From assembly GCA_019787685.1 (NCBI GenBank), contig JAHNUO010000038.1, positions 1 through 64,000 of the forward strand: 64,000 nt of DNA, given 5' to 3'. Shown here one piece after another: positions 1-64,000 of the stretch. The notes below the pieces were generated by a model. The model worked only from the letters and a program-made list of their open reading frames with translations, made no database searches and had not been told where the DNA came from. A program made the position numbers and the translations under genes. How positions within the stretch are numbered: the first letter of the stretch is position 1; each line of letters starts with the position of its first letter. Source of the stretch: Chiua virens (taxonomy: Eukaryota > Basidiomycota > Agaricomycetes > Boletales > Boletaceae).

Positions 1-654
1 AACCTCGAACATGCGGACATCGAGTTACCCTCACCTTACTATACGGATCAGTCCCAGTTCGTAGCGTTTTTGAAAAATTATCGGCGTTTCTAAAGTTCCT
101 TCAAGGTTGCTTGCATCAGAAGCAAGCCAGATTGACGAGAAATACCATGCCGCGTTGGCAGAGAACCGGGAATTAGGTCGTACTCGGGGAATTGATGCAG
201 CCCTCCAAGCTCATCAACTGGATGCTCTGATTCTACCAACTGATAGTGCGTGAACCTTCAATTCACTTGCAAATTTCTTCGTCTAATTATCCTGTTAGGT
301 TATGCGACAAAGCCTACCGGGGTTTCTGGTTATCCAATCATTTCTGGTGAGTGCAGTGACGCTTTGACGAAAGTCTCACTTACCAGGCAAGACTATTTAC
401 GCAGTTCCTCTTGGTCGCAATCCACAGGAAGTGCCACCTGAACCTTTTAAACCTGCGCCAATACACAGCAGTACCCCAAATATGCCATTCGGCATTGCAT
501 TCATGGGACTGCGTATAGCGAATACGAGCTCATTGGTCTCGCATATGCCTTCGAACAAGCTACAAGGGCACGCCTACAGACGAAAGCATACCCAACAGCA
601 ATTCCAGTCACTCAGCTGAAGGATGTCATTCGCAGTAGCGTGTGCCACCGCTGA
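1..654 (+). CDS. Amidase (amidase signature family), 3' part only
   Basis: This is the C-terminal part of a fungal amidase, an enzyme hydrolysing carboxamides with the Ser-Ser-Lys triad. The triad itself lies upstream of the window. Exons read about 1-84 (boundary uncertain), 120-245, 299-346 and 405-654. The spliced protein shows the family landmarks LDALILPTDS, GVSGYPIISVPLGR and TPNMPFGIAFMG, then EYELIGLAYAFEQATRAR. The reading frame shifts by one base at about 506-510: IAFMG is in one frame and AYSEYELIG in the next, as if one A of an AA pair were missing. Either this is a consensus error or the copy is broken. Family assignment is firm; substrate is unknown. Confidence 0.8.
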
Positions 655-785
655 GACACCTACCACGAATCGCCTCGACGCTTGTACAATACTTTACTTG
701 ATCTTGCTGCTGTGAACTCTGGCCCTGTGGACGGAGGATCGTATTGCTTGAAATGATGTTGCCATATCAAAAAATAAAACCATGG

Positions 786-2474
786 CTATGTATGTTTGCA
801 AGGACAGTTTCTTCTCTCCGCCTTGGGGCTTGCTCGCTCCAGCGCGAGTAGTTTCCGCCGGCGCTCTTCTTTGACACGCTGAGCTCGACATCGTGCGCTT
901 GAGTTTGCCGCCTGGTACACAGGCTTGGGTAGATGCCGCGTCCGAGTCACGTGAGAGAACGAAGTTCAGATGGATGATTCACTTACCGCGAAATTTGGCC
1001 AACCTCCTGATCGTGGCTTCCATCGGTCCCTGAGACTTTCGCGGTACTCGATTGCGGCTCGCTCTCTTGCCGTAACGATGCCCAACCTTTCTGACGCCTT
1101 GGCTTTCCATATCCTCACGTTTCCATCATCCGATCCTGATATGACGAACCGTGCATCCGCACTGAATATCGATGACGATACCCTACCAAGGGTGAGAGGA
1201 CATATCTCATTGGAAAGAGGAGTAAATTTACCTCTGCATTCGTTTTGTGTGATAGACTTCTGGTTGCGTACCCTGCCTCTCCTTCCATATACGCAAAGTT
1301 CGATCCCACCCGCCGCTACGAACTCTAGACCTGTGGGACTCCAATCGCAGCTCATCACGGCCGCAACATGTGCCTTGTATATTTGTGTAGGGTTCGACAG
1401 ATTGCGGACGTCGAAGGTATATAGGTTGTGGTCTTCTGACGCTAGCAACACAGACGTGGGGAATGTCGGCGACCATGACAAAGCGTTACTTTGCATCTGC
1501 ATGATGACCCTACGTTCTGCTTTGCCTGTGCGGATATCATAGAGTGTGAAACTGCGATCGGAACCTATACTTCCGAGCACAGACGCTTCGGCGAGGTTGA
1601 ACCTCACTGAGGTGACTGTCTCGGTGGCTGTTGGGAATGTGAGATTAGAGATGGCGGCACTCCTGGAAGGAACGATTAACAGCAAGGATGTACGATATAG
1701 CAAAGGATACTGACTTGGTTTCGTCCCATATTTGAACTATATTTGACGCGGTGGCAAACAGAGCATCTGTTCTGTGGTGATCGATCGAACTACGGAATCA
1801 CATGAGCAGGAAAACCTCTTGCAGCACAGGTCCGTACTTGAGAGGGGATTTTCCAGAAAATACATTGAGTGGTTTTTGTTGCTAGGCCGACTGTCAGTCA
1901 GGTAGTCAGCGGGACAGCGGAGAAGGACACTGACAGATGTTTGCTCCTGTGGCGAAGCGTCCCAGAGCTTAATGTCACAATCTACGCCACAGCTCAGCAG
2001 CCTGTCACGGTCTGCAAAGCAGAGTCCAGATACTTTTCCCTTGTGAGCACCTTGTATCTGATGCACTTGTTTTTTCTCGGCGATATTGTGCACAATGACA
2101 CCTTGTGACGGGTAAATTGATGGTACGTTACAATGTGTAAAAGACGCACCGCCGTCCCAACTCCCGCTCGCGATAATATTGACCGTTCCTGGTTTCCTGC
2201 AGAGCACCTCTACGGCATCGATGTGACCTTCTAAACTCGCGATGAAGGGTTTGGCAAACATCCTATCCATTTTCGCAGCATTTAATGCGCGCATGCGTTC
2301 GCGAGCTCGTGCAAAGGGATGGAGGAGTGGATCAAGATTACGGGAGGTCGGGGTTGGATCACCATGCCTCGTCGGCAGATGTGCAGACGGTGCATGTTGT
2401 AAAACGGATATCTTCTGAGTCCGGTTATGATTTGATGAGTATGACGGAGACCGGACAATTCAGAGACATACCAT
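786..2474 (-). CDS. SOF1: SOF1/DCAF13-like WD40 ribosome biogenesis protein, with apparent frameshifts
   Basis: WD-repeat protein of the U3 snoRNP/SSU processome needed for 18S rRNA maturation in the nucleolus. Exons, going down: 2474-2472 (ATG alone), 2414-2150, 2101-1935, 1881-1838, 1789-1715, 1662-1232, 1182-987, then a last exon ending near 786. Visible landmarks are SRNLDPLLHPFARARER, LNAAKMDRMFAKPF, IDHHRTDALFATAS, IVQIWDE, WDRTLRIWKERQ, SGSDDGNVRIWKAKASE and the Sof1 tail HLPKPVYQAA with KEERRRK. The frame breaks at about 1308-1316 (before WDRTLRIW), again at about 1013 (after DRWK), and repeatedly in the last 150 bp. No AG acceptor is visible before the last exon. SOF1 is essential in yeast, so this is either an error-rich consensus or a decaying extra copy. 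Confidence 0.8.
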
Positions 2475-2924
2475 CACAGTCAAGGAAGCGTGGGAAAAAA
2501 AGCGGTACAACAGAGCCTAATTGTCCAACTCACCTCGTCGTGTTTCAGCCTTGTCCCCAAATAGTTCCGCATTATCTCACAACGGTACGGTCACTCATCG
2601 GGGGTATTGCTAGCATTCTTGGAGCAGGTAACTGAATTTTATTGCGTTGGAGCCAGCTTCAGTGAGCGATGCAACGACTTGGTATTTCCGCGGGTTTTGT
2701 GAGTCAGTGGACGTGCATGCTTGCCGAGTTAGGAGGATGGTAACGGTCGTCATCGGTGTAGCAACGGAAAGTTTGATATGACTTGGCTATGTCCTGTCGT
2801 TCTTTCCCATCCTCACGAACCCGTTTTTCATCCCAAGCGCCTCCCCTACCGCAGCTAGTCTGCCGCTGTCTTTCCTTTGAGGTTAGCGTGATATGCTCGC
2901 TCGTCCTGCTGTTCCTTCATCCCC

Positions 2925-5310
2925 ATGAGCAAACCGAGCCTCATTTGTCTTTCGCTCTCTCCAAATCTCCGCTGTTTCGGCTTTACGATCCCGCAATTCG
3001 CCACCCTCATTATACCCCCAGTGATTGAAGTCATAATATCGTTACTTTTCATCTACTTGTGCTCGGGTCCGGACAGGCAAGTTTTCAATGTACTCTCTGG
3101 GATCCAAATCATTTCATCTAGCTATGACAGGCGGGCACAGTTTTTGCTTGCAGTGGACGGAATTTTGTATTTCATATGGGCACTGCTGGACGTGTTATCG
3201 CACGTCGTTCCCGCCGCGCGGAATTCTTTATCTTTATTTAAAGTGTTGGATTTTCTTCTTGGTAAGTTCATTCCTCCCCGTCCGTTTACTGTCTCGTGAC
3301 TGGCAATCGTGAGCAGGTGCTGTATCGTTCACTCCCATTCTCTTGTACACGCTTTCTCTTTATCGACTGAGCTTCCAGAATTTCCTCCCCGCATTCCCTC
3401 GTAACCTCCAGCCGTATCTCGAAATTTCCCTTCCCTTGCTACTGCTCTTCGCTGTGGCGATCAATGAGGTCTCGTCCTTTGTTGGAACTTATTTAGGTTA
3501 GTACAGTTTATCTCCTGTGCCTTGACGCGCTCATTCACGTAACCAGGAACAATCCCTAATCAGGGTCTCCCAATCGTAGAGTTTTCGAACAACAGCGAAA
3601 CTCTGTGGTTTTCTCTGAGCCGGTCCTCTCTCGCAATATATACCGTCATCCAATTCCTGTTCTTCCTCCTCGCTTTCTCTCGCCTTTCCACCGCTTTTCT
3701 TGATCAACGACGAATAGAACTCACTCACTCTGACGAACATCACTATTACCATGGCATGGCTTGGATCACTACCGGCATCATCCTGGGCGTCATCGAAACT
3801 ATAGTGGGGTTTTCCGAAATGAGTTTCGGTATCACCTTGACTCGCAGAATACTGCGCTTGATCTCGCGTACCTTTTTGATGTACGGGTTACTCAAAGGGT
3901 GCGCTATAGTTGCTACGGGTCGGAGCCACTGATGTTAATTTTCCTTCCAACAGCCTCGACGTCGCGGAAAACTTTGAAACTCTCCCGGACGAACTGCGTG
4001 GTGTATCCAGTATCAGTAAACGCATCTCTCACATGCTTGGTGCCAATCCTCAACGGAAGAAGACCTTCCACCGCTTTTCGCAAACGTGCTCGGCCCCCTT
4101 GCGTGAGAACCTACTGTCTCAAGCTGAAAAGCAGCGTAGAGAACAGCGCGTTACAGTCCACTATGAGAAAGGACAGGCTCCTTCCTTGGAAATCCGTTTC
4201 TCCTCACTCGATTTTCCCGCCCAGGCTATTTTGGCGGATATGGTGCAGCAGAGACGGGGGTCACTGTCTGGGTTGATCCCAGGACTTGCAAATGCTGGCA
4301 GTGGCGCGCAGCGACATCAAGAGAACCTCTCTCATGAAATGGCTTTCACACGCAACTCGATACTGGACACGCGCAAGGCAAAACCAGCTTTCGTGGACGC
4401 TGATTCCGATGACACCCCCGATTGGATTGGGCCGCCCGATAGGAGACACGTGAGACAGGGAAGCGGTGGAACCGTTTCGGACAACCTGAGCATCGTTCGA
4501 GATCTCGAACGCAGGTTCCCCAGCCTTCCTCCGCGCGTGACGGGCAAATACCGTGGGTCCATCCTTGGTCAAAACTACGAGGAAGATCCATATCCAGTCA
4601 TTGGTATCTCGCGCCAATCCAGCCTACGTCATGATGGCGGTGCACGTAACCAGAGCGAAGGTGGTGCCACTAGTACTGTCGCACTCAGCTCCAGCGGTTC
4701 GATCAAACGGAAACCGGCACCACCGCTCCTCGACATGGCATATATCTCAGATCCACGCACGCGCCGGCCGTCGACGTGGGGAGGGTTAAACCAGACCACA
4801 CCCAACTACACTGCAGAATCCCCGATGGTTCCCAACAGTCCTTGGGAAACTGCGACCGGCTACAGCTCAGATCACACACTCGCGGGTGAACCCAGTACTC
4901 CCAGATCCCGCAGGTTGAATGCTCGCAATCTGATTCAAAGAGCCAGCAGAGCGTTGAGCGACGCAAGCATACGTTCCGCAGAGTGGCTTGCCTCGGCAAG
5001 GGTTCCCAGGTCGGACCGGACACCCCTCACAGCGGCGGACATTCAGATGTACCGCAGGGGCGCCCTAGGACCTGGGTCAGCTCATCCCGCGTCCAATGCG
5101 GGCGAAGGTACGTTGCCTGGTGACAATCTTACAAAACCAAGTAGGAGATCCGCCGATGACATCAGGGCATTTATCCGACCCGACGGGCATCCTATCGGCG
5201 CTGGGAGAGCACCCTTGCGGATAATATCCACACCTACGCATGATGGGGCTGACTCCGGTCATAGGCGCGCGGTGTCATCCTATGCGACAGTGAATTTACC
5301 AGATGGCTGA
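2925..5310 (+). CDS. Seven-transmembrane protein with long Ser-rich cytoplasmic tail
   Basis: Four exons: 2925-3261, 3317-3496, 3547-3898 and 3954-5310. The first ATG-initiated frame gives seven hydrophobic segments in order: around LIIPPVIEVIISLLFIYL, FLLAVDGILYFIWALLDV, a helix in SFTPILLYTLSLYRL, EISLPLLLLFAVAINEV, YTVIQFLFFLLAFS, GIILGVIETIVGFSE and a weaker one at LISRTFLMYGLLKG. A tail of about 450 residues follows, rich in Ser, Arg, Pro and Gly, without a recognisable domain. Topology resembles a GPCR-like or integral membrane sensor family common in Agaricomycetes, but I see no motif that assigns a ligand or class. The tail looks phosphorylatable and disordered. Gene model is good; function unknown. 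Confidence 0.8.
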
Positions 5311-5469
5311 GAGAAGGCAGCAGAACGGCTGCGACCGTGATGTTAAGGGCAACAGTTTAAGTAATATGTAATTTCAGTCTCCGTCTTTCCTAAGGAAAGA
5401 TTACCGCGTTCCAGTTGCATCGTTTTTATATTCTCCTTGTTATCGAAATGCATAGCTTTTCTTGAATAT

Positions 5470-6806
5470 TCAAACCGACGTGGTAGAGACCATCGTTCGC
5501 AAAATGGTAAACGGCCAAGCAAACAGTCTATTATCTGGACGACAAACTAATTCTGGTTGATAGATTTCAGCGGTGGATAGGGACAAATAAGCAGGGAAGA
5601 TCACCTCCGGTATCCTAAATATCGTGATTTCCTGCAGAACAAACCGTTATATTTAGACGCAGCCCATATTGGGACTAGACAACTGACCTGCTGCTTGAAG
5701 TATCGCCGATTTTCTTCGTCGATGAGTACTAGGTTGAGGTAATACCGCGTGCTGAATTTCTTGTTGACATCGCGGAACGTCGGAGTGAGGTCGAAGCCTC
5801 CGAGGAATAATCGAATAGGTATCGTTTCACCTGCACAACACGTAGTTCTAGACACTGCATGTTGTGGACAAGGAAGGACGTACCTCGAACCGGTGCTCCA
5901 TCCATGATTTCAAACTTTGTGATAGTCTCGCTCTCATTGTACTGGTTCGGTGGTGAGCCCGTCGTCTCGCGCCGTATGATCGATAGTTCCATATGTTTGA
6001 TCTTGATTCGGACGAGCAAAAAGTAAATTTTGCCAACGATAACGTCTTTCAGATGGTACCTATGTATCACAATTATAGACAGCTGAACAAGACGAAGGGG
6101 AGACGTACTTTGACTTGTTGTACTCGAATTCGATATGCAGACAATCTTCGATACCCACTTCCATCTTGATCGCATTATTGCTGTCAGGTGGCATACGGTA
6201 CGAATGGACCCAAATGTCCTTCTCTTTCGTCACGTCCGCTATCCGTCGCGAGACCGACACTCGTATAAAATATCTTGATACACATTTCAAAAGACGAGCA
6301 ATAAACCAAGCACAATGTCAAACTGACCGCAGTTTCACGTTGATGCCCTGATAGCTTTCGAATTGTTTCTCCACGTTCTTGAAGAGGAACTCGAACGTCT
6401 GTGCCTGTCGTAGCTCGCCTGGCGATGCCAGCTCTTGAGACAACGACAAGAATTCGTGGTGGTTTCCTCTGTCATAAAAGAGTTCTGCAGTGAACGGGTG
6501 AGAGGAATTGGTGGCACGAGAGACAGTAGGACATGCCTATGGTACCCACAAACTCAACTTTGATGCCCTCATGTGTCATTCGCTTCCCATCGCGCACGCG
6601 TATCATGACCTGTTCGCGAATCGGACACACTGCTCTCGGGTGAAACGACGCAAAAGACGAACCTGCCCGCTGATCGAGTCGCCATCATAATAAATAGGAC
6701 ATTGGGTGGTTTTATCTTTCTCCCCTTTGATATCCACTTGCTTTCGCAACTCCTCTCCATCGAGCTTGATGTCTACGTCCACCGGAGACGCGAAGAAATA
6801 GGCCAT
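5470..6806 (-). CDS. VPS26: Retromer subunit VPS26
   Basis: Arrestin-fold subunit of the VPS26-VPS29-VPS35 retromer core that recycles cargo from endosomes to the Golgi. The start reads MAYFFASPVDVDIKLDGEE, the classical N-terminus. Then come CPIYYDGDSISGQ, LFYDRGNHHEFLSLSQELAS, DVTKEKDIWVHSYRMPPD, CLHIEFEYNKSKY, RLFLGGFDLTPTFRDV and YYLNLVLIDEENRRYFKQQ, all highly conserved. There are about seven exons. The intron 6485-6536 appears to use a GC donor (GCATGT); this gives VGTIELFYDRG, whereas the nearer GT would lose conserved residues. After the last intron the frame continues EITIFRIPE and stays open to a TGA at 5470-5472. This C-terminal extension is less certain. Confidence 0.92.
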
Positions 6807-7085
6807 TCTAGTCGCTGAGTCGTGTAGTCCAAACTAGAATTGGCGGTTGGTGTCGTCGGGACCAATAATCGTGGTTGATGCAAGCTCAGTGGTGGGTGTC
6901 GTGCTGAAATGCCAAGCTCCAAGTTCCAACCGTCCCGCAGTGTTGCTCCGAGATCACGTGCTTATGAATACATGGATATTGGATCGGCTCTCGTTTATTC
7001 TATCTAGTAAGTACTTGATTTCATGCTTTCCTGGTGTTCCTAGATCCAATGGAAAAACGCTCTAGAGATTCTGGGACGGAGCCAA

Positions 7086-8437
7086 TCACCACCTCTCGAA
7101 TTCAAACCTGGTATGCATTCTCGTGACGATCTCCATAAAGTCAGGTTCGTTATCTGGGGTAATGTATCCTTTACGGACGAGGAAATCGATCAGTACTGTA
7201 GGTGACGGTCAAGATCTGCAATAAATGCGCATTCCTTTGAGTAACCCACCTACGGCGCAGTTGGTTTTGAACAGCCCTTCTTTCATTTTCGCAATCACCA
7301 CGTCAAGTGGCAATAACTAACGAATTCGTCGAATCGGCCAAGCGTAAATTTAGTGTGAACTTACATCAAAGGATTCCACTTCTCCGTCTAGTGGTTTTGG
7401 TTGGAACGAGGGCTCGAGGTCAGAAGGCACCTTGAGATCGTACACGTATCTCGTCAAACACGAGTAAGTAATTATATAGATGGAGAAGCGGTCGATGTAG
7501 CTCTTACTGGACCTCAGGTTGTAGCCATCCACTCGTGGTTCTACAAACAGTTCGGTGAAACAAACTGTCAGAGTTGCCAGCGATCGCCCACTCACTCGTG
7601 ATAATAACTAACTGAACCTGCAGGTTTTGCATGCGCCCTTACAATGTGTTCCTCGATGCTCGCTTCCTCCATTGATTCTTTCACCAGGTTCTCGAAGACG
7701 GACGCACCGCAGGGTATTCCGCCTGCGACACTATTGTCTAAACAGCCTGGAAACCTGGTCGATTGACCATGTATGACAATCGACGGGAAGGATCAGTATA
7801 CAGAAACGCACGTCTGCTTGGTTCGAGACCGAGTTGGGGTCCAGATGCGCACATTACCGCCATCCACATCTTCGTAGTAGATCGTCATATGCACACCATA
7901 AGTGGGGATTCCAAACAATGAACAAGCAACGCGCTCCATCTCGAAGAGGTAGTTGCCACTATCAGAATCGTTCTTCCTTGCGCTAGGATCATGCGAGACG
8001 TGGGTGCCGAATGGGTTACGATAGACAGGATACCGTTCATTCCTCCATTGTTTGGGTCCGATCTGGTTTTGCAAGATAGAACCACTGTCGCGCCATCGTT
8101 CGCAGAGCTTCTTCACGACGTCTGTGCGCTTGGAAGGGGTATCGATGGAGTGATGGAAACTGACACGGTATCTTGATCCCGGTTGAGCGTGTTCAGGAAT
8201 AACGAATGTACCCTCTGGTTCCTGTCGTAAAAGATCGACAATTTTTGGTCGTAGCAGACCAATGATGGGGCTATCTGGAGATTGGGACAAGGACCATGGC
8301 ACCACATAATCTCTATGGTTAAGTGTAGTAGGATCCTCTAAGTCGTGATTGATGGGAAGATGAAAGTTGTTGCAAAGATTGATAAGGTCGAGAAAAGACA
8401 AGGTGGGTGCTGAATGTAACGCCCGATTGCTTTCCAT
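7086..8437 (-). CDS. Nudix hydrolase with N-terminal DUF4743
   Basis: N-terminal DUF4743 region (FVIPEHAQPGSRYRVSFHHS, VYRNPFGTHVS, FEMERVACSLFGIPTYGVHM) followed by a Nudix domain beginning GCLDNSVAGGIPCGASVFEN and VKESMEEASI, the Nudix helix in this family's variant form. The family includes yeast YJR142W, plant NUDX20/24 and the N-terminal half of S. pombe Tnr3; members are thought to act on oxidised or damaged thiamine diphosphate. Later exons give TELFVEPRVDGYNLRSS, LDGEVESFDLLPLDVVIAK, LIDFLVRKGYI and end FEFERW-stop. At least five introns separate these. It is a standalone enzyme without a thiamine pyrophosphokinase domain. The activity is inferred from family only. Confidence 0.88.
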
Positions 8438-11040
8438 CGTTGTTCTAGTAAAGGTGGAAATTGTTCAATAGTTCCTCTCCTTTTGGCTCCATGGCCGTGG
8501 GAACACGGAGAGCTTAAGTTCAGTGTAACCCGTTTCCGAGCTCAGCGCTCAGCGCTCAGTGATGGCACTTACTAGCACTGAACGTTGACCGGAAGCCCGC
8601 AGCCATGTTCCTTCATGGTGTTTCGCCGCACGGACCTGCCATCCGTGATGCATTGATGGAGTGAGGAGTACTCGAGCTCTACTCCCAACACCACCGGTAA
8701 AGACGACATAAACGCAACAGATGGAGGCAAGTTTTCAAGATTTGATACCGCCCCTGACATACACACGACATTGGGACTGCGCAAACTGCGGACGAGGTGT
8801 GACTGTGAGTGCGGAGAACACGCACGAACAAGAGGACGAACTTGAAATGCAGTCGGACGGCAAAACGTTCAAAATCCGACGGGGAGGATAAGTATCTCAC
8901 TCTTATCCTTGCATGTCGTATCATATCCAGTTTGTGATCTGCTTCGTTTACATGCCTGCAATACTACGTTAGGCGAAATGTTCCTCAACACGAACGCCAA
9001 TCACGCCAACGGACGGTCACCAGAAACTCCAACCCAACATACTGTATTGTTGAACACGCATAGCACATATAGAGTGGTTTTCATTCAGGAACAAGCCTCC
9101 TCAGGCTGACTCCTCGTCTCAGAGAATGACTTCATGATCGACGCATTCAGTGCGATCCTTCAAAACTAGCCGTGGTGGGAGTACTTGACAATGTCCTCGG
9201 CTTGATGGTGACGGTCACCCACTCCCCCTCTCACTTTACCAAGTAAACCGAGGTCGTGTCCGACTTGAAGACTTCCGTATCAAGTCCCTCCTTTGTGGTG
9301 CAATGCAGTCGTAGCATGCCCTCAAAGTCTTCGCGGTCCCTTCTCTGCATCCACGATCCACGACTTTTCAAACAGAACTATATTTTTATTTTATTGTCAT
9401 TTTTTCTGAACCACGAGAAAACTCATCCTCTGATATCTGGTGGTATTGTGCCGAACACTGATGGTGTGGTATTTCTTTTACCTGTTCTTTTTGGTGGAGA
9501 GTCTCGTGCACTGGATAGGGGTTCAAGCTGATACCTATCGTTCTGACAGAGCTACACTGTTGGACCGGGGTGTATGCTAACGCCGGATCGCCGAGTTCTC
9601 ATGCGCCCCGCTTTTCATCTAGATTAGGCCACGGATGATTGTCGGGGTTGGTTTCTACTGCAGCTCCTGTTGTCATGCGATTTGATAGGGTCGCTGTGGA
9701 ACACGACCAATTTAGTCGCGCACAACATCACCTGTCGTGGGGGCAACGAATCCCATTTGGCTCCCTTTGACAATAAGTTAGTCCCCTTTCCGTTGTACTT
9801 GTAACTGACAGAGAAATCGTCTTTGTTACTAGAACGGGGATGTGGAGCATAGATCACTGGAAGATGCTGCGATAATCGTATCAATGAGTAACACATCATT
9901 AACCGGTCACTAGATCATGGCAGTCCGTCTTGGTCCAATGATTCGACCTAATATGGTCAGCGGTGGGTGTACAGACTGACTGAAACTTGTATTGTACCAT
10001 TGATGATTATCGACAAAAAGGGTTTTCACGTATATTTCAAATCGTGGACCTTCCACGACTTGATTGCCCGAATCAAGCTGCTTCAGGAAGTGATAGGCTC
10101 GACGATGTAACCGTGCCCTTTTACTCGTATCAAGCCAACGGAGTGGAGCCGTACGTCGCTTTCCTGTCCACGACTAGCGAGCTTGGCATTTTCAATCAAT
10201 TACATAGTGTTCAGAGATCTCAGCTTTGTCGATGTCTCAGGCACTAACAGTAAATAACCATTTGCACGACTCGTCAAACACTGACCCTATTTTCGATGAG
10301 TTGTTCATCTGGATATAACCCTGCTGTGCGATGGGCCCGAACATGATGGATGTCCGCGGACGCTAAAGTATTGCCAGCAGGACCTCTGAAAAATGTCTGC
10401 CAGAGTGTCATCATGCTTGTAGGATGACAAATCTTTCAAGGCACAGCACCATGCAATGCAGCAGGAGTGGCATGAGAACTTCGTGCTTGTACAGCTTCCT
10501 GTGTTCGAAACTTGATGTGGTTGTTTGTGCTGCGGTGGAAGTGTATGCAGTACCCTCATGTTCGGTCAAGTGTCCGATCGATCGGTACACACCCGTCACG
10601 ATACTAACAGACAGAAAATGTCAACAACGAACATTTGCAATTTTGAAAGCATCGAGCAACATATCAGTGAGACTGGAATGTGCGAACCACAGTGACAGTG
10701 GGAAAGATATCGAAGCTTTTGTCAATCAGTAGAGCGATTCAGAGCTGTGTTCATTTGATAGCACTGGGTATGTTCCATCACTGCCATTGATGAGCGGCAT
10801 TATGCATTGCTGCGGGCGGGTTGGTATGAAGACGAGTGGGAAATATAACTTGAAATTGTGATCCATGTGAATTGATCTGATCGCTCTCGTCAAGGAGACC
10901 CCCCCTTTTTGTCTGATAAATTCGTTCGTTACGAGTCATTCCGTGCTTAGCTTTCTTTCTGCTCCCTTCTCCGCTCAGGCAGGTCCTATTCAATTTCTCT
11001 TCTTCGGACACCGCTGGACGCGTATTCGACAACTTGAACC
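8438..11040. other. 2.6 kb stretch without a supported gene
   Basis: Short ORFs occur on both strands (for example 9624-9899 minus, 9987-10247 plus, 10424-10732 plus) but none shows a recognisable domain, sensible splice sites or a coherent series of exons. The segment before 11041 must contain the noxA promoter and 5' UTR. Confidence 0.5.
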
Positions 11041-13302
11041 ATGACCCAGAAACGTTTCTCTGGCTTGGATTTTCAAGATCGCAATCCCTTCGTTGACCAG
11101 GATCCGTTCGTCGATCCCAAGGCCGACTATAACCACTCAGGTGCTTCCATTGGTGTGTCCCTCCACAGGAACAGGTCGGAGCGCAAGAGGCTCCAAGGCA
11201 TTCAGCAGACATGGATGAGTTTAAGCCCTCCTAAGGGTCCTCAGAAGCCCCACACTCTTGGCCAGCGATTCGATCTATGGATGATCAACGAAGGAGGGAA
11301 GCGGTTGTTCTTTTTCTCCTGGATATTCTTCCATTGTCTCGTCATCGCATTTGGCTTCATGTACTACCAACTCAGCGACGATTTGACCAACGCACGTGCT
11401 ACCTTTGGCATTACCTATCGTCAGTATTCTCTGTCAAATTTTGCGACGAGCAAGCTTAACGAAATCTTTTCATAGCCATCGCTCGTGCTGCTGCACTTGT
11501 TCTGCATACTGATGTCATCTTTATCCTATTGCCCGTCTGTCGCAATTTCATTTCGCTCCTTCGTCGAACGCCTTTAAACCAATTCATTCCGTTTGACAAG
11601 AATATCACCTTCCACAAAGCGACTGCATGGTCAATGGTGGTATTCACCGTCATTCATATTGCAGCTCACATGCGCAACTTTCAAGAACTCGCTTGGTCTG
11701 ACCCCAATGCCAAGACCACAGGTCAGCGTATCGTTGTCTTCTTGCAAGCGAATTTCGCCACTGGTCCGGGTGCTACGGGGTGGATCATGACTGCCTGTCT
11801 AGGCATTATGGTTTGGTTTGCAATGGAGAAACGCCGTCGTGCCAACTTTGAAAGGTTCTGGTACACCCACCACCTCTTCCTCCTTTTCTTCCTTGCGTGG
11901 CAGTTCCATGGGTTGTGGTGCATGATCAAGCCCGACAGGCAGCCGTTTTGTTCGTCCAATTCCGTCGGTGTTTTCTGGGTGAGTTTCAACGTCTATGGGT
12001 TTGTATGCCGACGCTCATAATGCGTACTTAGCGATACTGGCTTGTTGGTGGTACCATCTGGACTTATGAGCGTGTCTTGCGTGAAATTCGGTCTCGTCAT
12101 AAAACATACATCTCCAAGGTCATCCAGCACCCTTCCAAGGTCGTTGAAATTCAAATCAAGAAGGAGAAGACGACAGTTCGCGCTGGACAGTACATCTTCA
12201 TCTGCTGCCCAGAAGTATCGTATTTCCAATGGCACCCGTTCACTCTCACAAGGCATGTCATTTTCTTGTCACGCGCGAATTTGTCTGACATCCTCGCAGC
12301 GCGCCAGAGGAGGACTACATTTCGATTCATGTTCGGGTTGCCGGTGACTTTACAACGGCATTTGCTAAAGCCCTCGGTTGCGATTTTGATTCCAAGAAGG
12401 AGAAAGAGGTCAATGCTACTGGCGGTATGGTGGTGGGTACCAACACGAACCCACCCCTCAATCGGGCACTTCCGCGCGTCATGGTCGACGGTCCATTTGG
12501 TAGTGCTTCGGAGGACTTTTTGAATTACGAGACTGTTCTGCTAGTCGGTGCTGGTATCGGAGTCACGCCATTTGCCTCGTAAGTCCGGTTCTGTTGTTAT
12601 GCATACGATGATATCAACTCTACCACAGCATATTAAAGTCCATTTGGTACCGCATGAACAGCTTGAACAACTCAAAGCCGACCCGCCTTTCCAAGGTCTA
12701 CTTCACCTGGGTCATCCGTGACTTTGGCAGTGCCGAATGGTTCCACTCCCTCTTACAAGCTATTGAAGAACAAGATATTCTGAATCGCATTGAAATCAAT
12801 ATTTATCTCACGGCCAAAATTAAAGAGGATGACATGAATAATATCATCGTGCGTCTTTTCCCATTGATTTCGCGAGCCTAACGAGCGGACTGACATTTGT
12901 CTCTCCCCACGCGCTTCGATTTCGCGTATGTCATGCAGGTCCAAGACGTCGGTGCGGAAAAGGATGCAATCACATCGTTGCGCGCACCTACCCATTTCGG
13001 CCGGCCAAACTGGGATAAAGTTTTCACATCTCTTGTCGACAAGCACCCAGATACGGACGTTGGCGTGGTACGTACACACGCGCACCGCCTGCAGTCCCGC
13101 ATTCTCATATCCGCGTGTTTTCTTGCGCAGTTTTTCTGTGGGCCTCCCGCGCTGTCTAGGCAACTCCATCAGATATCGAACAAGTATTCGAACCCTGCCC
13201 CTGGTGGGACCCGGTTTTTCTTTGGAAAGGGTACGTTGCTACGTCGCGATGTCAACGCACATTCCACTCATTTGGCCTGCTTGGGAAACAGAGAACTTTT
13301 AA
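11041..13302 (+). CDS. noxA: NADPH oxidase NoxA (gp91phox homologue)
   Basis: Membrane flavocytochrome that passes electrons from NADPH through FAD and two haems to O2, making superoxide; in fungi it controls hyphal differentiation and fruiting with NoxR and Rac. Exons: 11041-11419, 11476-11978, 12032-12252, 12300-12578, 12629-12848, 12939-13067, 13131-13230 and 13292-13302. The membrane domain holds ICR-type helices and haem-region histidines ([31 protein letters not shown]). The FAD site is WHPFTLT. NADPH-binding motifs are [20 protein letters not shown] and the C-terminal [13 protein letters not shown]. The protein ends FFFGKENF, typical of the family, without an EF-hand N-terminus, so NoxA rather than NoxC. 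Intron 12253-12299 is GC-AG. Confidence 0.96.
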
Positions 13303-13644
13303 GGGCCTGTTGCAACCCGTTTGCTACCTTTATTCTCATTGTGTAATCCACTTGCACTCTGGTTTCCGCTGAGTCACTTTCACGTTTCAGCGTCTGTTGG
13401 ACTTCATTCATAGGGATATTTCTTTGGTTATCGGTTCGTTCCTGACACTACATTTGGTTCTTCTGCTCGTATTCTCATGCACCTCAAGTATTACGTGGTT
13501 TTTGGTTGCTGTAGTAGTGTAGCTATAATGACTTATCAATGGTAACAACAACAAAATGTGTATGCATATGCATACTAGTCCAGAAAAGCAACTGAAAATG
13601 AACGTGTGGTATGAAAGCATGAAAAGGAACAGATGAAAAACAGA
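13303..13644. other. Intergenic 3' ends
   Basis: Shared downstream region between the convergent noxA (+) and the orphan gene ending at 13645 (-). I see no gene or repeat here. Confidence 0.5.
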
Positions 13645-15785
13645 TCAACACTCGTTCAGATCCTCCAACATCACAGTAGGGTCTGGCTCGCATCCCCATA
13701 ACCTCCGGTAATGCTCCCACGCGATCTCGTGCGTTACCTTCTCGTACGGCTCCAGTTCGCCCGTGGCATCGTACAGACCCTTGATCTTATTATACAGCCC
13801 ATTCTTATCATTGACGTTGTGCACCTTGCACCATATCCTGACGAGCTTCTGCACGAAATCGCCCATCGTGCATTCGGTGGTGTCCAGGACGATGAATTGT
13901 ATGCATTCCGCGATCGGTTCTCGTCCCCATCCTGGGGGTTGCGCTTCCTCGAGTGCGAAGTCGGGAAGTTTGGTATAGTGCTCTTTGTCCCAAGGCACGG
14001 AGTCGAGCGCTGAGCGACTCTGAGCGATTCGCCTCCGAGAGGTCCAAACGAGCGGTGTGGAACGGATGATTCGCGCGTTTGCTCCTTTGCGGAGCAAGAC
14101 CATGAGGTCGGGGTGGCGGTAACATGCATTGGCGAACGCCTGTGCTGCCTCTTCGCTTAGGGATAGTCCAGCATACAGAGAGAGGGTATGTTGGTTTTCT
14201 TCCCAAGTCTTAGAGCGGCCGCTAGATTCAATGCAAACAACAGCACCGCGGTGGGAGGAGAGCGGAATGTCGTCTGTGATAAAACCCGCCAAGACCAGCT
14301 CTCTCGAGCCATCGGTACTAAACTCGTACTTGCTACCTTCTGTCTGACGCAACGACATTTGTGTAAACAGCACATAACGGGTAAGGTCGATGACTTGGTC
14401 AATCTGTGTAAGTGATCAGTGTCGGGAGTTTCAAAAGATCGCAATATTGGCCTACCGTTCGACATATTGTGCGAAGACAAGAATAGCAATCGCGGAAAGC
14501 GATGGCATGACCCCATGCGTGTAACGGCCAGCGTTCACCACTATGATCTTTAAAGACCCTTCCGCCGAGGACAACCACGTGATCACCGTTTGTCGACCGT
14601 ATCACGTCATCGACGGCCGAGTGGATGTCATGTATGCACAGCGCATGGATGGTATTCCGGATCTTCTCCATCGTTGCAAGGTCGAGATTTTGGTCGTTCA
14701 ACAGGGCCATGACACCATCATAATTTTGCGAGAGGAACATGAGAGATGCATCTTGATAAATCGCCCGGCGGACGTATGCACAGATAATCTCCAGTCTTTC
14801 ATCATGAGATCGCGACGTCGGAGGGGCACAGTACCAAGCAAGGCGCAGTCGAATTTGTTCCCTGACTTGAATAGCCTTTTCCCGCAAGATGGCCTCTAAA
14901 GGATCTTCGTCGACAGCGGTATCAATGGTATCCCTAGACTGCGGCGGGGAGTGCTTCGCGAAATTCCCGGAACAGTCTTCGGACTCATGTTTGTCTTTCT
15001 CAAGGACCCAGAGCGCATCCTGGTTCTTGAGAATGAGTTGGTAGCCGCGCTTTTCTACGTGCGACATCAGGTGCTCCACTCCGGACCTTTGCTGCACCAG
15101 ACTATCCCAATATATTTTGTGCCCAAAATCCTACACCTTGAGGTCAGTTTTTCCATGGGTGCGATGCAAAAATGCACTTGCCATGTCGGGTCTGTTACAA
15201 TGGTTCGCTCAGTTGGAGGGCTGCGATTACGAGGATACAATATAACACTCACCCAAAGAACTTTCGAGTGAAGTAAACCCGTGCCTCAATACATCTGTAG
15301 AATGGTCAGGACGCCAAAGAAGTTACCTTTATAGGTACACACCTAGTGAGCAAGTTGTACTTCTCCCGAAGGTGGACGTTCCACTCTCGAAGAAGGGAAA
15401 GGCTGATGCAGACCATGATTGCCGCGACGTCATTGCACGCCGGGATATCAGGATACGACTCGAGAAGTGCACCGTGAGTTTTGTAGTTTGTGTATAGTTT
15501 GCGACGTTCCTGTGGGTTTTGAAGATCAAGAGCATTTGTCAGAGAGCAGAAGTAGGGTGAACTGGAGCTTACTTCGTTGTGACGGGCACACCACGGGATC
15601 CCGTCGAGCGGTGGAAGCGAACATCCGATGCCCCCTGAGTAAAGAGCAGCGCACGCGTTCCGTCTTCTTTTCGCAGGCCTTGCCGTGGTTCCCGATTGTA
15701 GTGAGCGTCGAGGACGAGCTGGCGAGCTCAACTCCCAGTAGGGAGACGTGGGCGGAATAATTTTCTTTACCAAACTTGAAACCAT
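13645..15785 (-). CDS. Orphan multi-exon protein of unknown function
   Basis: The first ATG gives MVSSLVKKIIPPTSPYWELS, then a Cys/His patch (GGIGCSLPPLDGIPWCARHNE) that could bind a metal. Further exons give NYKTHGALLESYPDIPACND, WDSLVQQRSGVEHLMSHVEK, VGQ- and ICRT-containing segments spliced to IDQVIDLTRYVLFTQMS, and end with LGCEPDP-like and MLEDLNEC-stop sequence. At least five introns are needed, including one of about 60 nt spliced onto IDQVID. No catalytic motif or membrane segment is visible. The N-terminal Cys/His patch followed by a helical body resembles lineage-specific Agaricomycete proteins, but I do not recognise a named family. Coding status is well supported because conserved frames join cleanly at splice sites. 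Confidence 0.7.
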
Positions 15786-16613
15786 TCTCGGCAAGTCACC
15801 AGGACTTTATTGATTTCACGCAATCGCGTACTGCAGTCGGAGGTGAACTTGAATTGAACTTGGAAGTTGAGAGAATAAGCAAGCAAGAATACGAGTGTTG
15901 AGAATTGAGGTGACTCGGATAGCTTTGCGTCCTCTGATTTATATATGCTGGATGGATCAAAGCGTACCCGGGTATCCATGAGCGCTGGTTGAAGCGGTGG
16001 CGGGCCCCAGCGGTTCCATCGATTTTCGACGCATTCGGCAAAGAACAACAATAAAGGCGTGGTCATAGTGTTGGAGTTGTGTGGTACATGTGGACCTCCA
16101 CACGACTTCTGAGTGGAAAAGTAGTCAAGTTACCCTGGTAAATAGTGTAGCTTCACCCTAAGCTGGTCCGGGCATGTGCATGAGGCGAGCGGTTACCCCG
16201 GAGCCAACCGAGACGATTTCCATATTTAGACTCTATTATGATGTCCTCACACTGGCAGAGCGAAAGTACTAGTATAGCCTCGGCGATGCATGGGGGTGGC
16301 AGATTGATTGTGTAGTAGTTAACTCACGACTCACGATAAACTAATATTTGAAGGGCAACCGGCCCGGGAACTTGAACTTGAACGCTAGGGAATGTCTCAC
16401 TGTATCGATTTGCTACTGAGGCACTTCGAATGCATCGCTACAGGAGGCAACCGCTCGCGTAAATCAGATCAGGTGTTTTATGAATTTTCCCATAATAATT
16501 GGCATATCTTCATGCGATGCATCGTGGACCCCGAATTGTTACTCCAGACCGTAAACACCGCTCAAATGAACAGATAAAGTGAAATTAACAACTGATGGCG
16601 ATAATGTCTGTCT
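15786..16613. other. Intergenic region
   Basis: Contains the promoter of the orphan gene (minus strand) and the 3' side of the first phosphatase paralogue. No supported gene seen. Confidence 0.5.
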
Positions 16614-16746
16614 CTATGCAAATCCAGTGGCATTACTCGGATTTAAGAATGGGTCGTTGCTAAAATTGAAGACAGAACATCCACGGAGAATGGTCTGATT
16701 GCAAGAGAAGCACCAGTTGATTGTGGAGTTGATGGTAGTCCACTAA

Positions 16747-16784
<38 letters not shown>

Positions 16785-18203
16785 GGGGATCACATTAGAA
16801 TTCTGTGAATAAATCAAAAGAAAAGCGGAAACGTACGTCGAGTGCCTTGATCATCTGAGGTAACGTAAGATTGTCCTGGCCAAACATTTTCAAAGGCTTG
16901 AACGCGTCATCGTTTGTCCCGTTCTTGAACTTCATCGCGACAACATAGTCTCCGGTAGTATCCTGGGACAGCTCGAAAGCAACGGCTGAAGCGTAGTCGG
17001 CTATGTGAGATTCATATGAGTGCGAAGCAGCCAAGCGACAACAATCACCAGCTCACCAATACCCGAAATCTCAGGGTTAGTCACCGTAGCATTGGTGACG
17101 TTGAACAGACTGATGAAGGGCTTGTAGTCGACCTCCGTCAACGCTAACTTGACCTTACTATTAGGCAAGGTCATGTTGCCCAACGACCAGAAAATCTCAG
17201 GCCAGAGAGTTCTAATGGGGACTATGAACCGTCAGAAACGCCTGCATGACAAGATTGAAAACCACACACTTTGGCCAACTCCATTCTGGACGCTGTCAGT
17301 GAAGACATTTTGTTCGTGGATGTTGGCGAAGTGCCGGGCTTGCTGCATCAGAGTCTCGGGGAACGAACCAAAGAATGTTGTGTTGTGAATGTACTGAACG
17401 TTCAAGTAGTCGTAGATCTTGAGTTTACGGAGGCTTTAGATGGAGTCCGATTAAAATTTGATCTAGCACTCACATTCCACTAGGAATCAAGTCAGAACCG
17501 ATCAGCTCGAGGATGGACGCTGCGTACCACATTAAGGAAACTGTTGTTCATGCCATTAAGATAAGGTTGGACTGTTTGAAGGAATGGAGCGGCTTGTGCG
17601 GCTGCATCCTTGAATATAACACCGGCATTTAAACGAGCAAGGTGAAATTGGAAATACTAAAAGGCTGAATAAATATCCTAACCCAACGGGATGAATGATC
17701 GCCCACCTCGCAATCCATCCAGCTGGTGAGGGAAGGAGCCTGCCAGAACTCGAGGGACTCCACTGGAATGTATTGATAACCTCCTAATGGAGCCTCGACC
17801 GTCTGGCCATTTGCGAGCGTCATGATGGATTCCGCCGTAGGAGGGTAAAGACCCTGAAGTAAGGCGTAAGCGGAATCGAGGATGACGTTCCCCCCACCGG
17901 CATCTGCGCGAACGAAGAGCTGGTCGACATCAGCAATGTCGGTGCTGATTCCTTGGATGTAAGAAGGCGATCCTGGATCCAGATAGGTGTCTCTCAGGTA
18001 TTGGCCCAACGCGTATTCTTGACTCTGGAAGAATGTTCGGTACGGTATAATGTGCGCAATAATGAACATACTGATCCATAAGGGGTCAAGTACCCTTGAG
18101 TCGAGTTGTAAGTCGTGTAGTTTTGGAAAACGACGTCGGAACGATCACCATGGCGAGCCAACAAGACAACACCGATGAGACCTGCGCTAGTGGTGTTCAC
18201 CAT
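16614..18203 (-). CDS. Histidine phosphatase superfamily (clade 2) protein, tandem copy A
   Basis: Carries the catalytic RHGDR of histidine acid phosphatases at residues 17-21 (GVVLLARHGDRSDVVFQNYT). Other blocks in order: QEYALGQYLRDTYLDPGSP, ISTDIADVDQLFVRADAGG, LGGYQYIPVESLEFWQAPS, QARHFANIHEQNVF, DYKPFISLFNVTNATVT, NYASAVAFELSQD and a Cys-bearing tail INWCFSCNQTILRGCSVF. Multiple Asn-X-Ser/Thr sites fit a secreted protein, but the first ATG in frame (18203) gives no signal peptide, so a 5' exon may be missing from this model. Introns are about 50 nt; one, 18025-18071, lies after TPYGS. I could not place a canonical C-terminal HD motif. Substrate unknown. Confidence 0.75.
16748..16785 (+). 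repeat. (GAAA)n microsatellite
   Basis: About nine tandem GAAA units, located in the last intron region of the first phosphatase paralogue, just upstream (minus strand) of its terminal exon. The second paralogue lacks it at the corresponding place, so it expanded after the duplication. Confidence 0.9.
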
Positions 18204-19503
18204 GTCGATGAGTCGAGTCGGGACAAGAGATGCAGAACACGAACCAAAACCATCCAATTTATACTCTACTGGCGGCGTAACGGTGCAAGGAATTTCCGGG
18301 CGCGATATCTACTGGCGCCGAAACCAAGTTAGCAACTGCCAGTGGCAGTGAAGGTAGAGATTACTAGTACCGAGGTCCGACTCACAAAACGAGCCAGTAG
18401 GAGACCACACTGACGCCATTGACCCGTTGGTATAACGGACTGGTACATAAATGGGGGAAGTGAATGCCATCGCTTGTGCTTCATGGCTGCGATTAAGATG
18501 GGCGCGTTAACATGTGCGATGCTTGTCAGCGCGAGGATATTAGGAGGCGGGTTGGAAGGCTGTTCGTTCATCAGCCTATCAATCTTCCGTTAACCGTTAG
18601 AGTAGATCAATTGAGATCTTTGGGGTAAAAATTGATCATGAAATGACCAGACGACCAATGAATTACCCTGAGCTAGAGGTTCAAGTTTCAGGGTTCGTAG
18701 TTTCTGGTACCAAAATTGCACCCGTTACCGTCGGATATTGCCAATCTTAAATCCTTGTGCCGTCCGTGGGCTTGGCATCATCTTGAGGTGGCGTAAGTTA
18801 GACACTTCACATCTGTCATTGTCATTGGCAGTCCTTCCGACTCGAAGTCACCGACCAAACCACGCACACAGCAATGGAACACACGCGGTTCACAGTGTTT
18901 CACACAGGTTTTCTGGAATTTTGTCCTCTGTGTTAGGCGAATCCGCATGGACATGGCATTGCCTTGAGCAAACGCTTGATTCACACACCGGTACCTCTCC
19001 GAGTCGCGAGGCTGTAATTGACACTACACTTGTAGAATAACTTGTATCTGCGCTTCTAAATCGATTGTGACAATCAGGGAACTTGAATGCAGGAGCTGAC
19101 TCGGAACGGCTACTAGTACGCGGCTGCCAACAGTGATCATACTATGATCACTCGAACTCGGACCACTGTTACAGCATCTCGAAAAACCTCTCGCTTGAGT
19201 TGAGGACTCGCCGCCGACATGGGAGGCATTATGAAGGGAAACAGACTCAGGTCGTATTATTATAAGCTCCGACCTAAGCCATTTTCCAAGTACTCATTTC
19301 CTACTTTTGATTAAGAGTCAAATGAGTGAGCCGTAAGTAGTAAGCGGGACACTAAGCACTTGGCCAGTATACCACGAATAAAGTAAGATACATACATATC
19401 TCTGAGAAGGATTATCGTCAGAGTCGTCGGCGGCGCTTCCCTTCAACTATTTGCGCATTAACGACCACGAAATGGTTTACGAATCCTTCTCTACAGTATT
19501 CGT
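18204..19503. other. Spacer between tandem phosphatase genes
   Basis: 1.3 kb holding the 5' region of copy A (a TATA-like TATAAAT lies close upstream of its first coding exon) and the 3' flank of copy B. A minus-strand ORF at 18329-18571 has no family signal. Nothing else recognised. Confidence 0.5.
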
Positions 19504-21038
19504 CTATGCTGAACCACCGGGGTGAAGGAACGGGTCGTTACTGTAGTTATAAACAGAACATCCACGAAGGACGGTCTGATTGCAGCCGAAACACCAGTTG
19601 ATGGTGGAATTGATAGTAGTCCACTAAGAAAGATATGATCACGTTAAGAATTCGGTGAATAAAGAAAAGTGGGAACATACGTCGAGTGCCTTAATCATCT
19701 GAGGTAACGTAAGATTGACCTGGCCAAACATTTTCAAAGGCTTAAACTCTGCATCGTCTGTCCCGTTCTTGAATTTCATCGTAACCACGTGGTCTCCAAC
19801 AGAATCCTGGGACAACTCGAAAGCGACAGCCGAAGCATAGTTAACTACAAGGAACCGTCTGAGTATCAACTTGAAGTAGAAAGATCGGGAACGATCACGC
19901 ACCAATGCCAAATATGTCAGGGTTGGTCACCGTAGCATTGGTGACGTTAAATAGGCTGATGAAAGGTTTGTAGTCCACCTCCGTCAACGCTAATTTGACC
20001 TGGTTGTTAGGCAAAGTCATATTGCCCAGTGACCAGAAAATCCAAGGCCAGATAGTTCGGATAGGAACTACGTGTGAATACTCAGTAGGCTATAACAAAA
20101 GGGTATCGAACAACCGACTTTGGCCAACCGCATTTTGGGCAGTGTCCGTGAATACTCTTTGCTCATGGACGTTAGCAAAGTGGCGGGCCTGCTGCATTAG
20201 AGTCTCAGGGAACGACCGGAAGAATGTCGCATTGTGAATATACTGGACGTTCAAGTAGTCGTAAATCTTGGGATGGGGTTACTGAACGAATTCACCATCA
20301 TTCTGTATAACTTACGTTCCACTTGGGAATCAAATCAGAACACGGCGAAAATAGGAATGAAGCTGCATACCATGTTAAGAAAGTCGGTATCCATACCATT
20401 GAGATAAGGCTGAACTGCTTGAAGGAATGGGGCAGCTTGTGAGGCCACGTCCTTCAATGCCTCGTTCACACGACCCATGTGGAGTTGGAAGTACTAGAAA
20501 CCTGGATCAGCAACCTCAGCAACCTCAATCATTAGACTTACATTACAGTCCATCCAACTGGTAAGCAAAGAAGCCTGCCAGAACTCGAGGGACTCGACCG
20601 GGATGTATTGATATCCTCCTAACGGAGCCTCAACCGTATGACCATTTGCGAGCATTATGGTAGACTTCTCCGTAGGAGGATAAAGACCCTGAAGTAGGGC
20701 ATAAGCGGAATCGAGGATGACGTTCCCCCCACCGGCATCTGCTTGAACAAAAAGCTGGTCGACATCAGCAATGTCGGTGCTGATTCCTTGGATGTAAGAA
20801 GGCGATCCTGGATCCAGATAGGTGTCTCTCAGGTATTGGCCCAACGCGTATTCTTGACTCTGGAAGAATGTTCGGTACGGTATAATGTGCGCAATAATGA
20901 ACATACTGATCCATAAGGGGTCAAGTATCCTTGAGTCGAGTTGTAAGTCGTGTAGTTTTGGAAAACGACGTCGGAACGATCGCCGTGACGAGCCAATAAG
21001 ATAACGCCAATGAGACCCGCGCCAGATTTGTTCACCAT
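19504..21038 (-). CDS. Histidine phosphatase superfamily (clade 2) protein, tandem copy B
   Basis: Paralogue of the gene at 16614-18203, in the same orientation and with the same exon layout. The same motifs are present: GVILLARHGDRSDVVFQNYT, then SQEYALGQYLRDTYLDPGSP, GGYQYIPVESLEFWQASLL, VTNATVTNPDIF, NYASAVAFELSQDSVGD, FKPLKMFGQVNLTLPQM and INWCFGCNQTVLRGCSVY. The homologous ATG-GTG-AAC start (21038) again lacks a signal peptide, and the conserved reading frame extends upstream of it (RLINMVN here, RLIDMVN in copy A), suggesting an unmodelled 5' exon. Terminal exons differ from copy A at many sites. In contrast, the block 20753-20981, including an intron, is almost identical, indicating gene conversion. 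Confidence 0.75.
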
Positions 21039-22915
21039 GTTGATGAGTCGAGCCAAGGCCGAAGGGGTGCGAATTCCTGGCAGAAATTCTTGTACTCCTT
21101 ACATTTTATATGTGGCTTGAAGTGCGATGAAACACGGATAGTCTGGGCACTACACTTCCTTTGGGATGGTGATCGGAAGTGATAATTTCCCCGAAGAGCA
21201 ACTCAACCCAGTCACCATCCAGGGCTACTATATCGGATGGATCAGATGTAAGGGGTTGTAACTTGTAAGGGCTTCCTTGCCTGTAACACCCGTGCTGAAT
21301 GGTGCATCAACGTTGGGCTGAAACAGTCCGGGTCCACTAGTGTCCACCCAAAGCTTGGGATCAAGATATCGGCCATTTCGGTAGTACATATGTAGCGTGA
21401 CGCACGTAAATATCTGACGTAGGGTGCGCATTACGCGTATACGTACCTACTATGCCTCTATACCTGATTATATCCAAGTAGTGGAACATGTGTACGTTGA
21501 GTGCCATGTAAATTGATGTAATTGAGCTTCTCAGAGTGTGAAATTGGAGTGCGGCGTACTCCCGCGCACTCGAATCTCGAGTTGGAATCCGCTGTTCCCC
21601 CACGGAAGCCGGCGGAGCCCAGCGAACCATGCCGGACTGCGCCGGAAAGTCCAAACTCGACTCTTTCTGGGGACTTCCTGCCGGCGAGACTCGGCGAGAC
21701 CGTACCAATACGTCAGCAGCATCGCTGGTTCGTAAATAAATCGGGCTTGACATCATGGTGGTCAACGCTCAAGCGTGATTCTGTATTGATAAGTCTGATT
21801 CAGTCCCAAAACAACGGTGCGCATGCAATCGCACGCACCAGATTAAAACAGCACAGAAATTAGGGTAACTCCTCATTGTTGTCCACACTGTATGTCGAAC
21901 AAACCCGGAGTCCCCAGGCCTGACTCAGTGACTGGTGTGACCAACACGAAAATTTATTTGGTCAGTACGCCATCTGTGGCTAATCTTGAACTGGGAGTTT
22001 CAGAGCAATTGATTTAAATAGTTCACAAAAATGCTTCGCTTTATGCGATAGACCTGCACCTATTATAGCGAGGTTAATTTCGAGCGCGGGTTGAGACTTT
22101 GAGGTGAACCGAGGGTACAATTACTACGGACTCTACATGAGTAAGATATTAATGGAGTGCGATGAGATGCGATATTTAAAGCAGGATTTACATGAAAGTC
22201 AAGTCCACTACCAAGGTCACTCGACTTGGAATGTGCGTGAACAAAATTTGTCCCAGGATCATCCGATAGGATATCCGAGTATTTCAATTTTCCAGGGCTA
22301 CTTTACTTAGCTTTTTGGTACCGGGTGGTGCGATCGACGCAAGCCACCTCGCAAGATAAAATTTACACACACCGACCATACACTAACACATCTCAGCAGC
22401 AGCGGATTCAATATTCAGCGCTTCAGCACTGAACCTTACCACGAGATACGACTACATAAAGCACGGATGAACTACATCAATCATTCACAAGGTAAAACCG
22501 GAGAATACATCGGCTATGCTTACAATGTTACATGACCACAGCAACGAATTGAACAAGGGCACTCTGCAGGGGAGCATCTCCCGACTCTAGCCACTCAGTG
22601 CATCGAGAAAGCAAGAACGGGTCAATGTTCGTTTCCACCCCACAAATTATTACACCTGGTAAGCCCGAACGTTAACAACGAAAACTGAGTAGAGAACTCA
22701 AAAAGGTTCGACAAAGCCCACTCCGTCACTACCAGACAATAGCAGACTGGTACATAATCTGAGGCATACTGTTTGGAAAACTGTAATCCATCTTGGTTAC
22801 ACAACAACATTGACAATCGCGAAGGAATCAGTGTTTGAAGAATTGCATGCGGAAATCATTGACGCGAAGCCGACGATGTAGTATTGTATACAGACAATCT
22901 GATTTACACTATTTA
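21039..22915. other. 1.9 kb stretch without a supported gene
   Basis: Contains the 5' flank of copy B and several short ORFs (21361-21765 minus, 21522-21863 plus, 22622-22816 minus) with no domain signal. Composition is mixed and I see no repeat. Confidence 0.45.
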
Positions 22916-23647
22916 TGATTGGTGAACAAGGTTTCTGCCGGCGACGCGCGGCGCTGCTCTCATGAATATTGAGGCTTTGAGGGTTTTGAAACCACGCGGC
23001 GCCAGGCCTCGGATGACATTGAACACTCCGACGGGGTCGCAGGTCACCGGTTTGAACTGTTTGAGCTCTTGCCACGGTAGTACATGAAGCTTTTTGGATA
23101 ACCAGTACAGAGAACGTGCCAGTGAACCAATCACGTTCGTTGGATTACCGACGTAAGGGAACTTGTAACTCGGCATTGGATTATAACACTATAATATTGA
23201 ACCTGTACTACACTGCCATTCAGAAGAGAGGAGTTTCAGATTTCAAAGATGCTGGTTGCGAATCGATAAGAGTCCTGTTGACACGAGAATTTCCGTTCCT
23301 TCCTGGACCATTGCCAACCAGTCATATGTTGCGAATTTTGCGCCTTGTCTACACCACGATCGGCGATGGTGAGATGGATGGTGAAGAAAACCCCATGTAG
23401 GGTACAATCTCACTCGACGCGGAGCGCATGCATCGGTACCGGAGACGTTGAAAGCCACTTCCAGGAATCCAGAAATAGATGTCGCTTCAGCAAGGTCTGA
23501 GCAATGAGAACGAGAGAAGTGTAGTCCCATGTGGTCGGGGAGAAGACAACCGGTGATCGGACATGTGCATTGCGGCCGCGAACCGCGCACAGCCAACGTG
23601 ATGGGTTTTCCCAAATCCACAATCGCTGATTGGTGGAGACCTCTCAC
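22916..23647 (-). CDS. Possible orphan or decayed gene
   Basis: Two minus-strand open segments could be exons of one gene: 23647-23400 with SGFLEVAFNVSGTDACAPRR, and 23176-22916 with NPTNVIGSLARSLYWLSKKL and FKPVTCDPVGVFNVIRG, ending in TAA. A candidate intron (donor GTACCC near 23403, acceptor near 23345) exists. I recognise no family, the start is not an ATG, and the exons are not bridged by a clear frame. It may be a pseudogene or chance ORFs. Confidence 0.25.
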
Positions 23648-23817
23648 TCAGGTACGCGCCGAAGCTAATGCTGGGTTATTAGCCTAGGGTTAGGGTTAAC
23701 ATGCTATATTTAGAGGGATATCTCGCGTTTGTCATGGCTTGTCATGCGTAGCGTTGTGACCTCCCTTATAAAGGTCCGGATAGCGTCTTCTCTTTCTCCT
23801 CCAAAATCCTGTCCAAA

Positions 23818-24884
23818 ATGTCCTCAGAGACTAACGGCACCGTCGCTGTTTCCCTACCCCGGCATGTAGACGCAAGTGCCAGATCTCAGCCACCCGTCTG
23901 GGCGTTGGACTCCTCCAACGGAAACGTCCCTCTCCCCGCAAAATGTGATAGACACGGAAGAGAAGGTGGCGTGTGTTGCAAGGAGCTCAAAGACGAGGAT
24001 GACCGCACGTGTCTTGTCAATCCCGATATTGTCCGCGACGTGTGAGTATTTTGTTCCCCTGTCCAACAGCGTTTCCCTTACTCATGTCCGTCCTTCAGCG
24101 TCATCGGTCTCTCAGACGGTTTGACTGTTCCCTTTGCGTTGACGGCTGGCCTGTCCTCACTGGGAGAGTCCAGACTAGTCGTTCTCGGAGGCATCGCGGA
24201 ACTCATTGCAGGGGCTATTTCCATGGGAATCGGTGGATTCCTTGCGTCTCAGGCTGAACGAGATCAGTATCGTTTCTTGAAACGCCATACTTCTGCGAGA
24301 GTGTTTCGCAGTTGCCAGGGAGAAATGGAAAGAGAAGTGTACGCTGTTCTTGGCCCGGTCGGTGTTGACGAAAGCACCTCGAGGGCAGTCACCAAATGCT
24401 TGCGTGACGTCGAATGTGACACTCCGACACCTGGCCACAATTCGTCATCCTCGGACGAGGAAACTCAGTCTCTCAGATGGCAGTCCCATGTCGGGCTAAC
24501 TCCCTTCTTACTCAAGTTCGGCGAGGGTTTGGGTTCGTCATTTCTTTCCTTGATAGTCATCATTTTATTCATATTTCTCGTTCGACAGAGGAGGTACCGA
24601 CGAGTCGTCTATACGCCTCGGCGATCACCATTGGACTCGGCTATCTCATTGGAGGGATTATACCACTCATTCCCTATTTTTATTTCACCCATGCTCAAGT
24701 CGCCTTGATTTATTCCTGCATTCTGACTGGTGTCGTACTTTTGGTCTTTGGCGCTGTCAAGGCTAGGATAACCGGAGCAGGTCAAGATATCAAGGGATAT
24801 TTGTGGGGTGCAGTAAGCACGTTGCTTGTCGGCGGAGCTGCCGCAGCTGCTGCGTACGCCATAGTTGCACTTCTCGAGCCATAG
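23818..24884 (+). CDS. CCC1: VIT1/CCC1-family vacuolar iron/manganese transporter
   Basis: Integral vacuolar membrane protein exchanging protons for Fe(II) or Mn(II), storing metal in the vacuole. Three exons: 23818-24041, 24099-24526 and 24589-24884. After a hydrophilic N-terminus of about 70 residues comes the family signature VIGLSDGLTVPFALTAGLSS and LGGIAELIAGAISMGIGGFL, followed by ASQAERDQY of helix 2. The amphipathic metal-binding region (EMEREVYAVL with acidic residues) precedes helices 3-5 (ASAITIGLGYLIGGIIPLIP, ALIYSCILTGVVLLVFGAVK, GGAAAAAAYAIVALLEP). Length of about 315 residues is normal. The upstream region has CT-rich and TATAAA-like (near 23768) sequence. Confidence 0.92.
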
Positions 24885-26950
24885 ATGGGAACGTTTCCTC
24901 GGGAACGTATCCACTCGATATTAATGTTCTCGCGGATATTACTATTACTGATGTCTTGTTTTGATTCATGTAAGTAGACCGCATAGCATGTTATGATTAC
25001 ATCTCAAACCACTCCGCGGTGGTCCATTTTTGCAAATTCTATCGGCAGCCACAGGCATTCGATGTGACCGAGTCCAACTGGAGTAACTTTGTAAGAGAAT
25101 TGACTCGGACGTAGCCGTACGCTCGTGTGATGTCTACCCCGATATTGATGCTCTTTTCTGATACACACAATCGACTGGTCATGGGTGCGATTTCATCCAG
25201 GCTATTTGCAGTCTGTGTGTCCACTGCGACATGCGAGTGACCATGCAGACTCTACCAGGTCGGGAATTTCCTCTTGAGTCGTGGTGTCCAATTACCTCGG
25301 CTTCCATTAGCGATCATCGCTTTCTTTGCGATCTCGTCCGCTTCCCAGGTCCGACTTGAAGGCAGTCGGCGGCCGTCGTAACACTGCTATCTTGCCTCGG
25401 ACGCACGCTGTAGATTGAGTGTGGCATTGAACAAAAACCTTGTGCGGGTTCGCGAGGGGCCTGTTACTGACTCGGATATCGATGAGCGATCAAAGACGGA
25501 TCGACACCGCTGGTACGTCAGTCAAGTCCACTTTTGCACTAGGTCAAAAAACCGGCGGTATGGAGGTCGCCTGTCGTTTGGTGGGCAGGCTCCCCACCCG
25601 GACGCACTGGCATACCTTTACAGCTTTTGGAGTTCGGCAGTGTCACGAGTGAGTGATTAAGACCCATTGTTGGGGCGGCGGCGGCGGGGTTGGCTTTTGC
25701 TTCGAACTGAGTGGTCATAACGGACTTGCAATCAAGGTGTAAGATTCAGGGTAGATGATTATGGGAATGGACATACTGTCGCGTGGTTGGAGATAGAAAT
25801 TTCCAACCAGCAAGGACATGTCTTACACATTGCCAGTTTTGTTATGGTTCATAGGCGAGAACAAATTAGCCTTGGTCCCATCTGTTCTCAAGTTGGGCAC
25901 CCCTTTGGTGGGGGTTTCAACGCCGCGGCTCTCTAGAAACAATGTATCCACGTAGTACCCACGTTGACCAAAGGGTGGATGTAAATTGTCAACCGGACTC
26001 CAAAGTACGACCTTTAACTGTTTGATCGTCACTGGTCAGGCTCAACGGGGGTGACCTAGTCGATCATCTCACCATCGTCCGCGCGCGAACGTTGGGAGAC
26101 CGTCAATGAGTCGCCCGAGGTTGGCATTTTTCAGTACCCACAGAGGGTTCGCTGTGGCCATGGTGGTTTTGCTTGCTCGATGGCGTGACGACAAAGTGTA
26201 ACTCGGCCCTTGCCAGTGTGTCCAGGCTTCGGGGAGATCGTGCTACCTTGACCTTCTTGGTGAACTCGCACTCTCTGACATGGATGGTCACGGTACATTC
26301 AAACTAGCTTGCCTCCAACGTCCACCTCGTTCGTCGCATTCAATCTACTGGTAAGCCTCGAAGCGTATATCATGATCAACTTCCCAGTGGTAACGATGAA
26401 TGACCAAAGATGGACCGGGACTCACAACTTGAAAGTTTTTATTTTTTCGTGGCGCAGATACCAACAATCTAAAGTAATAGTTCCAAGAGGCAATCCGTAG
26501 GATAGCTAGCTCATTCATCAGGCTGTGTCACGGCATGATCGCATCATGGATTGATATTTTGACGACAGAGACGGTTGCCAAGGAAGTGATTGACTTTATA
26601 TTTGACAAAACCGGACAGACTTCGAATAGTTTCGTGCCAGCTAGAGTCTCTGACTCTGAGCGACCTGGCAGAAATCTGAGGAGGTATTTTCGGAACGTTG
26701 GGCGCCGTTCAAGTCGGACTCGGCCCGGGGATAGGGTCACTATTGAAACCGGGGATGACTCTGACCCCAGACACTGCGAGACTTGTGGACGGCTATACTT
26801 GCTCGTCGTCAATTTGAACGTTCAAGTCAGTGTCTTGATCTTGATCAACACACCTCACCGCCTTCGTCGACCAGTGACGAAGTGCCTCTTCTCCTTTTTA
26901 TCACCCCAATCTCAGGCTACGTGCCTCACACTTGCAACTCTACCATCTTG
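24885..26950. other. 2 kb stretch without a supported gene
   Basis: Holds the 3' flank of the metal transporter and the 5' region of the LDB17-like gene. A plus-strand ORF at 26535-26951 looks somewhat coding (TETVAKEVIDFIFDKTGQTS) but has no known domain and no clear splice link to the gene downstream. Other ORFs appear random. Confidence 0.45.
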
Positions 26951-29190
26951 ATGATTCAGACTTCACCCGCAGTTAACATGTTAGCAGAAGATGAATTTGG
27001 AATCACATACTTCATAGAGAACGCCCAACAATTCTGGTCAGGTACGTCATGCGCTTTTTGCCCCCGCTCATATTCATTGTACCTTAATCTTTTCGTTCTA
27101 CTTGTAGAACTTGACGATATCCTGCGGTTTTCAGGTGGTTCGGCCACATTGTCCATGCTTGATAGTGCACTCCGAAGGTTTGTGTCCTTGTGCGCTTCTT
27201 ACCACGGTCAGTTCCTCGGCTTCTATTCTTCCGTCTGGTGTTGATCATCATCCTGTCAGCAGAACACTATCTTCAAAGTCCGCTACAACTAGAGCATGCA
27301 TGCCAATTACTTCTGGATTCTGAGCTTTTTTCCTTTCACTCGGAGAGGATGTGTGAACTTGCAATTGAGGATGTGCAGTCGGTATGTGAAATGATGATCA
27401 TACCGGCTCTGCACATCTTACACATGTTTTATAGAAAACAGATCCTCATGGACAATTTGTTTTGTATAGCGTTCTATTGTTTTGGGGCAGACGCCAATCT
27501 TCCTTCCTTCGCAGTCACAAACGATGGCAACCTCTCATCCCACTGCTGATGGATCATATTTTGGTCGAGATCGATCCGGACGCCGATGATTTTTATATTG
27601 GCCTCAATGCCCCTTCTAATGGCGCGGGCTCTCGTGCGAGCGTTGTCATGGGTCCCATCGCTATAGAAGGCAAACTTAGGGCGTTGAGTGTCAGACTGCT
27701 CTATGAAGTCTGTCGGGTTCAAAAGCTGTCGGAGCAAGATCTACGTAGGTTTTCTTTTCTGTCAGTTTTCTCGTTTGTCGAGCTGAATGCTCTGACAGGT
27801 GTATTTAGCGATTCATTTATCGACCATCTTTTCGAGCTTGTGGAGCAGACTCGCTTTATGCCGGATGAAACCTTCAACTATTCCGTCATAAAGCTGATCG
27901 TGAGCATCGTAAACTCTTCTTCTCACACCTAGTTAACATCCCGTCAGGTTGCACTCAACGAACAGTTCATGGTTGCAGGCTTGAACAATGCTACCTCACC
28001 TCAGAGTGATCAGGGGAAGTCACGTGAAGTGCAAAATCGGGTACTTGATGTCCTTATATCTCGCCTCGGTTCCAGCAAGACGTTCGGAGAGAACATGATA
28101 TTTATGCTCAATCGTGCAAGTACGTTTTTTTCATGTCTCCTTTTGTTTCCGTCTGAGAATACTTCGTAGCTCGTTCCGCGGAGGACCTGTGCATGCAATT
28201 ACTCGTGTTAAAGCTCCTATACATTCTGTTCACTTCCAAAGCGACATCAGAGTACTTCTATACGAACGACCTCTGCGTGCTTGTCGATGTCTTCTTACGC
28301 GAGCTGGTCGATCTCGATGACGAAAGCGAATCGGTAGGTTAACTCTAGGTACTGCAAGTTTTGGAAATCAACCTAAATTCTTTTAGCTGCGTCACACGTA
28401 CCTCCGTGTTTTACATCCCCTCCTTACGAAGACACAATTACGGGATATTCCCTACAAACGTCCTCAAATAGTGATGGCTTTGGAGTCCCTCACGCAGAAC
28501 GCGAATATTCGGGATATCAACCCGACCACGAAGCGGTTGGTAGAACGGTGTCTCAGTGGGGAGTGGTGTGTAAACCTGCGAAAGAGCTCGTTTGACAAAG
28601 ATGCTTTGGATTCCCAGGGCAACTTCAGACAGGGCAGCCCCAGTCACGACATCCTTGCATCGACGACGCAAGCTGGTTTGCAGTCTCAAGTCGTCACGTC
28701 AACAGGTTCCGGCAAACCAGGTGATGGTATCGTTCCTCCTCCAGTCAAGCAAAAACAAGTCAAGCATTGTTGCAGCATTCAGCATTTGAAGTCAAAATCT
28801 GCTACGCTACCTTCCTCGCGACCCGGCTCGGGTGACGTCCGGAGACCGAGCGTGGAGAGCGCTGGTAGCTTGGGTGTTTTGGCGTCGACTACCACAAACA
28901 CTCCAAGACGGAGAGAGAAGACCGGTTCTATGGATGATACTTCACTCCTGTTGCAAGCGGAAACAAATTCCCAGCTTAAGCAACACCAATATCCTCACCT
29001 TCCGCCTTCTCCTGCGTCTTCCGGCTTTCCGCCTACGTCCACCGCCACCCAAAAACCACGCAGACCTCCCCCTGCTCCTCCAAAAAGGCGCAAGGCGCCA
29101 CCAGCACCACTTGGACAGACCAACGGTGCAACGCTCATCACTGCTCCCCCGAAGTCAGCTATATCTACGCACGCCCAGCTTGGAAAATAG
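26951..29190 (+). CDS. LDB17: LDB17/SPIN90-like actin regulator
   Basis: Homologue of yeast Ldb17, S. pombe Dip1 and animal SPIN90, which activate the Arp2/3 complex to seed linear actin at endocytic sites. Eight exons: 26951-27041, 27108-27206, 27260-27381, 27435-27744, 27799-27899, 27948-28119, 28170-28333 and 28387-29190. The N-terminal part reads [34 protein letters not shown] and [20 protein letters not shown]. The conserved leucine-rich domain includes [37 protein letters not shown] and VERCLSGEW. The tail is low-complexity and ends in a polyproline stretch ([17 protein letters not shown]) suited to SH3 partners such as Sla1. All introns are GT-AG and keep frame. Confidence 0.85.
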
Positions 29191-29563
29191 GGATACACCT
29201 TTTTTTGTTCGTTTTTTGGACTTGCTCATGGCAATGAAACAATGTATCTCTGCTTTAGCTCTCCCTTTTTTTTATCACGCATATCTTCACCAAACATTCG
29301 CATAGTCATTGGACAGCATAACATTGCACTTTTTCGCTACATATCTCGCAGGGTGAATGGTTATGCGACCATCCGTCCTTGACGCCCATCGACGCAATAC
29401 ACGATCTTGGCATCTTGCTTCCTCGGTAACTTTTGATCGATTCGCAAACTTGGAAGAAGGTTTAGATCACTCGCCCCGAGAACTTCAAATAGGCATACAT
29501 TCGGAAACATATCGAGCAACCCTCAAGTAGACATACAGACCTACATAGATACCCAGACAACTC

Positions 29564-31311
29564 TCATTTCTTAGTACGCGGCCGTTTCTTGACAGGCGTA
29601 TCCAGCCCTTCCTCAGTCGGGTCAGAGAGCCCCATGCTCGAGGACGATCCACTCGCAGCCCGCTTCCTCGGGCCCAGGAGGAGAATGTCGGGCGACGAAT
29701 TCGGTAACCACATCTCCTCAGACTCGCTTTCCTCCTTGACTTCGGGCAGGTCATCACTGTCCGCATCGCCCAGTTCCTCGCCTTCCGCGTGCACATCGAG
29801 ATCGAGGCACAAAGCGCGCAGCCTTTGAGGTTGTTGAGTCGAGGCCTGGCTGTGGCTGTGCTTCGCGACCTTTGGTTTTGTGGGCGTCGCGGCGACGAGG
29901 GTCACCCCCTGCACGGGCCTGTTGTCTGGCCTCTTCGCTTTCTTCTTGATCTGAGCCGACACTTTGGTACCCAAGTAGTCAGAGTGGCTCGCTTGCGATG
30001 GTTGTGCACGGGGCTTGAACCCACGCGACATGCTGACCTCACGACTGAGTGCGCGTTTGAGCGACGACGCCGTCGCCGACGTCGAGCGCCTTGTAGAAGC
30101 ATCCTGCGCGAGTGAGACGGACAAGGAACGTGAACGCGATCGCGTATCTGGTGTAGTGGTGTGGGACAAGACAGAGGACGAACGCTGGATGGATTTCGGT
30201 TTACCTTTGGACGCGGAGGTGGAGGATCGGGCGAGTTTACGATAGGAGCGTGGACGGGCAGAAGGGATAGCTTGAGATTCGGGGCTCGAGTGTGTGTCCG
30301 GGTTATCGTCCTCATCCAAAAAGGGCGAATGAGGGAATAACTTGCGGCGCAAGAGTGCGCACATGTCGGGACGCGTCGATTTGAATCTGATCATCAGAGT
30401 AGACATTGAGTCCAGAGACGAGCTGCTGGGATGTTCACTCACTGGCGCTCTACGACATTTTCGCAAAATGTCTGCATCCAGTCGCGTTCGTCTTTGTCTG
30501 TTCGTTTAATTGGGTCGTTCACGTCGACGACTAGCTGCCAAGTGGACAATTTGTCCATGAACGACTCTAATCGTTCCTCTGGGGATGGAATGATGACCTT
30601 TTCTCGTTCCTTTGGTCGTTTCTTCTTCGACGAAGGGACCACGTCGTTCGTGGGTACCTTCACCGAGGGCAGCGGAGAACAAGGACCAGGCAAAGAGAGC
30701 TTGAGGAAGTAAAGGAGAATCTGGATCTGGACTCTGCATATGGTCAAGTAAAACCATTCACAAACGACATCAATACGCACTCTCGTCTTTCAAGCCTCTC
30801 GAGCCACATATTCCGCGACTTTTCTTCCAGCATGACGGCGTCTTCGCTATTTCCCTCTCCGACTTCGTTCATTTCGTAGCCAAACGCGTACCACATCATG
30901 GATTCCTCTGCTTCCCCTTCCCCACCACCTTGCGCGAGGAACTGGGGGAGCTCCGTGCGATATTTTGCGACAACAGATCGGACTGAAAGGAGTAATGGAT
31001 CCAAGAGCGCATGGAGTGGGTGAGATTCTGGGGGTCGTGACGACGCGTCTTGGACGCGTTGCAAGGATGGCACAAGGAGGTTTATGGGCATGATCGACTG
31101 CGACCGGTCAGAACCGCGAAGACAACGTTTCAGGCGATGATCGTACCTCTGGGAGCCAGAGAAATTGGAGGTAAGTCCGAACAACGAACTGGTCTGGTGT
31201 TTCCAAGTGAATGTCAGTAAACGGGTAATCGCGCGCGATCGTCTTTTCTTGTGTTGTCGTCCATTTTGCGTTTGAGCTCGTGAGCAACGTCACAGGCTGG
31301 ACCAATGTCAT
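29564..31311 (-). CDS. SLD3: SLD3-like DNA replication initiation factor
   Basis: Probable homologue of Sld3/Treslin, which with Cdc45 and CDK-dependent partners loads the replicative helicase at origins. The ATG at 31311 gives MTLVQPVTLLTSSNAKW. The Sld3-type core follows: KYRTELPQFLAQ, WLERLERRE spliced to VQIQILLYFLKLSLPG, then KKKRPKEREKVIIPSPEERL, WMQTFCENVVERQ and FKSTRPDMCALLRRKLFP. The C-terminal 250 residues are Ser/Arg-rich and disordered (RSRSRSLSVSLA), with SP/TP sites that would suit CDK control and a basic end VKKRPRTKK. Four exons are joined by canonical introns. The match is to the pattern of the SLD3 domain in fungi, remembered rather than searched. Confidence 0.72.
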
Positions 31312-31391
31312 CGGAGACGCGTCGTGAGAGTCGATTCGTATGTACACACAACTACAACTCTTATGTACATCGATCTAAAATGTTCTCAACA

Positions 31392-32798
31392 CTACGCCTT
31401 CCCTACCAATGTCCCTCCAGAAACTCTACCGGCCCGCTCGAGACTTTCGTCTTGCAGCATGTAAGCAGGCTTATAGCGCGACAACGGCGGTGGCTGTAGC
31501 TTGCTCTCTGCCAGGCATACAGTAAGGGAGTCGGTAGCAATGGCTTGAAAAGAATCAAGGGTGTCCATGCGAGGCTCTACTGTGCATGTACTATGTGGAT
31601 CACTTGCAATGACGCGAAAAGAGCCCAGACTAAGATCGCACGAAGGGCCGCAACTAAGGCCGATTGTTTCTATGTGGGGCTCGGCAGTGCATGTACTGTT
31701 TGGATCACTGGCAATGACCGTAAGCCCTTTGAAATATCCCGCTGCGTGCTCTGGAGCCGATGTCCCATTGATACACATGCCATTTGGTTGATTCGCGACC
31801 ACCGTGAAAGAGGATGGGGTTTCTGACGAGACGTCATCTTGGACTCGGAGTGCGGGATTTGGAAATGTGTTATATATCGAACCGAGAGATGTATACCTGC
31901 TCTCCCTTCAGCAAAGAGTCTTCAGCGAGCGCGGGAGGGGCAGCTTACCCTTTGTCATACAATGAACAGTATGGCACATTCAGTCGTCGCAGGAATGTCC
32001 AGACGTCGGCGTAAGACCAGTTAATTATGGGGTTGATACGTTCGAAGGAGGGCCAGCCTGGATCCGTCTTGTTCCTGTACGTGAGTGTAGCTTCTCGATG
32101 TTATTAATACTCTACCATTCATGCAGCAGATGAGAAGCGAGCTCACCACCGTGGGGATCTGATCTCCTTGTTCCAATCAATATAGCGTCTATATGTTGAG
32201 ATTTCTCTTTGTAGAGATGCAAAGCACGTCGCATCCCTTCACCGCCTCGAGCCTTCCCGACGGGCCGTGGGAGGCCGGCATGACTGACGTAGTCATCGCC
32301 TTGGCTGCGCACATCAGGTGTCGCAACGCCTGGAGTGACACTTTCGACTGGCAGAGGAATGTCGGAGTCAAGAGGGCATTTGAAGAGATCGAGGCCATAC
32401 GCCTTGGCCGACTCCCGGATGAAATCTTCTAGTTCTGCAAACGAAGAAGGGACAGGAATATAGACAGATGGGATTGGTTTGCTACTTGAAGGGTTCCGAT
32501 GGGCCAGCGCTGCGGCATGTAGATGAAGGAGAACGGTACCTGCGAATAGTTAGCAGAGCCTCTGCAAGCGAAATGGCTCACATACAGTCCTTGCCCCCGT
32601 TGAAACTGATTGATACCCTCTCCGGTCTGAGGGCGATGGTCAGGACCATGAGATGCACCGGCTGATCACGCACGTATATGAGTCTAGAGCGTTTTCAATG
32701 ACGTCCAAGGCCTCCTGAACACGTTTGCCGATCGGTTCCGTGGATGCTGCGAGGTCGTAGACCTCGGCTGAAATTGCTTGTCTGCTCTTGAAAGCCAT
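31392..32798 (-). CDS. FAD1: FAD synthetase (FMN adenylyltransferase) with internal C-terminal repeat
   Basis: Makes FAD from FMN and ATP; PAPS-reductase-like fold. Introns placed at conserved points give [20 protein letters not shown] (P-loop-like SFNGGKD), [31 protein letters not shown] spliced to [59 protein letters not shown], and the terminal [18 protein letters not shown]. Between NTFPNPAL and RYKPAY lies an unusual stretch of about 115 residues containing three diverged copies of a 19-residue unit of type [19 protein letters not shown]. One intron ends in AAG (near 32087). Start could also be the upstream ATG at 32867. The gene is divergent to GDP-L-fucose synthase, 175 bp apart. Confidence 0.9.
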
Positions 32799-34384
<1,586 letters not shown>

Positions 34385-34687
34385 TCGGTTAAAGATCATC
34401 GTGTACTTATAGAATATCCAGTGAGAGTTTTGGCCAAGGCCTACACCGACTTGAATCCCTGATGGAGTACTGTGAATGACGATGCAGCTGACCATTGATC
34501 GCATCGACGATTCCGGACTGATGTGTCACAACGCGAGGCATCATGCATCAAAGGCAAAGCGTTGTTTCCGACTTATACTTAAATAGACTGCGATTAGTCC
34601 ACGGGTTCATTACAAAGGTCCTTGTCTGCAGAAATCATTCACAATCAGACCAATCCTTTCGACTATTTTACATCACTCTGCGTGCGC

Positions 34688-36224
34688 TTAGTTTTGATCT
34701 TCGACGAGGCTGCGTGAAGCTTGGAGATCAGCCGTGACCATCTCATGGACGAGTTCGTCAAAGTTGACTTTGCGGGTCCAACCAAGCAAACGTTCGGCTT
34801 TTGCGGGGTTTCCGAGCAAAAGGCTGTATAGCATCACTCCATCAGTAAACGAACGAGAAAATAAACTTGCAACGCACTCGACTTCGGCAGGACGGAAATA
34901 CTGAGGGTCAACCTTGACGAGAACGTTGTTTGTCTTTGGGTCATAGCCTTCCTCATCCACACCGCTGCCACGCCATCTGCAACACGTTATCGATCAACAA
35001 AGACGCTTTCATTCATAAGTATGCACATACTTGATCGTGGTGCCCACGACAGCAAACGCTTTTTCAACGTATTCGCGTACCGGGTGAGTCTCACCGGTTG
35101 CAAGAACAAAGTCCTGAGCTTCAGTTTGCTGGAGAATGCGCCACATTCCCTCGACATAGTCCTTAGCTGGAACGTCGCACAGTCAGAAACCCACCATTTA
35201 GCATCCGTTAGACACCTACCATGACCCCAATCACGTTGCGCGTCCAAGTTACCGAGGTACAAACGGTGTTGCTTGCCCAAGTGGATATCTGCTACAGCTC
35301 GACTGATCTTGCGCGTGACGAACGTTCTGCCACGCCGCGGGCTCTCGTGGTTGAACAAGATGCCGTTGCACGCATACATGTCATAGGCTTCACGATAGTT
35401 GACGGTGATCCAGTACGCATACAGCTTGGCAGCGCCATACGGGCTACGTGGGTAGAAAGGCGTTGTCTCGCTCTGTGGCGTTTCGACGACCTTGCCATAG
35501 AGTTCCGAGGTGGACGCTTGGTAGAACCTCACGTGCTTCTCGAGACCGACTGTGCGGACTGCGTCAAGAAGACGGAGGGTACCAACGCCGTCGACGTCGG
35601 CTGTGTACTCGGCCATCTCGAACGAGACCTTGACGTGGGACTGGGCACCAAGGTTGTAGATCTCGGTGGGGAGGACTTGAGCGAGGATATAGACGAGGTT
35701 GGTGCTGTCGGAGAGATCACCGTAGTGTAATTTGAACTTGTTGGGACCTTGTCAAGGGTTGTTAAGGTAAATTCGAGCGGTGGAGATGGGAAGGGCTCAC
35801 GTTCATGCTGATCCGCATACAGGTGCTGAAGGCGGTTGGTATTGAAGCTGGAGGAACGACGGATGATACCGTGCACCTCGTAACCTTTTTCGAGGAGAAG
35901 TTCAGTACTGTAGCAAGAGGTCAATGTATGCTCTCGATCTCGAACGAAGAACGCACAGGTAGGAACCGTCCTGGCCAGTGACACCTAGGTCAACACAGTC
36001 AATCAAGGCTCGATAAGGATCGTCAAGCGCAGATGCGTGTGGGCTTGTCGGGCGAAACCAGCAGATCATGAGCGAATGAACGCCGCGACCATAACGACAC
36101 CGTGTCGTTGCCCACACGACCGAATCGATGAAGGACACGTACCACTAATCAAAGCGACTTTTCTTTTCCTGTACTCCTCTGGGGATGGGAGGGCATGTTT
36201 GATCAATGGAAATTGAGCTGCCAT
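34688..36224 (-). CDS. gmd: GDP-mannose 4,6-dehydratase
   Basis: First enzyme of GDP-L-fucose synthesis; removes water from GDP-D-mannose to give GDP-4-keto-6-deoxymannose. Start [17 protein letters not shown], then the NADP Rossmann motif spliced as [78 protein letters not shown], active-site STSELYGKV and [16 protein letters not shown] (YxxxK), [68 protein letters not shown] and [14 protein letters not shown]. Seven or more introns, all canonical. Complete and apparently functional. Together with the adjacent synthase it forms the entire de novo branch from GDP-mannose. Confidence 0.95.
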
Positions 36225-37441
36225 GGGTTGAGGTTGGAGACGGGAGTAGTGGGAAGGAATCAAGATGGCTGAGGGCGTGACTGTGGAGTTTCTACCCGCG
36301 AGAGTGACCTGCCTCGCGTTGATGAGAATATTGTTGGAAGGAACGTGTTGATAAGAACCGCGTCAATGTTCTTACGTCTTGCCAGTGCCGCTTTCTTGAC
36401 AGGTGAACGGCTGTCCATCCGCAGTCACAACTACATGTAATAGCCGCAGATTGATTTGCAACCAAACCTAGCTATGTGAACACTGCTATCGATACCCGTC
36501 GTGAGGGGCCCCGGGCGCCAATCCTGATGCCTAAAAAAATCGCAATTTCATCACTGATTCTCTAATTTTCTGATAATGTCCTTGTAAACCCTTATCAACT
36601 GACTAATAACCATAAGCTTCATAAACAGTTTATATTGGTTGGCATCATGCACCACAGTGTGATTCTGTCAAAGGTTGGAGAGTGATATTGGCATTCTGCA
36701 GAGTGTCAACCTTCATAAGCATGTTGTTGATTGCCAGGACTGTTCACTGCGAATCTCATTGGGCACAAGTGGTGATCTTATAGATATTTGTCAACAAGCA
36801 AAGAACTCAGTCAATTGGTAATGTACATTGTACTGCCAGTTGTTGACAATATCTGAAAAGCTTCTTGGAATCTGATAAACTTTATCATAGTATGCCCATT
36901 GGGTGAGGAGTACGATGTGATAGTGTGTGCAGGTGTTTGCAATCTGGATAGACATTGGGTAGTGATGGACATCATGTCTTTCTCACCCACACTAAGGCTT
37001 CTTCAACTTATTGGGAATCAGTCTTGGGATTCTTGGTGACAGCAAAATGGCTAGTTGCAACATTTCTCCATCATTGCAGCCACCATATCAACACTTCCAG
37101 AAGGCAATATTTTTGAGAGTCCTCGGTAAGTGGAAGATGTGTGACAACATTCCGCCAAGAAAACAACCATGCCAATATTTCTGATTCCAGGCATGCACGA
37201 GATGATTTCACACATGCGACACATTAATATCAGATAGACAATGTCTCTCATTTTATGTACATTACGCATTATGATGTACTATCTCGCAATCACTAGCAGA
37301 GAGGTATCGATGATCAAAGGAAGCACGAAAAGATCAACATTGAAAATGGGGCACTTACCCGTGCCATTGAGAAACCTTGGCGGGACATTGCTTGTCGTGC
37401 CAGTGCGGCGTCTTTTAAATGAAGCAGCAACAGAGCCGGTC
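36225..37441. other. 1.2 kb AT-richer stretch without a supported gene
   Basis: Promoter of the dehydratase at the left, then AT-richer sequence with short ORFs (37051-37269 minus: cysteine-rich, no domain). Could hold a degraded repeat, but I see no terminal repeats. Confidence 0.4.
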
Positions 37442-39037
37442 TCAACGGGCAGCTGAGCATGAGTAAGCCCAACACGCGGCCCAAAAATTTCCCTGGAAGA
37501 TGTCAGTGTTTAGGAGTGCGTTGAGTAACACCACTTGCTTATTCCACCACAACATGAGATCGTCCACAAATTCCTTGTCGCCCTCTTCCATTGCTTCGAA
37601 CCATTTGACAATCATATTGTAAAAGACAACGAGGTTGAATAGGTCATCGTCTAACCTCCAAGTGCTGCAACTTGAGAGCGCAAAGCATAACTAAGAAAAC
37701 ATTCAGATATGTTCCACGCAAGTGAGAACATTTACCTGGACTGCTATATAAGCAATGGAACGCGGGGTGACTTGCTTCATCCTTGCCAACTGTGCATTAT
37801 GTGAGCGTGTGCTTGCATCGGTGCATTGACGCTTGTTTCCTCCAGTCTCCGGGGGAACGTTCTCTGATGATTCAACTGAGGACGGCCCGGTGAATATAAG
37901 CTTGTATGCCTGCCATGTGAAGGTGAAGGTGAGGTGCAGGACCAATCATACGACATGAAATCGAATTACCTTGACAAGTAATCCGCCTCTGAAAAGTCCC
38001 TTGTTTGCGTCAGCGGAATCATATTCACCTGTGGGAAATAGAAACTTTGGCCAAGAGTAGGCTGTAACGGGGACATCGCTATGCCATTCCTGGATCTTCT
38101 TACGAATCCTGGCCCAACAGGAAGTGAGATTAGAGAAATGTGTAACCGAACCAGACACTTACTCAGTATTGTCCCAATCATACTCGACTGGGCACAGCAA
38201 ACGGCCTGTGGCATAGTGGTGGAACCCTCGGCTAGCCTTGTGCCTGGGGCGAAGTTGAGGAGTATCATCTGGGTAATCAAGCCAGGATACCACAGAAAGT
38301 TTTAAGATGTTGGTGTCGTCTGCTTGAGCGCCATCGGCTCCTGAAGTGAGCTGCAATAATATGCATTAACCAGGTTTCGTCTGTCTTGTGACCTGCATCC
38401 AATGCCTACCTTGCTTATTACGTCGCGGTACAGATCGAAGTGGGGGTCTAACGTGAGCCACTCAATGAGCTCAGGGATCCACTCCTTGAGCTGTTTGTAA
38501 CACCCATAGAGCCAGGTTTGCCTTCATACGTGTGGTCAGTGTGGCTCAAGACAACGCTAAGTTACTCACTCGTGTTCGGTGGTGGCCTGTGCAACTTGCC
38601 TTTGGACGCTGAGTTTGTTTGAGAATGTGACACAAGTGAGGATAGACTTACTCGCCCTGTGCAGGGCCTGGTGCACTGTCCACGACACCTTGATGATGGC
38701 CCTCCCTTATCAAGTTGTCCACAGTGTTGAACATCGTTATGAGGCGTCTCAGAGATCTGCCTCGTTTGCGCCAGTCGAATGCTCTGTGAATGAAAGAGTG
38801 TGTAGGTTAGAGGCTGATCGTGGTGACTGATAGACTCGCTCACTCTGCGTCCTGCTTTGCCTTCCCAACATTCAAAGCTTGAAGGGCACAGAGTTCCGAG
38901 CGCAAGGTCGTGATCTCAAGTTGCAAGGCCACCATGTTGCCAGGACGACTCGAAGATGATCCATTTGTTGAGGCAGAGTCGGTTGGTACTGTGCCTGCGG
39001 CGCATACATGAGCATGGCTGGAAGGAGAACTTGACAT
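37442..39037 (-). CDS. DUF6698-like Agaricomycete protein
   Basis: Lineage-expanded family of mushrooms. Start MSSSPSSHAHVCAAGTVP and a predicted coiled coil (MVALQLEITTLRSELCALQA). Following exons give RLITMFNTVDNLIREG, KQLKEWIPELIEWLTL, LSVVSWLDYPDDTPQLRPRH, GFHHYATGRLLCPVEYDWDN spliced to VRKKIQEWHSD, SWPKFLFPTGEYDSADANKG, LFRGGLLVKAYKLIFTGPSS, VTPRSIAYIAVQ, DDLFNLVVFYNMIVKWFEAM and LMLWWNKQV near the stop at 37442. The TGRLLCP / SWPxFLY / GLFRGxLLVxAYKxIFTxPSS / SIAYIAxQ series is what I recall as the DUF6698 pattern. No function is known. These genes are often found in transposon-rich accessory DNA, as here. Confidence 0.7.
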
Positions 39038-39377
39038 GCAAGCAAAGGGTGTTGGTGCGGCGGAGACGTTACTGGCAGGTAGTGGAAAGTAACACACTGC
39101 AGCAGGTGAGAAGTGATCATTTATATGCATGGCAAAGGAGGAATCCGACTGACATTGTGTCGTTCCTTTGGAGACTTGACCGTTCTAGGCGTGCGCCCTG
39201 CCGCAGCCAGGGTAAACTAGCTTACAGCCTTCACTGATCTGTCACCACAGCAGGCGGCGACAAAGGAAAGAGCCAACTGCCGTCACACGACACATTGATG
39301 AAATCACCCTGAAGGATCCGTGAGCAGAACCTTGAGGAAACCATGGTCCTTCCGAACTTACAAGTTCCAGTGCTGAC

Positions 39378-39420
39378 ATTGGTATCGCCCTGGTGATTGG
39401 TATCGCCCTGGTGATTGGTA
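39378..39420. repeat. Short direct repeat
   Basis: Two and a half head-to-tail copies of an 18-bp unit, ATTGGTATCGCCCTGGTG, upstream of the DUF6698-like gene. It translates on the minus strand as a repeated ITRAIP, but the ORF around it has no other support. Confidence 0.8.
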
Positions 39421-39781
39421 TGCTTCTGCTAGTGTGACATGTACTAAGTGAGTATGACACAAAAAAAAACATTCAATTGTGACTTATGCGCACGCCACTG
39501 AGACTTAGCATCTATGGTAAAGTTACATGTCGGCGACTTGGATACTATTACTGTCAGTCCGAAGAAGATACATAAATGTTTATTGCCCAATCTTAGTTTT
39601 TTAGATCACACCGCCGTGATCCTCTGTGTCAGTCCTACTGGAATACGATTTGACTGAATAAAAATAAAAATAAATCCAATAGGAACTTACCAATGATCGT
39701 CTGATATGCCATGGCCGTCATTCTTCGTGACCAACTTTAGTTTGAAAAATCTATGACGGTGCTGGAAGTCCGCCAAATTGA

Positions 39782-40864
39782 ATGATACAAGTACGGAGTT
39801 TCGTGACAATAAACTTATCAGTCGCCATGTGTCTCACCCCCCCTACCACTACAAGTCTTGCTCCCTGCAGCGCTTTCCCTGTCGAAGTCGAGCGGGAAAT
39901 TATAATGTACTTGAAAGAAGATTCCAATGGCATCAAGTATGCCCTGGTCGCGAAGCGATTCCTTGAGTGGTGAGCATGGCATTGGTGTCATATTTGTATT
40001 AGTTAACCTTAGTCGTGCTGCCAGGCTCGCGCCGTACATGCACCACACAGTGAAGCTGCGTGGAGAACCAGAGGCCCTCGAGTTTCTTGACTGGTTACAA
40101 GGCGACCTAGACCGTGACTCAAAGCACCGCAGACATCAAGTCAAGGAGCTTGATGTGGGAAGGGCGGTGACATTGTCCACGCTCACAGACATCCTGGATC
40201 AGTGTCAGGCCCTTAGCTCGCTGGAGATCCAATTTGCTTACTACCCTCAAATTCGCCGCCAGTCGAATCGTCTCCTTGATCCTCTGAACGGCCTCACAAA
40301 GCTAACGCATATGTACATCATATTAGCGTCATTCTCAGACTATGCTGCCCTTTACTTACCTGACTTTGACTTCTGCCACCGCTTAACCCATCTACATCTC
40401 TCACCCCGGCCCTATGGGTTGCCGTGGAAGGGTTCTCCCATTGGTTTTGTACAGCTGCCCAAATTAACGCAATTGTCCCTACCTTTCAGCCTCATCACAT
40501 CAAAAAAATCTTGTGCTTGGGCCGTGAAAGTATTCTTGGAGAAAGAGTCAATGCAGGCAGTCATCCTTTGGTTGGCTAAATTGGAGTTTGCCATGGTGAT
40601 CGAGTGAGTACTTCGCAGTGCTGGAATTGGGGGTAAGCGGGTTGTTCTTTTCTACCACCGGGCTAGGGAGACCCACAAACTGGAGGAGAGGGGATTCTGG
40701 GGGCGGGCCGAGAAGGTTATTGCCTGGCGTGAACAAAACCCAGGTAAGTCATCTCGATGTTGAGAGGCAGTCAGTTTCATACTTACTCAACAACAGACCA
40801 TCCTCTCAGTTCTGAATGGGTGGTGAATCTGAGACCTTGGAAGCACCACGTTCCTGCCTATTGA
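39782..40864 (+). CDS. F-box/LRR-like protein
   Basis: Start MIQVRSFVTINLSVAM, then an F-box-like segment FPVEVEREIIMYLKED and LVAKRFLEW, as in the many mushroom F-box genes that act as substrate receptors of SCF ubiquitin ligases. Exons: 39782-39969, 40025 to about 40604, then two short 3' exons (acceptor near 40669; a GTAAGT donor at about 40743 follows NP) ending in a TGA at 40862-40864. The body has leucine-rich spacing (LSTLTDILDQCQALSSLEIQ, LNGLTKLTHMYII, CHRLTHLHLSPRPYGLP). The last exons read ETHKLEERGFWGRAEKVIAW and WVVNLRPWKHHVPAY. Short for the family (about 270 residues). Function in ubiquitination is inferred only. Confidence 0.65.
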
Positions 40865-41419
40865 CTTAGCATACCGTGCCAGTGTAATGACAAAAATTGA
40901 GTGTTTTGAGAGTGGATGTACTTACCTGACTTGGAGGCTCCGGGAGTCTTAAACCCCACTGTCGCACGAATCGAGATGGCGACGGGGCGACTCGATGGAC
41001 ACAAAGTCCAAGAGCATCCCTAGAGACGATGGAAAGTCAGTCTCTAAGGGTTGAGGGGCACAAAGCCACCTTGTAGTAGGCCAATGGTGGGCCCAGGGAG
41101 ACAGCGAGGGCAGGAAGCTGGACGGGACGACGGGAACTGGGACGGGGACGATGGGTGGCAGCAACAGCGGCAGCCACAACTGCCAACGGACGGTCCCGGA
41201 ATTTGGTTCCCACTAATCCCATTTTAGTAAAGTATCAGCACGGAATTGTGGCAGACAGATTTACTGCATCCGAGATCCCGAGCAATTGACGAAGGCCACC
41301 TCTTCGTTCACCCTGTCGGATCTTAGCACCCGGATACGAGTCGAAAGCTGCAAGAAAGGTGAAGCGTAAGTCACTCAAATAGTAAAATGCTGCTGGGTAA
41401 GTTGTAACTTTTCCCCACC
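40865..41419. other. Intergenic region
   Basis: GC-rich, with short ORFs on the minus strand (40949-41222) rich in Pro and Val. No supported gene. Confidence 0.45.
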
Positions 41420-42585
41420 ATGCCTAAGAGACGAAACCCCCCCAACATGTTACCGGGTGGTCTTGGATGGAGGTCTGACTCACCCACATCCTCAGATGCT
41501 TCCTATGATGAATGGGGTCAGCCTAGGTGGGGAGGCGTCGGTCAAGGTGCACCTCTCGATGAGAACGGGCGGTATATTTACAGCCAGATTGGCATGCCCG
41601 TCTGTGCTACACCTCATGCGAGTCCCAGAGCCCCAGGTCTTGAGGTTAATGAAGTAAGTTCACCATGACAATCTTCGAATTTTTTTTATTACATTCACTC
41701 ATGATTGGATATGTGTTGTCGACAGCTGAACTCTCCTCAGCACCGTGATGGCGCCATTCCCGCACTTTCGAGTCCGAGTGCCAATGTTGGCCCCCAGCTT
41801 GAGACTGATGCTCAGGTAAGTCTCGTTCTTCATTTTTTTCATTGTTGCTCAATTGAACATCGTCGATAGCGCACTCCTCGCCAAGACCGTGACCATGCCG
41901 ACTCCGAGGTTAACGAGGTAAGTCCACAACCTTTAATTTTTATTACCTTCGCTCATTTGGATATTCTCGACAGCTAGACACTCCTGATCACCATGACGGC
42001 GCTATTCGAGTTCCCACACCCTCAAGTCCGAGTGCCAATGTTGGCTCTCAGCCTGCCAGTGGGACCGATGCCCAAGTAGGTCACATTCTCATTTTTTCAT
42101 CCTTGCTCGATTGAACATTGTCAATAGCACACCCCTCGCCAAGACAATGCCGACGGCCCGGGTGCCCTTGTCATGGCATCTGAATGTGCTTGTACAATAA
42201 ATCAAACGGACTTGAAGGGAAGGCTTGGCAATTTTTTCAATGATTCCCTGCCACAGGTACTAGCGCTGCGCACATTCTTGGTTTGTTATGCTGACTACCG
42301 TGACTGCCATCGCAGACTCCGACTCCGAAGCGCTTCGGACGGTCCTTGCACAATAGTCCATCCTGTGCAAGAGCAATGCGCTCGGATCCACTGCCTTCCA
42401 TCCCCAAGTGACGTCGCCTGCAAGCTCTTAATGTTCGTGGTGGACCTCGTATGCAGAGTTTAGCGCATACGGATGATTTTCAAGACGCGATACTAGATGT
42501 CACAGCTGCACTGACAAAACAAGCTGCAGTACTGGTGGAGATTCTGCAGGCGTTGCAAGCAGGAAGGAAGGACTTGAAGGATTGA
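41420..42585 (+). CDS. Small low-complexity protein built of duplicated exons
   Basis: Start MPKRRNPPNMLPGGLGWRSD; exon 1 ends EVNE followed by a GTAAGT intron. Next come exons LNSPQHRDGAIPALSSPSAN...TDAQ, RTPRQDRDHADSEVNE, LDTPDHHDGAIRVPTPSSPS...TDAQ and HTPRQDNADG, each separated by introns of about 55-70 nt with very similar sequence (T-rich, ending in GACAG or ATAG). So a two-exon, two-intron cassette has been duplicated in tandem. The last part reads DDFQDAILDVTAALTKQAAV and LVEILQALQAGRKDLKD, an amphipathic helix, ending at 42585. The middle exon is uncertain. No family recognised; such Ser/Pro-rich genes are frequent beside mobile DNA in mushrooms. Confidence 0.5.
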
Positions 42586-42850
42586 TGAGTACTTTGCAGG
42601 CACACATGGCATATCATGTATAATGATAGTATTTGTTCAGTTTATATTGACAATGTGTTCTTGAGTAGTATACTTAACAAATATTAGCACCTCTGAATCT
42701 CGTGCGACGATGATGACGAAACAGCACAGCACTGTAATGACGAGCATCCCAAGCCTGTGGTCTTGTCTCACGAGATGTCTTACCCCCACACAATCATCCG
42801 TGGCCTGCGCTCGCAAAAATGCAGCGCCCTTGGCTCTGTGCATCAAACAA

Positions 42851-43690
42851 TCAGGTCGCTGATATCCCTCCCCCCCCCTCGCCGGCCGTCCCGCTATAGC
42901 GATGCGCCTGTCCGTTCCAGTGTCTTCGCAATGTCCATTCGTCCTCCATCATGCCCTTCGCCTCCTCTGCAAGATCCACGAGATGTTCTTTGACCTTGCC
43001 TTCCAGTTCGTGGTAAGTGTGTTCCGCATTGCATAGATATTCTTCCCATGATTCATTCACCATTTGGAAACCCGTGCCCATGGTAAGCATACCAGAAAGC
43101 GACACCGGGCTCGGACATCGCTCGAGGAATGCGGGAAGGACTTGTGAAAAGACCTTGTGTGTCACGGAGACATCATTGGCGCAGTACCCAAGGTAGTCCT
43201 GGATACCGTCGAGAATGGCCTCTCTCGACGAGGTCATGAAATCCCCACGGATTTCCTTGTCGACATCGATGTTGCAATATAGCTTGGCTACATCCACAAG
43301 GGCGTTGGCAGATGTGAGGTCTTCCCAGTGTTGCTGTGAGAGTTCAGCGTCGCTCGCGTCTGCATCGCCTTCCTGGAGCTGAGGCAGACTCTCCTCAATC
43401 TCAGCGCGCAGACGACGGAGTTGGGCGCGCCGTGAAGCATCCGCCTCCGACTCTTCTTGCAAGGCAGCATTGTGCATAATCCCAAGAGCTGTTTCTATAG
43501 CCTCGGCGCGCCGTTCGACACGCGCGGTTTTCGTCTTGTGATGTTTTATCCACGCCGGTCGTTGATGCGAGGATATACCATTGACGGCGACATGAAGCGA
43601 CATCGTGCCCACGAACCGTGTCCGTGTACCCGCGAGACTATACTCTTCGTGGATGCGCTGCCGGGCATACGCACCTCAGGCAGCACTTTT
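42851..43690 (-). pseudogene. MIP1: Fragment of mitochondrial DNA polymerase gamma (exonuclease domain)
   Basis: About 260 residues from the middle of the catalytic subunit of mitochondrial DNA polymerase (normally over 1,000 residues): RQRIHEEYSLAGTRTRFVG, TMSLHVAVNGISSHQRPAWI, LTSANALVDVAKLYCNIDVD, YLGYCANDVSVTHKVFSQVL, PAFLERCPSPVSLSGML and VNESWEEYLCNAEHTYHELE. The left part of the enzyme and the whole polymerase domain are absent. Similarity stops near 42900. Near 43665 the frame slips (PEVR and ARQRIH lie in different frames). The exo II aspartate, in DTMS of animal and fungal enzymes, is Gly here (VGTMSLHV). The upstream end runs into the terminal repeat of the hairpin element at 43672. 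A non-functional, translocated fragment. Confidence 0.8.
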
Positions 43691-43716
43691 TTCAAACTCC
43701 GATGGTCTTTCAGACC
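43679..43716 (+). repeat. Left terminal inverted repeat
   Basis: 38 bp beginning GGCAGCACTTTTTTCAAA and ending GGTCTTTCAGACC, the reverse complement of 49840-49877 with two mismatches. Its outer half overlaps the end of the polymerase gamma fragment. Immediately inside is a 49-bp module (43704-43752) made of two GGTCTNNNAGACC palindromes around AATTTTCGTTGTAGG. Confidence 0.8.
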
Positions 43717-44139
43717 AATTTTCGTTGTAGGTGACAATAGGTCTCTTAGACCGGCCTCGTTGGAGGCCTCTGGGCCCAAATTTAGCTTGGGCCCAGCTTG
43801 GGCCTCGAACGAGGCTCGCAGGTGCCTCGAACGAGGCCGCATTTGTCCCCGTTCATGCCTCCTCACGCCTCCTCGTCCTCACCTCCCGATGTGCCCGGAT
43901 GACACGACGTCACGGTGCTCGCCGGCCCTCACCTCGTCCGATGCGCACGGCCAATGTGCCTGCCACCGTCCCGCCCTTGCCGTCCCTGCCCTCGCCCGAC
44001 GCGCCCGGATGTCACGATGTCATGCTGCTCGCCGGTCCTCCCTCGTCTGATCGGCGCACGGTCCCGACGCGCCTGCCATCGTCTTGCCTTCACCTTGCCC
44101 TTCCCTCCCTCACCCCTCTCGCCATGTCCTACTGGACGA

Positions 44140-45770
44140 TGACGACGACGTGATAACCGCAATCATAGTGCGGTTATCACATCGTCGTCATTGTCGTCAT
44201 GACGCGCTTCCCTCCCCTCATCACCTCGTCCGATGCACACGGTCCCGACGCGCTCGCCATCATCTCGCTCTTGCCCTCCTCGCCCTCTCACCTCTCGCCA
44301 CCGTTCCCACTCAACGATACGGTTATTGTGACGACGTCGCCGTCATCGTCGCGTCGTGTTTTGTCGCACCATTTCGGCCTTCCCTCGCCTCTCCCCTTGT
44401 CCAATGTGGATGTGCACGGCCCCGACGCACCCGCCGTCATCACGCCCTCGCCTTCCTTGCCCTCTCCTCACCCTCTCCTCACCCTCTCCCCTTGTTCCAC
44501 CTGAGGATAACAACGACATGACAATCGCGTATTGCGATTGTCACGTCGTTGTTGTCGCATCGCGTTTTTTCACATCGGGTCGCCCTTCCCTTACCTCGCC
44601 ACCTTGTCTGACGCGCAGTCCCAACGCGCCCGCCGTCATCTCGCCCTCACCCTCACCCTCCTTGCCCTCGACTGGCACTTCCGTCGCCCTCTCCCCCCGG
44701 GCCGTTCCACCCAATGACGACGTTGTGGACCTCGCCACCTTGTCGATGCACACGGTCCCAACGTGCTCATTGACATCTCACTACCACCCTCCTTGCCCTC
44801 AGCTCCCCCTTCCCTCATCCTCGTCTCACCCAACTTCGACAACGACATGATAACCGCAATTGTGCGGTTATCACGTCGTTGTCGCTGTCGTGTTGCTCCT
44901 CCCTCACCCTCGCCCCTCATCCCACAGGACGATGACAACGACACGATATGTCGTTGTCATCACGTCGCACCCTTCCCATCATCGCACCCAACGACAACGA
45001 CACGATAACCGCGATACTGTGGTCATCGTGTCGTTGTCGCTGTTGTCGCATCGTTTTCGTCATCGTTGTGTCGCGTCGCGTTGCCCCTCCCTCGCCCTAT
45101 CCTCCCATCCGACGACGACGACGCGGTAACCACGTTGTCGCGTCGCGTCGCCCTCCATCACCTTTCGTGTCATCCCACCCGATGACGACGACACGATAAC
45201 CGCGGTATCGCGGTTATCATGTCGTTGTCGCGTCGCCTTTCCCTCACCTCGCCCCATCCGACGATGACAGTGGCGCAATACCTGCATCGTTGTCGACATC
45301 GCGTTGCATTGCCCTTCCAGCACTGGCACCTCAGGCTCTCACCTGACAACGACGACGACATGACGACGACGACATGATAACCATGTCGTCGTTGCCGCGT
45401 CGTCATCATTGTCGCGTCACCTTTACCTTTCCTCGCCCTCTCGCCCTTCTCTCTCCTTTCCTGTTCGTCTAGAATACCTGTGACAATGACACGACAACCG
45501 TTGAGACACGGTTGTCGTGTCGTCATCACTGTCCTTGTTGCGCCGCGCCGCGCCTCCCTCTCCCTTTCTACACGTCTAAGATGGCTCGCACGACGACGAC
45601 AATAACACGGTAATCATCGCGTCGCGTGTGGGTCACGTCGTCTTCGTCTTCATTATTGTCATCATTGTGACATGGCGTCATTCATGCTTCCTTCAGGTTT
45701 CCGATCACGAGGATAAGACAACGACACAATAACGAGAGCACAGTTATCGTGTCGTTGTCATCATCCTCTG
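44140..45770. repeat. Left hairpin array
   Basis: Imperfect inverted repeats with centres near 44164, 44535, 44861, 45015, 45206, 45508 and 45740, plus weaker ones. The best unit (centre 45206) has arms GACGACGACACGATAACCGC and its complement around a 4-nt loop. Spacers of 100-300 bp are runs of CCTCGCCCTC type. The conserved core GATAACCGC...GCGGTTATC recurs, while arms drift between ACG and ACA/ATG triplets. Confidence 0.85.
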
Positions 45771-46239
45771 AGTCGCCGTGTCACGTCGGTGTCGGCGTCA
45801 TCGTTGTGATTGTCGAACATTTGAACTTCACGTGCACATCGACAAACACCCACTCTCGCTCCTTATTAGGAAATATTGTGGCATGCTTGATATGTCGTGT
45901 TTCAGAAATGGTAATATGTTCTTTCTCTTTTTCCCTGCTTCCTCACAGTACATCACGTCATTTGTCTGTATATATGCAATGTGATGTACTATTATATGTG
46001 TGTGAATGCTCAATTTGGGACATGAAACCTGATGTACAGTGATAATGTGGATTTGTTGGAAAAAGAAAAACATGACCGCTTTTTTCAAACATTCAGGTAA
46101 TGCCCCATGAATAAAATATTCTCTGGGAGGTTTAAAACATATCTACAACATATCAGCAGCACAGATCACCAGGATCAGTCCTGGTGATAGTTGTGTCACA
46201 TTCTTCTCCTGACCCATGTTTCACCTTCCCATGCTTTCA

Positions 46240-47222
46240 CAGTGATCTAGCTCCCCCAGAATTGTGTATGTATTGTTGTATGATTTATGCCTATGTATTC
46301 TGCCATATATATCACTGCCCACAATGTCTTAAACATTATCTAGGACACATTTATTACTTTTGTGCAATGAATATATTTAAAGGGCTTTAAAGGGTATATT
46401 GTCAGGGCAATGTTGTATTATCCTGGCTCCTATGCTACTCTAATACTTTCTATTTTACTGTATTTTTTGGATGAGGATTGAAGACGTGAGGAGCGACTCA
46501 AACATATGAGATGCGTGGGAAACCATGTGAAAACTTAGGAGACTTTGAACACAAATCAAAAACTTGACATTATGGCTTCCACAACACTTCAGGAACCAAT
46601 CTAAACAGTAGATAATGTATGTAGAATGCAATAGAACTCGTGTACACCATGTGCCTAGCTTATTCTATTTCTAAGACACTGGAAACTGCAAAAACACCTC
46701 TTCAGTGCAATTGCTTCAATGTCAACATGATTGTGTGTATATGCTCAAAGTAACCTCATGGAATGCATGTTCGCAATTTTGATGTCTTAGGAATTAGGAT
46801 AGGCTAGGCACACAGTGTACACATGTTATATGGCATGTTAAATAGATTATCTACTACTTAGAATGGTGCTTAGGGCGTTGTGGAAGCCACAATGTCAAGT
46901 TTTTGATTTGTGTTCAAAGTCTCCTAAGTTTTCACATGGTTTCCCACGCATCTCATATGTTTGAGTCACTCCTCATGTCTTCAATCCTCATCCAAAAAAT
47001 ACAGTAAAATAGAAAGTATTAGAGTAGCATAGGAACCAGGATAATACAACATTGCCCTGACAATATATCCTTTAAAGCCCTTTAAATATATTCATTGCAC
47101 AAAAGTAATAAATGTGTCCTAGATAATGTTTAAGACATTATGGGCAGTAATATATACAGTAGAATATCTATATATACATCATTCAATGAGGCCTGCATAA
47201 TTTGGAGGAAGCTGGATCACTG
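46240..47222. repeat. Central palindrome with 450-bp arms
   Basis: Arms 46240-46689 and 46773-47222 are inverted copies around an 83-nt spacer. Long near-identical segments include the TTTAAAGGGCTTTAAAGG / CCTTTAAAGCCCTTTAAA pair (46376-46393 and 47070-47087) and the AAACTTGACATT / AATGTCAAGTTT pair. Decayed similarity continues outward to about 46165 and 47290. The segment is AT-rich, unlike its flanks, and has no ORF of note. Its transcript, if any, would form a long hairpin. Confidence 0.85.
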
Positions 47223-47339
47223 CTGAAGCCTGATAAAGTGAAAGAGAGGAGAATATCACAACTATTACAGAATCAGTATCAGTAGGATCATTATTTGTTA
47301 TGTGATTGGCTCGGATCATCCTGTAGAATTACAATTGCA

Positions 47340-48327
47340 CCACCACGACACGACAATGTGACACAGCACTGTCATGTTCTTGTGCTGTCACATCGCATGT
47401 CGCACTTCCCTCGTCAAGTTGTCCCCCCTTCCTTCCTTACCTGTTGTTCCGCTGTGATGACACACCACTGTGTCATACCATCCACCCTCAGGCTTCAAGT
47501 TGCCTCGTCAGGATGATATATAGGGTTCTGCATGGGTACGGGTCACACTCTTGTGACCCGTGCCCATACCCATACCCGTAGCACGAGTTATGTACGCGTG
47601 CACGGGTACAGCTACAGGTATGTGTTCTCACCTTGTCCGACGGCAACGACGACGACGCGATAGCCGTTATAATGCAGTTGTCACGTCGTCGTCGTCGCTC
47701 TCCCCCTCGTCGCCGCCTTCACATCACCTCAACTTGCCTCTCCCTCAACTTGTCGACCTCGCCCTCGCCTCACCTTTCGCCCCACCTTGCCTGACGACGA
47801 CGACGTGATAACCGCTATAACGCGGTCGTCACGTTGTCGTCGTCCTCATCGCTCTCGCTCTTGCCCTCGTCGCCTCGTCTTCGCATTCATCACCTCACCT
47901 TTCGCCCCACCTTGCCCGACGACGACGACGACGATGTGATAACCGCTATAACGCGGTTGTCACATTGTCGTCGCCCTCGTCGCTCTCGATCTTGCTCTCG
48001 TTGCCCTCGTCTTGGTGGCACCTTCATCACCTCACCTCTCGCCTCATCCCGCCTGACGATGATGACAACGATGACAACGACAATGTGATATGGTTATCAC
48101 GTTGTCATTGCCTTCATTGCTCTCCCAGTTGCCTTCGTTGCCCTCGTCGTCATTGCCTTCGCCTTGCCTCACCCCTCACCTTGCCTGATGATGCCAACGC
48201 CAATGCCAACGCCAACAACGTGATAACCACTATAACGCGGTTGTCATGTTGTCATCGTCGTCGCCCTCGCCTCTCGCCTGACAAAAACAACGAAAACAAC
48301 GCGACAACCACAATAATGCGGTCGTCA

Positions 48328-48367
<40 letters not shown>

Positions 48368-49310
48368 GCCCTCGTTGTTGTTGCCCTCAGGCTCGCCTTG
48401 CCTTGCCTCTCCTCTCCTCGCCCTTCCCTCGCCTGACGACAACGACGACGACACAATAACCGCGTTATCGCGGTTATAGCGCCGTTGTCGTTGTCGTTGC
48501 CATCGTGTCATTTGGCAGGCCGGAGTGGTGAAGTGAAGGGGTGGGCGTGGGCCACGTGGCACGGTTATTGCGTTGTCATCGTCGGGTGGGACGGCAGAAA
48601 AGGGTGGGGAAGGGCGACACGACGACGATGACGACGACAACGACAACGACGCGATAACTGCAACACCGCGGTTATCGCATCGTCGTTGTCATTTCCAGTG
48701 GGGGAGACGAGGCAAGAGGGTGAGAAAAGGGCAAGGAGGGCGAGAGCAGGGTGAGTGCGACGGCATGGTGAGGACTGGGCGGGATGGGAGCAAAATGACG
48801 ACGACGACGACAATGACGCGACGATCACGCTAACGTGATTATCGCGACGTTGTTGTTGCCATCGCCATCGCATCGTTCGACAGGCTAGGGTATGAGGACG
48901 AGGATGCCACGAGGATGACGATGCGACAGCAATGACACAACGACGACGACATGGTCATCATGTCGTTGTCGTCATGTCGTCATTGTCGGGTGGGATGAGG
49001 GGGGGAGCCTGAGGGAGCTAGTGATGGAAGGGCGATGCAACGCGATGTCGACAACGTGGTTATTGCGTTGTTGTCATCGTCGGGTGGGATGAGGGTGAGG
49101 GAAAGGCGACGCGACCCGACGGGGGCAACGCAACGACGACGACGCAACGACAGCGACAGCGACACGCTGGCCGCAATACCGCGGTCATCGTGTCGTTGTC
49201 GTTGGGTGGGATGATGGGAAAGGGTGGGGAAGGGCGACGCAATGACGCAACGACGACGACGACGACGACGACAATAGTGCGTCGTTGCCATTGTTGTCGC
49301 CATCGTATCA
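47340..49310. repeat. Right hairpin array
   Basis: Hairpin centres near 47668, 47818, 47948, 48092, 48232, 48315, 48467, 48665, 48830, 48955 and 49177, with the same GATAACCGC core and ACG/GTC triplet arms. Spacing in 47668-47948 is fairly regular, about 130-150 bp. A (TTG)13 tract sits at 48329-48368 on the arm of one unit. Near 47540-47570 there is also a GGGTCAC...GTGACCC hairpin. Confidence 0.85.
48501..48563 (+). repeat. 63-bp direct repeat, copy 1
   Basis: Begins CATCGTGTCATTTGGCAGGC and ends CACGTGGCACG. It matches 49301-49363 at about 57 of 63 positions, at an offset of exactly 800 bp, showing segmental duplication inside the right array. Confidence 0.85.
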
Positions 49311-49363
49311 TTTGGCAGGCCGGGGTGGTGAAGCGAAGGGGTAGGCGGGGGCCGCGTGGCACG
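49301..49363 (+). repeat. 63-bp direct repeat, copy 2
   Basis: Second copy of the repeat at 48501-48563, each preceded by a hairpin arm and followed by different sequence. Confidence 0.85.
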
Positions 49364-49839
49364 TGTGCGTTCATGCCGACGCACAGAAAGCAGTGGGGCG
49401 GGGCAGCGAGAGCAGGGCGTCGAACGAGGCCGAGCAGGCGTGAGACAGGAGGGGCGGGAGCATCCGTGCGTGTCGGGAGGATGAGGACAGGGATGCGACG
49501 GCGTCGGACTACTGGCACGTGCACGTCGGGCGCAGCAGCGGGGCGAATGTGGGCGGGCAGGGCAGGTGTGTCGGGAGGTATCGAGGCTCGGTCAGGGCTC
49601 GGGAGTGGTTCTTGCAAGGCCTCGACGATGCCTCACGAGGGAGGGCGAGGGCAATGAGGCACGGTCGAGGCTCGTGAGAGGTCCTCGTTGACAGCATACA
49701 GGTTTCGCGGATGGCTGCGAGACAAGCTTGCGAGGCAGATGAGGAACTGCGTAATCATATTTGGCCTATTTTGGCCTATGGTGGTGAGGGAGGCGAGTGG
49801 TGGGGTCTCTCAGACCAATTTTCCTTGTAGGCGGTAAAT

Positions 49840-49877
49840 GGTCTGAAAGACCATCGGAAGTTGAAAAAAGTGCTGCC
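49840..49877 (-). repeat. Right terminal inverted repeat
   Basis: GGTCTGAAAGACC followed by ATCGGAAGTTGAAAAAAG and TGCTGCC; pairs with 43679-43716. A second copy of the 49-bp module (49804-49852) overlaps it, and this module is in direct, not inverted, orientation relative to the left end. Confidence 0.8.
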
Positions 49878-49884
49878 AAGGGTG

Positions 49885-50385
49885 CAAAGATTTCGTTCAT
49901 CATAGTTTAGAACGTGGCCGGAGAGTTACATAATCCGAAGTACATGACGATGGGTTCAAATGACCCGCTGTAGAAAAGTAATGATAGGTGATAAGAAGAA
50001 AGGTGGGGCGATAGGTTCGTCCCAAGGGGGGTTGTGTTTGAAGAGATGATGGATTCAGGTTTGTCTAAGAGTCCTAGAGGCTGCTGGACAATCCGGAATG
50101 AAAAGCGGTCGATGTAAAAGTATCCGGGTGGCGGCGAGGCGATGAGAGTATTGATTCAAGTAGATGAGACGCCGAGGAACGATAGGACGAAGTAAAAGAG
50201 AAACTATCCAGCTCACTCACACACGGGAGAGTAAACAGGAGATCTCCTGAACGCAGAAAGACAATATTTTTGTGTTAGAAACATGGTTTTATAGTCCTGG
50301 GCATAACCCAGGACTGTTAAAGGTAATCCGACCCTAAGTAAGTGTACAGGATTGACGTAGGGTGAGTATGGAAAGAAGGGGTGTC
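49885..50385. other. Retroelement-like flank of the LTR insertion
   Basis: No gene. The minus strand has an LTR-promoter look (a CTATAAAAC box near 50290) and resembles in layout the stretch around 54280. It is probably part of an older LTR into which the element at 50386 inserted. Confidence 0.4.
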
Positions 50386-50940
50386 TGTCATATACCACTC
50401 CATTCTCCGTTCCTCCGGATACAACTCCGTACCTCTTAGATGATAACTCCGGGTCGATCTCCCTCAGGACGCAACTCTGCAACCCCGGACCTCCGTTACA
50501 TATATATGTTTCCTCTTTTATTTTAGTACATAACCTGTGTCTTGCTTACGAGCACAGCTCCGGCTTTCTCAGTACCCGACTTACCTCCGGCTATGTAGTT
50601 TCCCGATCTTCCGTCTTACTCAGTTCTTACCAACTCCGTTACTAATCTCCATTCCACTCCGAGTATATAAACTGTAGTACCCCGACTGTGTACCCTTAGT
50701 CTGAATATTAGTTTATTTGTACGACTCACTCTGAACACTCCATAAGACCTTGACGGTCTTTACTCCGCTCGACTCCACTTTATGTGTTGAGTCATATATC
50801 TACCTCCATTCTCCGCACGTCCAAAATATAGGGACAGACTGTGACAAGGGCGCACCACATATGGTGAAGCCAAGTCCCGTCCGACGCTACAACTCCGGAG
50901 ATCCGGAGTTGGCTACCTCCGAGTCGCATGGTCTCTAACA
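50386..50940 (+). repeat. 5' LTR
   Basis: 555 bp, TG...CA ends. A TATA-like GTATATAAA occurs near 50662, giving a plausible R region start shortly after. Confidence 0.9.
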
Positions 50941-50982
50941 GTATATTCAGACTGCTCCTTGTCATCAGTCACCTCACAACCT

Positions 50983-52191
50983 ATGTCCTCTCACACCCGC
51001 CCTCAGACCAGTACTACTGGTATCTCTACCTTGAACCTATCTGACACTACCCGCATCCAATCCCTCAGAAACCTCCTCAGTCGCCGACAAACTCCTGAAG
51101 TCATCGAAGATTTCTGAGGTTTCTCCACTCGACTTATCACATCCTCCACCTCTCGAGCACCCGTATTCCTGGGTGCACGAACTCCGTCTTCCCGTAATCA
51201 ATCTCCGAGTATTCCAGGCTCCTCCAGGGGACATCCCTCTGATGAACCCAACTCCGGAGATGACTTCTCTGACCCTGAAACCGAACTTGCCTCTGATGAT
51301 ACCTATGGGCGATTGACAAATGCAATACAAAGTCTCACTCGCACCTCTCGTCACCCCTCCTCTAGCTCCTCCCCTCGCACTAAAGTCAGAGAACCTGATC
51401 AGTTTGATGGGACAAGCCCCTGCAAACTCCGAGTCTTTCTTGTTCAATGCAAGTTGAACTTCCAGGACCGTCCCAAGGCTTTCCGCTCAGACCGTGCCAA
51501 AGTCACATTTGCACTGTCTTATCTGAAAGGAATTGCCCTTGAATGGTTTGAACCCGACCTCCTCGAATCTGACCCCTCCGTCTCCCATCCCCTCTGGAAA
51601 GATCACTACACTGACTTCGTTCTGGAACTCCAGACGAACTTTGGTCCGCACGATCCGGTCGGAGACGCGGAGTACGAACTCCGAGATCTGTCCATGAGTG
51701 ATGGACAAAGGATCAACAAATATGTAGTTGAGTTTAACCGCTTAGCTGCTCAAGTCCGTGGTTATGGAGAAGGTGCTCTCCGTACCCATTTCTACAATGG
51801 TCTGCCAAACCGCATCAAAGACGAAATCTCTCGCGTAGGCAAACCCCCAAGGCTCTCTGAAATGCGTTACATGGTGCAAGCTATCAATGCTCGCCATTGG
51901 GAGCGCAACTCCGAGATTAATCGCGCCTCCACGCAATCCTCCAGAAACTCTGCATCTGCATCACCTCCTATCTCCGAATCCGACCAAGAATATGACTCCG
52001 ACGACTCCGACGAGTCTACCTCTGCACCCCAAGAACCTGAATCACCACTCGGTGAAGACGGTAAACTCACCTCCGTCGAACGTCAGAGACGTTTCGACCT
52101 CTTCTTATGTATGTTCTGTGGCCTCCCAGGACATAAGGCTAAGGACTGCCCCAAGTCCACTTCTCGCTCTGCGAAGCCCCATGCTACGTGA
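50983..52191 (+). CDS. Gag of the LTR element, with one in-frame TGA
   Basis: An ATG 43 bp after the LTR opens a frame (MSSHTRPQTSTTG) that meets TGA at 51115-51117 and then stays open to 52191. The body is a Ty3/gypsy-type Gag: DQFDGTSPCKLRVFLVQCKL, ALSYLKGIALEWFEPDL, FGPHDPVGDAEYELRDLSMS and YNGLPNRIKDEISRVGKP. An acidic Ser-rich linker leads to a CCHC zinc knuckle CMFCGLPGHKAKDC near the C-terminus, and the protein ends soon after. The stop at codon 45 means either a defective copy, readthrough, or a start downstream of it. No protease is fused. Confidence 0.8.
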
Positions 52192-53200
52192 GCAACTCCG
52201 GCATCCTCCTCCGAGGACACCGACTAAGCCTCCGACCCCCGACTCCGTGTATTCTGAAGGAGCGTTACCTTCTACTGCACAACAAGGAGTATATTCAGAA
52301 CCAATGCATCCAGTCTTTTCGACACCCTGGACCTCATGAACTTCAGTTTATGTCGTCACCTCCCTTCTTCTTTTCACCCCGAGAGAGTTCGAGGACATGA
52401 TTCTTCACCTCGATACTCCCTACCCCTCCACTCCTCAGAACTCCGTTTACCCCGAGCCTCAACTCCATTTACCCCGACTCTCATCTCCGACCTCCTCATA
52501 ACTCCTCCGACCTTACCCTATGATCACTCCGACTGCACTCCGTGCACCTCCGTTGGGTCCCCCTGTTCTCTTGATTCTTGGATACCACTGATCCGCTCGC
52601 TAACACTCCGTTGAGTGATGAGTTATGGACAGTAACTTTTTCTGTTCACCTGAACATGGACGCCAACACATATGAGCTTGACTCTGCACCTTTGGGTGTT
52701 CCCTCTGGCAACTCCGGCTATTACTCCAATCCTCTAGGTTACTCCGGTCATCCCTCCTTGCTCAACATCGAAAACTCCATGGAACCTCAGCGATGTATAC
52801 CGTTCTTTCCTGGATTACTTTGAAAGGCACTCACATCCCTCCTCCTTCATACCCCGAACTCCCTCCGTCCACCTCCGCTGCTAGATGCTGGGACGTCTAG
52901 CCTAAGAGGGGGATATGGACCTCCCGTTCCCCACACTCCATCTCCGCTCACTCCGTTTTCCTCTGAGAATCGTATCTTGTTGCTTTTTGCAACTTCATAG
53001 GTACATGTTCTACTCTACTTCTCCCTCCGCATCCGCTGAGTCACCCATCTCCACCTCCGTGCCCATCTCTGCGAGCTCCTTTTCGCCCACCTCCGCATCG
53101 ACATCCTCATCATCCGACTCCTCCGACTTCGCTCCGTACACCTCCTCCACCTTCAGCTCCACGAGCCTTGATAACAGAGCGTTCTGGTAATCCAGACGCC
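52192..53200 (+). other. Decayed coding-like interior of the LTR element
   Basis: Short overlapping plus-strand ORFs rich in Ser, Pro and Leu. The whole stretch is dense in CTCCG words, as are gag and the LTRs. No protease or polymerase motif is recognisable. Confidence 0.5.
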
Positions 53201-53416
53201 TGTTTTGCGACCTCATCACTGAAGGTAATATATCCCGGCTGTAGTGCAATACTCAGGGGGATTGAAAGAAATAGAAAGAGGGTGAAGGAATGCGATTCCG
53301 TTCGACCCAGGGACAACACTGAGTTGGTGAACAACGAATAATGGTTTTTGAGTAGTCTGAGATGAATCCGGGGCGAATCCGGATTAAAATGGATAGAAAA
53401 GCGGACATGGCAGTCC

Positions 53417-54153
53417 TGTTACAATTTCTTTCTTTCGTTTCACTTGTACCTCTTCACTTCACTAGATACCTAGGTATCCTCGTACGTTCATCCATACTCG
53501 TTCCACTTTCTCCTTTGTAACTCAGCACCGGCCTTACCCGAGTGCTTACGTTCTTCTTTTCACGTCATCGTCCGATGGCATCGTACTTACTCATTCACTT
53601 CTCGTCATCATCTGATGGCTTCGCATTTGTCATTTCACCTTCGTCATTGTCCGTTGCCTTCGCATCGTACGATTCCCTTTTCTGTTTACTGCGCACTCCT
53701 TTTGGCCCTTTGATCCTTCCGCTCTTCTGGCCTTCTCCTTTTAGCTACTTGGTCCGTGTGCAGTTCTCGTAGTATAAATACCCCGCAGTGATACTCCTGT
53801 ACTCTAGTCTTGATCTCCGCAATCTAGCTGAGTATCACTGCTCCACCAGGACCCTTCCTTGTGACCACTCGACCAGGGACTTCTCTCGTCGTCCCTTGAC
53901 ACACTCGACACCACACCGGGGTTCATCATAACCCTCGACCCTTGACTGTCCCTCGGGTATAGATTCCCAACCGGACAATTCTCAGCAACGCCTGAGTCTT
54001 CACTCGTCTCTCTGGTAGCCACCGCTGACCAGAACTCCTTGTTCGACTCTTCAGCACACCACGTATCAAGTGGTGGTTGTTTGAGTTATCGCAGCCACTT
54101 GGTACTTGGCGCTTTTGCGGCTACACTAGGTCCTACCCGGAACTATCGTAACA
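53417..54153 (+). mobile_element. Nested solo LTR with target duplication
   Basis: 737 bp with ends TGTTACAATTTC and ATCGTAACA, flanked on both sides by AGTCC (53412-53416 and 54154-54158). It contains a TATA box (GTATAAATACC near 53770). No internal region, so it is the product of LTR-LTR recombination of an element that had inserted into the larger retrotransposon. Its sequence differs from the other LTRs in the window. Confidence 0.88.
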
Positions 54154-54158
54154 AGTCC

Positions 54159-54569
54159 GATCCAGATCGAGAAAATACGAGGAGAGCGAGAGAAAACGAA
54201 TGTCGACCGAAAACGATGTAAGACAGATGTACATGGGCAAAAGCTACTGTATTTTGTCAATACAGTGAATTTATAGTCCTCGGGAATACCCTCAGACTCG
54301 TCCTAAGTAAGGATAATAATAAAAAGAAGGTTTTCATATGGTATAAATTCCGAGAGGCACCCGAATGTCCCTGCAAGGGCTGCGTGACATGGTCTAGCCA
54401 ATGCTAAGTACGAATAAGGAGCATCAAAAATAAAATAAAAGAGTCCGAGGCAAAACGGGCGCGGATACAGCAATCCGGATGAGTTCGCACAAGCAGACAG
54501 ATCAGGATCAGGATCGGGTTACAACAGGGTGTGGAAACGTGCTATGCGAGCACAGGGAATACCTATTCC
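54159..54569. other. LTR-like remnant interrupted by the solo LTR
   Basis: Sequence on both sides of the solo LTR (about 53210-53416 and 54159-54530) reads on the minus strand like another LTR, with a GACTATAAATTC box near 54270. Boundaries are uncertain. Confidence 0.35.
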
Positions 54570-55306
54570 CTACATCGCCACTTGGAGATCCCTTACGGCC
54601 TCCGTCATCTGCTTCACAACCCCCGCCCACGACTCCGCCGCCTGCACGAACGTCTCTGGGAGAGACGAGACCTGAGCCCCGCTCGGACCAGCGGACGACG
54701 ACTCGGTCCTCGCCTTCTTCTTCGACTTCGGCACCTCCTCCGATTCCTCCACCCATTTCCTCTGGCGCACCCTCTTCTCCGTCACCTCCTCTCCGGGCCT
54801 CTCGCACTTCACCTTGGCGTCTCGACAAGGCTCGCAAGCTGTCGACTTCCTCCCCACGCCCAGTACGCACTCCAGGCCTCGGTCCTCGCACCTAGTGCAT
54901 GCCTCCCACTCTGACCCTCGCGCCTTCTCCTTCTCCTTGCCCTTCTCCTTGGGAGCACTCTGCTCCGCACGGACCTCCTCGGCCTAGTAACTCTGTCAGC
55001 TCCGGAAGCCAGACATTGTGAACCACTCACCCTTTTCTTGGCCTCCTCAACCTCTCGCACCTCGTGCTCCTCCGCTTTCCTCCACTCTTCCGCAGCCCTC
55101 CTCGCTTTCTCTGCCTCGCGCCTCGCCTCTTCAGCCTTGCGCGCCTCCTCAGCTTCCTCTGCCTTCCTCCATTCCTCCGCTTCTCTCCGAACCTTCATCC
55201 GTCGTCGCCGCTCCGTCGCCTTCGCGTCAAACAGCTCGTCGCTGTCATCGTCGCACTCCTTGAGACGTGCATCGTCCCACTCCTTGATGCTGCTGATATC
55301 GGACAT
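54570..55306 (-). CDS. Coiled-coil protein with Zn2Cys6-like cluster, antisense in the LTR element
   Basis: Two exons. ATG at 55306 gives MSDISSIKEWDDARLKE, then a long charged helix of WRKAEEAEEARKAEEARR type (residues about 35-95, coiled coil). An intron (about 55030 to 54987, donor GTGAGT, acceptor ACAG) joins it to AEEVRAEQSAPKEKGKEKEK. A cysteine cluster follows: CTRCEDRGLEC, ten residues, CEPCRDAKVKC. The spacing C-x2-C-x6-C-x10-C-x2-C-x6-C fits fungal Zn(II)2Cys6 DNA-binding domains. The protein ends MTEAVRDLQVAM before TAG. Both exons keep frame across the splice, so the ORF is under constraint or young. It is encoded opposite to gag. Possible roles, all inferred: binding the element's DNA or controlling its transcription. 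Confidence 0.75.
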
Positions 55307-55495
55307 GGTAGGAATTAATGGTTAAGGAATGAAACAGCCATCCGCCGGACTTATATACAGAGCACGTCACCCACACTCCGAATTCAAACCCCGCACATCC
55401 GTCACCTCCACTCGCGCTTTGTTCGCGCTTTGACTCCGCTTGACTATTGTTCCTCACTAAAGGCCTTCAAGGGTTCAGGCCTAAAAGGGGGATAC

Positions 55496-56050
55496 TGTCA
55501 TATACCGCTCCGTTCTCCGTTCCTCCGGATACAACTCCGTACCTCTTAGACGATAACTCCGGGTCGATCTCCCTCAGGACGCAACTCCGCGACCCCGGAC
55601 CTCCGTTACATATATATGTTTCCTCTTTTATTTTAGTACATAACCTGTGTCTTGCTTACGAGCACAGCTCCGGCTTTCTCAGTACCCGACTTACCTCCGG
55701 CTATGTAGTTTCCCGATCTTCCGTCTTACTCAGTTCTTACCAACTCCGTTACTAATCTCCATTCCACTCCGAGTATATAAACTGTAGTACCCCGACTGTG
55801 TACCCTTAGTCTGAATATTAGTTTATTTGTACGACTCACTCTGAACACTCCATAAGACCTTGACGGTCTTTACTCCGCTCGACTCCACTTTATGTGTTGA
55901 GTCATATATCTACCTCCATTCTCCGCACGTCCAAAATATAGGGACAGACTGTGACAAGGGCGCACCACATACGGTGAAGCCAAGTCCCGTCCGACGCTAC
56001 AACTCCAGAGATCTGGAGTTGACTACCTCTGAGTCGCACGGTCTCTAACA
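55496..56050 (+). repeat. 3' LTR
   Basis: 555 bp copy of 50386-50940. Differences cluster near its 3' end (around 56005-56040). Confidence 0.9.
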
Positions 56051-56055
56051 GTGTC

Positions 56056-56345
56056 AAACCTTGTAGATGACAAAGAAAGGAAAGGTGTTAGGATAGTAAT
56101 GACCTTAATAAGGCCAAATCGAGTAGAACAAGTCAAATCGGATGAAGTGGAATATGTACGAAAGAACCGGATTGGATTGCGTTGACTCGGATTGGACTCG
56201 GATTGGATTCGGATGATCTGTAAACACTAGGAATGAAACCAGGCTGGCACGAAGTCAATGGCGGATGAGACGGGAGATGATATGACATGATGAAGAGCGA
56301 GGAAAATGTATCCTACAACCATAGGGAGTATCTAACTCCTACACC
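56056..56345. other. Retroelement-derived flank
   Basis: Continuation of the sequence interrupted at 50385. It includes GGATTGGATTCGGAT-like short tandem words near 56170-56215. The reverse transcriptase frame to the right ends abruptly at about 56345, beside TGTAGGAGTT (minus strand), which could be the end of a further nested LTR. Confidence 0.4.
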
Positions 56346-57540
56346 GCAGTGGCAGACAAAAGCTGCTTTCCATTTGTCGCCTTCTTTGATGCGTACATTA
56401 TTGTATCCCCATCGGAGATCCATTTTTGTAAATAGCTTAGCGTCTTTGAGTTTATCCACAAGCTGCGAGATAAGCGGCAAGGGGTAATTGATTTTGCTTG
56501 TATGTTCATTTAGATATCGGTAATCCTGGACCATATGTTTCTTTCCATCTTTCTTGGGAATGAAGAAGACTGGAGATGTCTGTTCTGATTTAGAGGGTCT
56601 GATGTATCCTTTCTTTAATTGGTCATCAATGAATGCGGAAACTTCCCCTTGTTCTGTGACTGAGAGGGGTATTAGGCGACCCTTTTTAGGAATAAAAGAC
56701 TCTTTTAGATCAATGCTGTGATCCCATGGTTTTCATAATGGTATCCTTTCGGATTCCGTTTTTCCAAATACTTCAGCATACTTCATATATTCTCATTGGA
56801 CCATCTCTTCAAGAGTGCGTTCCTTAGGAGGAGAAGGTGGAGTTTCCATGTTTGCGGTAAAATATGTGATTCCGTGATAGAGTTTGCATATTTAAGTTCT
56901 TCTGCGATTATGGAATCCAAGAAGTTGTCTTCGTCTTGTGTATGACACGATTCCAGGCATCTCCGCATTACTACTGATCCTGTGGTCCAGTCTATATGGG
57001 GGTTGTGGTGCTTTAACCATGTATATCCAAGGATAAGGTCATTCTTTCCAAGGTTGGTAATTTCGGCATCCACTATTTCCCTGTGACCTTTGTAATTGAT
57101 CAGGATTTGTGTGGCGTGAGTAATAGAACCTGCTTGATTCTTGGTTCTGTCAACGTTAAAGACTTGAATAGGATGAGGTAGCGTGTGTGTGGGAAGCTTA
57201 TGTTTTGTGACGTAATCTTCGTGTATGAAGATCGCATTAGCTCCACTATCTAAAAGTGCTTTTGCTCCAACATATCCAATTTGGTTTACTGGGGATACCA
57301 AAATTGGTAATACTATTTCTTTTTCTATTGATGTAGATCTAATAAAAGACCCATCGGGTATTTGTTTTGGGACAGAATTAAGCACGGAACTATCGTGTCC
57401 GCCGCGCTCCACAGAGGCGCTGTCAACGCTTTCGTTTTCTGTTGTTTTTGATGATTTGGGTAGTTTATCCTCTTGCCAGGGAGGGGTTTTGGAGTATTGG
57501 AAATCAAAGTTTAGAGAAATTGTGTTTTCATAATACTTTG
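56346..57540 (-). pseudogene. Protease and truncated reverse transcriptase of the gypsy element
   Basis: Aspartic protease with active-site ALLDSGANAIFIHEDYV and the flap-side NDLILGYTWLKHHNPHIDW. Further along (56534 to 56346) comes the RT start VQDYRYLNEHTSKINYPLPL, SQLVDKLKDAKLFTKMDLRW and GYNNVRIKEGDKWKAAF. The palm YxDD region is absent because the sequence breaks off. Frameshifts or a stop separate protease from RT (the 56783 end). No intact enzyme. Confidence 0.85.
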
Positions 57541-57573
57541 GAAGGGTAGTGCAAACGTGAGATCCCAGTTTAC

Positions 57574-58725
57574 TCAGTTCGCCTTGCCTTTTCCCTTCTT
57601 TTCAGTTTCATATTTGTCGTAATAATATGCCTGTACTTCTTCAGGGTTCATTCCACGAATAGCTGCAAAGGGGTCTTTTTCGGGTACTGAAGAAGTCAAA
57701 GCTTTAGGGGCTTCTTTTTGTTGCGTGGTGGATCTCACTTTTCGAGATTTTCCACATGAGGCTTTGTGGTTGCCAGCGTAATACTTGCAGTCGGGGCACT
57801 GCACTTTAGGTTTGGGACACTCTTTTGGGACATGTCCTGTGTTCCTGCAGTTGTAGCATTTATTATTGGGGTTGACCTTTTTTTGGCCAACTGCCCTGAC
57901 TTCTTTGCTGGTAAACCAGCCATCTTTGTCAACTTCATATCGTGATGTGGAGCCGATGTCCATTGCATTGGGGTCCTTTTTCTTGGTTTGTTCCCCGCGG
58001 ACATATTGGAGTTGCTCCAATGAATTTCCTGCCTGTCTTATCAAGGCGAGGTATGCCGTGACAGCCTTATTGCAGTCCGGTTCATATTTTGGTGCAAGTG
58101 GGTCATTCCACATTGGTTCTTGCAGGGTGATTCTTGTTCTATCCCTGAAGATTTGGTGTATTAATCCTCGTGCTGTATTTGCCTCGAGGAGTCTTATGGC
58201 ATGTGAGGGGTCGATTTTAGCTTGGTGCCATAGTGCTTCCCATTGAATTAGGAAGTCTTTGACCCGCATGCTTCCTTGTTCGAGATGTTCTAGCTCTGTG
58301 TGAGCCCAGTCAACCTTGTTGTTCTGGCAGAACATCCCTTCTACGTCAATGACCAATTGTCCCCATGTGAGGTTGGTTCCTTGTGCTAAGTGAGTTTCAG
58401 CGAACTGTGAAGCGCGTTTTCCTTTTAGGTGGGATAACACGGCGAGTACGGCAGTGTATGAGCCAGGTGTGATAGTGTTTTGGTTTACATCTATCCATCC
58501 TTTAATTTTAGCCCACCATTCTTCGAATCGGGCTGGTTCTCCATCATAGGTTCCAGGGTCGGCAAAGATTTCAACCTTTTCCACAGAAGGGGGTTTATTT
58601 TGTAGAGCAGCGATGGCTCCAGACATTTGTGTAATAATAAATATGGCTGCTTGTGGCCGATCTGAGTCTTTCTCTTTCGGGTCATTCATGACCGAGGTCA
58701 CATCAGCGATGTCTTGTGCAGACAT
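57574..58725 (-). CDS. Gag polyprotein of the gypsy element
   Basis: 383 residues, intact from ATG to stop. Start MSAQDIADVTSVMNDPKEKD. Capsid-like region with DPGTYDGEPARFEEWWAKIK, FAETHLAQGTNLTWGQLVID, VDWAHTELEHLEQGSMRVKD and FLIQWEALWHQAKID. Nucleocapsid with a CCHC knuckle CYNCRNTGHVPKEC followed by a second Cys cluster CPDCKYYAGNHKASC. Lys-rich C-terminus. The lack of stops suggests fairly recent activity. Confidence 0.9.
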   Translation of the reverse strand: MSAQDIADVTSVMNDPKEKDSDRPQAAIFIITQMSGAIAALQNKPPSVEKVEIFADPGTYDGEPARFEEWWAKIKGWIDVNQNTITPGSYTAVLAVLSHLKGKRASQFAETHLAQGTNLTWGQLVIDVEGMFCQNNKVDWAHTELEHLEQGSMRVKDFLIQWEALWHQAKIDPSHAIRLLEANTARGLIHQIFRDRTRITLQEPMWNDPLAPKYEPDCNKAVTAYLALIRQAGNSLEQLQYVRGEQTKKKDPNAMDIGSTSRYEVDKDGWFTSKEVRAVGQKKVNPNNKCYNCRNTGHVPKECPKPKVQCPDCKYYAGNHKASCGKSRKVRSTTQQKEAPKALTSSVPEKDPFAAIRGMNPEEVQAYYYDKYETEKKGKGKAN

Positions 58726-58987
58726 ATTTACCAGGCGTCAGCAGTTGGTTCTGGTGCTCCCCAAGTGTTAGTGGTGGCTGTTCCGTATTCTTCGTAGGGT
58801 GAGAAGAGACCAAAGGTTACTGTGAAAGGGTAGTCTCGTCATTTGATAGAGACGTAAATCGGTCTTTGGGATTCTTGTACCTTGTTTGTAAGGTAGAATG
58901 CGATGTAGCTGAAAAAGTAAGTGGTGAGAGTGCAGGAGATGATAAATGCGATTGCAACGAGTTCCCAAGACATAAAAGAATTTCTAT

Positions 58988-59560
58988 TTAGAGAAATCTG
59001 GAAGGGATCCTAAGAGTATTTCTAGGTCGTAAGGAGGGGAATTTAAAGTTATCGTATTGTGAATATGGACGGATGCGGGAGGGGACTCGGTTTGCTTTGT
59101 AGCACCTGAGTATTCTTTTCCTTTCTAGTTCTGTCCTAGCGTTTCTCCTTTCAATATCTCTGGGTGGGAGCCAATCGTTAGGGTCTCCTAAACTTTCCTC
59201 AGAGGGTTCCCTTATAGGGATAGGTGATGGTTCTCTTTCGGGAATGGATGCGGGAAAGTATTTGCGCTTAACCTCTACTTCCTCAGTTGGATACCTAAGC
59301 TCTGGGCTGTTGGACCAGGTTGACTCGTAGTCTGATAGGGACACGTCGTCTCCTATAAAGTGGCCTAATAAGGCGTGGAAGATCTCTGTGTCTGTCCTGT
59401 CCTCAGGATCAAGATCCTCTAAGGCAACTACCTCAGCAAGATAGGTGGCGTCAAGTACGTATGGTGAGTCTTCTAGACCCAGGAATGCTTCTTGAGCGGC
59501 GGTGACAATGGAGAGAGGGAGGGAGGTCACTATTTTTTGTGGTCTCAGTAAAGAGGACAA
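58988..59560 (-). CDS. Leader ORF between LTR and gag, conserved in two copies
   Basis: 190 codons: SSLLRPQKIVTSLPLSIVTA, AAQEAFLGLEDSPYVLDATY, LEDLDPEDRTDTEIFHALLG, PELRYPTEEVEVKRKYFPAS and DIERRNARTELERKRILRCY. Its first possible initiators are non-ATG (TTG), so translation may rely on splicing from an upstream exon or on another element product. The same frame occurs at 63495 in the second copy. Acidic, with no known domain. Confidence 0.6.
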   Translation of the reverse strand: MSSLLRPQKIVTSLPLSIVTAAQEAFLGLEDSPYVLDATYLAEVVALEDLDPEDRTDTEIFHALLGHFIGDDVSLSDYESTWSNSPELRYPTEEVEVKRKYFPASIPEREPSPIPIREPSEESLGDPNDWLPPRDIERRNARTELERKRILRCYKANRVPSRIRPYSQYDNFKFPSLRPRNTLRIPSRFL

Positions 59561-59676
59561 TGAGCGACGGGTGCGCTATTAGCTGGTGTGCTATATGGAC
59601 CTTGAGTCTCAAGTGGCTTATTTGAAGCTAATAAAATCTTCCTGTTCAAAGTCTGCAACTTACTTGGAGTGCTACT

Positions 59677-60149
59677 TGTAATAGAGGTAAGACAGCTACG
59701 ACGAGGTCAAGGGACTTGACAGTAGTTTCGACAGTGAAGAAAGGCAACAAAGTTCTAATGAAACAACCTAGAACAAGACTAGACTGTTAAGGTGTAGTGG
59801 TTGAGTGAAGGGGGGTTCAGTCCAGTGAAAAGGCGAAAACTCCAAGAGAACTTTGTTAGAGCTCTCTGGTTAAAATTCATGGGGTTTATATACTACATGG
59901 ATGTCGGAGTTCTAATCTGAGTATGAACTACGTAGATAAGCATAGCGTATCCTATTGGATGATAAGGTGTGAATAAATATGAGTCAGTGATAAGGGAAAT
60001 GAATAGATAAGGACATGAGGTGATGGATGCTATGTTATTATGGCAGCCAATCGGATATGATCCTTTGGACAGCCTTGACATGAGGCATGTATTCTTAGAA
60101 TAAGTTGAATGTTGGAGTTGTGAAGTGAGGAAAAGTTGGTATTGTAACA
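59677..60149 (-). repeat. 5' LTR of the leftward gypsy copy
   Basis: 473 bp; on the minus strand it runs TGTTACAATACCAAC...CTATTACA. Homologous to 62860-63371. It contains a TATATAAACC promoter box (minus strand, near 59890). Confidence 0.85.
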
Positions 60150-61618
60150 GCTACGATCTAGACATTGATGATTCCCCTCATTTTGACGATTGGGATAGTG
60201 ATGATACGATCACCCCTCAGGAAATATACGATGCTCCTGATGTCTTTACTCCTGTCTCATCTTCTCTGTTGTCTCCATGCATTACTGCCACTGAAGCAAC
60301 ATCCCCCGATCCACCCCCTTACCTACACACTACAGACCCTGAAGATCTAGACGAATCCATTGATTTAGCTTACCAGCCGCTAGACTCCGAAGAACCTTAT
60401 GATGTAGACGATCCGTCCCTTACTTCCTCCCCATTGGTTAAACTACCAATGTCATCCCCTGTTGAACATTCATTCACGTTCTTGGAAACCACTTTGACAT
60501 ACAGAACACACAAAGAATTACTAGACAAACTCCATACCTTAGAGCAACAGTTGCTTAGTCATGAGCTCATCCGCAAATCCGCTCCAGAAAAGAAAGGAAA
60601 GAACCCACTGCCGATCTGATCTGCTGAGCCAAGCAAAGAACCTGCCAAGAGAAAGGTTAGTAACCCCTCGAAGCAAACCAAGGAAACAAAAGACGTCATT
60701 ATGAAAGACACAACAGAACAATCGACGAAACTTACTCAGCCGAAAGTTCACAAGACCACTACAAGTGACCTTAATTGGCCATTGCCTCCTCCCTTGAAAG
60801 AAGTTGATGTAAAGAAACTATACAAAGAACATCCGCAGAAAACTTGGGAAAAGAAAACCCTCACCGAGTCCAAGAAAGAAGGATTCTCCTTAGAAAACGG
60901 TTACCTATATAAAGTCACAAATGGTATACACGCTCTATACATCCCAAATTCACAAGCTCGTCATCGAATCATTGAGTACTCCCACCATCTTGATGCCAAA
61001 CTCTCACGTCACCGCAGAGTTAAAGCTACAGTTAACAATATTAGCACTACAGCCTATTGGCCATCCTTAAGAAAAGATGTAGTCATGCACATTAAAACAT
61101 GCCCAGGATGTGCTAAAAAGCCTAAAACTGTATCAACTAAGGCTAATCCATCTCCCCCACATATTAAGAAATCATTGGCCAAACAGACGCAACCAACACA
61201 ACCCTCCATTATATTTATAGAACCCTCCACTTCCGATAAGATGATGTTTTCCCACTCTTATCAAAACCCTATCTATGAAGATGAACCTATATGGTACAAT
61301 TCAAATGAAACCCCACAAGTTTCACTTCCATCTTCACAACCGACATTTGATGATTCCCCCCCATCATCCCCACAATTTGCTCACATCACTGAAGAACCAG
61401 ATGATGAAACCATGGAAATCTCCATTCCAGAAGATTCAGATATGATTGATGAAGTCTAGTCAGATAATGATTCTGACCAAGATCAAGATCAAGATACTCA
61501 AATGGAAGATTTAGCCTCTCCCGACGAAGACGCCATGGATCTTTCTCGCCTTTCCATTCGACCAAAAGTTCTTTTTGAATTTCAAACTTCTCCAGATTCA
61601 GACTCTGATTCAGATTAG
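60125..61618 (+). pseudogene. Decayed retroelement ORF with integrase-type zinc-binding domain
   Basis: One reading frame from about 60125 to 61618, broken by TGA at 60617 and TAG at 61457. The N-terminal part is acidic and disordered (DIDDSPHFDDWDSDDTIT). A helical segment ELLDKLHTLEQQLLSHELI follows. The core is an H2C2 integrase N-terminal domain: SLENGYLYKVTNGIHALYIP, HRIIEYSHHLDAKLSRHRR and the CPGCAKK pair. The tail is acidic again (SPDSDSDSD). No integrase catalytic core or RT accompanies it. Likely the sole product of a non-autonomous element whose 3' LTR is at 61771. Confidence 0.65.
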
Positions 61619-61770
61619 TGTTTAGACCTCTTCAAGAATGTCTTATAATCTACATTTTGATTAAGAATCGTTTCTTCTGATCTTTTGATTTCTTCTTGAA
61701 TTCCTTTGAACGATTTATTTAGTTTTCTTCTATCCGACTCACAGGAGCTTCATCCTAAAGAGGAGAATAA

Positions 61771-62287
61771 TGTCAGAATAATAAATTCTCTTCATTCCTT
61801 ACCTAATACATTCATTAATTCTTACTTTCATTATACCTTACATCTTACATAACCACTATGTCATACCCATGACATCACCATTACAGATACATCTCGAACA
61901 TTCCATTTCATTACTTCTTCATTCCATTCCTATCAATTGCTTACATTCCATCCCATCAGATATCAAACCTTCATACATTCTATTACATTCTACATTCTAT
62001 TATTACATTTCACTGATCTTTCTATCATATTCCTTACCATTCCATAAAATGTCATAAAACCCTTTACAATACCTTTACCCTTCTCTAATTCTTACTTTAC
62101 TTAGAAATACCTTTTATATTTACTTGGTCCGTGCTCTCTTTCTGAAACCTATATAAGTAATTACAAACCATGTATTTACTTTAGTCTTGAAATCACTTTT
62201 CATTCCTCATTCCTAGAATCGTCCGACAACTCCTACTTTACCAAGAAGACATAGGGATATTAAGTTCCTTTTGTTTTGGTTCTAACA
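61771..62287 (+). repeat. LTR of the integrase-fragment element
   Basis: 517 bp, TGTCAGAATAATAAATTC...TTCTAACA, preceded by a purine tract AAAGAGGAGAATAA as expected of a 3' LTR. It is AT-rich and unlike the other LTRs. No matching 5' LTR is in the window, so the element is truncated on the left or the partner was lost. Confidence 0.7.
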
Positions 62288-62859
62288 GATACTCCCATGA
62301 GTTGCTTTGTAGGGAGCAGGAATGGTTCTTTATCTGATCTCATCTAAGTTATTCACACAGCCCTATGGGCAAACCTGGACCTTGTTGACAGTGGTTGTAA
62401 GGTTTAATGTGAGATGTATAATGATTGATGCAAAAAGAAAACAACTAAGGTGAGTAATAGTGTAGAAATTAGAAGAAAAAGAACCCAAAAATAGCCCTGT
62501 TTGCATATGATCCTCACACTCCAGGTACATGCAAAGAGACTGGCACAACATCAGAACAAAAAAGAGAGAAAAAAAAGACTTGCCAACATTGCTCATCAAA
62601 GCCATCACTGTCCAAGAAAACATCAGAAGAAGGAATGACACATAGAAGAGACAGAGAAAAAGACAACTTACCTGAGTTGTGTTACAATAGTTCCAGGTAG
62701 GACCTAGTGTAGCTGCAAAAGCGCTGTAGGAGTCAATGACCCCTTGAGGTGAAAAACCCGTATTCCCGCTTTGTTTACAGGATGCCCGGACTGCCTATAT
62801 CGATTGTCCTACCTGTCTGTCGTGGTCCCGTGTCCATCCGAGTGGATCCAACCCATATT
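62288..62859. other. Spacer between retroelements
   Basis: Mixed sequence with no supported gene; ORF 62363-62641 (minus) is hydrophobic but has no family signal. Confidence 0.4.
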
Positions 62860-64000
62860 TGTTACGATACCAACTTTTCCTTCTTTGACGACTCCAATGT
62901 TCGACTTATTCTAAAGATACTCACCTCATGTCAAGGCTGTTCAAAGGATCATATCCGATTGGCTGCCACAATAACACAGCATCCATCAACACATGCCTCT
63001 TATCTATCCGTCTCCCTTATCACTGACTCATCACCAGCAGTGCAAGGCTATGCTCTTATCTATGACTCATACCGATTCACACCTTATCATCCAATAGGAT
63101 ACATCATGCTTATCTACGTAGTTCATACTCAGATTAGAACTCCAACATCCATGTAGTATATAAACCCCATGAATTTCAGCCAGAGAGCTCTAACAAAGTT
63201 CTCTTGGAGTTTTCGCCTCTTCACTAGACTGAACCCCCTCTCATCTCAACCACTACACTTTACAGTCTAGTCTTGTTCTAGGTTGTTTCATTAGAACTTT
63301 GTTGCCTTTCTTCGCCGTCGACACTACTGTCAAGTCCCTCGACCTTGTCGTAGCCGTCTTACCACTAAACAAGGAACAAGCGCCAGAAGTAAGTCGCAAC
63401 CTTTGAACGGAAGATTTTTGTTAGCTTCAAATAAGCCGCTCGAGACTCAAGGTCCACATAGCACACCAGCTAACAAGCGCACCCGTCGCTGATATTGTCC
63501 TCTTTACTGAGACCACAAAAAATAGTGACCTCCCTCCCTCTCTCCATTGTCGCCGCCGCTCAAGAAGCGTTCCCGGGTCTAGAAGACTCACCTTACGTAC
63601 TTGACGCCGCCTATCTCGCTGAGGTAGTTGCCTTAGAGGATCTTGATCCCAAGGACAGGACAGACACAGAGATATTCCACGCCTTATTAGGCCATTTTAT
63701 AGGGGAAACTACTCCCTTATCCGACTACAAGTCAAACCGGTCCGACAGCCCAGAGTTAAGGTATCCAACCGAGGAAGTTGAGGTTAAGCGCGAATATTTT
63801 CCCACTCCCATTCCCGAAAGAGAACCTTCGCCATTCCCACCTGCTCCATTATGAGAGCCCTCTGAGGAAAGTTTAGGAGACCCAAATGACTGGCTCCCAC
63901 CTCGAGAGATAGAAAGGAGAAACACCAGGACAGAGATAGAAAGGAAAAGAATACTTAGGCGCTACAAAGCGAACCAAGTCCCTTCTCGCATCCGTCCTTA
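62860..64000 (+). mobile_element. Second copy of the gypsy family, rightward, cut by the window end
   Basis: LTR 62860-63371 (512 bp, TGTTACGATACC...CTAAACA), about 40 bp longer than its partner because of an internal insertion. It is followed by the leader ORF 63495-63854. That ORF meets a TGA where the other copy has a sense codon, and continues open afterwards to the window end. The two copies point away from each other. Confidence 0.85.
63495..64000 (+). pseudogene. Leader ORF of the rightward gypsy copy, with in-frame stop
   Basis: Shares SSLLRPQKIVTSLPLSIV and SPYVLDAAYLAEVVALEDLD with the leftward copy. TGA at 63852-63854 interrupts it before EPSEESLGDPNDWLPPRE, which continues in the same frame. 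Begins with TTG as in the other copy. Confidence 0.7.

Follow-up and report, generated by a model that had tools for sequence, protein, structure and literature searches.

A transposase-free, hairpin-rich element with KDZ-type termini in the genome of Chiua virens

The window, a 64,000-nucleotide stretch of a Chiua virens contig, contains a 6213-bp element (43672–49884, plus strand) that, judged from its sequence, is very probably a non-autonomous cut-and-paste DNA transposon of the KDZ (Kyakuja-Dileera-Zisupton) superfamily. It is repeated in the genome with target duplications, has spread recently and has paralogous empty sites; its termini are of KDZ type, and its left hairpin array resembles the 5′ region of a KDZ element. 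Larger relatives, at least one of which has similar hairpins near one end, most likely supply the enzyme. A sequence-only reading of this DNA had proposed, as the first of its alternatives, a non-autonomous mobile element, and one that resembles nothing known. The first part is strongly supported by seven copies, six of them with target duplications, by paralogous empty sites and by near-identical copies. The second part did not stand, as KDZ-coding elements have the same termini and hairpins of a similar kind occur in a KDZ 5′ region.

Results

Copies, boundaries and insertion sites

A search of the 48.3-Mb genome for the ends found seven copies with both ends, the window copy included, whose lengths, taken from end coordinates, were 5315–6545 bp. 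Exact 8-bp target duplications, each different, flanked six of the seven; the window copy had none. The copies and the target duplications place the boundaries at 43672 and 49884. Four copies (C4, read whole, and C40, C12 and C10, read by their ends) were 99.3–99.9% identical over the left 1.66 kb, indicating recent movement. When C4 was taken as the starting state, 66 of the 175 mismatches between it and the window copy were CpG transitions.

Empty sites were compared at paralogous positions for two copies. The window copy interrupts a piece of a mitochondrial DNA polymerase-like gene (PF18136; 42851–43671, minus strand), which is broken after GGCATACG, and this gene was intact at the insertion point in all three paralogs found. 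The 81-bp right flank (49885–49965) was unmatched to the target-gene paralogs and is followed by an LTR-type repeat. For the C21 copy, too, the window holds a paralogous empty site (50199–50206, minus strand), where AGAAACTA occurs once; the same sequence occurs twice flanking the C21 insertion. The element is thus neither a single copy nor one without an empty site, the situation that the sequence-only reading had named as speaking against mobility, even though no target duplication flanks the window copy itself. None of the ends read belonged to a crossover partner of the window copy (left flank CAAAGATT or right flank GGCATACG).

The left terminal inverted repeat (TIR), beginning CACCTCAGGCAGCAC, occupies 43672–43720 on the plus strand, and the right TIR, beginning CACCCTTGGCAGCAC when read on the minus strand, occupies 49836–49884; a 50-nt pair was 88% identical. 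The 38-bp inverted ends with 36 identical positions described previously were recovered by counting inwards from GGCAGC. Counted from base 43672 and the mirror base 49884, 33 of the 38 end bases were identical, and the outermost seven were partly unlike (CACCTCA at the left, CACCCTT at the right). Comparison of termini showed that the left end is the counterpart of the 5′ end in KDZ-coding elements.

Hairpin arrays, central palindrome and coding content

The element contained 24 non-overlapping stems with a score of at least 10, in agreement with the earlier count of about two dozen, while 20 dinucleotide shuffles gave a mean of 0.3 and a maximum of 3. With a score of at least 14, there were 13 stems in the element, none in 10 shuffles and none in each of nine further 6.2-kb blocks of the window. 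Single-strand DNA folding of 701-nt and 861-nt pieces gave z = −10.1 and −9.0, respectively (20 shuffles each). The number of hairpins scoring at least 10 varied by copy, with 24 in the window copy, 26 in C4 and 18 in C19.

The left array (44135–45760, plus strand) has eight stems scoring at least 14, with GATAACCGC/GCGGTTATC-type cores and arms of ACG triplets, and it resembles the 5′ region of the C25 KDZ element. It is followed by an AT-rich centre (45841–47340, 37% GC) that holds both arms of the palindrome (46219–46671 and 46791–47243) and their 119-nt spacer; the arms are 453 nt long and 87% complementary, confirming the 1-kb palindrome noted in the middle of the element. A second array (47640–48510, plus strand) has three stems scoring at least 14 and a GC skew like that of the left array. 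The third array (48511–49260, minus strand) reveals a further level of symmetry: 48.56–49.26 kb repeats parts of 44.44–45.39 kb in inverted and diverged form, in six pieces of 96–209 nt each with 70–82% identity, and the GC skew switches from −0.28 to +0.31. The core nonamer GATAACCGC was only modestly enriched genome-wide (264 matches versus 171 for the reversed word) and was set aside as a genome-wide signal.

The description of the element as gene-free also held. Five ORFs of at least 150 aa overlap it, one of them spanning its left boundary, and none had a Pfam match up to E = 0.1, the KDZ transposase domain (PF18758) included, and a hidden transposase was rejected on this basis; the longest ORF starting with ATG was 148 aa. 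No tRNA was found across the window and no Rfam match in 43200–50400, and a tRNA or a known RNA family was accordingly rejected as its identity.

KDZ-coding relatives with the same termini

A non-autonomous member lacks the KDZ transposase by definition, so the assignment to KDZ rests on termini, target duplication and TIRs. The element has TIRs, an 8-bp duplication in six of seven copies, and termini in common with KDZ-coding elements. Using 84 of the 124 KDZ rows (those left out are further pieces of the same gene), distance ranges chosen after the lists had been seen and an expectation from uniform placement, we found a KDZ match on the correct side and strand for five of 52 matches to the left terminus pattern (0.18 expected; none on the wrong strand) and for eight of 64 matches to the right pattern (1.34 expected; one on the wrong strand). 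The two terminus lists had five places in common, and the seven hairpin copies were in both.

At two of the five left-terminus KDZ loci, CxC1-like and KDZ matches lay ∼1.0–2.4 kb inside a left end that was 83–90% identical to that of the window copy over 60–81 bp; the CxC1 matches scored 25.6 and 24.0 bits, below the Pfam cut-off of 26.9. Two KDZ elements of 13,885 bp (C1 and C29) had related termini and exact 8-bp duplications, with left termini unlike the pattern at three of 14 bases. Internal stops, which may reflect introns or decay, interrupted the KDZ frames of C16, C1 and C29, and the right ends of the C16 and C10 KDZ loci were not found within the stretches examined. KDZ elements of 23.9 kb with such termini were present at C3 and C25.

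Sequence like the hairpin array lay 6.7 kb upstream of the transposase domain at three KDZ loci, C25, C3 and C11; the reading covered the 5′ region of C25 and 401 bases around the left end of C3. The 5′ region of the C25 element contained three stems, whereas 100 shuffles gave 0.11 and at most 2; no stem lay in the 3′ 2 kb of this element. The hairpin array had short matches apart from the listed KDZ matches as well, at C17:471320, C29:156178 and C74:4164.

Paired changes in hairpin stems

We compared two-sided stem changes with the number expected for independent sites, bearing in mind that the copies are not independent and that triplet arms may shift register in alignment. The observed and expected numbers were 2 and 2.2 for C19 (11 hairpins mapped), 4 and 0.4 for the window copy (23), 2 and 0.9 for the left part of C21 (5), 2 and 1.1 for its right part (6), 3 and 2.2 for C2 (7), and 1 and 0.9 for the C10:1789k copy (3). 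The sum was 14 versus 7.7 expected, and five of the six comparisons were above expectation. Against the KDZ element, with C19 as reference, four two-sided changes were observed and 3.7 expected in five hairpins; these pairs were picked by eye, and four aligned well and one (hairpin D) poorly. Compensatory stem changes thus show at most a weak excess. A test of own versus foreign arms (p < 0.001) was set aside as biased because the hairpins had been selected for good pairing.

Discussion

Class assignment

MITEs are short non-autonomous elements (less than ∼1 kb, typically a few hundred bp) with TIRs and target duplications and no coding capacity; Helitrons have neither TIRs nor target duplications; and foldback elements have long TIRs made of repeats that form most of the element. 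Our element shares with MITEs everything except size and number, its few copies measuring 5.3–6.5 kb, and was therefore not classified as one. Its TIRs and target duplications exclude a Helitron. Compared with foldback elements, its true TIR is short and its inner arrays are partly inverted copies of one another. Kyakuja, described with 7-bp duplications and without TIRs (PMC12730594), was rejected because our element has 8-bp duplications and TIRs.

Mutator-like and P elements also make 8-bp duplications. The same is usual for hAT, according to the account in PMC12730594, and a TIR starting with CACC is not diagnostic, so that an element of one of these superfamilies might have KDZ-like termini by chance. 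We consider this very improbable: the same termini adjoin KDZ domains more often than expected by chance and with the correct strand, two KDZ elements have exact 8-bp duplications, and a KDZ element has similar hairpins in its 5′ region, within a transposase search of the genome that covered the KDZ family. The lack of a duplication at the window copy and the exchanged flanks of two large KDZ elements might suit an assembly artefact or a replication or recombination locus, but with seven copies at different places, six of them with exact duplications, such an origin is more improbable still, and nothing was found positively in favour of the replication- or recombination-associated locus considered in the sequence-only reading.

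For the KDZ transposon favoured here, we infer mobilization in trans by a KDZ transposase. The transposase of a relative would recognize the common termini (CACC..., with inverted repeats of ∼40 bp), excise the element and insert it with an 8-bp target duplication. The element may have originated from a KDZ-type element that lost its coding region, after which hairpins would have been amplified and inverted and the central palindrome gained. From its likeness to the C25 element, the hairpin array probably came down from a KDZ lineage with similar 5′ hairpins and was later amplified and inverted.

Relation to known systems

KDZ transposons are known from several fungal groups and algae (PMC12730594, PMC12810828, PMC12477816), and fungal Zisupton, Dileera and Kyakuja elements have been described (PMC12730594). 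Cryptococcus KDZ1 is reported to have TIRs, 8-bp duplications, and KDZ and CxC1 domains (PMC12810828). Our element resembles these basidiomycete transposons in TIRs and 8-bp duplications (PMC12810828, PMC12730594), and its termini are those of KDZ-domain elements, two of which also have CxC1-like domains. Unlike KDZ1-3, with reported TIRs of 139–241 bp (PMC12810828), it has TIRs of ∼40 bp, hairpin arrays and a palindrome, and no transposase. The brown alga Ectocarpus has giant elements, including KDZ ones, that are likewise large and transposase-free, with mobilization in trans presumed; as described, they carry other genes (PMC12477816), whereas ours lacks any recognizable gene and is built mostly of hairpin arrays. 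The Tm1 Mutator/Foldback family of root-knot nematodes also unites transposase-coding, MITE-like and hairpin-motif members but, as reported, belongs to the Mutator superfamily, with 9-bp duplications and composite TIRs of variable length (PMC3169594). Among the best literature matches listed, which were open-licence papers, there was no non-autonomous KDZ element of comparable build and nothing on how a KDZ transposase recognizes ends. Here the parasite, with young, near-identical copies, shares one genome with a possible helper lineage whose hairpins are similar, and end recognition is therefore directly testable.

What the hairpins do

A substantial possibility, falling somewhat short of an even chance, is that the hairpins are functionless, arising as by-products when ACG-rich repeats undergo slippage and template switching, and travel with the element because its termini work. 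Their number varies by copy, stem changes are mostly one-sided and the arms are simple triplets. Against this, many hairpins have a common core, four of the five hairpins picked by eye align well when the C19 copy is set against the KDZ element, and there may be a weak excess of two-sided changes. We regard it as improbable that hairpins and palindrome supply double-stranded RNA through which the element is silenced or itself causes silencing: the strong folding, the 453-nt arms and the CpG transitions (66 of 175 window–C4 mismatches), which fit methylation, are consistent with such a role, but there is no Rfam match, and silencing of any transposon would leave CpG decay.

Subterminal repeats offer another model. 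They are found in Ac/Ds of maize and Kat1 of Kluyveromyces, and those of Kat1 are said to be important for the activity of its endonuclease (PMC3260210, PMC4763223); both elements differ from ours in belonging to the hAT superfamily. By analogy with Kat1, the hairpins are candidate palindromic sites to which the transposase or a regulator would bind, and having many of them might make the element a good substrate, a tentative reading that we rate as rather unlikely. Just as tentatively, the KDZ lineage may use a palindromic hairpin array just inside its 5′ end as a candidate platform for transposase recognition or control, which the parasite could have multiplied and mirrored into most of its length, thereby out-competing its helper for the enzyme.

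A further observation concerns two large KDZ elements whose flanks are exchanged, as a crossover or a mis-join would leave them; if the swap is real, these repeats would rearrange chromosomes as well.

Copies of the element and their target duplications

The element at 43672-49884 is most likely a real, recently mobile, non-autonomous transposon of the KDZ (Kyakuja-Dileera-Zisupton; PF18758) type with an unusual hairpin build. When the 48.3-Mb host genome (136 contigs) was searched with the element ends, seven copies having both ends were found: the window copy (contig C38, 6213 bp) and those on C40 (6545 bp), C12 (6405 bp), C4 (6427 bp), C10 (6262 bp), C21 (5983 bp) and C19 (5315 bp). Additional copies on C26, C2 and at C10:1789555 were seen by their right ends. 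Exact 8-bp duplications, each different, flank six of the seven two-ended copies (TGGGTAGT, AGACGGGA, CATATAGC, AACAAGCG, TAGTTTCT and GTATGTGT); the window copy has none (left GGCATACG, right CAAAGATT). Identity among the copies on C40, C12, C4 and C10 was 99.3-99.9% across the leftmost 1.66 kb; against this group it was 97% for the window copy, 92-93% for C21 and 78% for C19. The sequence-only reading had proposed a non-autonomous mobile element as one of three alternatives, and a search for further copies of its ends; the copies, their duplications and the near-identity of four of them bear that proposal out. With the C4 copy assumed as the starting state, 66 of the 175 mismatches leading to the window copy were CpG transitions (CpG bases, 1136 of 6427), a share that would fit methylation and decay.

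Ends, hairpins and insertion site of the window copy

Counting inward from GGCAGC, 36 of 38 bases were identical between the two ends, and a repeat search returned the terminal inverted pair as 50 nt at 88%. The window copy contained 24 hairpins with a score of at least 10, against a mean of 0.3 and a maximum of 3 in 20 dinucleotide shuffles, and 13 with a score of at least 14, against 0 in 10 shuffles and 0 in nine other blocks of the window. Single-stranded DNA folds of two pieces gave z = -10.1 and -9.0, and GC skew inside the copy switched from -0.28 to +0.31. The central palindrome had 453-nt arms that were 87% complementary. Parts of the left hairpin array (44135..45760) recurred in inverted, diverged form at 48.56-49.26 kb (six pieces, 70-82%). 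None of the five ORFs of at least 150 aa overlapping the element matched Pfam. The 38-bp inverted ends, about two dozen hairpins, 1-kb palindrome and lack of genes described from the sequence alone all held up. Relatives of the palindrome outside the listed copies lie at C1:3331221-3332471, C1:3345474-3347003 and C10:1761363-1762111, and could be either old copies or a separate element.

The window copy breaks a mitochondrial DNA polymerase-like gene (PF18136, left flank, 42851-43671), three paralogs of which (C41, C42 and C17) are uninterrupted at the insertion point. Named relatives of this gene come from Agaricomycetes: Melanogaster, Leucogyrophana and Rhizopogon, which belong to the Boletales, and Gymnopus and Termitomyces. 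The host may itself be a member of the Boletales or close to that order. To the right of the copy the gene is not resumed; 81 bp of other sequence are followed by an LTR-type repeat (49966-50285) with at least 40 other scored matches at 92-98% identity. Gag-like ORFs were noted at 51313 and 57574. The C21 copy sits within the same LTR-type repeat, and 50199-50206 is the empty version of its site, with the 8 bases present once. The earlier reading had suggested comparing empty sites in related strains; paralogous empty sites were found within this genome for the window copy and for C21, but the expected duplication is missing from the window copy itself.

KDZ transposases and shared termini

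Two divergent loci, at C16:696059 and C10:26306, have the same type of left end as the element. CxC1-like matches there scored 25.6 and 24.0 bits, below the cut-off of 26.9, whereas the KDZ transposase was matched above its cut-off, at C16:697744 with 144.7 bits and at C10:24308 with 69.4 bits. The host genome held 124 KDZ matches, compared with 0 in 14 control genomes; stops within several frames, including those on C16, C1 and C29, may be introns or decay. In genome searches the left terminus pattern occurred 52 times (reversed control, 27) and the right 64 times (control, 8). Of the 52 left termini, 5 had a correctly placed and oriented KDZ hit no more than 4 kb away (0.18 expected; 0 on the wrong strand), and of the 64 right termini, 8 had one at a distance of 2-26 kb (1.34 expected; 1 on the wrong strand). 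These counts used 84 of the 124 KDZ rows and distance ranges picked after the lists were seen. Two 13,885-bp KDZ elements, at C1:321586-335470 and C29:83813-97697 (loci L083-L086), carry the exact 8-bp duplications GTCACATG and TTCCCAAC. Their right terminus is exact and the left differs at 3 of 14 bases; because the duplications were found independently of the left pattern, these ends are confirmed.

TET/JBP dioxygenase matches (PF12851) occurred at 23 places in the genome, 18 of them above the cut-off, and at least five lay 2-3 kb from a KDZ hit (C10, C5, C12 and two on C25). Near KDZ-like left ends, open frames at C2:2845370 (L019) and C32:142809 (L017) resembled WD-repeat proteins by eye.

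Published work describes Cryptococcus KDZ1 (~11 kb, 241-bp TIRs, 8-bp duplications) and KDZ2 and KDZ3 (139- and 169-bp TIRs, 4-8-bp duplications), with KDZ and CxC1 domains (PMC12810828); 8-bp duplications for Zisupton, and 7-bp duplications without TIRs for Kyakuja (PMC12730594); giant KDZ elements as well as giant elements without transposase (PMC12477816); and Tm1, a Mutator/Foldback family of root-knot nematodes (PMC3169594). Among the top-listed titles and abstract openings of open-licence papers, we recognised no non-autonomous or hairpin-bearing KDZ element.

Origin and possible role of the hairpins

A 900-bp query from the left array found weak relatives (73-81%, short pieces) at C25:21039, C3:2505997 and C11:129848, each followed ~6.67 kb downstream by a KDZ domain; among the matches listed, short ones away from the listed KDZ hits lay at C17:471320, C29:156178 and C74:4164. 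The first two relatives belong to KDZ elements of 23,852 bp (C25:20530-44381) and 23,864 bp (C3:2505476-2529339; loci L087-L090 and L095-L097 for both), with left end CACCTCAGGCACTAC and right end CACCCTTGGCACCA. Hairpins of the KDZ 5′ region were examined at the C25 element, where the first 1.3 kb contained three stems scoring at least 9, compared with an average of 0.11 and never more than 2 across 100 shuffles; the 3′ 2 kb contained none. Five hairpins could be aligned by eye, four of them well, in the same order in the C25 element and the C19 copy; two of the five are in reverse order in the C4 copy. The other KDZ stretches analysed contained few hairpins scoring at least 10: two in 6.9 kb on C16, two in 9.3 kb on C10 and none in 1.6 kb on C1. 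Inheritance is therefore the simplest origin: the left array probably derives from the C25/C3-type KDZ lineage and would then have been amplified and inverted in the non-autonomous element.

The flanks of the two large elements are swapped: the C3 element is preceded by CACATTAG and followed by GCTTATAG, whereas the C25 element is preceded by GCTTATAG and followed by CACATTAG. Reciprocal crossing-over between two elements that each carried an 8-bp duplication would leave this arrangement, and an assembly mis-join would be indistinguishable from it. An event of this sort would explain the missing duplication of the window copy, for which no crossover partner was found among the element ends read.

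Stem changes across copies were mostly one-sided. Six comparisons that were not independent of one another gave 14 two-sided changes in total where 7.7 were expected, with more than half of the excess supplied by the window copy (4 vs 0.4 expected); comparison with the KDZ element gave 4 against 3.7 expected. Such an excess would hint weakly, if at all, at selection for pairing, and alignment shifts within the triplet arms could also yield it. The position of the palindromic cores, a short way inside one end of a transposase-coding relative, would be in keeping with candidate transposase binding sites, similar to the subterminal repeats of maize Ac/Ds and Kluyveromyces Kat1 of the hAT superfamily (PMC3260210, PMC4763223).
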